The position numbers and the translations under genes were made by a program. Under the pieces are notes generated by a model. It was not told the origin of the DNA and ran no database searches. It saw nothing but the letters and a program-made list of their open reading frames with translations. A stretch of 35,978 nt of DNA. It comes from Balneolales bacterium (GTDB lineage Bacteria > Bacteroidota > Rhodothermia > Balneolales > HLUCCA01). Shown here in pieces: positions 1-35,978 of this stretch. The stretch's first letter is position 1, and every line of letters starts with the position of its first letter. The DNA is taken from NCBI GenBank assembly GCA_024711145.1, contig JANJTJ010000020.1:1-35978 (forward strand). Direction: 5' to 3'.

Positions 1-75
1 GGAACCGAATTGGCCGACATGGTCGAGGCTTGGATTCCTCAGGCGCTGGCTTTCCAACGTCACCTGAGATCCTAA
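1..75 (+). CDS. C-terminal end of an unidentified protein (partial)
   Basis: Frame 1 is open from the window edge and closes with TAA at 73-75, giving 24 residues that end in F-Q-R-H-L-R-S. The codons look like those of the neighbouring high-GC genes. Nothing in so short a tail identifies the family. The gene converges on fbaB, with a short 7-bp repeat tract filling the 38-bp gap. Confidence 0.5.
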   Translation, partial: GTELADMVEAWIPQALAFQRHLRS

Positions 76-107
76 CCTCGCACCATGTACCTCGCACTTC
101 GCACTTG
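76..107. repeat. Degenerate heptamer tandem repeat
   Basis: Successive 7-base blocks read CCTCGCA, CCATGTA, CCTCGCA, CTTCGCA, CTTG. The tract fills the spacer between two convergent stop codons (75 and 114). It is one of several 7-bp-period tracts in this window. Confidence 0.55.
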
Positions 108-113
108 GTCCGA

Positions 114-1184
114 TCAGGCCACCGTCACGCCCTTGTCCAGATACACGTCCTGGATGAGGTTGAGGATCTGCACGCCTTCGTTCATGGGACGCTGGAAGGC
201 TTTGCGGCCGGAGATGAGGCCCATGCCGCCGGCGCGTTTGTTGATGACGGCGGTTTTGGCGGCGTCGGCGAAGTCGTTGGCGCCGGAGGCCCCGCCGGAG
301 TTGATGAGTCCTTGCCGACCCATGTAGCAGTTGGCCACCTGGTAGCGGGTGAGGTCGATGGGGTGGTCGGTGGTGAGTTTGGTGTACATGCGCTCGTCCA
401 GCTTGCCGTAGGAGGAGCTGCCCGAGTTGATGGCTTTGTAGCCGCCGTTGTTCTCGGGGAGTTTCTGCTTGATGATGTCGGCCTGGATGGTGACGCCCAG
501 GTGGTTGGCCTGGCCGGTGAGGTCGGCGCTCACGTGGTAGTCCACCCCGTCTTTCTTGAAGGCGTTGTTGCGCGTGTAGCACCACAGGATGGTGGCCATA
601 CCCAGTTCGTGGGCATAGGCGAATGCTTCGGCCACTTCGACGATCTCGCGGGTGGCGTCGTCGCTACCGAAATAGATGGTGGCTCCGATGGCCGCCGCAC
701 CCATGTTGTAGGCGTCTTCGATGGTACCGAACAGCACCTGCTCCGATTTGTTCGGGTAGGTGAGCAGCTCGTTGTGGTTCACCTTCACGATGAAGGGAAT
801 CTTGTGGGCGTATTTGCGGGCCACGGAACCCAGTACGCCGAAGGTGGAAGCCACCCCGTTGCAGCCCGACTCCACGGCCAACTTCACGATGTTCTCACTA
901 TCGAAATAGATGGGGTTTTTGGCGAAGGAGGCACCGGCGCTATGCTCGATGCCCTGGTCTACCGGCAGGATGCTCAGGTACCCGGTGCCGGCCAACCGAC
1001 CCGAATTGAACAGCCATTCCAGGTTGCGCATCACCCGGATGCTGCGGTTGCTGGGTGCGAAGATGCGGTCCGTGAAATCGGGACCGGGCAGATGCAACGA
1101 TTCTTTCGGAATGGTGGTGCAGGTGTGCGATAGCAGGGATTCGGCTTCGGCGCCGAGCAACGATTCGATCTTTGGGCTGGCCAT
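114..1184 (-). CDS. fbaB: Class I fructose-bisphosphate aldolase
   Basis: A 356-residue protein of the DhnA/FbaB class I aldolase family, which cleaves fructose 1,6-bisphosphate to glyceraldehyde 3-phosphate and dihydroxyacetone phosphate in the cytoplasm. Visible family segments are L-P-V-D-Q-G-I-E-H near residue 75, the V-K-V-N-H-N-E segment, and [10 protein letters not shown], which carries the Schiff-base lysine expected for this family. The C-terminal G-R-K-A-F-Q-R-P stretch fits phosphate binding. The start is the ATG at 1184, because the family sequence begins M-A-S-P-K; an in-frame upstream extension to 1262 looks non-coding and runs toward a repeat tract. It is divergent from dus. 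The glycolytic pgk lies elsewhere in the window, not in the same operon. Confidence 0.93.
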
Positions 1185-1266
1185 GATGGGTCGGAATGAG
1201 GTGGATGACAAAGACCCCGGAATATACCCCGAACCCGGGAAATCCTGGGGAAGCGGTTCCATATCG

Positions 1267-1302
1267 GTACTACAGTACTACAGTACTACTGTACTACAGT
1301 AC
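1267..1302. repeat. Octamer tandem repeat, unit GTACTACA
   Basis: Four head-to-tail 8-base units (GTACTACA, GTACTACA, GTACTACT, GTACTACA) are followed by a trailing GTAC. Each unit carries the palindrome GTAC. It lies in the 180-bp spacer between the divergent fbaB and dus genes. Confidence 0.85.
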
Positions 1303-1326
1303 AACGGTATGTCGCGATTCGGATCA

Positions 1327-1354
1327 ACTCCCGACTCCCGACTCCCAACTCCCT
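1327..1354. repeat. Heptamer tandem repeat, unit ACTCCCG
   Basis: Four 7-base units: ACTCCCG, ACTCCCG, ACTCCCA, ACTCCCT. The last T is also the first base of the putative promoter element of dus, so the repeat occupies the -10 to -40 zone of that promoter. Confidence 0.85.
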
Positions 1355-1361
1355 ATCTTTG
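1354..1361 (+). promoter_or_regulatory. Bacteroidota-type -7 promoter element TATCTTTG for dus
   Basis: An exact match to the TAnnTTTG consensus used by the Bacteroidota housekeeping sigma factor, three bases before the dus ATG. With the usual spacing, transcription would begin at or next to the start codon, so the mRNA would be leaderless. Confidence 0.6.
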
Positions 1362-1364
1362 GGG

Positions 1365-2345
1365 ATGAACATCGGACCGATCGATCTGGGCCCGCGGCCC
1401 GTGGTTTTGGCACCCATGGAGGACGTGAGCGACTCCCCCTTCCGCCAAATGTGCAAGCGCATGGGGGCAGCGGTGGTGTACACGGAGTTCATCTCATCGG
1501 AGGCCATGATCCGCGAAGCGCCCAAATCCATGTTCAAAATGGAGTTCGAGGAAATGGAGCGCCCCTTCGGCATCCAGATCTTCGGCGGTCGCGAGGAGGC
1601 CATGCACGGCGCCGCCCGGATCGCCGAAGCCGCCGGTCCCGACCTGGTGGACATCAACTTCGGCTGCCCGGTATATAAGGTGGTGAACAAGAACGCCGGG
1701 TCGGCCTGCCTGCGCGACCTCGGCCTCATGGAACGCATGGCCGGCACCGTGGTGGATGCGGTGCGCACCAAACCGGTAACGGTCAAAACCCGCCTCGGCT
1801 GGGACGACGCCACCATCCGTATTCAGGAAGTGGCCCTCATGCTCCAGGCCTTGGGCATCAAAGCCCTCACCGTGCATGCCCGCACCCGGGCCCAGGGCTA
1901 TCAGGGTTCGGCCCGATGGGAGTATTTCAAGCTCCTCAAGAACACCCCGGGGCTGCATATCCCCATCATCGCCAACGGCGACATCACCACGCCCGAGCAA
2001 GTCAAAGACCTGTTCGACACCTACGGGGTGGACGGCGTCATGATCGGTCGGGCGGCCATAGGCAACCCCTGGATCTTCCGCGATACGGCCCATTTCCTGG
2101 AAACCGGCGAACACCTGCCCGAGCCCACCTGGCAGGAACGCGTGGAGCTGTGCATCGAACATCTGAAGGCCAGCGTGGCCCACCACGGCGAGCGCAAAGG
2201 CGTAATCATGATGAAAAAACAGTACGGCAGCTATCTGAAGAACATCCCCGGCGGCAAACACCTCCGCATCGGCCTCATGGCCCTGGAAGACCCCGCCGAG
2301 CTGGAACTGCGGCTGAGGGAATTCGCGCCTCTGCAAGAAGTATGA
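1365..2345 (+). CDS. dus: tRNA-dihydrouridine synthase (DusB-like)
   Basis: A 326-residue FMN enzyme that reduces specific uridines of tRNA to dihydrouridine with NAD(P)H. The TIM barrel starts with V-V-L-A-P-M-E-D-V-S-D (residues 13-23). The catalytic cysteine is Cys101 in D-I-N-F-G-C-P. Further family segments are V-K-T-R-L-G-W, T-V-H-A-R-T-R-A-Q-G-Y and the phosphate-binding stretches A-N-G-D-I and G-V-M-I-G-R-A-A-I-G-N-P-W. The ATG at 1365 is chosen over a TTG two codons upstream, which lies inside the promoter element. The stop touches a 7-bp repeat that leads directly into the DUF486 gene, so the two are probably co-transcribed. The subfamily (DusB rather than DusA or DusC) is an inference. 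Confidence 0.93.
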   Translation: MNIGPIDLGPRPVVLAPMEDVSDSPFRQMCKRMGAAVVYTEFISSEAMIREAPKSMFKMEFEEMERPFGIQIFGGREEAMHGAARIAEAAGPDLVDINFGCPVYKVVNKNAGSACLRDLGLMERMAGTVVDAVRTKPVTVKTRLGWDDATIRIQEVALMLQALGIKALTVHARTRAQGYQGSARWEYFKLLKNTPGLHIPIIANGDITTPEQVKDLFDTYGVDGVMIGRAAIGNPWIFRDTAHFLETGEHLPEPTWQERVELCIEHLKASVAHHGERKGVIMMKKQYGSYLKNIPGGKHLRIGLMALEDPAELELRLREFAPLQEV

Positions 2346-2365
2346 AGGATAAAGGATAAAGGATG
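2345..2365. repeat. Heptamer tandem repeat containing a ribosome-binding-like site and start codon
   Basis: Three units: AAGGATA, AAGGATA, AAGGATG. The first unit begins on the last base of the dus stop codon; the third ends in the ATG of the DUF486 gene. Each unit contains the purine-rich AAGGA. Confidence 0.85.
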
Positions 2366-2734
2366 AGTAAGACATTGTATACCATCATCCTTTTGATCAT
2401 ATCGAACGTGTTCATGACGTTCGCCTGGTACGGGCATCTCAAGTTCAAGGAAATCAGCGGGCTGCAGCAGCTGTCCCTGTTCGGCATCATCCTGGTAAGT
2501 TGGGGAATCGCCTTTTTCGAGTACCTGTTCATGGTGCCGGCCAACCGCATCGGGTCCGACATGAACGGCGGGCCCTTCTCCCTCATCCAGCTCAAGGTGC
2601 TGCAGGAAGTGATCACCCTCACGGTGTTCATGCTGGTGGCGCTGCTCGTGTTCAAGACCGAGACCTTCCGCTGGAACCACGCCCTCAGCTTCCTATTCCT
2701 GGTGCTGGCCGTGTATTTCGGATTCCGGAAATAG
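2363..2734 (+). CDS. DUF486 (DMT-like) small membrane protein
   Basis: A 123-residue protein with four predicted membrane helices, matching the DUF486 family of small drug/metabolite-transporter-like proteins, whose substrate is unknown. Family features seen are the N-terminal L-Y-T-I-I-L-L-I-I-S-N-V-F-M-T-F-A-W-Y-G-H segment and the central F-E-Y-L-F-M-V-P-A-N-R-I-G stretch. The start codon lies in the third unit of a 7-bp repeat, giving a repeated AAGGA upstream. It follows dus by 17 bases and precedes alkC by 7 bases, so the three probably form one transcript. No function is claimed beyond membrane localisation. Confidence 0.85.
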   Translation: MSKTLYTIILLIISNVFMTFAWYGHLKFKEISGLQQLSLFGIILVSWGIAFFEYLFMVPANRIGSDMNGGPFSLIQLKVLQEVITLTVFMLVALLVFKTETFRWNHALSFLFLVLAVYFGFRK

Positions 2735-2741
2735 GAAGCGC

Positions 2742-3836
2742 ATGCTGCTCAAGGAGCTCGTGCATGCGGAATTCCTGGACCGGTTGGGTGGCGCCCTCCG
2801 GCGGGAAACGCCCGCATTCGATGCGGTCGCATTCCGGAACGCCGTGCTCGGCGCCGACTTCCCGGCCCTGGAGCTGAAGGCGCGCATCCGCCGCACCGCC
2901 GAGGTGCTCTATGCGCACCTGGCCCTTCCCTTCCCCGATGCGGCCGAGGTGCTGGTACGGGTTTCCGAGCGCCTGTATGCCGAGTTGAACCCCAACCCCT
3001 ACGGCCTGCAATTGGTCTGCCTGTCGGAAGTGGGCGAGATATACGGCCGGGCGCATCCCGAGGCCGCTTTCCGGCTGTTCGAATGGAGCACCCGTGTGGG
3101 CACGGCCGAATTCGCGGTGCGGCCGTTCCTGCTGGCCGATCCGGCCGGTTCCCTGGCCCGCTTGGAGCGTTTCGCCCGGCATGAGGACCATCATGTGCGC
3201 CGGTTGGCCAGCGAGGGCTCGCGTCCGCGCCTGCCTTGGGGCATGGCGCTCAAGCCCTTCCAGCGCGACCCCTCCCCTACGCTTCCCATCCTGGAGCGGC
3301 TCAAAACCGACCCCAGCGACTACGTGCGCCGCTCGGTGGCCAACCATCTGAACGACATCGCCAAGGACCACCCGGAGCTGGCGCTCGACCTGGCCGAACG
3401 GTGGCTGGGCACCCACCCGCATACCGACGCCCTGGTGCGGCACGCCATGCGCGTGCTCATCAAGCGGGCGCATCCGCGGGCGCTGGCCCTGTTCGGGTGG
3501 CGGCCGGAAGCCGCGGTGCGCGAGGCCCGCATCGCCATCCATCCGCAGGCGCCGCGCATCGGAGCCAGTGCACGCATCGCGTTCGGGTTCGTGCTCGACA
3601 CGGCGGCACCCGTGCGCGCCGATTATGTGGTCGGCTACCGCAAGGCGGACGGATCCATTCGGGAAAAGGTCTTCGTGGGGGTGGAACGGCACTTGGAGGC
3701 CGGTTCGCACCGGTTCGAACGGACCCATTCCTTCCGGGAAATGACCACAAGGAAACACCATGCCGGAACCCATACCCTGGAGCTGATGGTGAACGGAATG
3801 CGTGTGGCCCGGGCGGGATTCGAACTGACCGATTGA
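2742..3836 (+). CDS. alkC: AlkC-type DNA alkylation repair glycosylase with C-terminal Ig-like domain
   Basis: A 364-residue member of the AlkC branch of the HEAT-repeat DNA glycosylases, which excise cationic alkylated bases such as 3-methyladenine. Diagnostic stretches are E-F-A-V-R-P-F-L, H-V-R-R-L-A-S-E-G-S-R-P-R-L-P-W (around residues 146-165) and Y-V-R-R-S-V-A-N-H-L-N-D-I-A-K-D-H-P. After the helical repeats (to about residue 255) comes a beta-rich tail of about 110 residues that looks like the Ig-like domain known from some AlkC proteins. That tail is rich in basic residues and histidines. The start ATG is preceded by AGGAAG, one of the better Shine-Dalgarno sequences here, and the gene follows DUF486 by 7 bases. 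Confidence 0.88.
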   Translation: MLLKELVHAEFLDRLGGALRRETPAFDAVAFRNAVLGADFPALELKARIRRTAEVLYAHLALPFPDAAEVLVRVSERLYAELNPNPYGLQLVCLSEVGEIYGRAHPEAAFRLFEWSTRVGTAEFAVRPFLLADPAGSLARLERFARHEDHHVRRLASEGSRPRLPWGMALKPFQRDPSPTLPILERLKTDPSDYVRRSVANHLNDIAKDHPELALDLAERWLGTHPHTDALVRHAMRVLIKRAHPRALALFGWRPEAAVREARIAIHPQAPRIGASARIAFGFVLDTAAPVRADYVVGYRKADGSIREKVFVGVERHLEAGSHRFERTHSFREMTTRKHHAGTHTLELMVNGMRVARAGFELTD

Positions 3837-3901
3837 CAACGGGTGCCGTGGTTCCTACTATGGCGGTGCATCGCACCTAACCACCTGATTTGCAGTCACC
3901 T

Positions 3902-4300
3902 ATGGAAATCAACCATCTCTCCGTCATTGGTGCGGCTTTGGCCGCTTTCGGCATCGGCGCGCTCTGGTACAGCCCCGTCCTGTTCGCCAACGCCTGGATG
4001 AAAGCCTGCGGGTTCACCGAAAAAGACCTGGAAGGCGCCAACATGGGTGCCATATTCGGCGGCTTCTTCGTGTGCGCCATCATCATGTCGTATTGCCTCG
4101 CCCACTTCATCGGCCGCCCCGAAATCGATGTGACCATGGGTGCCGTGTACGGCGCGCTCACCGGCGCTGGCTGGATCACCCCGGCCATCGTGGTGAACGG
4201 CCTGTTCGAGCGCCGTCCCTGGACCTACGCCGCCATCCACGGCGGGTACTGGACCGTCAGTTTCACCGTGATGGGCGTGATCCTGCGCTACTGGCCCTGA
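3902..4300 (+). CDS. DUF1761 family membrane protein
   Basis: A 132-residue protein with four hydrophobic segments, recognised as DUF1761 from the N-terminal helix followed by A-L-W-Y-S-P-V-L-F, the K-A-C-G-F-T-E loop and the H-G-G-Y-W-T segment near the end. The function of the family is unknown. The ATG at 3902 is preferred to an in-frame TTG four codons upstream. A TACTATGG element at 3856-3863 may be its own promoter, giving a leader of roughly 35 bases. The gene converges on serS, separated by a heptamer repeat that can form a hairpin. Confidence 0.82.
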   Translation: MEINHLSVIGAALAAFGIGALWYSPVLFANAWMKACGFTEKDLEGANMGAIFGGFFVCAIIMSYCLAHFIGRPEIDVTMGAVYGALTGAGWITPAIVVNGLFERRPWTYAAIHGGYWTVSFTVMGVILRYWP

Positions 4301-4311
4301 TCCTCGTGTTC

Positions 4312-4360
4312 GGAAGTCTGTTTTCGGTTTTCTGAAAACAGAAAACGGTAATCTGTCAAC
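4312..4360. repeat. Degenerate heptamer array NGnnnnC, seven units
   Basis: Seven consecutive 7-base blocks: GGAAGTC, TGTTTTC, GGTTTTC, TGAAAAC, AGAAAAC, GGTAATC, TGTCAAC. Position 2 is always G and position 7 always C. The array fills the spacer between convergent DUF1761 and serS, and its last block contains the serS stop codon (4356-4358, minus strand). Confidence 0.75.
4318..4341. terminator. Putative bidirectional hairpin terminator inside the heptamer array
   Basis: An 8-bp perfect inverted repeat, CTGTTTTC (4318-4325) and GAAAACAG (4334-4341), with an 8-base loop, lies between convergent stop codons. The stem is A/T-rich and no long T-tract follows, so termination strength is uncertain. 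Confidence 0.4.
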
Positions 4361-5600
4361 CGAGGAAATCGGGCAGTACCACACGGCCATCGGGTTGCTG
4401 GTAAGTCTCCAGCAAGGCCGCCATCACCCGCGGCAGGGCCAGGCCCGATCCGTTGAGGGTGTGTACCAGGCGGGGTTTGCCGTCTTCCCCGCGGAACCGG
4501 ATACCCATGCGGCGCGACTGGAAGGTTTCGAAATTGGAGCAGGAGCTCACTTCCAGCCAGCGCTGCTGGCCCGGCGCCCATACTTCCAGGTCGTATTTCT
4601 TGGTCTGGGTGAAGCCCATGTCGCCCGTACACATGAGCAAGGTGCGGTAGGGCAGGCCGAGTGCCTCCAGCAGGCCTTCGGCATCGCGCCGGAGCGACTC
4701 GAGCTCGTCGTAGCTGGTATCGGGGTGTACCAGTTTCACCAGTTCCACCTTGTCGAACTGGTGCAGCCGGTTCAGTCCGCGCACGTCCTTGCCGTAGCTG
4801 CCGGCCTCGCGGCGCCAGCAGGGCGTATGGGCGGCATATCTGATGGGTAACGCTTTCCCGTCCAGGATCTCGTCCCGGTGGAAATTGGTAACCGGTACTT
4901 CCGCCGTGGGAATGGCATAAAAACCATCGCGGGGCGCTTCATACATCTGGTCTTCCTTGTCGGGAATCTGACCGGTACCCCGGGCGCTGTCCTCGTTCAC
5001 GAAATACGGGGCCTGCAATTCCACATAGCCGTTCTCTCCGGCGCGGTCCAGGAAGAACTGGATAAGGCGGCGTTGCAGTTTCGCGCCGAACCCCACATAA
5101 AAGGGGAAACCGGCGCCGGTGACCTTCACGCCGCGTTCGAAATCGATCCACCCGTATTCGGCCACGATGTCCCAATGCGGGCGCCGCCATTCCTGGGGGA
5201 GGGGTTCGCCCCAGGTGCGCACCGTCACGTTTTCGTCGGGGGTGGCACCCACGGGCGCGCTGGGATGGGGCACGTTGGGAATGCGCAGCAACAGGTCGGT
5301 CCGGCGCGCTTCGGCCTCGGCCGCGGCGGCCTCGAGCTCCTTCAGCCGTTCCTTCATGACACCGGTGGATGCGATGAGGGCCTGGGCTTCGTCCTTTTTG
5401 CCCTGACCCATGAGGCGACCCACATCCTTGGCTTGGGCGTTGGCATCGGCACGGAGCTGGTCGCCCTCGCTCTTGAGGCGGCGCCAGGTTTCGTCCACCT
5501 GCAGCACCTGGTCCACCAGGGTGGTGTCGGTTTCGCCTTTGGCACGCATGCCGGCTTTCACGGCATCGGGGTTTTCCTTGATGAAATGGATGTCGAGCAT
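4356..5600 (-). CDS. serS: Seryl-tRNA synthetase
   Basis: A 414-residue class II aminoacyl-tRNA synthetase that charges tRNA-Ser and tRNA-Sec with serine. The N-terminal [11 protein letters not shown] start is typical. Residues about 25-105 form the long antiparallel coiled-coil arm that grips the tRNA. Motif 2 ([15 protein letters not shown]) and motif 3 ([10 protein letters not shown]) are present. The ATG at 5600 is fixed by family alignment; the open frame runs much further upstream only because of high GC. It starts two bases after the leuS stop, so translation is probably coupled. Both synthetases lie at the end of an operon headed by acyl-activation genes. Confidence 0.96.
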
Positions 5601-5602
5601 GT

Positions 5603-8026
5603 TCAGACCACGAAATTCACGATGCGTTTGGCGACGAAGATCTCTTTCTTGATGCCGTTTTCCAGGTATTTGGCCACGGTGGCATCGGCTTTGGCCAGAC
5701 CCATCACATAAGCCTGGTCGTCGGCCAGGGCGGCGTCGACGGTGAGCTGGGCACGCACCTTGCCGTTCACCTGCACGGCATAGGTGAAGGCATCGGCCGC
5801 CAGATGGCGTTCCTCCCACACCGGCCAGGGCTCGTAAGCCAGGGTTTCGGGGTTGCCCAGTTTCTCCCACAGCTCCTCGGCCATGTGGGGGGCGAAGGGC
5901 GAGAGCAGCAGCACGAAGGTGCGCATCACTTCCAGCGGTTTCACCTCCCATTTCATGGCTTCGTTGTTGAAGATCATGAGTTGGGATATGGCCGTGTTGT
6001 AGCGGCCGTTCTCGATGTCTTCGGTCACTTTGCGGATGGTCTCGTGCAACACCTTGAGCTGCTCGCGGGTGGCTTCGACCGGGCGGATGTCGGCAGACAA
6101 GGCCTCCGACTCCTCTTGCATGTACACCCGCCACACCCGTTTCAGGAACCGGTGCACGCCCTCCACCCCCCGCATGCTCCAGGGTTTCACCTGTTCCAGC
6201 GGACCCATGAACATCTCATACAGGCGCAGGGAATCGGCGCCGTACTGGCGGATCACATCATCCGGATTGATGATGTTGCCCCGCGACTTGGACATCTTCT
6301 GGTTGTCTTCACCCAGGATCATGCCCTGGTTCACCAGTTTTTGGAAGGGCTCCACGGTATGAACCACGCCGGCGTCGTACAGCACCTTGTGCCAGAACCG
6401 GGCATATAGCAAGTGCAGAACCGCGTGCTCGGCACCACCCACGTAGAGGTCCACCGGCATCCAGTATTTCTCGCGGTCGGGATCCACCGGACCCAGCGTG
6501 TAATCGGGGCTGATGTAGCGCAGGTAATACCAGCAACTACCCGCCCACTGGGGCATGGTGTTCGTCTCGCGGCGGGCCGGGCGCCCCGTTTCGGGGTCGG
6601 TAGTGGCCACCCAGTCGGTGATGGTGGCCAGCGGCGACTCGCCCGTACCACTGGGTTCGTAGCGTTCCACATCGGGCAAGGTGAGCGGCAATGTGTCCAC
6701 CGGTAGCGGTTTGGGGCCGCCGTCCACATGGATCACCGGAATGGGTTCGCCCCAGTAGCGCTGGCGCGAGAAGTTCCAATCCCTCAGTTTGAAATTGACC
6801 GAACCGGTGCCGGCGCCCCGCTCTTCGAGCCAGGCGATCATGCGGGATTTGGCCTCGGCCACATCCAAGCCATCCAGGAACCCGGAATGTACCAGCTTGC
6901 CGTCGCCGGTCCAGGGGGCCTGGGTCACGTCTCCCCCGCCCACCACTTCGACAATGGGCAGTGCATAGGTTTTGGCGAACTCCCAATCGCGTTCGTCGTG
7001 CCCCGGTACGGCCATGATGGCGCCGGTACCGTAGCTGATGAGCACGTAATCGGCGATCCAGACCGGCACTTCCGCGCCGTTGGCCGGATTGATGGCATAA
7101 GCCCCGGTGAACACCCCCGACTTCTCCTTCACCAGTTCGGTGCGTTCCAGGTCGGATTTGTGGGAAGCGGATTCGATGTAGGCGGAAACGGCGGCCCGTT
7201 GGCCGGCCGTGGTGATGGTGTCCACCAAGGGGTGTTCGGGCGCCAGCACCATGTAGGTGGCACCGAACAGCGTATCGGGCCGGGTGGAGAATACCTTGAT
7301 CTCCGCATCGTGGCCTTTCAGCCGGAAGATGATGTCGGCGCCGGTGGATTTGCCGATCCAGTTGCGCTGCATCTCCTTCACCGATTCGGGCCAGTCGAGG
7401 CCTTCGAGGTCTTCGAGCAGGCGTTCGGCATAGCGGGTGATGCGCAACACCCATTGGCGCATGGGCAAGCGTACCACGGGATGGCCGCCCCGCTCCGACT
7501 TGCCGTCGATCACTTCCTCGTTGGCCAGCACGGTACCCAGGGCCGGGCACCAGTTCACGGGAATCTCGGCCTCGTAGGCCAGCCCCCGCTCATACAGTTT
7601 CAGAAAGATCCACTGGGTCCATCGGTAGTAGGCCGGGTCGGTGGTATCCACCTCGCGGTCCCAATCATAGGAGAATCCCAAAGCCTGAAGCTGCTCCCGG
7701 AACCGTTTGATGTTGGTCTGGGTGGTGACGGCGGGATGGGTACCCGTCTGGATGGCATATTGCTCGGCGGGCAGGCCGAACGCATCCCAGCCGATGGGGT
7801 GCAGCACATTGAACCCGCGCATGCGCTTGTACCGGGCCACGATGTCGGTGGCGGTGTAGCCTTCGGGGTGGCCCACATGCAGGCCCGACCCCGACGGATA
7901 CGGAAACATGTCCAGCACATAATATTTCGGCTTGGACCGGTCGCTGTCGTCGGTCCGGAAGATCTTGCGCCCGACCCAGTGGTTCTGCCACTTGGGTTCG
8001 ATGCGCGACGGGTTGTACTCGCTCAT
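5603..8026 (-). CDS. leuS: Leucyl-tRNA synthetase
   Basis: An 807-residue class I synthetase that charges tRNA-Leu and edits mischarged products. The N-terminus [14 protein letters not shown] is typical. The HIGH-type motif appears as H-V-G-H in [12 protein letters not shown]. The CP1 editing domain includes [11 protein letters not shown]. The KMSKS loop is in [11 protein letters not shown], and an anticodon-binding domain follows. The length is slightly under the usual 820-870. The start ATG overlaps the stop of the upstream acyl-CoA reductase as ATGA (8023-8026), indicating tight translational coupling. Confidence 0.96.
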
Positions 8027-8955
8027 GCCGGAAAATACGGAGATAGCAGCCACGAGACGGGGTCGATCCCGTCGGGGCGCCAATCCCAGGCGGGGGTTTG
8101 CGCTTGGGAAAGAGGCTCCCAGCGGGGATGCGGGAACGCGGGCGGCGGGGCCGCTCCCGGATGATAGAGCTGTTGGAGGCCGGCGCCGAGATCGGCGGCA
8201 TCGGCGATCATGCGGTCGAGGGGTGCTTGCACCCAGGTCACATAGCCGTCTTCGTCCCACAGGGGCGGTTCGGGGCTCACCAGCACCGTGCCAATGCGGA
8301 TATGTGGTGCGCCGATGGCCTGCAGATAGGCTTGGCGGTATCGGATGCGCGGCGGCGGGGTTCGGTCGGCGAAGGGGCTGCCGGCGTCGGCCAACAGGCG
8401 GGCCGCCTGGGTGAATGCGAGCGGCGAATGGATGCGGCGGACGCTTCGGCACCCGGCACCGTCGTAACGGGCGATGCCTTCGGCCAACTCCCGGAGCGTG
8501 TCGGTATCGAGGCGGTCCACCCAGGCCAGGGAGGTATGCGCCGTGCGGATCAGGAAACGGGTGGCATCGTGCACGGCGTCGAGTTCGTGCAGACGGCGCA
8601 ACACCCCGGGTACGCTGGACTCGGAGCCGGAAAACAGCACGGCATCGGCGCGCAACCCGCGGAAAGCGGCCAGATCGGTATGATGGAGGGGAAAGCCGGG
8701 TACCGGAGCCAATGGCAGGGCCGTCTCGGCCAGGAATGCGGGGATCAGGTCCGGGTCTTTACGGCTGAGCTTGCCGGCGTAGCGCATGCCGGCCCGATAC
8801 ACGGCCAGCACGTCTTGCCAACCCACCAAAGGCAGGTTGCCGGCATGCAGGCACAACACCGAAACCGGAAGCGGCAGGGCGGCCGGCGGCGGCACGGCCT
8901 GTGCCCGGGCTGCGGCGGCCGCGTGGCGGATGTCGTCCGGGTGGAAGGTGCTCAT
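8023..8955 (-). CDS. Acyl-CoA reductase-like protein (LuxC-related)
   Basis: A 310-residue protein resembling the short acyl-CoA reductases that Bacteroidota carry beside a LuxE-like partner. LuxC-type enzymes reduce an enzyme-bound acyl thioester to the aldehyde with NADPH. The expected catalytic cysteine is Cys169 in [13 protein letters not shown]. The segment [12 protein letters not shown] near residue 105 matches the nucleotide-binding region. It is much shorter than classical LuxC (about 480 residues). The ATG at 8955 overlaps the upstream LuxE-like stop as ATGA (8952-8955), and its own stop overlaps leuS the same way. Whether it makes a free aldehyde, and from what acyl group, cannot be read from sequence. 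Confidence 0.75.
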
Positions 8956-9878
8956 TCGTCCACCAGGAAATTGCAGCCACGCAGGTTGTCGGACTTCCAC
9001 CGGCCGAGCACCTCGAACGAACCATCGGGATGGCGCCGGCCGCGGTCGCCGGTGAGCAGGAAACAGCAGGAATCGATATTCGCTCCGTCGAATATGCCGA
9101 TGAGGCCCTCGGCGCCGTCGGGCAGACACAGTATGGGGTTCTTGGGGTCGCGGATGGAGACGGCCATCCAGGGAGGCGTGCGGAAGCGGCCGTCGCCGCC
9201 GGCATAGGCCTGTGAGAGCAGTTCGGTCATGCCGTATTCGGAGTGTACGTCCGCCGCAGGCACGGCGAAAGCCTGTGCCAAACGGGTATGCATGTCGAGG
9301 CGGTCCATTTCACGCCGATGCGTCTTCATGCCGCCGGTTTCCATGATGATGGAACCGGCAGGTAGCGCGAACGGATGCGCTTCGGCCAGATCCATGAGCC
9401 CGAATGCCGCGCCGAACAGCAGCACGGGACGCCCGCTCGCGTGCACGGCCGCCGCCCAATCGGATGGTACGGGTTGGCCGGGCTCCAGAAACCGAGACAA
9501 GCCGGACGCATCCTCTCCTATCAACATCCGGATCATGTGGATCAGGGATGAATGGGGATTCCGGTCGTACCCGGGTGTGTAGCCCGCCACGACGAAACGG
9601 CGCCAATCCGGATAGAAATGATCCAACCCTGCGAATACGGCCTGCCGGTACCGGTCGGCCTTGGCAACCGCATGCTCGGAACGCCGCATGCCGGTGGTGC
9701 CGCTCGAACGGAACACCAGCTCCGGCGGCGTGTCGGCCGCATATACCCGACCGGTGCGGAACGCCTCCACCGGCAGCAAGGGGAATTCGCCATCGGCCGG
9801 ACCCAGGGCCCGCACGAAATCCCCATAGACGGGATTGTGCCGGACCTGATGGAGGAAAGCCGATTCGGGAGTGGTCAT
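8952..9878 (-). CDS. LuxE-like acyl-protein synthetase (AMP-forming)
   Basis: A 308-residue member of the LuxE/adenylate-forming family. LuxE activates a fatty acid as acyl-AMP and passes it to a cysteine thioester for reduction by LuxC. The phosphate-binding loop F-R-S-S-G-T-T-G lies at residues 56-63. M-E-T-G-G-M-K-T-H and S-E-Y-G-M-T-E-L-L-S-Q-A-Y are the other adenylation motifs. The ATG at 9878 is preferred to a TTG three codons upstream, which lies in the promoter element. It is the first gene of the LuxE-LuxC-leuS-serS operon. In Bacteroidota such pairs occur outside bioluminescence, so a lipid or secondary-metabolite role is likelier. Confidence 0.78.
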   Translation of the reverse strand: MTTPESAFLHQVRHNPVYGDFVRALGPADGEFPLLPVEAFRTGRVYAADTPPELVFRSSGTTGMRRSEHAVAKADRYRQAVFAGLDHFYPDWRRFVVAGYTPGYDRNPHSSLIHMIRMLIGEDASGLSRFLEPGQPVPSDWAAAVHASGRPVLLFGAAFGLMDLAEAHPFALPAGSIIMETGGMKTHRREMDRLDMHTRLAQAFAVPAADVHSEYGMTELLSQAYAGGDGRFRTPPWMAVSIRDPKNPILCLPDGAEGLIGIFDGANIDSCCFLLTGDRGRRHPDGSFEVLGRWKSDNLRGCNFLVDE

Positions 9879-9884
9879 GGTGGC

Positions 9885-9892
9885 CAAATGTA
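9885..9892 (-). promoter_or_regulatory. -7 promoter element TACATTTG for the LuxE-like operon
   Basis: An exact TAnnTTTG match on the minus strand, six bases before the ATG at 9878, implying an mRNA with almost no leader. It lies in the 125-bp divergent spacer shared with the MacA-like gene. Confidence 0.6.
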
Positions 9893-9991
9893 TGAACCGA
9901 AAAATCCGTCCATGTCGTCTTCATTCCGAAAATAGGCAACCCGCCCCCCGACCGAAGCCGTAGGGGCAGCGCTTGTTAATCATCCGCACCG

Positions 9992-9999
9992 TACTATTT
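9992..9999 (+). promoter_or_regulatory. Putative -7 element TACTATTT for the MacA-like operon
   Basis: A near match to TAnnTTTG, four bases before the ATG at 10004. A TTG at 9973-9975 could be part of a -33 element, though the spacing is slightly short. Confidence 0.4.
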
Positions 10000-10003
10000 C
10001 CTC

Positions 10004-11119
10004 ATGAAACGAAAAACTCTCTGGGGCTTGGCCCTTGTCGTCGTTGCCGGATCGGCCGGCACCTGGTACTGGAAATCCTCCACCGCCGAATCCGACAAAC
10101 CCGCGCCGCGGCCTTTCGTGACCGTCGCCAGCGGGTCGGTCATTGAGAAAGCCTTGGCCACGGGCACCATCCAACCCGAGAACGAGGTTCAGGTGAAGTC
10201 CAAGATTTCGGGCGTGGTACGCCGCATCTTCGCCGAACCGGGTACCTATGTCCGTGCGGGTGACCCGCTGATCGAGGTCTCGCCCGATCCCACACCTCAG
10301 GAGCTGGCCGATGCCAAACGGAATGTGGAATTGGCCCAACTCAACGTGACCACCCTCGGCTCCCAACTCGATCGGCAACGTTCCCTGCGCGAACGGGGCA
10401 TGGTATCCGACCGCGAGTTCGAAGAAACGGAACGCCAGTTCAACGACGCCACCGTCCGACTTCAAATCGCCCAGGAACGCCTGAGTCTGATCGAATCCGG
10501 CTCGGTGACGATCGACGGTGTGGAAATCGAAAGCATCATCAAGGCTCCGATTTCCGGATACATCCTCGAAAAGATGGTGAATATCGGCGATCCGGTGGTA
10601 CCGCTCACTTCGTACCAGGCGGGCACGGCGCTCATGTCCATGGCATCCATGGAAAACCTGCTGTTCAAAGGCAATGTGGATGAGATCGATGTGGGCAAGA
10701 TCCGCGAAGGCATGCCGGTCGAAATCAAAGTGGGCGCGCTCCCCGGCGAGTTCGTGGTCGGCAGGGTCCGCCGGATCTCGCTGAAAGCGACCAAGGTGGA
10801 GAACGCCACCGTTTTCCCGGTTGAGATCGTGATTACCGATACCAGAGGCCAGACCCTGAGAGCCGGTTATTCGGCCAACGCCGATGTCATCATCCACAAG
10901 GTGGAGAATGTGCTGGTCATACCCGAACGGCTGGTCGTGTTTCGTGAGAACGAGGCTTATGTGGAGGTGCTTACCGATACGCTGACAGGAACGGGTACGG
11001 AAAAACGGGTCGAACTCGGCGCCAGCGATGCCATTTCGGTTGAAGTGAAAGCCGGATTGGCCGAAGGCGAGCGCGTGCTCGAACGGCCGGTGAAAACCCT
11101 GGGCGCCGAATCGCGCTGA
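10004..11119 (+). CDS. MacA/HlyD-type periplasmic adaptor of an ABC efflux system
   Basis: A 371-residue membrane fusion protein. An N-terminal anchor (residues about 4-20, W-G-L-A-L-V-V-V-A-G) precedes a lipoyl-like half (V-K-S-K-I-S-G-V-V-R-R-I-F-A-E-P-G), a helical hairpin (about 95-150, rich in E, R and Q), the second lipoyl half (I-K-A-P-I-S-G-Y-I) and a beta-barrel. Such proteins link inner-membrane transporters to an outer-membrane channel. Two permease genes follow, the first after a 3-base gap, so all three are one operon. No outer-membrane channel or ATPase gene is nearby, so the exported substrate is unknown. Confidence 0.87.
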   Translation: MKRKTLWGLALVVVAGSAGTWYWKSSTAESDKPAPRPFVTVASGSVIEKALATGTIQPENEVQVKSKISGVVRRIFAEPGTYVRAGDPLIEVSPDPTPQELADAKRNVELAQLNVTTLGSQLDRQRSLRERGMVSDREFEETERQFNDATVRLQIAQERLSLIESGSVTIDGVEIESIIKAPISGYILEKMVNIGDPVVPLTSYQAGTALMSMASMENLLFKGNVDEIDVGKIREGMPVEIKVGALPGEFVVGRVRRISLKATKVENATVFPVEIVITDTRGQTLRAGYSANADVIIHKVENVLVIPERLVVFRENEAYVEVLTDTLTGTGTEKRVELGASDAISVEVKAGLAEGERVLERPVKTLGAESR

Positions 11120-11122
11120 CCC

Positions 11123-12355
11123 ATGTCGTTACTCACGTTTCTGGCGGAATTCCTCCGCAATCTGAATCAACAGCGGTTGCGCACGTTCCTCACGGTGTTC
11201 GGCATCATGTGGGGAACCGCCACCCTGTTGATTCTGCTGGCGTTCGGGGTCGGGTTCCGTAACCAGACCACGCTGAACATGCGCGGCATCGGCGACGAGA
11301 TCGTCATCGTGTTCAACGGCCGTACCAGCAAGACCTTCGAGGGGTACAACATCGGCCGCCGGGTACAGATGCGCGAAAGTGATGCCCAACTGGTGCTGTC
11401 CCAGATCGACGGCATCAAGGAAATCGCACCCGAGTATTCCCGTTGGAATACGACGGTGCGCTATGGCGAACGGCGGAATAATCCGAACCTGTCGGGCGTG
11501 GTTCCCCATTACGGTTCCATGCGCAACATTTTCGCCGAAGCGGGTGGCCGTTGGTTCAACGACCAAGACCAGGCGCAACGCCGACGGGTCGCTTTCCTGG
11601 GCAACGCCTTGGCCCAATTGCTCTTCCAGGGAGAAGACCCCATCGGCAAAACCATACAGATCGGTCCCAATCCGTTCACCGTGATCGGGGTTATGGCCCC
11701 CAAAACACAGAATTCGTCCTACTCGGCCAGAGACGAGGACCGCGTGTTCATTCCGGCATCCACCTATTCCGTGATGTACGGTACCGACGCCATCAACAAC
11801 CTGATCTATACGGTGAAGAATCCGACCGAAGCCGACCAGGTGAAAGCCCAATTCTATGAGGTGATGGGGCGGAAACATCGGTTCGACCCAACCGATACCG
11901 ACGCGTTGGGTATCTGGGACACCAATGAATTCTGGAAGTTCATGTACTTCTTCTTCATCGGATTCAACGGGTTCCTGGGGCTCATCGGCTTCTTCACGCT
12001 GGCCGTAGGTGGCATCGGTGTGGCCAACATCATGTTCGTGGTGGTTCAGGAACGCATGAAGGAGATCGGCATCCGCCGTTCGGTGGGTGCCCGGCGCAGC
12101 CACATCCTGTTCCAATTCCTGACCGAAACCTTCCTTATCGTGGGTATCGGGGCCGGTATGGGATACCTCATCGGCTGGGGCATCACCAGCGGCATGGCCG
12201 CACTCCCCATCAAGGATTTCGTCGGTGTGCCCGTAATGAGCCCCATGGTCGGTTTGGCCGCCGGCGTGGTCCTGACCCTGATCTCCCTGGCCGCCGGCCT
12301 GTTGCCGGCCGTCCGCGCCTCCCGTCTCGACATCGTCGAATGCCTCCGAGTCTGA
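11123..12355 (+). CDS. MacB/FtsX-type ABC transporter permease 1
   Basis: A 410-residue permease. The first membrane helix follows L-R-N-L-N-Q-Q-R-L-R-T-F-L-T (residues 12-25). A large MacB-type periplasmic domain spans about 45-265. A C-terminal FtsX domain has three helices and the coupling segment E-R-M-K-E-I-G-I-R-R-S-V-G-A-R-R, which contacts the nucleotide-binding subunit. Unlike true MacB it has no fused ATPase domain. It pairs with the next gene, a clear paralogue, probably as a heterodimer. The ATPase must be encoded elsewhere. Confidence 0.88.
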   Translation: MSLLTFLAEFLRNLNQQRLRTFLTVFGIMWGTATLLILLAFGVGFRNQTTLNMRGIGDEIVIVFNGRTSKTFEGYNIGRRVQMRESDAQLVLSQIDGIKEIAPEYSRWNTTVRYGERRNNPNLSGVVPHYGSMRNIFAEAGGRWFNDQDQAQRRRVAFLGNALAQLLFQGEDPIGKTIQIGPNPFTVIGVMAPKTQNSSYSARDEDRVFIPASTYSVMYGTDAINNLIYTVKNPTEADQVKAQFYEVMGRKHRFDPTDTDALGIWDTNEFWKFMYFFFIGFNGFLGLIGFFTLAVGGIGVANIMFVVVQERMKEIGIRRSVGARRSHILFQFLTETFLIVGIGAGMGYLIGWGITSGMAALPIKDFVGVPVMSPMVGLAAGVVLTLISLAAGLLPAVRASRLDIVECLRV

Positions 12356-12361
12356 CACGCC

Positions 12362-13606
12362 ATGTGGAAAAACCTATTCGCTGAATTCATCGCCGATCTG
12401 CGGCTCCAGAAGCTCCGGGCTTCCCTCACCATCATCGCCATAACCTGGGGCACCTTCGCAGTGATCCTGTTGCTGGCATTCGGCGAGGGCTTGGGGAACC
12501 GCATGCTGGAAGGCATGCTGGGCGCGGGCAACCAGGTCATGATCCTGTATCCGGGCCAGACCACCATCAATCACGAAGGTCTGGGCGTGGGAAGGCCCAT
12601 CCGGTTCGTGGAGGAGGATGTGGACCTGATCCAGAATTCGGTTCCGCACATCGCGTTCATCTCTCCCCAATACGGACGTTGGGGTATCCGACTGAAAACC
12701 GATGCCGCCGCCACCAGCACCTATGGCGAAGGCGTGAATCCGGGGTTTGAGGACATGCGGACCATGTACCCCGCATCGGGTGGCCGTTTCATTTCGGAAC
12801 GGGATGTCACCGAGCAGCGTCGGGTGGTCTTCGTAGGGAATGAATTGGCTGCCCGCCTATTCCCCGGTGAGAATGCGGTAGGGAAAAGCGTGTTGGTCGA
12901 CGACATGCCCTTCACCGTGATCGGGGTCATGCAACCGAAATTGCAGACCTCGATGAACAACGGGCCCGATGCGAACCGGATCATCATTCCGCATACCACG
13001 TTCCGGAACATGTACGGAAACCGGTACCTGGGCAGCATTCTGATCCGCCCGACCAGCCCGGAGCACCAATTGGAAGTGAAAGCGGCGGTGACCGACCTGC
13101 TGGCACGCAAATACAAGTTCGACCCCACCGACAAGAACGCCATCTTCGTCTGGGATTTCATCGAACAGGAGAACATCAGCCGGAAAGTGAGTGCCGGTGT
13201 CACCATCTTCCTGTTCGTGGTCGGCCTGTTCACCCTACTCATAGCGGGCGTGGGCGTCGCCAACATCATGTACGTCGTCGTCAAGGAACGGACCCGCGAA
13301 ATCGGGGTCAAGAAGGCCATGGGAGCCCGGAACCGACACATCATGGCCCAATTCATCTTCGAAGCGATCAGCATATCGGCTTTGGGCGGCTTGTTCGGAT
13401 TGCTCATCTCATGGGGAATTGTGGCCTTCATCCTCTCGCTGAACCTGAACGATGGAGCCGGTCAGTTCCTGGGCTCGCCCGTCATCAGTGCGGAGGCCAT
13501 CTATCTGACCATCGGCACCCTGTCCTTGATCGGATTCCTGGCGGGTGTGTTCCCGGCACGGAAGGCCACCAAAGTGCAACCCGTCGAATCGTTGCGGTAC
13601 GAATGA
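12362..13606 (+). CDS. MacB/FtsX-type ABC transporter permease 2
   Basis: A 414-residue paralogue of the preceding permease, with the same architecture: N-terminal helix after L-R-L-Q-K-L-R-A-S-L-T, a periplasmic domain, and a C-terminal FtsX domain with the coupling segment E-R-T-R-E-I-G-V-K-K-A-M-G-A-R-N. Shared stretches such as the V-I-G-V-M-x-P-K segment and the K-F-D-P-T-D-like repeat show the pair arose by duplication. It starts six bases after its neighbour's stop. No ATPase is fused or adjacent. Confidence 0.88.
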   Translation: MWKNLFAEFIADLRLQKLRASLTIIAITWGTFAVILLLAFGEGLGNRMLEGMLGAGNQVMILYPGQTTINHEGLGVGRPIRFVEEDVDLIQNSVPHIAFISPQYGRWGIRLKTDAAATSTYGEGVNPGFEDMRTMYPASGGRFISERDVTEQRRVVFVGNELAARLFPGENAVGKSVLVDDMPFTVIGVMQPKLQTSMNNGPDANRIIIPHTTFRNMYGNRYLGSILIRPTSPEHQLEVKAAVTDLLARKYKFDPTDKNAIFVWDFIEQENISRKVSAGVTIFLFVVGLFTLLIAGVGVANIMYVVVKERTREIGVKKAMGARNRHIMAQFIFEAISISALGGLFGLLISWGIVAFILSLNLNDGAGQFLGSPVISAEAIYLTIGTLSLIGFLAGVFPARKATKVQPVESLRYE

Positions 13607-13619
13607 GCCCGTGGTAGCC

Positions 13620-13946
13620 ATGCGAAGCGAATTGGCCGTAGCCAACTTCCGCAGGATCCTTCTGGTCAACTGGTTGCTGACCGGGCCTCTCCTGCTGCTT
13701 TTCGCTTGGCCCTATTGGGTGGTGGTCGGCAACCTGCCTGGTGCCGCACTGTTCGCCCTACCCTTCGCATTGACCATCCTGCACGGGCATATCTCCCTGG
13801 CCGTAGGCGATGCGCACCGGAACGCCTTCTTCCGGTGGCACAGAAACAGCGGATTCCCCTGGAATTGGGCGTTCCATCCGGCCTTGTTCCGCCTCAGGGT
13901 CCGGTTCATCCTGTTCACCACCTCGCTCATATTCGCGTGGTTCTGA
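13620..13946 (+). CDS. Small hypothetical membrane protein
   Basis: A 108-residue protein that I do not recognise. Two hydrophobic helices (L-V-N-W-L-L-T-G-P-L-L-L-L-F-A-W and the following A-L-F-A-L-P-F-A-L-T-I-L-H) are followed by a basic, tryptophan-rich loop and a last hydrophobic stretch at the C-terminus. It starts 13 bases after the second permease and is probably the last gene of that operon, which hints at an accessory role in the transporter. That link is positional only. Confidence 0.6.
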   Translation: MRSELAVANFRRILLVNWLLTGPLLLLFAWPYWVVVGNLPGAALFALPFALTILHGHISLAVGDAHRNAFFRWHRNSGFPWNWAFHPALFRLRVRFILFTTSLIFAWF

Positions 13947-13960
13947 ATCGGATTACCCCG

Positions 13961-13968
13961 TAGTTTGG
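13961..13968 (+). promoter_or_regulatory. Putative -7 element TAGTTTGG for the azurin-like gene
   Basis: An approximate match to TAnnTTTG, about 45 bases before the ATG at 14014 and just after the preceding stop codon. It would give this lipoprotein its own promoter. Confidence 0.35.
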
Positions 13969-14013
13969 GGTATCGGCGCCATAACCCGACGCCGGGAATC
14001 CATAGACCCAAAC

Positions 14014-14487
14014 ATGAAACGTTCCCTGATCCTGACCCTACTGGGCGTTGCGTTGCTCGCAACCGCCTGCGGTGGCGGAGAAACCCCTGCCACTGAAACC
14101 ACGGAATCCACCGCTCCGGCCGTAACCAAAATCGAGTTGCGCTCCGTCGGTGACCAGATGAAGTTCAATCTGAGCGAAATCCGTGTGAAAGCCGGTCAAC
14201 CGGTTGAAATCACCTTGGTCAATGAAGGTGTGTCCGAATTGATGAAACACAACTTCGTACTCGTGACCAACGGAAGCGTGCAAGCGGTCGGTACCGCCGC
14301 AGCTACCGCCGGTGAAGCCATGAACTATGTACCGGAGATGCCGGAAGTGATCTACGCCTCCGCCATGACCGGCCCCGGCGAGACGATCACCTTCACGTTC
14401 GATGCGCCCGCCCCCGGCACGTATCAGTTCGTGTGCACCTTCCCGGGCCACTGGGCCCTGATGAACGGCACGTTCATCGTGGAATGA
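14014..14487 (+). CDS. Azurin/plastocyanin-like blue-copper lipoprotein
   Basis: A 157-residue cupredoxin. A lipoprotein signal (L-L-A-T-A-C-G, acylated Cys19) is followed by a short Thr/Glu/Pro linker and a single cupredoxin domain (about 38-157). The type 1 copper ligands are all visible: His79 in M-K-H-N-F, Cys141 and His146 in V-C-T-F-P-G-H, and Met150. This predicts a periplasm-facing one-electron carrier for respiratory or oxidative electron transfer. The ATG at 14014 fits the signal sequence; the open frame upstream is not needed. A strong terminator follows the stop. It is probably monocistronic. Confidence 0.92.
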   Translation: MKRSLILTLLGVALLATACGGGETPATETTESTAPAVTKIELRSVGDQMKFNLSEIRVKAGQPVEITLVNEGVSELMKHNFVLVTNGSVQAVGTAAATAGEAMNYVPEMPEVIYASAMTGPGETITFTFDAPAPGTYQFVCTFPGHWALMNGTFIVE

Positions 14488-14491
14488 CCCG

Positions 14492-14517
14492 AAAGGCGGC
14501 TCCCCCAGGCCGCCTTT
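14492..14517 (+). terminator. Rho-independent terminator of the azurin-like gene
   Basis: AAAGGCGGC (14492-14500) pairs perfectly with GCCGCCTTT (14509-14517) around an 8-base loop, and the T-run follows directly. It lies between convergent stop codons and may also stop sigma-factor transcripts. Confidence 0.85.
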
Positions 14518-14527
14518 TCCGTTTCCC

Positions 14528-15118
14528 TCAGCTGGCGTCTTTCCGCCGGAAACACTCGTGCAGGCGCTGCAGGATCCTCGACTTGCGCACGCGCACGTTG
14601 GCCGGAGACAGGTTGAACTCCCGGCTGACCACCAGATACGACGCATCCGGCCGGCTCATGTAGAACTCGATGAAGCCCCGGCTGGCTTCGTCCAACTGCT
14701 GCAGGCACTCCGTCAGGATGCGCTCCCGTTCCGCATCCACCAACTCCTGGTACTGTTCGGCCGGGCTCACCATCAGCTGTTCTTCCAAAGCGGCACCCCC
14801 CTCCCGGGTCTCCCGCCGCAACAGCCGGAAATATTCGTTCCGGGATGAAGTCATCAGATAGCCCACGATGTTCACATCCGATTCGAAATGCCCGGCCAAG
14901 ATGCGCTCGTATACATTCGTAAGTGCTTGCTGCGCACATTCTTCCGCCATCGAGGGCGCCGCGCGCACCGTAGCCCGCAAATAATCCGCCAGCTTCGGCA
15001 GGATGAACCGCGTAAATGCATCGAAGGTGGCATGGTCTTGGTGCAACACCGATTCGATGATTTGGGAGGTGGTATACGCGGGCTGTTGGGTCAATCGGAA
15101 CACGTGGATGGATGGCAT
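14528..15118 (-). CDS. ECF-like RNA polymerase sigma-70 factor
   Basis: A 196-residue protein with two sigma regions. Region 2 (about 25-105) has A-E-E-C-A-Q-Q-A-L-T-N-V-Y-E-R followed by Y-L-M-T-S-S-R-N-E-Y-F-R-L-L-R-R-E, the DNA-melting and core-binding helix. Region 4 (about 135-193) has L-V-V-S-R-E-F-N-L-S-P-A-N-V-R-V-R-K-S-R-I, a helix-turn-helix for the -35 element. The intervening linker is charged. The start at 15118 gives a compact protein with region 2 near the N-terminus. It is divergent from a small lipoprotein and a CHAT protease, with a 316-bp A/T-rich spacer between. No classical zinc anti-sigma factor is adjacent; the membrane TPR protein at 18942 is the candidate partner. Confidence 0.88.
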   Translation of the reverse strand: MPSIHVFRLTQQPAYTTSQIIESVLHQDHATFDAFTRFILPKLADYLRATVRAAPSMAEECAQQALTNVYERILAGHFESDVNIVGYLMTSSRNEYFRLLRRETREGGAALEEQLMVSPAEQYQELVDAERERILTECLQQLDEASRGFIEFYMSRPDASYLVVSREFNLSPANVRVRKSRILQRLHECFRRKDAS

Positions 15119-15212
15119 ACAAAATAAGCGCCCTCACCAACGCCTCCCACCTATGATTTTTTTTTTTGGCGGAAGGCTCGGACAATCACTATGTTCAATA
15201 AAATCAACCATT

Positions 15213-15237
15213 AAAAAAATTACACAAGGTCGTGTAA
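15213..15237 (-). terminator. Terminator-like hairpin with T-run upstream of the sigma gene
   Basis: On the minus strand TTACAC and GTGTAA pair around a 6-base loop (15220-15237) and are followed by seven T (15219-15213). It points toward the sigma gene from about 95 bases upstream, so it may be an attenuator. The same palindrome could instead be a protein-binding site. Confidence 0.4.
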
Positions 15238-15338
15238 CATTTCGCACTCTTGCGAATCATTACCATGAACGGGAAATAAATCCGAAAAGTAGGCCACAGT
15301 CAGTCGCAAAAGACCACCTGTGAATCATAATGCCGAAT

Positions 15339-15356
15339 ACACGATCTAATTCGTGT
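15339..15356. promoter_or_regulatory. Inverted repeat ACACGA-N6-TCGTGT, possible operator
   Basis: A perfect 6-bp inverted repeat, about 80 bases before the lipoprotein ATG. The left half with flanks (TACACGATC) matches a half of the palindrome at 15220-15237 (TACACGACC on the minus strand), so both may bind one regulator. Confidence 0.4.
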
Positions 15357-15434
15357 GTTTGTCCGGTATTCCGTTCGTCAAATTCACAACAACCGTCTCG
15401 CAAATCTGTCAACATCAGACTCATAGGACTACCC

Positions 15435-15641
15435 ATGAAAAAGCACACCGTATCCGTCGCCGCCCTTTTCGCTGTCGTTCTCGCAACCGGTTGCGCCTCC
15501 GTAACCGACGCCAACCTGTCTTCGGCCCCTGCCGCTGAAACCGTTGCCGTGAAAGCCGATGCCGACCAAAGCAAAGACGACATCGTCTTCTCGAACCATG
15601 GTGGTGCGAAAGAAGACGTGATTGTGATCATCCCCGACTGA
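15435..15641 (+). CDS. Small lipoprotein of unknown function
   Basis: A 68-residue protein that I do not recognise. It has an N-terminal lipoprotein signal (M-K-K-H-T-V-S-V-A-A-L-F, then V-L-A-T-G-C with Cys20 as the acylation site). The mature part is about 49 residues, rich in Ala, Asp and Val, with no cysteine pairs. The C-terminus reads N-H-G-G-A-K-E-D-V-I-V-I-I-P-D. Weak AGGA precedes the start. It lies between the sigma gene and the CHAT protease, 46 bases upstream of the latter on the same strand. It could be a ligand, inhibitor or substrate of the protease; this is inferred from position only. Confidence 0.7.
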   Translation: MKKHTVSVAALFAVVLATGCASVTDANLSSAPAAETVAVKADADQSKDDIVFSNHGGAKEDVIVIIPD

Positions 15642-15661
15642 GCAATATGAGCGGCGGTCGG

Positions 15662-15669
15662 TATATTGG
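15662..15669 (+). promoter_or_regulatory. Putative -7 element TATATTGG for the CHAT protease gene
   Basis: Resembles TAnnTTTG with one mismatch and lies 18 bases before the CHAT ATG, in the 46-bp gap after the lipoprotein gene. It would allow the protease to be expressed independently. Confidence 0.35.
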
Positions 15670-15687
15670 CGTTCCGAAACATCCGGC

Positions 15688-18600
15688 ATGCCCAATAGAC
15701 CGACGACTCCGTACGTCCTCGTCCTTCTGCTCCTGATCCTGACCGCCAACCTGGCGGCCGCCCAACCGGGATTACAACGGACGAACCAGCAATTCGACAT
15801 CCTGTTGCAACGGTTGCTGCAACGGGACGAGAGCATCCATCATCATTGGCTGGCGGCCCGCCTACTCGACCAACATCCGGAGTTGGCGACCTACGCGGCG
15901 GGCCGCATCGCAGGAACCTCGTCATCCGACCCGGTCGTCTCGTGCCTGGTCCGATCGCTATCGGCCGGTGACGGCACATCCAGGTTGGAAGCGGCCTGGC
16001 GGTGCACCGGCAGCGGAGACGCCGCCGTCCTCTACCTGGAGTCGTTGCCGGCTTCGGCCCGATCGGCGGCCTGGAACCGGCACTTGAGCGCCTTCGAATC
16101 GGCCGCGCGTTCCGATTCGGTCATTTCCCACTACCTGAACCGGTCGGTCGGTCGGCCATACGACCGTGCCGTGCTGGCCCGAATCCGCAATCCGCGGCCG
16201 GCCGACGTGCACCTGGTTCCGGCCGGAACCACCCTGCGCGAAGCCGCAGACGCCCCCTACGTCCGTCTGCTCGAACATTGGGAACGCGCACTCCCCCCCA
16301 CCAAACGCAGTTGGACCTTGCGCGAGCAATGGACCGTGCAACAGATCGTGGATTGGCACCACCAGGCCCGCCGGTTCGACCGCGTGTTCGCCTATATGCC
16401 GGCCTTCTCGAACGCCACGGCATACCCCGACCTGGACACCAAGCTCACCCTGTTCAAGCGGTTGGCATTCGCCGGGTACTACACCGGCTATTACCAGCAG
16501 ACCATCGAATTCTACCGGAAGGACCTGCTCCCCTTCACAAGCGATATGGCTTATTGGAACCCGTCGTATCTGGAAGAGCACATGCGGGTGAGGCTCGATT
16601 TCGGCACCCTGCTCTACCGGTTGGGAGATGTGCCACGAGCCCGAGACATCTATATCGGCCTGTACCCCGACCGGCACCGGTTCAGCAATCTGAGCCTGCG
16701 TTCCGCTTTGTTGAACAATCTGGCGGTCGCCTATCTGAACACCGGTCAGGTGAACGAATACCTCAACCTGCAACTGCAATCGTTGGCCGATGCCCGCGAA
16801 GCCGATGACGCCGGCACCCAGCTCCGGATCCTGAACAACCTCTACATATTCCACAACCGGCAGCAGGATTGGGAAAATGCCATCCGGTATCTGGACCAGG
16901 CCTATGCCTTGTCGCTCGAATCGGGTCAACTCGAAGAGACCGTCTCCCTGCTCATGCTTTTCGCGACATACGCCCGCGATTACCTGAACGATCCCGAAGC
17001 ATCCCTGGCCTACCTGGATAGGGCTGATGTCTATCGGAACGCCGAAATCAGCAGATTTCTGACTGATGCCGTGGATGGTGAACGAGCCACAACATTGGAA
17101 CGAATGGGTCGAGCGTATGAAGCGGTTGCCTATCTGTCGCGACTGGCTGATGGCAGCAAAGAGCGGGGGGATGAATCGGCCAGAATTGGTTTCGTAACGA
17201 GAATCGCGAGAGTCTGGATGGACGCCGGACAATGGCGCCAGGCGACATCATATGTGGCCGATATTCAGCGATTCGATGATTTGGGCACCCTGGATTTCGA
17301 TACCCGTGTGGAAGCCACGAACCTGTTGGCCGAATGGGATGCCCGGCAAGGGAACCACGATCTGGTGCGGACCCGCCTGGAACCGCAGGTAGCGGAAATC
17401 TTCGAACGGCTGGCGAACAGTGCCGACGACCAGACCGGATTCATCCGGTTCGAACCCCGCTATGTTCGCACCATCCGTGTGCTGGGAGACACCTACCTGG
17501 CTTTGGGGCTGCCCTTGGAAGCGGCCCGCCTGTTCGATGCCGTCAAAACCGTGAACCAAGCCAGTTTCACGAATTCGAATCTGCTCAAATCCACCCTGTT
17601 GACCGAGGCCGAGCGGGTGCAGGAAGTCCGCCTGAGCGACCGCATGCTCGCGGTCCGGGAGCAGATGGCCGAAGCCGGCGAGGAAGACCGCATCCGACTG
17701 CAGAACGAATTGTTGGAAATCCGCGCCGAGCGCAACGCGTTGTTGCGGCGCATCACCGAAATCCACGATCCGCTCAAAACGGACATGCGGGTGGTGCAGC
17801 GGCGCCTCCGGCGGGGCGAAGTGGCCATATCCCTCACCCAGCTCGACTCCACCCTGTATCGGACCGTGATCAGCCGATCATCCATCCAGGTGGATCCCAT
17901 TCCGTTGGATACCGGCCTGGCCTCCGAAATCGAAACGGCCGCAACTTCGCTCCGCAACGGGCCCGTGGATCTGAACGGGTTGCACAGGTTGTACACGATC
18001 GTTCTGCAACCCGTGCTGGAAAGCAGGAATCCCGCCCGGTTGGTGTTCGTGCCCGATGGCGGATTCCACAGCATACCGGTGGAAGTACTACCCACCACCA
18101 CACCCAACGCCACGGCGAGCTATGGCAGTGTCCGTTATCTGATCGAGGACATGGCCGTGCGGTATGCCTCCTCGCTGAGCGAGCTCGGGAGGTCCGAATC
18201 CGGCAATCTCCGGAGCGATGGTCCCCTATTCTATGGCGTGGGCATTTCGCGATCGGCCACACACCCGACCCTGACCCCCATTCCATTCGCCGAGACCGAA
18301 ATCAACCGGATCGGGGATCGCCTGGCCCAGACCGGAGACGTACGCATCCGCACTGGATCCCGAGCCACCGAACAAACCGTTCTGCGCGAGGCGGGTGCCA
18401 GCCGCATACTCCATATCGCCTCGCACAGTGCGGTCAACCTGCGCGACCCCCTCTTTTCCGTCATCTACCTGGAATCGGACAGCGATTCCACCGACGGATC
18501 CCTGTATGCCTACGAACTGTTCGGTACCGACCTTCGCAACGAGCTCATCGTGCTGAGTTCCTGCGAATCGGGAGCCGGGCGGAACCTGTCGGGCAGCGGA

Positions 18601-18945
18601 TTGATCGGATTGGGCCGGGCACTCCGGTATGCCGGAGCCAAGAGTCTGATGCTCAATGCCTGGGAAGTGCAGGACCAGACCGCGGCCGAGATCGCCGAAT
18701 GGTTCTACACACGCCTCGAGGAAGGCATGGACAAAGACGAAGCCTTGCGGGCGGCGAAAATCCGTTTCCTCACGGAGCGGAGTGCCGACCCCCACCAATG
18801 GGGATCCTTCATCCTGGTGGGTGACAGCCGGCCCGTAATAGAAAGGGCCAGCATCAGGATGTGGGTCGTGGGGGGACTCCTGATACTGGCCCTGTTCGGG
18901 GTCCTGTTTGGATACTACCGGATGGTGTTCCGGGGAGAGGCTTAA
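15688..18945 (+). CDS. Exported TPR-CHAT caspase-like protease with C-terminal membrane anchor
   Basis: A 1085-residue protein. Residues 1-28 are a signal peptide (V-L-V-L-L-L-L-I-L-T-A-N-L-A-A-A). About 60-640 are helical, with TPR units in the second half (for example N-N-L-A-V-A-Y-L-N-T-G-Q-V). About 640-700 look like a charged coiled coil. The C-terminal CHAT domain (about 700-1045) has both catalytic residues: His913 in H-I-A-S-H-S and Cys959 in L-S-S-C-E-S-G. A final hydrophobic helix (about 1054-1076) and a short basic tail follow. The protease should therefore face the periplasm, anchored at its C-terminus. CHAT proteases are caspase relatives, usually activated by partner proteins through their TPRs. 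Its stop overlaps that of the convergent TPR gene. Confidence 0.88.
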   Translation: MPNRPTTPYVLVLLLLILTANLAAAQPGLQRTNQQFDILLQRLLQRDESIHHHWLAARLLDQHPELATYAAGRIAGTSSSDPVVSCLVRSLSAGDGTSRLEAAWRCTGSGDAAVLYLESLPASARSAAWNRHLSAFESAARSDSVISHYLNRSVGRPYDRAVLARIRNPRPADVHLVPAGTTLREAADAPYVRLLEHWERALPPTKRSWTLREQWTVQQIVDWHHQARRFDRVFAYMPAFSNATAYPDLDTKLTLFKRLAFAGYYTGYYQQTIEFYRKDLLPFTSDMAYWNPSYLEEHMRVRLDFGTLLYRLGDVPRARDIYIGLYPDRHRFSNLSLRSALLNNLAVAYLNTGQVNEYLNLQLQSLADAREADDAGTQLRILNNLYIFHNRQQDWENAIRYLDQAYALSLESGQLEETVSLLMLFATYARDYLNDPEASLAYLDRADVYRNAEISRFLTDAVDGERATTLERMGRAYEAVAYLSRLADGSKERGDESARIGFVTRIARVWMDAGQWRQATSYVADIQRFDDLGTLDFDTRVEATNLLAEWDARQGNHDLVRTRLEPQVAEIFERLANSADDQTGFIRFEPRYVRTIRVLGDTYLALGLPLEAARLFDAVKTVNQASFTNSNLLKSTLLTEAERVQEVRLSDRMLAVREQMAEAGEEDRIRLQNELLEIRAERNALLRRITEIHDPLKTDMRVVQRRLRRGEVAISLTQLDSTLYRTVISRSSIQVDPIPLDTGLASEIETAATSLRNGPVDLNGLHRLYTIVLQPVLESRNPARLVFVPDGGFHSIPVEVLPTTTPNATASYGSVRYLIEDMAVRYASSLSELGRSESGNLRSDGPLFYGVGISRSATHPTLTPIPFAETEINRIGDRLAQTGDVRIRTGSRATEQTVLREAGASRILHIASHSAVNLRDPLFSVIYLESDSDSTDGSLYAYELFGTDLRNELIVLSSCESGAGRNLSGSGLIGLGRALRYAGAKSLMLNAWEVQDQTAAEIAEWFYTRLEEGMDKDEALRAAKIRFLTERSADPHQWGSFILVGDSRPVIERASIRMWVVGGLLILALFGVLFGYYRMVFRGEA

Positions 18946-19682
18946 GGCATATGCAACCCATCCAAAGCGGTACGTGCCGCCCGTGAATACGCGCCATCGT
19001 AGGGGATGACGGATTCGAGCATGCGTACCGCCCGATCGGTTTCGCCGGTTTGGAGCAGGGTATTGGCCAGATACCAGCGGGCTTCCTCCTGCAGTGCGGG
19101 GGCCACCTCGTTCATCTGGACGACTTTGCCGAAAGTCGATTCGGCCGCATTCCATTCACCCTGGTTGTATTGGGCAGTGCCTTGGTGGATCCAAAGCAGT
19201 GCCCGTTCATCCGTGGTGTTCGCTTCCGACACCAAGCGGTCGAATTCGACCATGGCATCCCCATAAGATCCCTGGACAGCCAGCAGGACCGCCGAACGTA
19301 CGCGGGCCTCGAACGAGGTGGCCGCTTGCGTACCGGATCGGACCAAACCGGTCTCCAGTCGGGACAAAGGCGTGAACGGAGTGGATTCCGAAGTGGACTG
19401 ATACAGCCATAGGGAACCTGCCGTTACCGCCACGGCGGCAGCTGCCGCCGTTAGGGTTGTCAGCTTGGGACGGGTCCGGATTCCGATTCGGGGGATGGAA
19501 CGGACCTCGTGGGTGGTTGCCACCGCGACCTTGCGGATCGTGGCGGCCGATTTCAGAAAATCGACGTAATCGTACTGGATCGCGTCGATCCACAGCTCAT
19601 CGGCTTGCGCTTGGGTGAGGGCCCCCTTCACATAGAGATCGATTCGATCCTCCAGTTCGGGTAGCCGGGATTTGGTTTTCAC
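18942..19682 (-). CDS. Membrane-spanning TPR protein with anti-sigma-like N-terminal head
   Basis: A 246-residue protein, taking the GTG at 19682 as start; a TTG at 19730, three bases after the receiver gene's stop, would add 16 residues. Residues 1-70 are hydrophilic and helical, with E-L-E-D-R-I-D-L-Y-V-K-G-A-L-T-Q-A-Q-A-D-E-L-W, which resembles the head of Bacteroidota anti-sigma factors. A single membrane helix lies at about 74-95 (T-T-L-T-A-A-A-A-A-V-A-V-T-A-G). TPR-like repeats at about 125-240 would lie in the periplasm. The topology suits transmission of a periplasmic signal to a cytoplasmic sigma factor. The TAA stop shares TTAA with the CHAT stop on the other strand. The anti-sigma role is an inference. 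Confidence 0.75.
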   Translation of the reverse strand: MKTKSRLPELEDRIDLYVKGALTQAQADELWIDAIQYDYVDFLKSAATIRKVAVATTHEVRSIPRIGIRTRPKLTTLTAAAAAVAVTAGSLWLYQSTSESTPFTPLSRLETGLVRSGTQAATSFEARVRSAVLLAVQGSYGDAMVEFDRLVSEANTTDERALLWIHQGTAQYNQGEWNAAESTFGKVVQMNEVAPALQEEARWYLANTLLQTGETDRAVRMLESVIPYDGAYSRAARTALDGLHMP

Positions 19683-19724
19683 AGGTGTACGGGTGTCGGT
19701 TTCGGAACTACCGAGACCACCTGT
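19681..19724 (-). promoter_or_regulatory. Imperfect hairpin between receiver stop and TPR start
   Basis: On the minus strand ACAGGT pairs with ACCTGT, and an inner GGTCTCGGT pairs with ACCGACACC at eight of nine positions. The base of the stem touches the GTG at 19682. It may limit translation of the TPR gene or terminate part of the receiver transcript. Confidence 0.4.
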
Positions 19725-19733
19725 ACGCAACGC

Positions 19734-20288
19734 TCAGGTAGCAGCCGTCTGGCGGGCACGCTGTTCGGTCACGTATCGGATGGCGTTCAACAGATCCTCT
19801 TTCTGAAATGGTTTCGGAAGGAATGCATCCATGCCGGCATGCATGCAGTTCTCGCGGACATTGGAGCCCAAGTTCGCGGTTACTGCGATGATCGGAACGC
19901 CCTCATACCCTTTCATTTCCCGCAACCGCCGGGTGGTTTCGATACCATCCATGCCTTCGCCCAGGTTCACATCCATGATGATCACATCATAGCGGTTCTC
20001 CCGAGCCAGGCGTAGGGCATCGTCTCCGGTAACAGCGGATTCCACGTGGTGGGTCTTCCGTAGGAAATACTGGACGATGGTCCTGATTTCCGGATTATCC
20101 TCCACGTGCAGGGTCTTGTAGGGGGCATCCGATGCCGAAACCGCCGGGGCGGAGTCCGCCGCGGCTTTCATTTCCGAGGTCTCTTCGTTCCAGACGTACC
20201 GCTTCACCCCATCCGAAGACTTCTCGTCTTTGAATATGATGGAAGGTAGGAACATATGGTTCGGAGTCCTTTCAGGCGGTGTCGCCAT
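19734..20288 (-). CDS. Stand-alone response-regulator receiver protein
   Basis: A 184-residue protein with a CheY-like receiver in its C-terminal two-thirds (about 58-178). The acidic pair is Glu63/Asp64, the phospho-acceptor Asp106 in I-I-M-D-V-N-L-G, the conserved Thr137 in A-V-T-A-N and Lys159 in L-P-K-P-F. The N-terminal 57 residues show no known domain and are not DNA-binding. Single-domain receivers of this type act as phospho-relays or protein-protein switches. The ATG at 20288 is chosen; another at 20255 would shorten the tail. The membrane TPR gene follows within about 50 bases on the same strand, so the two are probably co-transcribed. No histidine kinase is nearby. Confidence 0.87.
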   Translation of the reverse strand: MATPPERTPNHMFLPSIIFKDEKSSDGVKRYVWNEETSEMKAAADSAPAVSASDAPYKTLHVEDNPEIRTIVQYFLRKTHHVESAVTGDDALRLARENRYDVIIMDVNLGEGMDGIETTRRLREMKGYEGVPIIAVTANLGSNVRENCMHAGMDAFLPKPFQKEDLLNAIRYVTEQRARQTAAT

Positions 20289-20365
20289 GGGTGATATGGT
20301 TCGGATCGGTTGTGCCACTTCGGGGTTCCTCTCATGGACATGAGTAGTTGCCCCGCCGTTTGTTA

Positions 20366-20404
20366 CACCAGTTCGAAACTTTTTTTTTCGGTCTCGAACC
20401 GGTG
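20366..20404. promoter_or_regulatory. Imperfect inverted repeat flanking a T9 tract upstream of the receiver gene
   Basis: CACCAGTTCGA (20366-20376) and TCGAACCGGTG (20394-20404) are complementary at 10 of 11 positions and enclose a 17-base loop with nine T. The repeat lies about 80 bases upstream of the receiver start, so it is more likely a binding site or leader structure than a terminator. Confidence 0.35.
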
Positions 20405-20423
20405 CGACATGACACTGCAAATT

Positions 20424-20448
20424 AGCCCTCCGGTTCCTCAACCGGGCT
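20424..20448 (-). terminator. Hairpin terminator after the S9 peptidase gene
   Basis: AGCCC/GGGCT and GGTT/AACC pair around the loop CCTC (plus-strand letters) with a 3-base bulge. It lies just past the peptidase stop in the direction of transcription and is followed by an A/T-rich stretch. Confidence 0.5.
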
Positions 20449-20457
20449 TAGGATTTC

Positions 20458-23148
20458 TTAATCTCCCCCTTGGTACGCCTCCCCCCTCCGGATCCAGTCG
20501 GCGGCCGGCAACCCTTTGAGGTAGTGGTCGAAGTATTCCCGCATGCGGATGGTATAATCGAGCTTGTTGGCGTATTTCTGCGGATGATGGGGCTCCCCAT
20601 GGTACTGCAGGAACACGACGTCTTTGCCTAGCCGGCGCATGGCCAGGTACAGCTCGATACCTTGGTACCACGGTACTGCGTCGTCCTGGTCGCCGAACAT
20701 GATCAGTGTGGGGGTGTTGATGCGGTCGGCATAGAACAACGGCGAGTTCTCGATGTACAGGTCGGGCCGCTCCCACAATGTCTTGCCGATGCGGCTCTGC
20801 TGCTGCTCGTATTGGAACAGCCGGGCCATGCCGCTTCCCCAACGGATGCCGCCGTAGGCGCTGGTCATGTTCGAAACGGGCGCACCGGTCACCAAGGCGG
20901 CGAACATGTCGGTACGGGTCACCATCCAGGCCGCCTGGTAACCGCTCCAGGAATGCCCGTGCAACCCGATAGCCCGGGGGTCGGCAATGCCCATGTCGAT
21001 GAGCTTCTGCACCCCCGGCACGATGTATTTGATGGAGGAATACCCGGGCTGCCCTTCGGTGTACCGCACATCCGGCAGGAAGACCGCATAACCGTTCGAA
21101 ACATAATATGGGAAGGACGGGCGATGGTTCACGGCCAACGCGTTGAACTCGTGCAGCCGGTCGCTGAAGAGTTCATAGAAATACGTGATGACCGGAACCC
21201 GCTGGCCGGGCCGAAGCCCTTCCGGCTTGATGAGGACCCCTTCGACCGGCACGCCGTCCATGCTGGACCAGGTGACCAGTTCGGCGGTTCCCCAGGCGAT
21301 CTGCCGGATCTCGGGGTTCACTTCGGTCTGTCTCACCCGATTGCGGAAACGCAGGTCGGTGGTCCACAGGTCCGGATATTCGCGATAGGTTTCGCGGGAA
21401 TAGACCCGCACATCGGCCCGGTCGGCCTTGGCGATGAAGGTGAACCTGGCGTCATCGAGCAGCAGATCGGCCGTACCCGCGCGGTCGAGGCGCAGTTCGT
21501 GGAACCCGTCGGACTTGCGGCGGTCGTGGTACGATTCGAGCAACACCCGCTCATCGGAGGCGAACGCCGGTCGGGTGTGTTCGCGCCGGATGCGGTACTG
21601 GCGCTGTTCGGTGCGGCCGGTACGGGTCAGGTTCTGCGCACCGGTACCGTCCACCCGTACCCGCCAGATGTCGAATTTGTCGTACAGGAGCACTTCGGCG
21701 CCCCCCTCGATCCAGCCGGCCACGCCGTAGCCACCGGGTTCCTGCGGCGTGTCGTGGTCTTCGTCGGCGAAGGGCACACCCAGATTCCCGGTCAGGTTCC
21801 GGTGGGTACCGTCGGCCACATGGAAGGCGTGCCAGGCGCGGTTGTGGAAATACACCCAGACGGAACCGTCGGGCGAAAGGGACGGTGCCCCATCCATGCG
21901 GGTGGCAACGGGCGTGCGGGCTCCGGTGGCCAGGTCCACCGCCACCCAATCGGCATAGCTGCCGTCCCAGGTGATCTCGCGCTGATAGGGATAGGGATTG
22001 CGCCCCACGGCGAACCGGCCCCGAGCGGGGGCATCCACCACCAGGGTGGAATCGCCGACCACACGGACGGAGCCGTCGGCCGGAGACCATACCGCCCGGA
22101 AGGTGCGGTTGCGCAGCTGCTGCCACATGCGGCGTTCCTGGGTTTTGATCAGCGGATCCTCGCCATGCCAGACGTCCACGCCCCGCTCGGAACGGATGCG
22201 GTCCAGGTCGTAGAAATCGGCGGTGGTCCAATCGGCGGGTTCGGCCGATTTCACCGGGCGTTCGGCATCGGGTTTGACGCCGAAATACAGCCGGGAGCCG
22301 TTGTCGGTCCAGCTGAGGGGCATGTTGACGGGCAGATACCTGCCGGCCGCGACCGGGATGGTGCGGGAGGCCAGGCCATCCCACACCCGCAGGGCACCGG
22401 GAACTGGGCCTTCGTCTTCGGTGATATCGGTGGTATAGGCGAGCTGGGCGGCCCGTTCGGACCAGGCCCAGCGTGGTACGCGGAGGGCGGAGTCGGCGGC
22501 GATGGTATCGAGGCGGCTGCCTTGGTAGGTGTACTGGAGCAGGGCGTTGCCGCGGCGACTGGAATCGGTTACGGTGAGGAAGAACCGGGTGCCGGAGGAA
22601 TCGGTGAGCACGCCGGTGACGCCCGTGAACCGCCGCGATTCGCCCCCGGCGAGGGGACGCACTTCCAGGTCGGTGCCATATTTGCGTTCCTTGGCATCGG
22701 ACCAGATCAGCACATGGCGGGAGTCGCCGCTGAGGAAGGCCGACCGTACGGATTCCAGCTGGGTCACGCTGCCGTCGGCGGTGGACAGCAGGGCGGCCCC
22801 GGCTTTGGGACGGTCGGCCGGGCGGTCGGCGTTGGCCGTGGCAATGGCCTCGGGGCGCACGGTGAACAGCACCCAACGGCCATCGGCGGAAAACCGGGGT
22901 TCGGCGCCTCGGGCGACCGTCCAGGCCCGGCGGCCGGCCACTTCCTTCACATGGCCGGCGCCATCGCCCCGGTCGGGCCAGGCGTCGTAAGCCAGGAAGC
23001 GTCCGTCGGCCGAAACGGCCGGATTGCGCAGGGTACGGAGGGTCATCAGGTCTTGGATGGTCATGGCCCGGCCGGCGGGTTGGGCCCAAGCCTGTGGCAG
23101 GGCTGCCGCCACGAGCAGCAGCAGAAGGATGAGGAGACGGTAGTGCAT
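20458..23148 (-). CDS. Exported prolyl-oligopeptidase family (S9) peptidase
   Basis: An 896-residue protein. A signal peptide (L-L-I-L-L-L-L-L-V-A-A-A-L-P-Q-A-W-A) is followed by a beta-propeller-like region (about 30-620, with repeated F-S-A-D-G-R-W and S-P-D-G-S-V-W blades) and an alpha/beta hydrolase domain (about 640-896). The nucleophile is Ser733 in G-H-S-W-S-G. The acidic residue lies in M-F-G-D-Q-D-D-A-V-P, and the histidine in Y-H-G-E-P-H-H. Such enzymes cleave short peptides, often after proline or alanine, in the periplasm. The ATG at 23148 is chosen because the signal peptide starts there. It is divergent from trkA (92-bp spacer) and has its own terminator, so it is probably monocistronic. 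Confidence 0.9.
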   Translation of the reverse strand: MHYRLLILLLLLVAAALPQAWAQPAGRAMTIQDLMTLRTLRNPAVSADGRFLAYDAWPDRGDGAGHVKEVAGRRAWTVARGAEPRFSADGRWVLFTVRPEAIATANADRPADRPKAGAALLSTADGSVTQLESVRSAFLSGDSRHVLIWSDAKERKYGTDLEVRPLAGGESRRFTGVTGVLTDSSGTRFFLTVTDSSRRGNALLQYTYQGSRLDTIAADSALRVPRWAWSERAAQLAYTTDITEDEGPVPGALRVWDGLASRTIPVAAGRYLPVNMPLSWTDNGSRLYFGVKPDAERPVKSAEPADWTTADFYDLDRIRSERGVDVWHGEDPLIKTQERRMWQQLRNRTFRAVWSPADGSVRVVGDSTLVVDAPARGRFAVGRNPYPYQREITWDGSYADWVAVDLATGARTPVATRMDGAPSLSPDGSVWVYFHNRAWHAFHVADGTHRNLTGNLGVPFADEDHDTPQEPGGYGVAGWIEGGAEVLLYDKFDIWRVRVDGTGAQNLTRTGRTEQRQYRIRREHTRPAFASDERVLLESYHDRRKSDGFHELRLDRAGTADLLLDDARFTFIAKADRADVRVYSRETYREYPDLWTTDLRFRNRVRQTEVNPEIRQIAWGTAELVTWSSMDGVPVEGVLIKPEGLRPGQRVPVITYFYELFSDRLHEFNALAVNHRPSFPYYVSNGYAVFLPDVRYTEGQPGYSSIKYIVPGVQKLIDMGIADPRAIGLHGHSWSGYQAAWMVTRTDMFAALVTGAPVSNMTSAYGGIRWGSGMARLFQYEQQQSRIGKTLWERPDLYIENSPLFYADRINTPTLIMFGDQDDAVPWYQGIELYLAMRRLGKDVVFLQYHGEPHHPQKYANKLDYTIRMREYFDHYLKGLPAADWIRRGEAYQGGD

Positions 23149-23228
23149 GGGGTGAAAATCCGACCTCGGCGGCTTCAACCCAAACCGGAAGGCGCATCTC
23201 ACAATCTTTTACCTGATGCGGGAATCCG

Positions 23229-23236
23229 TACCTTTT
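23229..23236 (+). promoter_or_regulatory. -7 element TACCTTTT for the trk operon
   Basis: A TAnnTTTG-like element, four bases before the trkA ATG, implying a leaderless or nearly leaderless transcript. Confidence 0.5.
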
Positions 23237-23240
23237 CAGC

Positions 23241-24587
23241 ATGAAAGTCATCATCATCGGTGCCGGAGACGTCGGGTACGACCTCGGCGCCATGTTGTCC
23301 GAGGAGAAGCACGAGGTCGTCATTCTGGACCGGGACCGCGAAGCCTTGAAGAAATGCCGGGAGATCGATGTGCTTACCGTCGAGGGCAATGCCACCTCCG
23401 CACAGGATCTGGTGCGGGCGGGGGTACCCGAGGCGGACCTGGTGGTGGCGGCCACCAACCTGGACGAGGTGAACATGGTGGTTTCCCTGTTGAGCAAACG
23501 TCTGGGTGCGCCCAAAGTGATCGCCCGAATCCGGAACGACGAATTCTCGCATCCATCGGCGCCGGTTAAAGCGGCCGACATGGGCATCGACGTGATGATC
23601 CATCCCGAGCAGAGCGTGGCCCGGGAGATCGTGCAATTGGTGAAACGGGCCGCCGCCACCGATGTGGTGAGCCTGGCCGACGGTGCCATGCAGATCGTGG
23701 GGCTGCGGCTCGACAAACAATGCCCCATCGTGGGCAAGAAACTCTCGGAAGTCACCACACCGGGCAGCGGGGTCGTCTTCCGCATCGTGGCGGTGTATCG
23801 GGGCGGGTTCACCCTCATACCGACCGGCAACGACCGCCTGCAAGCCAACGACCACATCTTCGTGGTGGCCCGAACCGAAGCCATCGGCGAAGTGTTGAAA
23901 TTGGCCGGCCGTACCGACCGACCCATCCGGAACATCATGATCACCGGTGGCACCACCGTGGGAGCCATGATCGCCCGTCTGTTGTGTGCCGATGCCACCG
24001 ATTGGAAGGTGAAACTGATCGAACCCGATTATGACACGGCCGAAAGCCTGGCCAGCGAACTGCGCGACCTATTGGTGCTGCATGGCAACCCCACCGATCC
24101 GAATCTGCTGGTATCGGAAGGCATCACCGAGACGGACGTCTTCATCGCGGTAACCGAAGACGAGGAATCCAACATCATCTCCTGCCTGATGGCCAAGCAC
24201 CTGCGGGTGCCCAAAGCGGTGGCCATGGTATCCAAATCGGACTACATCCCGCTGAGCCAGACCATAGGCCTGGATGCGGCGGTGAACAAGAAACTGGCGG
24301 CCTCCAATGAAATCCACCGGCATGTGCGCAAGGGATCGGTGTTGGCGGTGGCGGCCTTGCACGGCATCAAAGCCGAGATATTGGAGTTCCGGGCCAAAGC
24401 GGGGTCCAAGATCGTGAAGGCTCCGTTGGCCCGCATCGATATCCCCAAGGGATGCGTGGTGGGCGGCATCATCCGGAACGGCCATGCCGAAGTGCCCACC
24501 GGCGAATCGGCCGTGATGGAAGGCGACCGCGTGATCGTGTTCTGCCTTACCGGAGCCATTGAAAAAATCACTCCCTATTTCGGATGA
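23241..24587 (+). CDS. trkA: Trk potassium uptake regulatory subunit TrkA
   Basis: A 448-residue cytoplasmic protein with two tandem RCK units, each a Rossmann NAD-binding domain followed by a TrkA-C domain. The first nucleotide-binding loop is I-G-A-G-D-V-G-Y-D-L-G (residues 5-15). The second begins I-T-G-G-T-T-V-G-A-M-I near residue 234. TrkA binds the TrkH channel ring and gates K+ uptake in response to nucleotides. Its stop overlaps the trkH start as ATGA (24584-24587), so the subunits are translationally coupled. The full length is typical of two-unit TrkA. Confidence 0.94.
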   Translation: MKVIIIGAGDVGYDLGAMLSEEKHEVVILDRDREALKKCREIDVLTVEGNATSAQDLVRAGVPEADLVVAATNLDEVNMVVSLLSKRLGAPKVIARIRNDEFSHPSAPVKAADMGIDVMIHPEQSVAREIVQLVKRAAATDVVSLADGAMQIVGLRLDKQCPIVGKKLSEVTTPGSGVVFRIVAVYRGGFTLIPTGNDRLQANDHIFVVARTEAIGEVLKLAGRTDRPIRNIMITGGTTVGAMIARLLCADATDWKVKLIEPDYDTAESLASELRDLLVLHGNPTDPNLLVSEGITETDVFIAVTEDEESNIISCLMAKHLRVPKAVAMVSKSDYIPLSQTIGLDAAVNKKLAASNEIHRHVRKGSVLAVAALHGIKAEILEFRAKAGSKIVKAPLARIDIPKGCVVGGIIRNGHAEVPTGESAVMEGDRVIVFCLTGAIEKITPYFG

Positions 24588-26098
24588 TATTCGGCACCGG
24601 AAACCGGTCTCGGAAGAAGATCGACCTCTTGCTGGTGGCGGGGGTGGAAGGCGCCCTCATCATGCTGATCGGGTTGGCCCTGCTGTTGCCCTTGCCCATC
24701 GCCCTGTGGGATGGCGAACCCATCTGGTGGGTGTATCCGGCGGCATCGGCGATCGCCTTCGCCATCGGCGGCGGACTGTTCCATTTCTTCCGACCCCGGG
24801 AGGAGCTCCGGGCGCGCGAAGCCTTCATGGTGGTCGCACTCACCTGGTTGGTGCTCAGCGCGTTCTGCGCCCTTCCCTTCATGCTGTCGGGTGCGCTCAC
24901 CTACTATGCCGACGCCTTCTTCGAAGCCATGAGCGGCCTGACCACCACCGGCGCCACGGTATTCGGTGGCACCACCCCGTACGGCACCCTGAACGAGGCG
25001 CTGGCCGGGCAACCCCGGAGCATCCTCTTGTGGCGGTCATTGACCCATTTCCTGGGTGGCATGGGATTCATCGTGCTCTCGGTGGCGGTACTCCCCTTCC
25101 TGAACATATCGGGCGGGTCCCAACTCTTCCAGGCCGAATCCAGCACGCCCTCCTCAGACAAGCTCACACCCCGGGTGCAAGACACGGCCGCCTGGCTGTG
25201 GGGCGTGTACTCCCTGCTCACCTTCGCCCTGTTCCTGCTGTTGTGGCTGCACCCCGGCATGGATGCCTTCGACGCCCTCAACCATGCCATGAGCACCATA
25301 GCCACGGGCGGGTTCTCCACACGCGACAATTCGCTCGCATACTACGATTCCGTGTATATCGACGGCGTGGTGACCGTCTTCATGTTCTTGTCGGGACTGA
25401 GTTTCGCCTTGCATTTCCGCATGTTGCGGGGCGAATGGGGCATGTGGAGGCGGAACCGGGAGGCGGTATTCTACACCTGGATGACCCTGGCCGCCGTGGT
25501 GGCGGTGTCGTTGGGGCTTTGGCTGAAAGAGGCCTACGGCTTGGCGGAAGCGTTCCGGTACGGCGCTTTCCAGGTGGTATCCATCATCACCACTACCGGA
25601 TTCGCCACCGCCGATTATGAAATCTGGCCATCCATCACCATTCTCATCCTGTTCCTGCTGTTCTTCACGGGTGGTTGCGCGGGGTCCACGGCCGGGGGCA
25701 TCAAATCGTTCCGGATCCTCATCCTGATCAAAAACGCCATGCGCGAAATCCGGCAGACCGTGCATCCCACGGCCGTGCTCCCGGTGCAGATCGGCAAACG
25801 CACCATCGACCCGGCCACCATCCGCAGGGTGCTGAGCTTCGTGATCAGCTATGTCTTTTTCTTCAGCCTGGGCGCCTTCGTGCTCACGGCCTTGGGCATC
25901 GATTTCGATTCGGCCATCTGGGCCTCGATCTCCTGCCTGGGGAACGTGGGGCCGGCCTTGGGCGATTTCGGGCCGGTGGACAACTACGCCTCCATGCCTT
26001 GGTTGGGCAAGTGGATGATGTCCCTGCTGATGATGATCGGCCGTTTGGAGGTCTTCACCGTACTGGTGCTGTTCTCCAAGGCCTACTGGCGGGAATAG
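24584..26098 (+). CDS. trkH: Trk potassium uptake channel TrkH
   Basis: A 504-residue integral membrane protein of the SKT superfamily with four M1-P-M2 repeats. The selectivity loops are visible as M-S-G-L-T-T-T-G-A-T-V, M-S-T-I-A-T-G-G-F-S-T, I-I-T-T-T-G-F-A-T-A-D and I-S-C-L-G-N-V-G-P-A-L-G. The conserved gating and intracellular stretch G-C-A-G-S-T-A-G-G-I-K precedes the last repeat. It imports K+ together with TrkA, encoded directly upstream with an ATGA overlap. It converges on pgk, with a hairpin covering both 3' ends. Confidence 0.95.
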   Translation: MIFGTGNRSRKKIDLLLVAGVEGALIMLIGLALLLPLPIALWDGEPIWWVYPAASAIAFAIGGGLFHFFRPREELRAREAFMVVALTWLVLSAFCALPFMLSGALTYYADAFFEAMSGLTTTGATVFGGTTPYGTLNEALAGQPRSILLWRSLTHFLGGMGFIVLSVAVLPFLNISGGSQLFQAESSTPSSDKLTPRVQDTAAWLWGVYSLLTFALFLLLWLHPGMDAFDALNHAMSTIATGGFSTRDNSLAYYDSVYIDGVVTVFMFLSGLSFALHFRMLRGEWGMWRRNREAVFYTWMTLAAVVAVSLGLWLKEAYGLAEAFRYGAFQVVSIITTTGFATADYEIWPSITILILFLLFFTGGCAGSTAGGIKSFRILILIKNAMREIRQTVHPTAVLPVQIGKRTIDPATIRRVLSFVISYVFFFSLGAFVLTALGIDFDSAIWASISCLGNVGPALGDFGPVDNYASMPWLGKWMMSLLMMIGRLEVFTVLVLFSKAYWRE

Positions 26099-26102
26099 GC
26101 CG

Positions 26103-26128
26103 AAGGCCTCACCGGTCGGTGAGGCTTT
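26103..26128. terminator. Terminator hairpin shared by convergent trkH and pgk
   Basis: GCCTCACCG (26106-26114) pairs with CGGTGAGGC (26117-26125), extended by A/G with TTT. It lies just past trkH, with a short T-run on the plus strand, and overlaps the last codons and stop of pgk. Confidence 0.6.
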
Positions 26129-27302
26129 CGATACCGGGCAACACCTTGCCTTCGAGATATTCCAGGGATGCGCCCCCGCCGGTGGACACGTGGGTCACCT
26201 GGTCGTCCAACCCGGCTTTTTTGATGGCTGCGGCGGAATCGCCCCCGCCGATCACGGTCACGGTGCCGTTGCGGGTGGCATCGGCCAGGGCCTGTGCCAC
26301 GGCGAACGTGCCTTTGGCGAAGGCGTCCATTTCGAAGACTCCCATGGGCCCGTTCCAGATCACGGTACCGGCTTCGCGTATGGTCTTGCCATAGAGGGCC
26401 GCAGTGGCCGGCCCGATGTCCAGGGCCATCCATCCGTCCTCTATGCCTTCGCGGGGCACGGTCTTGTGCTCGGCGTCGGCCCTGAAGGCCGTGGCCACCA
26501 CGGAGTCCACCGGTAGCATCAGATTCACTCCGCGGGCTTTGGCCGTGGTCATCAGCTCGGCGGCCAACGCCACCTTGTCGGCTTCGACGAGGGAGTTGCC
26601 GACGGGCAATCCCATCGCTTTGAAGAAGGTGTAGGTCATGCCGCCACCCACGATGATGGTATCCACCTTGTCGATCAGATTCTCGATGACCGGGATCTTG
26701 TCGCTCACTTTGGCTCCACCCAAAATGGCCACGAAGGGCCGCTGGGGAGTATGGATGGCGTCGGACAGGTACCGGATCTCTTTCTCGAGCAGGTAGCCGG
26801 CGGCGGCCGGTTGCAGGAATTCCGTAATGCCGGCCACCGAACTGTGGGCCCGGTGCGAGGAACCGAAGGCATCGTTCACGAACACGTCGCCCAGGGCGGC
26901 GAGGGCTTTGGAGAAAGCGGGGTCGTTTTTGGTCTCTTCCGGATGGAAACGCACGTTCTCGAGCACCACGATCTCGCCGGGTTTGGCGGCGGCGATCACC
27001 GATGCGGCCGCCTCGCCCACACAATCGGTCGCGAAACGCACCTTGGCGTCCACGATGCCGGCCAGATGGTCGGCTACCGGCTTGAGGGAGAACTCGGTGT
27101 CGGCCGCCGATTTCGGCCGGCCGAAATGGCTCATGAGGATGAGCAGGCCGCCGCCATCGACCACATGCCGGATGGAAGGCAGGGCCTCGGTGATGCGGTT
27201 GTCGTCGGTGATGACCCCGTTCTCCATGGGGACGTTGAAATCGACGCGCATGAGTACGCGTTTGCCGGCGACATCGAGGTCGCGGAGGGTGAGTTTGGCC
27301 AT
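26109..27302 (-). CDS. pgk: Phosphoglycerate kinase
   Basis: A 397-residue glycolytic enzyme that transfers phosphate from 1,3-bisphosphoglycerate to ADP. Motifs are R-V-D-F-N-V-P (residues about 19-25), [35 protein letters not shown] and the ATP-site G-G-G-D-S-A-A-A. The ATG at 27302 is chosen because the family sequence starts there; the frame stays open upstream without similarity. A TATCTTTT element on the minus strand at 27338-27345 is a likely promoter. It is divergent from the T9SS protein gene. Confidence 0.96.
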
Positions 27303-27337
27303 GATCCCTAAGCGTGAAGTGGCATGAAAATGTGAGG

Positions 27338-27345
27338 AAAAGATA
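27338..27345 (-). promoter_or_regulatory. -7 element TATCTTTT for pgk
   Basis: A near-exact TAnnTTTG element on the minus strand, 35 bases upstream of the pgk ATG, so this gene would have a leader of roughly 30 bases. Confidence 0.45.
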
Positions 27346-27437
27346 CCACTCCCGGCGCATCCCATGGTGGTTTCCGGCCGAAAAAGCGCCCTCGAAACCC
27401 CGCAGCACTTGCGGCATTCCCATCACCTGCTCTTCTC

Positions 27438-29048
27438 ATGAAACACCTCTATCTCGCGCTTGCATTGGGCGCGGCGTGCGCACCCGCCGTGTCGGCTCAA
27501 ACATTCCATCACGTAACCGGTTCCATCCCAGCGGATGGCAGCACCCAGGTCGCACAACAATCGGGCATCACGTTCACCTTCTCCAAGCCCCTGGCCGACG
27601 GCCTGACCTGGGAAGACGTGGAAGACCACCTCTCCATCTACCCTGAAGAAGCCGTAACCATCCAGGATTTCGTGCTTTCCGAAGACCGTACCCGGTTCAC
27701 GGTTTATGTTTCCCAGCAACCCAACACCGTGTACCATTGGGTCGTTTCGGGGCTCATGGCCGCCGACGGAAGCCGGCAATTCCGCAACCGCTCCCTCACC
27801 TACATAACGGGATTCGACCTGCCGGTCGGGCAAGTGAGCGGCACCTTGAGCGATGCGCGCCTGAACGCGAAAACGGCCTCCACTTCCAGCATTCCCATGT
27901 TCCCCACGCTTTTCGATGGGGGTCTGGTCATGATCGTGCACGACACCGAATTCCTGGATGCATTCAGCGATGTGTCCCAAGTGGCCGGCGTGGCGGTACC
28001 CGCCAACAACGGCACCTTCACGGTGAACCATCTGGCTCCCGGCACCTACTACGCCTTCGCATTCGGGGCCAGTTGGAACGAGGAATACATGGCCATGGGC
28101 TGGTACGATTCCGACGGTGACGGCCAACCCGATCCGTTCGTGGTCGAAAGCGAACCGGTGGCCGGCATCGATTTCCCCCTGTATGATTTCGCCGAGTTCA
28201 TGCTTCCGGTAAGCTCGGCACAAACCCTGGAAGCCACCCGGAACCGCATCCTCAGCGTGCGGAACGATGCCACCCTGCGCTACGGCATGGGCATGGAGCT
28301 CATCGGGTTTCCCCAGGCCGACCTGACCGGCCGATCCATGTTCTGGAACTTCACGGCCTACTCGCCATCCGCCGGTACGGCCCTCGAAGCCGTTGCCACC
28401 CGCTACATGGCCGAAGTGACCGAATACGCGCCCGACGAAGCCTGGGTGGATCCCACGCACCTGGCCGCCCTGCCCGAAACGCACCTGGGCTCCGAGACGG
28501 CCGCGGCCATCGCCATGCAGAACGGAGCGGCCGACCATCTGTCCGACTTGCCCGAAGGCCATTTCACCCTGGTCTCCTACAGCATCGGGTTGCCCGCCGA
28601 AACCGGTGAGGGTCCGTTGGAGCTGCCCGATGTACCCTACTGGTTCATCCAAATGACCTCCATGTGGGTTGAAAACGGTGACCAACCGCAACAACGTGAA
28701 TTCCATATCGCCATCCATGCCGTAACCGGCGAGGTGTTGGCCAAAAGCACCACATCGGTCGAAGACGAGGGTCCCATGGCCGAAGCCGGCTTCCGCCTGG
28801 ATGCCAACTATCCCAATCCGTTCAACCCTACCACCGTTGTCCGTTATCAGTTGACAGTGGACAGTAAGACCCGGCTCGCGGTATATGATCTGCTCGGGCG
28901 CGAAGTGGCGGTGTTGGTGGATGGGATGATGCCGGCCGGCGAGCACACGGCCGCCTTCGATGCGGCCGGCCTGAGCTCCGGCGTGTATGTGTACCGCCTG
29001 ACCTCGGGCGGCCAGGTGCTCAGCCGCACCATGACCCTGATCCGATAA
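27438..29048 (+). CDS. Secreted protein with Big_5-like domain and type IX C-terminal sorting domain
   Basis: A 536-residue exported protein. A signal peptide (A-L-A-L-G-A-A-C-A-P-A-V-S-A-Q) is followed by an Ig-like domain of the Big_5 type (about 25-125; I-P-A-D-G-S-T-Q-V start and T-F-S-K-P-L motif). A middle region without a clear match has a D-S-D-G-D-G-Q-P-D-P calcium-binding-like loop. The C-terminus (about 450-536) is a FlgD-like sorting domain with N-Y-P-N-P-F-N-P-T-T at 457-466, L-G-R-E-V-A-V-L-V and a final S-G-V-Y-V-Y-R-L. That domain directs export by the type IX system and attachment to the surface. A heptamer repeat lies in frame within it. The biological role is unknown. Confidence 0.85.
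   Translation: MKHLYLALALGAACAPAVSAQTFHHVTGSIPADGSTQVAQQSGITFTFSKPLADGLTWEDVEDHLSIYPEEAVTIQDFVLSEDRTRFTVYVSQQPNTVYHWVVSGLMAADGSRQFRNRSLTYITGFDLPVGQVSGTLSDARLNAKTASTSSIPMFPTLFDGGLVMIVHDTEFLDAFSDVSQVAGVAVPANNGTFTVNHLAPGTYYAFAFGASWNEEYMAMGWYDSDGDGQPDPFVVESEPVAGIDFPLYDFAEFMLPVSSAQTLEATRNRILSVRNDATLRYGMGMELIGFPQADLTGRSMFWNFTAYSPSAGTALEAVATRYMAEVTEYAPDEAWVDPTHLAALPETHLGSETAAAIAMQNGAADHLSDLPEGHFTLVSYSIGLPAETGEGPLELPDVPYWFIQMTSMWVENGDQPQQREFHIAIHAVTGEVLAKSTTSVEDEGPMAEAGFRLDANYPNPFNPTTVVRYQLTVDSKTRLAVYDLLGREVAVLVDGMMPAGEHTAAFDAAGLSSGVYVYRLTSGGQVLSRTMTLIR
28844..28864 (+). repeat. In-frame heptamer repeat inside the sorting domain
   Basis: Three 7-base units (TTATCAG, TTGACAG, TGGACAG) encode Y-Q-L-T-V-D-S within the C-terminal domain. 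The period is 7, as in the intergenic repeats, and three units add 21 bases, which keeps the reading frame. Confidence 0.5.
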
Positions 29049-29072
29049 AGGATACCATGGTTGGTGGTACCT

Positions 29073-29104
29073 GCAAGGGCCGCCCCTGAACGGGTGGCCC
29101 TTGC
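29073..29104 (+). terminator. Strong terminator after the T9SS protein gene
   Basis: GCAAGGGCC (29073-29081) pairs with GGCCCTTGC (29096-29104); a G-T wobble and three G-C pairs extend the stem to 13 bp around a 6-base loop. The following TATATTT provides a weak T-tract and is also the promoter of the next gene. Confidence 0.85.
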
Positions 29105-29112
29105 TATATTTA
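29105..29112 (+). promoter_or_regulatory. -7 element TATATTTA for the cysteine desulfurase operon
   Basis: A TAnnTTTG-like element directly abutting the upstream terminator stem, six bases before the ATG at 29119, giving an almost leaderless mRNA. Confidence 0.5.
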
Positions 29113-29118
29113 CCCCCC

Positions 29119-30270
29119 ATGCGCACCGTTTATCTCGACCATGCCGCCACCACCCCGTTGGACCCACGGGTGCTGAACGCGATGATGCCTTTTCTGACCA
29201 GTTCCTTCGGCAACGCCAACTCCATCCATGCGGCGGGCCGTGCCGCCAACGTGGCCGTCGAGGAGGCCCGGGAGACCATAGCCCGGCTCATCGGGGCCCA
29301 ACCGGCCGAGATCATCTTCACCTCCGGTGGTACCGAAAGCGACAACGCCGTCATCAAGGGCGTCATCAAAGCCACCGGCAAATCCCATGTGGTCACTTCC
29401 ATGGTGGAACACCACGCCATCCTGCATCCGCTGCAATACGGCCGCAAAGATGGCATAAAAACCACCTTCCTGGATGTGAAACCCCTGGGCATGGTTACGG
29501 CCGAGCAGGTGGAGGCCGCCATCACCGAAGAGACGGCCCTGGTCACGCTCATGCACGCCAACAACGAGATCGGCAGCATCAATCCGATGCGACAGATATC
29601 GGATGTCTGCCGGAAGAAGGGCGTACCCTTGCACAGCGACACGGTTCAGAGCGCGGGTAAGCTGCCACTGCATGTGGATGAGCTCGGACTCGATTTCCTA
29701 TCCATCTCCGCCCACAAGATCTATGGTCCCAAAGGCGTGGGGTTGCTCTACGCCCGGGCCGGAGCACCCTGGAAACCCTGGATGGAAGGCGGCTCCCAGG
29801 AGCGGAAGCGACGCGGCGGCACCCTGAATGTGCCGGGCATAGTGGGTATGGCCAAAGCGTTGGAACTGGCCGTGGCCGACATGGAACAGACCACGGCGCA
29901 CATCGCAGCCCTCAAGAAACGCATGGTTGCCGGCCTGAAAGACCGTTTCGGCGACCGGGTGGCCTTCAATGGAGACCTGGAGCACGGCATCCACAACATC
30001 GTGAATTTCAGCTTCCCACTGCCCGATGGCGAAGCGCTCGACGGGGAAATGCTCCTGCTCAACCTGGATATCGAAGGCATCTGCTGCTCCAACGGGTCGG
30101 CCTGCAGCTCCGGTGCCATCGAACCCTCGCATGTGCTGGTGGCTTTGGGTAGGGTAACGCCCACCGCCAAATCCTCCCTGCGGTTCAGCCTGGGCAAGGA
30201 CAACACCGAGGAAGACGTGGACTACACCCTCGACAAGCTCGACGCCATCGTGCGGCGCATGCGTCCATGA
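29119..30270 (+). CDS. Cysteine desulfurase (IscS/NifS family)
   Basis: A 383-residue pyridoxal-phosphate enzyme that takes sulfur from cysteine for Fe-S clusters or thiolated cofactors. The start Y-L-D-H-A-A-T-T-P and T-S-G-G-T-E-S-D-N-A are typical. Lys200 in S-A-H-K-I-Y-G-P-K-G holds the cofactor, and Cys329 in N-G-S-A-C-S-S-G is the persulfide cysteine on a loop of the IscS/NifS group. The ATG at 29119 follows the promoter by six bases. The stop overlaps the next gene as ATGA (30267-30270). No iscU or regulator is adjacent, so whether it serves Fe-S assembly or tRNA thiolation is open. Confidence 0.94.
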   Translation: MRTVYLDHAATTPLDPRVLNAMMPFLTSSFGNANSIHAAGRAANVAVEEARETIARLIGAQPAEIIFTSGGTESDNAVIKGVIKATGKSHVVTSMVEHHAILHPLQYGRKDGIKTTFLDVKPLGMVTAEQVEAAITEETALVTLMHANNEIGSINPMRQISDVCRKKGVPLHSDTVQSAGKLPLHVDELGLDFLSISAHKIYGPKGVGLLYARAGAPWKPWMEGGSQERKRRGGTLNVPGIVGMAKALELAVADMEQTTAHIAALKKRMVAGLKDRFGDRVAFNGDLEHGIHNIVNFSFPLPDGEALDGEMLLLNLDIEGICCSNGSACSSGAIEPSHVLVALGRVTPTAKSSLRFSLGKDNTEEDVDYTLDKLDAIVRRMRP

Positions 30271-30815
30271 CCATCTGCCTGTTCTGCGGCTCCGCCACCG
30301 GCACCAACCCGGCCCATGCCGACCTGGCCCGGGCCTTGGGCGCCGAAACGGCCCGCAGAGGTTGGCACCTGGTCTATGGCGGTGCCTCCATCGGCCTCAT
30401 GGGTGCCGCGGCCGACGCCGCCCTGGCGGCTGGCGGCCAGGTAACCGGAGTCATTCCCCGCACGCTGCTGCAGCGGGAGGTGGCGCACAGGGGCCTCACC
30501 AAACTGGTGGTTACGGAAGGCATGCACGAGCGCAAAGCCCTCATGGCCCGCCTCAGCGATGCCTTTGTCGCCCTGCCGGGTGGATTCGGCACCTTCGAGG
30601 AAGTCTTCGAAATGGTGACCTGGAACCAACTGGGCATCTTGCGCAAACCCGTAATCCTGCTGGACACCGACGGCTATTATGATGCCGTTCAAGCCCTGGT
30701 GGACCGAGCGGTCGATGCCGGATTCATCCGTCCCACCGTGCGCGGGTTGCTGCAACGGGCCACCGACCTCGAATCGGCCCTCGGCCTGGCCGCCTCCACC
30801 GTACCCCTAGCCTGA
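30267..30815 (+). CDS. LOG-family nucleoside 5'-monophosphate phosphoribohydrolase
   Basis: A 182-residue Rossmann-fold protein of the LOG (lonely guy, TIGR00730-type) family, which releases the base from (cytokinin) nucleoside monophosphates. Motifs are C-L-F-C-G-S-A near the start, Y-G-G-A-S-I-G-L-M-G (37-46), M-H-E-R-K (86-90) and P-G-G-F-G-T-F-E-E (104-112), the nucleotide and catalytic signature. Older annotations call these lysine decarboxylases, which is not supported. It overlaps the cysteine desulfurase stop by ATGA and precedes bshB1 by 7 bases. Its substrate here may simply be AMP or a similar nucleotide. Confidence 0.9.
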   Translation: MTICLFCGSATGTNPAHADLARALGAETARRGWHLVYGGASIGLMGAAADAALAAGGQVTGVIPRTLLQREVAHRGLTKLVVTEGMHERKALMARLSDAFVALPGGFGTFEEVFEMVTWNQLGILRKPVILLDTDGYYDAVQALVDRAVDAGFIRPTVRGLLQRATDLESALGLAASTVPLA

Positions 30816-30822
30816 CAACGCC

Positions 30823-31566
30823 ATGGAACTCGACGTACTGGGCATTTCGGCCCACCCCGACGACATCGAACTCTGTGCCGGTGGCACTTTCGCCAAACTG
30901 GCCAGCCAAGGGCTGAACGTAGGCATCCTGGACCTCACCCGTGGCGAAATGGGCACCCGCGGCACCCCCGAAATCCGCATGGCCGAAGCCTGTGCCGCGG
31001 CCGACCTGCTGGGCCTGGTATGGCGGGGCAATGCCGGCCTGCCCGACAACGGCTTGCTGAACACGCGGGACCACCAGGATGTCATCATCTCCCATGTGCG
31101 GGCGCTCCGCCCGAAAATCGTCTTCCTGAACGCGCCCGAAGACCGCCATCCGGACCACGGCATGGGCTCGCGCCTGGCCAACGACGCCTGTTTCTACAGC
31201 GGCCTGGCCAAACGGGAAACCGTGGATGCCGACGGGCGTCCCCAGGCGCCCTGGCGCCCCTTCCATCAGTTGCACTACATGCAAGACCGGGCCGTCTTCA
31301 CCCCCACCTTCGTGTTCGACATCACCGATACCGTGGCCGTGAAGGAACAGGCCATCCTGGCGTACCGCACCCAGTTCAAGGCGGAAAGCGACGAAGGTCC
31401 GCAGACCTACATCAGTTCAGACCGCTTCTGGGAGTTCCTGCGCGGGCGCACCCGCCATTTCGGCCACATGATCGGTGTGGAGCATGGGGAGCCGTTCCTC
31501 TATGCGAACGGCCCCGTGCCCCTTACCGGCTTGGACGTGCTGTTGGGCACCCGGCCGGTGCGCTGA
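30823..31566 (+). CDS. bshB1: Bacillithiol biosynthesis deacetylase BshB1 (PIG-L family)
   Basis: A 247-residue zinc-dependent deacetylase of the LmbE/PIG-L fold. BshB1 removes the acetyl group from N-acetylglucosaminyl-malate in bacillithiol synthesis. The metal site is A-H-P-D-D-I-E (HPDD at 11-14) with the downstream R-H-P-D-H-G pair of histidines. T-R-G-E-M-G-T-R-G-T-P and A-C-F-Y-S-G-L are typical of BshB1 and distinguish it from general PIG-L proteins. The partner genes bshA and bshC are not in the window. It ends one base before the stop of the convergent acyltransferase-like gene, with no room for a terminator. Confidence 0.88.
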   Translation: MELDVLGISAHPDDIELCAGGTFAKLASQGLNVGILDLTRGEMGTRGTPEIRMAEACAAADLLGLVWRGNAGLPDNGLLNTRDHQDVIISHVRALRPKIVFLNAPEDRHPDHGMGSRLANDACFYSGLAKRETVDADGRPQAPWRPFHQLHYMQDRAVFTPTFVFDITDTVAVKEQAILAYRTQFKAESDEGPQTYISSDRFWEFLRGRTRHFGHMIGVEHGEPFLYANGPVPLTGLDVLLGTRPVR

Positions 31567-31567
31567 A

Positions 31568-32680
31568 TCACACCTTCAGTATGATATTCTTTCTCCACAT
31601 GAGGTAGAGCACCGCATACCAGGCCAGCACCCACACGAAACTGTAGAGCAGACTGGCATCGATGGTGGGCAACCAGCTGTCGAAGAAGGTGAGGAAGACC
31701 CAGCGCTGCAGGCTCATGTCGCCCACGCGCAGGATACCCATGCTTTTGGCCACCAACCCGCTCATCACGAACACGGTGATGGCGTTCACCCCGTACACCA
31801 CGAAGGGTTTGGTCCAGCCTTGGTGGCCTTTCACATCGGCGAACCAGTAGCAGACCCCCAGGCCGAGCATGGCCATGCCGCCTGTGAAGAACACGTAGCT
31901 GCTGGTCCACAAAGCTTTGTTGATGGGCATGATCCAGCTCCACAGGTACCCGACCGTCAGCAGCAGGAAGCCGACCACCATGAGGCGGGCGGTTCTGGCC
32001 TCGCCCGTACCGTCCTCGCGCAGGATGCGGCCGGCCCACACGCCGATCAATGTGGTGGATATGGCCGGCAGGGTGCTGAGCAAGCCTTCGGGATCCCACA
32101 TGCGCCGGGCACCGGACCAGAGGTGGTCGCCCAGGGCCCAACGGTCCACCACGGCGGCCAGGTTCCAGATCTTGTCGTCCAGGCTCACCCCGTTGGCCCA
32201 CAGGGCCGCGAAATACCAGACCGGCAGCGCCCAGAGCAGGAACTGCTGGGTTTTGCGGGTGGTGTACAGGAACAGCAGGCTCACCACCAGATAGCACAAC
32301 CCGATGCGCTGGAGCACGCCCATGATGCGCAGGCGCTCGAGCCCCGGCCGCAGCATGAGTTCCGGCTCCCAGGTGATGAACGGAAACGCCGCCATGAACA
32401 CGCCCAGGCCGAACAGGATGGCCGCCCGGCGAGCGGATTTCCACGCCAACGGACCCTTGGGCACGCCTTCTTCGACGCTGCGCCCGAAGGCGTAGGTGAT
32501 GGCCACCCCCACGATGAACAGGAAGAAGGGGAAGATGAGGTCGGTGGGGGTCCACCCGTGCCAGGCGGCATGTTTGAAGGGCCCGTACATGGCACTCCAG
32601 GTGCCGGGGTTGTTCACGAGGATCATGCCCACGATGGTGATGCCGCGGAAGGCGTCGAGCGAGACCAGACGTTGTTTCAT
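31568..32680 (-). CDS. Heparan-alpha-glucosaminide N-acetyltransferase-like membrane protein
   Basis: A 370-residue integral membrane protein of the DUF5009/HGSNAT-like group (COG4299), with about ten hydrophobic helices. Family stretches are R-L-V-S-L-D-A-F-R-G-I-T-I-V-G-M-I-L-V-N-N-P-G at the N-terminus (split here as two motifs), D-L-I-F-P-F-F-L-F-I-V-G and G-V-L-Q-R-I-G-L-C-Y. The lysosomal homologue moves acetyl groups across the membrane onto glucosamine. The start overlaps the GH84 stop as ATGA (32677-32680), which supports a role with amino sugars. Bacterial members have no established substrate. Confidence 0.85.
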   Translation of the reverse strand: MKQRLVSLDAFRGITIVGMILVNNPGTWSAMYGPFKHAAWHGWTPTDLIFPFFLFIVGVAITYAFGRSVEEGVPKGPLAWKSARRAAILFGLGVFMAAFPFITWEPELMLRPGLERLRIMGVLQRIGLCYLVVSLLFLYTTRKTQQFLLWALPVWYFAALWANGVSLDDKIWNLAAVVDRWALGDHLWSGARRMWDPEGLLSTLPAISTTLIGVWAGRILREDGTGEARTARLMVVGFLLLTVGYLWSWIMPINKALWTSSYVFFTGGMAMLGLGVCYWFADVKGHQGWTKPFVVYGVNAITVFVMSGLVAKSMGILRVGDMSLQRWVFLTFFDSWLPTIDASLLYSFVWVLAWYAVLYLMWRKNIILKV

Positions 32681-34299
32681 CGGATGCGCTGATAGGTGTT
32701 GCGGTTGCCCAACATGGGCGGGTTGCCCGATTGGTAGTTCGGCGGGATGGAAACGGTGATGCGGAACCCACCGGAAGGTTTCGGGAATACGATAGCACGA
32801 TTTCCGTCCACCCGCACGGTTCGGGAGGTGTCGGGCTTGAAGGCGTGTTCGAAGAAGCTGGTGACGCGGTAGAGGCGGATGTCGGCGATGCCGCGCCGGG
32901 TGAACTCGGTGAAATTCGGAGCCAGGATTTCGGCGCGGCCATCGCGTGCGCGCCAGCGCACCAGGCGGTCGGCCGGCGCCAACCAGGGGTCGGTATGCCG
33001 GGGTGTGTCGGGCGCCAGGCCGACCAGCACCTCGGCCGGCGGTTCGGCGTCGGGCTCCAGCTCCAGCTTCAGGTTCCCGCCGGCCGAGGTGAGCCGCCAG
33101 CGCCCGGCGCCGTAGCCATACCAGGTGCCATAGCGGAGGGTGTCCGGCGCCGGGCGCTCCCGCCACTCGGCGTAGGCACGGCGGTTGCGCTCCACATAGG
33201 GCCGCAGCGCCGAGATCCATCGGTCTTCCTGCGACCCGGCCGCCACGGGCGGCATGGCATCCCAGAGGGCGAACAGGCGGTCGAGCATTACGGTATCTAC
33301 CGGGGTTCCCGGCCGGTGCAGCCCCGTAAGGCGCATGTCTTCCCAGCCCCGTGCCCGGAACAGCTCGATCCACACGCCGGCCTGGAAGGGCAGGCTGTCG
33401 GGGATTTCGGCGGCCAGGGCCAGGTCCCAGGCTACCGACGGGTCGTATCGGCCGGGGTCTTGGGCATAGATGGCCGATGCCCGCAACGGCAACCGGTTGA
33501 GGGTGCCATCTTCCATGGGGTTGGCGAAATACCCGCTAACGGCTTCGTGCAGGCGGGGCGACCGGCCCGAAACCGGCCCCAAAATCGGCCTCCAGGCCTC
33601 GTAATCGTTCACGGGGTGGTTGTCCCACAGGTACAAGGGGCTCCGGATACCGTTGTCGCGGATCCACACCCGGGCGTCGTCCAGCTGGATGCGCGAGGGC
33701 GCCACGTCTTTCCCGGTCCAGAACAAGGGCACGTCTTCGGGTACGGCGGCGGCCAGTTCGCGCATGTAGGCCCGCGAGCCCCAGGCGTCGGTGTAGGTGG
33801 TGGGACACACCATCAACTCCCCATCCTTCCTCAACTCACGGATCACATGGGCGTGCGCTTCGGCCAACGACCGGAACCGGGCTTTGTCGCCTTCATGGCG
33901 CAAATCCTCGGGTACGTCATCGAAAAACAGGGCCACGCCATCGAACCCGAGTTCCCGCATGAGGCGCAATTTCGCGCGCAGGATCTCCAGGTCGGCCGGG
34001 TCGGAATAGACCATGCTGAGGCCGGGCGATATGGCATAGATGAGCCGCACCCCGGCCGAATCGGCGGCGGCGGCGGTTTCGCGGAAGCGGGCCAACACGC
34101 TGTCGGGGTAGGCCTCGCGCCAGCGCGAGCGGTGGTAGGGGTCGTCTTTGGGGGCGTGGATGTAGTGGGTATAGCCCGCCTCTCCCATGAAGGCCACCAT
34201 CTCCAGGCGCTCCTCGTGGGTCCAGGGGCGGCCGTAATAGCCTTCTATGACTCCGATTACCGGAAATTGCAGGATGAGGGCGAATAGGAAGGCAATCAT
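32677..34299 (-). CDS. GH84 family O-GlcNAcase/hyaluronidase-like glycoside hydrolase
   Basis: A 540-residue beta-N-acetylglucosaminidase of family GH84. A short hydrophobic N-terminus (M-I-A-F-L-F-A-L-I-L) runs straight into G-V-I-E-G-Y-Y-G-R-P-W (16-26), the first strand of the barrel. K-D-D-P-Y-H-R-S-R-W-R follows. The catalytic aspartate pair of substrate-assisted catalysis is Asp127/Asp128 in F-F-D-D-V-P. Y-L-W-D-N-H-P-V-N-D lines the active site. The C-terminal 200 residues are helical and beta-rich, with no recognised binding module. Unlike many GH84 enzymes there is no N-terminal GH20b-like domain. The ATG at 34299 overlaps the upstream stop as ATGA. Confidence 0.9.
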   Translation of the reverse strand: MIAFLFALILQFPVIGVIEGYYGRPWTHEERLEMVAFMGEAGYTHYIHAPKDDPYHRSRWREAYPDSVLARFRETAAAADSAGVRLIYAISPGLSMVYSDPADLEILRAKLRLMRELGFDGVALFFDDVPEDLRHEGDKARFRSLAEAHAHVIRELRKDGELMVCPTTYTDAWGSRAYMRELAAAVPEDVPLFWTGKDVAPSRIQLDDARVWIRDNGIRSPLYLWDNHPVNDYEAWRPILGPVSGRSPRLHEAVSGYFANPMEDGTLNRLPLRASAIYAQDPGRYDPSVAWDLALAAEIPDSLPFQAGVWIELFRARGWEDMRLTGLHRPGTPVDTVMLDRLFALWDAMPPVAAGSQEDRWISALRPYVERNRRAYAEWRERPAPDTLRYGTWYGYGAGRWRLTSAGGNLKLELEPDAEPPAEVLVGLAPDTPRHTDPWLAPADRLVRWRARDGRAEILAPNFTEFTRRGIADIRLYRVTSFFEHAFKPDTSRTVRVDGNRAIVFPKPSGGFRITVSIPPNYQSGNPPMLGNRNTYQRIR

Positions 34300-35150
34300 G
34301 GGGATGGGATCCGGAGTGAATCGGGATGGAAGGTGTCCACGATGGCGCGGAGCAGGAACTCGTGGATCTCGTAAGGACCCGCCACGATGCGGGCACCGTG
34401 CAACCAGTGGTCGCCGCCGGTCCAGTCGGTAACCACCCCGCCGGCTTCGGCCACCAGCAGACCACCGGCGGCCACGTCCCAAGGGGCCAGGCCGTATTCA
34501 TAGAAGCCGTCGTAGCGGCCGGCCGCCACATAGGCCAGGTCGTAGCTGGCACTTCCGGGCCGGCGCACGCCCTGGGTTTCGCGCATGAGACGGCGGAAAA
34601 GGTCCAGATAGGGTTCCATCAGGTCCAGGTCCCGGTAGGGAAATCCGGTACCGATGAGGGCGGCGCTGGGCGATGCGCAGGAGGAAACCTGTATGGGGTT
34701 CCCGTTGAGGAAGGCCCCGCCTCCGAAGGTGGCGGTGAAGGTTTCGCCGGTGTCGGGCGCGTGTACCACGGCCGCCACGGGCTGGTCGCCCTCCCAACAG
34801 GCGATGGAGATGGCCCAGAACGGCACCCCGTGCGCGAAATTGGTGGTTCCGTCGATGGGATCCACGATCCAGATGCGGTTGCGGGCGGATGCGCGGTCGC
34901 TGTTGCCCACACCTTCCTCCCCAAGGATGGCGTCATCAGGATATTCCTGCCGGATACGGGCCAGTATGGCCCGTTCCGAGGCGGTGTCGGCCCGGGTGAC
35001 CAGGTCGTGGCGGCCCTTGTGCCGCACCTGCAAACCCTGACCATCGGCGCGGATGGCGGCGATGGCTTCGGCACCGGCCCGGGCGGCGAGCACGGCGGTG
35101 GCCAGGAGGTCGTGGTAGGTAACGGATTGTGATGTTTGTGGGCTATTCAT
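34296..35150 (-). CDS. Inositol monophosphatase family protein (SuhB-like)
   Basis: A 284-residue Mg2+-dependent phosphatase of the IMPase/FIG superfamily. The metal-binding residues are in G-E-E-G (Glu78/Glu79) and in W-I-V-D-P-I-D-G-T-T-N-F (Asp97, Asp100). The second signature W-D-V-A-A-G-G-L-L-V-A-E-A-G-G lies near residue 226. It may dephosphorylate inositol phosphate or a related sugar phosphate; SuhB-type proteins also act in RNA processing. The start ATG shares its first base with the dnaG stop (TAATG, 35148-35152), and its stop overlaps GH84. The first few codons lie in the A/T-rich stretch that begins in dnaG. Confidence 0.92.
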   Translation of the reverse strand: MNSPQTSQSVTYHDLLATAVLAARAGAEAIAAIRADGQGLQVRHKGRHDLVTRADTASERAILARIRQEYPDDAILGEEGVGNSDRASARNRIWIVDPIDGTTNFAHGVPFWAISIACWEGDQPVAAVVHAPDTGETFTATFGGGAFLNGNPIQVSSCASPSAALIGTGFPYRDLDLMEPYLDLFRRLMRETQGVRRPGSASYDLAYVAAGRYDGFYEYGLAPWDVAAGGLLVAEAGGVVTDWTGGDHWLHGARIVAGPYEIHEFLLRAIVDTFHPDSLRIPSP

Positions 35151-35978
35151 TATTTGAATAGTTCTGCAAAATTTGTCGACTTATACTCTTCCAACTTTTT
35201 TGCAATTGTTTTTTGCTGATCAATTAAATTTTTATGACTCTTTAAGTCACCAACTATCATTAGTTCGTTTCGAATATTTTCATAAGCATTCTCGAGAAAT
35301 TTTATAATTATAACTTTCAATACACTCTTAACTGACTCAATTGGCCCATTTTTATCCTTTCTAATAGTTGTGTTTCTAATATGCGAAACACCCACATCTC
35401 CTTCAAATTTTGACATCAGAGCATAAGAAGCAATATCGTTGTATTTTGTGTCTAGCAAATACGTATCAATACCGACCTTTTTGTTTGAAGAATATTGCCT
35501 TATACAATCTACAAAAATATCCTTAATAATTTGAGATTCAATATGCATTTCACCGATTCTTTCTCCAACAAATCCAACAATTTCGTTTCCATATGTCAAC
35601 ATGTATCTAATCAACTCAATCTCGTATCTGGCTATTTGCTCTATGACTCCCTTGCCGTTATAAACACCTTTTACTGTTACATTTCCACTAGATTCTATAA
35701 CCGGTTCTTTTCGTTGAATACCATGATTTTGAGATCGCTTACTTGCAACAAGTTTTCGAATTAAGACATTTAATGAATCAGTGAGAGCATTCACACTGAT
35801 TTTAGTCTTTTCGCTCAGGTGCTGCACCATGTTCTCGCGGGTGACGGCATCCCCGATCACACTGATGCTTTTCAGGATGCGGTCTATGCGCTCGCGGCGG
35901 CGGTCGGGATCTTCCCAGGCGCCTTCGTCCCGGGCTTTCTCCACCAGGAAGGTGACGAAATCCCGGGCGTGGTCTTTC
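35150..35978 (-). CDS. dnaG: DNA primase DnaG, C-terminal part (5' end beyond the window), mosaic composition
   Basis: 275 residues are in the window and the frame is open to the right edge, so any start codon inside is not the real one. The first part (A-R-D-F-V-T-F-L-V-E-K-A, then R-I-L-K-S-I-S-V-I-G-D and E-N-M-V-Q-H-L) is the typical post-Toprim region of DnaG. The remainder matches the layout of the Bacteroidota DnaG C-terminal helicase-binding domain: E-I-E-L-I-R-Y-M-L-T-Y-G-N-E and a helical end with K-T-I-A-K-K-L-E-E-Y. GC falls from about 60% to about 30% near 35815 and stays low to the TAA stop, with A/T-ending codons throughout. The frame crosses the junction without interruption. 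Confidence 0.85.
   Translation of the reverse strand, partial: KDHARDFVTFLVEKARDEGAWEDPDRRRERIDRILKSISVIGDAVTRENMVQHLSEKTKISVNALTDSLNVLIRKLVASKRSQNHGIQRKEPVIESSGNVTVKGVYNGKGVIEQIARYEIELIRYMLTYGNEIVGFVGERIGEMHIESQIIKDIFVDCIRQYSSNKKVGIDTYLLDTKYNDIASYALMSKFEGDVGVSHIRNTTIRKDKNGPIESVKSVLKVIIIKFLENAYENIRNELMIVGDLKSHKNLIDQQKTIAKKLEEYKSTNFAELFK

Follow-up and report, generated by a model that had tools for sequence, protein, structure and literature searches.

A predicted envelope-responsive sigma factor circuit in Balneolales with an exported separase-like CHAT protein as the proposed site-1 protease

How might a caspase-like protease on the periplasmic side of the membrane take part in the control of a sigma factor? 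This question is raised by five genes at positions 14528–20288 of the window, our term for the whole 35,978-nucleotide stretch of Balneolales DNA that was analyzed. A first-pass annotation had described these genes as a self-contained block in which an exported protease cleaves either a TPR anti-sigma-like protein or a lipoprotein to free a sigma factor. From comparative sequence analysis and structural models, we consider it fairly probable that these genes make up an ECF sigma circuit responsive to the envelope, with the CHAT protein serving as site-1 protease of a membrane anti-sigma factor, TPRas.

Gene organization and conservation

All five genes, encoding a sigma factor (SIG), a lipoprotein (LIPO), the CHAT protein, the TPR protein (TPRas) and a receiver (REC), are present, and the domains, signal peptide, membrane anchors, catalytic residues and overlapping gene ends listed by the first-pass annotation are all confirmed in the sequence. 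The strands are mixed: SIG (14528..15118, minus strand) is divergent from LIPO (15435..15641, plus strand) and CHAT (15688..18945, plus strand), and the operon of REC (19734..20288, minus strand) and TPRas (18942..19730, minus strand) converges on CHAT, with the CHAT and TPRas stop codons overlapping by 4 nt. The SIG and TPRas genes of the window thus lie on either side of CHAT.

Linkage of the block genes in Balneolales is far above chance. SIG lies divergently upstream of CHAT at 43 of the 46 loci with enough flanking sequence, LIPO is found between the two at all 43 sigma-bounded loci, and TPRas is downstream of CHAT at 76 of 82; SIG is absent from loci L105, L121 and L070. REC, a single-domain receiver (Pfam Response_reg, 4e-26) encoded by the first gene of its operon, occurs at a minority of loci (29/82) and so is not a constant member. 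The first-pass annotation had made its proposal depend on linkage of the sigma, CHAT and TPR genes in related genomes, and we find this linkage throughout Balneolales, with similar sigma/TPR/CHAT modules of differing gene order elsewhere in Bacteroidota. A CHAT protein occurs in 36 of 46 genomes with the TPRas anti-sigma family versus 27 of 251. In the contig search, the single CHAT protein retrieved no relatives, and a CHAT alignment used as the query did. A reading of the block as a defence system was dropped when PADLOC returned nothing for the five proteins except a receiver match at 0.017.

The CHAT protein

CHAT is an exported TPR–CHAT protein with a signal peptide and a C-terminal membrane span, both kept in nearly all orthologs. 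The domain is well supported (Pfam CHAT, 1.7e-54; PF12770, 185.7 bits against a cut-off of 24) and carries the His–Cys dyad: the catalytic residues His913 (codon 18424..18426, plus strand) and Cys959 (18562..18564, plus strand) are invariant in ortholog alignments of 38 and 43 rows. An aspartate within an LNxWxVxD motif, Asp996 (18673..18675, plus strand), is invariant in Balneolales and is our proposed P1 (S1-pocket) determinant; it lies 37 residues after the catalytic Cys, whereas the named S1 residue of human separase, D2070, lies 41 residues after its own. The AlphaFold2 model (pTM 0.78) has Csx29, the DdvA anti-sigma protein and separase among its best PDB fold matches. These features are best explained by a separase-like cysteine protease that is exported and anchored in the membrane, with proteolysis as its predicted activity.

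SIG and TPRas

SIG is an ECF-type sigma factor of 196 residues with sigma2 and sigma4 regions. It passes the NCBIfam sigma70-ECF family score (44.1 bits versus a cut-off of 42.9), and Pfam regions 2 and 4 are detected below the Pfam cut-offs; its alignment comprises 26 orthologs.

Sequence and model together divide TPRas into a three-helix cytoplasmic head (helices within residues 23–74), a single span (92–113) and a periplasmic TPR domain (139–259), numbered from the TTG at 19730, although translation may in fact begin at the GTG at 19682. We read TPRas as an anti-sigma factor because a paralogous sigma–TPR operon exists and related sigma/TPR/CHAT modules occur across Bacteroidota, where a sigma gene lies within 120 nt of 64 of 68 TPR relatives. 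The most frequent Pfam match of the heads is zf-HC2, which is weak and found in 6 of 28, and the TPRas head has none of the Cys/His ligands of the zinc-binding H-C-C motif (zf-HC2/ZAS subtype). A fold search of the PDB with the whole protein returned mainly TPR proteins. When PDB sequences were searched with a profile of the head, unrelated proteins and no anti-sigma factor were returned, so the case for anti-sigma homology is built on the topology, the operons around these genes and the weak zf-HC2 match. TPRas is likely the cognate anti-sigma factor of SIG, in keeping with the role first suggested for it; the adjacency to sigma genes and the three-helix head strengthen that suggestion, and binding to SIG is its predicted part.

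A conserved arginine in the TPRas linker

The periplasmic linker between the span and the TPR domain contains a conserved site, [EGD]-[LY]-[DNE]-x-x-R|S, in which Arg131 (codon 19338..19340, minus strand) is invariant (61/61), the following Ser is kept in 53 of 61 sequences and Asp or Glu occupies P4 in 46 of 61. The linker peptide of the window protein is PLSRLETGLVRSGTQ, and the model has a pLDDT of about 58–66 in this region. The site is similar to the motif at which separase cleaves, [DES]-Phi-E-x-x-R, and Slk19 is cut by separase after DxxR (PMC12609080). We propose Arg131 as the scissile residue, which could alternatively have a structural role. The paralog of TPRas also keeps the Arg, with a mostly acidic P4. 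Across the phylum, an R-[SGNATD] site is present in 55 of 68 TPR relatives against a background of 14%, with descent explaining part of this conservation, since the profile was built from motif-bearing proteins.

The site and CHAT residue 996 vary together in part. CHAT proteins with Asp996 are paired with an Arg site in 33 of 34 cases and those with another residue at this position in 0 of 6; conversely, of the 7 loci in the phylum that have a CHAT gene within 3.5 kb but no Arg site, 6 show a changed residue 996. This covariation comes from two independent clades with one exception (L315), and a tree-based sign test has no power for it. At the aligned column Csx29 has Ser. The first-pass claim that CHAT cuts the TPR protein thereby gains an invariant candidate site and a partly covarying, putative pocket residue, and cleavage itself is predicted from them.

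Promoter motif and predicted regulon

Comparison of orthologous regions yielded an ECF-type motif, TGTAACA-N15-ACTCTT, that precedes both LIPO–CHAT and REC–TPRas. The REC–TPRas copy in the window (20339..20367, minus strand) reads TGTAACA-N15-ACTCATG, with one mismatch, and about 50 nt separate it from the start codon of REC downstream. The candidate promoter of LIPO–CHAT (15233..15261, plus strand) is weak in the window itself, with three mismatches to TGTAACA-N15-ACTCTTR and a perfect TGTAACA box. The motif is found with at most one mismatch upstream of TPRas or REC at 47 of 77 loci. It was found neither near the block genes of L105 and L121, both of which lack SIG, nor at the paralogous sigma–TPR loci, and the reversed control pattern was found 0 times in 33 genomes. 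A comparison of orthologous regions revealed no conserved motif in the SIG direction. A housekeeping Bacteroidota promoter fits the motif less well, since conservation covers TGTAACAA but does not extend to the TA of TAnnTTTG.

These patterns suggest that TGTAACA-N15-ACTCTT is the cognate promoter of SIG at its own locus. Efflux, lipoprotein and regulator genes have the motif upstream as well, and the earlier suggestion of cell-death control finds no support in this predicted regulon of envelope and efflux functions.

Proposed mechanism and alternatives

Linkage, topology, invariant catalytic residues, the conserved site and the shared promoter are computed results, and from them we infer a circuit in which the TPRas head would hold SIG at the inner membrane, with the TPR domain on the periplasmic side. 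Upon an envelope signal, CHAT would cut the linker after Arg131, taking the part that DegS plays for RseA, and a site-2 (RseP-type) protease would then clear the leftover stub and release SIG; an M50 site-2 protease is encoded in the genome. Free SIG would then transcribe LIPO–CHAT and REC–TPRas, providing both amplification and reset, together with the efflux, lipoprotein and regulator genes. LIPO, a 68-residue lipoprotein (lipobox LATGC, Cys20), probably sets the activity of CHAT, as a ligand or as a sensor. In relatives it occurs as one to six near-identical tandem copies, conserved in the lipobox region and in a C-terminal P-I-x-x-x-P tail that resembles a ligand more than it does a cleavage site.

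LIPO might instead be the main CHAT substrate, its fragment or loss signaling to TPRas, as the first-pass annotation had allowed. Its presence at every sigma-bounded locus, co-directional with CHAT and often in tandem, would suit such a role, yet a comparison of LIPO sequences from relatives revealed neither an invariant basic residue nor a separase-like site. We rank this possibility low because there is no conserved basic site, and regard it as highly improbable. Alternatively, CHAT could lie on the output side of the sigma factor, as an effector or quality-control protease of the envelope, with another protease or the receiver controlling the circuit. CHAT lies behind a sigma-type promoter and would therefore be a member of the regulon, and the Arg site is also retained in some anti-sigma relatives that have no CHAT gene in the surrounding 3.5 kb. 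Against this stand the varied gene orders in which CHAT adjoins sigma and anti-sigma genes across the phylum, the joint change of the P1 site and residue 996 in two clades and the co-occurrence across genomes, and we judge this alternative unlikely. CHAT might also act by contact, as a sensing scaffold that alters the TPR domain, which the fused TPR–CHAT part of DdvA may do; DdvA joins anti-sigma and TPR–CHAT parts and is itself among the best fold matches. A scaffold has no need of the invariant His913 and Cys959, however, and the conserved Arg sits in a low-confidence linker, not on a binding surface, so we find contact without cutting quite improbable. Cleavage of TPRas by CHAT remains our preferred reading.

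Comparison with known systems

The proposed circuit resembles DegS–RseP–RseA–RpoE of Escherichia coli in its membrane anti-sigma factor, its proposed periplasmic site-1 cut in a linker, the availability of a site-2 protease and its envelope-related regulon. DegS is a trypsin-like PDZ serine protease, whereas CHAT belongs to the caspase/separase clan of cysteine proteases and is paired with an Arg site; it has a different architecture from DegS and may work like it. Unlike the RseA system, the block also has a periplasmic TPR domain in TPRas and a dedicated, tandem-copied lipoprotein.

In the type III-E CRISPR craspase (Csx29–Csx30–CASP-sigma), a TPR–CHAT protease, a sigma inhibitor and an ECF sigma factor are likewise encoded together, and proteolysis is proposed to relieve sigma inhibition (PMC10028731). 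Cas7-11 with target RNA activates Csx29, which cleaves Csx30 at M427 (PMC10028731), whereas the CHAT protein described here is exported, membrane-anchored and predicted to act at an Arg site in a membrane anti-sigma factor. A PADLOC scan of the five proteins gave nothing relevant to craspase. DdvS–DdvA of Myxococcus xanthus (PDB 8rot) similarly combines an ECF sigma factor with a transmembrane anti-sigma factor having TPR and CHAT parts. DdvA is a single fused protein that controls a CBASS–CRISPR island (PMC12288465); in the block, CHAT and TPRas have a gene each, on opposite strands, accompanied by a lipoprotein and an efflux/envelope regulon. Separase shares the CHAT/caspase-like fold and a similar motif, but it is eukaryotic and cuts cohesin, not an anti-sigma factor.

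EcfO–Reo of Bacteroidales, likewise an ECF sigma factor and its anti-sigma factor from Bacteroidota, is proposed to respond to stress at the outer membrane and has lipoproteins in its regulon (PMC9308784, PMC13114119). It is a different system from the block: Reo spans both membranes with a beta-barrel, and no CHAT protein is mentioned in these papers. In the literature searched, the Balneolales system is undescribed, as first proposed, although Csx29/Csx30 and DdvA are precedents for the general principle.

Most bacterial CHAT proteins lack a known substrate, and the TPRas family offers a widely distributed candidate with a named cut site and a proposed specificity residue. More tentatively, and as a possibility that we rate somewhat below even, Bacteroidota CHAT proteins may be phylum-wide site-1 proteases for membrane anti-sigma factors, acting at an Arg site of separase type, with covariation between its P1 residue and a residue of the CHAT pocket. 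If so, an older CHAT/anti-sigma switch would have been rewired or fused to give the craspase module and DdvA, and the caspase/separase clan would have had an ancestral bacterial role in transcriptional signaling. The circuit proposed here would bring a caspase/separase-type protease into envelope signaling and help to place the craspase sigma module in an evolutionary context.

A conserved gene block around a TPR-CHAT protein

The five-gene block proposed in the first-pass annotation stands in full. It comprises genes for an ECF-type sigma factor (SIG, 14528-15118, minus strand), a lipoprotein (LIPO, 15435-15641, plus strand), an exported, membrane-anchored TPR-CHAT protein (CHAT, 15688-18945, plus strand), a one-span TPR membrane protein (TPRas, 18942-19730, minus strand) and a single-domain receiver (REC, 19734-20288, minus strand). 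Because SIG and LIPO-CHAT point away from each other, and REC-TPRas runs towards CHAT, the block looks like three transcription units. It contains the only CHAT gene of this genome (2.3 Mb in 138 contigs, about 90% complete), whose relatives are Balneola, Gracilimonas, Fodinibius and Rhodohalobacter in the Balneolales, class Rhodothermia. Genes for HlyD and two MacB-type permeases lie close to SIG, at 10004-13606.

Across the order, a CHAT ortholog is present in 103 of 129 genomes. Linkage was scored with profiles in 40 neighbourhoods and 80 named loci and counted after duplicate removal, in a sample where many loci have a contig end directly 5' of CHAT. SIG is divergent and upstream of CHAT in 43 of 46 loci, with LIPO between the two in 43 of 43; TPRas is convergent and downstream in 76 of 82, and REC is found in 29 of 82. 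Nearly all CHAT orthologs carry a signal at the N terminus and a membrane span at the C terminus, and the catalytic residues His913 and Cys959 do not vary among them. In two genera with reduced genomes (g22 and g23), CHAT is mostly absent along with TPRas, and one genome that is 98% complete (G087) lacks all three genes, CHAT and TPRas among them. The CHAT proteins of other Rhodothermia families (L204-L218) show no linkage to a sigma gene; a conserved protein of ~310 aa adjoins CHAT in several of these loci.

TPRas as a probable anti-sigma factor

From several lines of evidence, we infer that TPRas is an anti-sigma factor. Its model consists of three helices (residues 23-74), a membrane span (92-113), a linker of low model confidence (114-138) and a TPR domain (139-259). 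The head motif, L..KID.Y..G.LS....D.LW.EL, contains no zinc ligands; the Pfam family that most TPRas heads match, weakly, is the anti-sigma zinc finger zf-HC2. Elsewhere, Balneolales genomes carry a paralogous pair as a simple operon, sigma then TPR, flanked by scpA and ruvB in the loci whose neighbours were read, and CHAT paralogs lie close to it in several genera. Outside Balneolales, a sigma gene lies within 120 nt of a related TPR protein in 64 of 68 cases. In L147, L237, L238 and L243, CHAT is adjacent to, and in the same direction as, sigma and a TPR or one-span protein. In an Ignavibacterium locus (L144), the neighbours of CHAT are a sigma gene and an anti-sigma factor carrying a zinc-finger motif of the classical kind.

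The paralogous operon occurs in most Balneolales genomes (L152-L171, for example L152:15229-16799), where CHAT genes adjoin ftsY in several genera. At L144:4726-5520 and L234:1597-2319, CHAT adjoins or converges on genes for sigma factors and for an anti-sigma factor of the classical zinc-finger type, which lacks the Arg site found elsewhere.

The lipoprotein and the receiver

LIPO is present in one to six copies per locus (at least two in 26 of 43), with a mean identity of 94% inside one locus versus 30% among loci. At many loci, L050 and L065 being examples, near-identical LIPO copies stand in tandem 5' of CHAT, and assembly breaks are frequent at this spot, isolates included. Since what is conserved in LIPO is the region of the lipobox and a P-I-x-x-x-P tail at the C terminus, with no conserved basic site found in the comparison of its sequences, it is best seen as a putative ligand or sensor for CHAT. 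A histidine-kinase-like protein takes the place of REC in two Bacteroidales-type loci (L139:4991-5875 and L142:5354-6211), which suggests an optional phospho-input to the circuit through REC.

A candidate cleavage site and CHAT residue 996

The proposed scissile residue in the TPRas linker, Arg131, is kept in 61 of 61 orthologs and followed by Ser in 53 of them; P4 is Asp or Glu in 46/61 and P6 is acidic in 48/61. Separase cleaves after [D/E/S]-Phi-E-x-x-R, and Slk19 is cleaved after DxxR (PMC12609080). The Arg is retained in the paralog, most members of which have an acidic P4, and an R-[SGNATD] site occurs in 55 of 68 anti-sigma relatives from other families versus 14% of background windows.

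We compared CHAT residue 996, the proposed P1 determinant, in loci with a CHAT gene no more than 3.5 kb away. The Arg site is present in 33 of 34 loci with Asp996 (LWxVxD) and in 0 of 6 without it (Fisher 1.8e-6, uncorrected for descent). On the tree, the changes are confined to two clades, one pairing a Met-Ser site with Glu996 (L220, L230, L236, L283) and the other mixed (L315, L329, L331), and the covariation is therefore suggestive but not proof. Asp996 lies 37 residues past the catalytic Cys, whereas the S1 residue of human separase, D2070, lies 41 past (PMC12609080). Csx29 has Ser at the aligned column, and it cleaves Csx30 at M427 (PMC10028731).

Promoter motif and predicted regulon

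The regions upstream of LIPO orthologs share the motif TGTAACAA-N14-ACTCTT; of the 37 non-redundant regions, 22 contain the best word pair, versus at most 8 in shuffles. A scan of 33 genomes gave 0-17 sites per genome for TGTAACA-N15-ACTCTTR and 0 for the reversed control pattern. Many genomes have one site directly 5' of TPRas or REC; with up to one mismatch, the motif precedes either gene in 47 of 77 loci. The window has four matches versus 1.2 expected. A site with one mismatch precedes REC (20339-20367, minus strand), and a weak match forms a candidate promoter before LIPO (15233-15261, plus strand). The motif is absent at both promoters of two Fodinibius loci without SIG (L105, L121) and was not found, with up to one mismatch allowed, in the paralogous loci (L152-L171), which ties it to SIG. 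The two Fodinibius loci retain LIPO, CHAT and TPRas despite losing SIG and the motif at both operons, and another sigma factor may have replaced SIG there.

Further sites precede genes that are predicted regulon members, among them those for HlyD/MacB exporters, a pump of the RND type, lipoproteins, a pilin-like protein, a possible outer-membrane barrel, receivers, small AraC-type regulators and a ParA-like ATPase. Sigma-type promoters precede HlyD/MacB exporters in L384 and L391, very small AraC-type HTH proteins that have no sensor domain in L375, L387, L393 and L394, and, in L372, L373, L378 and L381, a pilin-like protein with the N terminus MGQQQLLLVILVTIIVG and no match in Pfam.

Relation to known systems and proposed mechanism

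The fold closest to the CHAT model is that of Csx29, followed by DdvA and separase, and the catalytic region matches DdvA by sequence at 3e-4. DdvA has been described as the anti-sigma factor acting on DdvS, which governs a CBASS-CRISPR island in Myxococcus (PMC12288465, PMC4374960). From the comparison with DdvA and Csx29, an anti-sigma factor with TPR-CHAT parts is thus already known, as is the proposal that a CHAT protease lifts sigma inhibition.

We propose that CHAT would serve as the site-1 protease of TPRas. Upon a signal, TPRas would be cut after Arg131 and its stub removed by an M50 site-2 protease, an enzyme present in the genome, which would release SIG; free SIG would then drive transcription of LIPO-CHAT and REC-TPRas. 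We found no published description of this system in the literature searched, and what is new is the predicted split, membrane-anchored protease, the candidate Arg site, the lipoprotein, the predicted regulon and the distribution.
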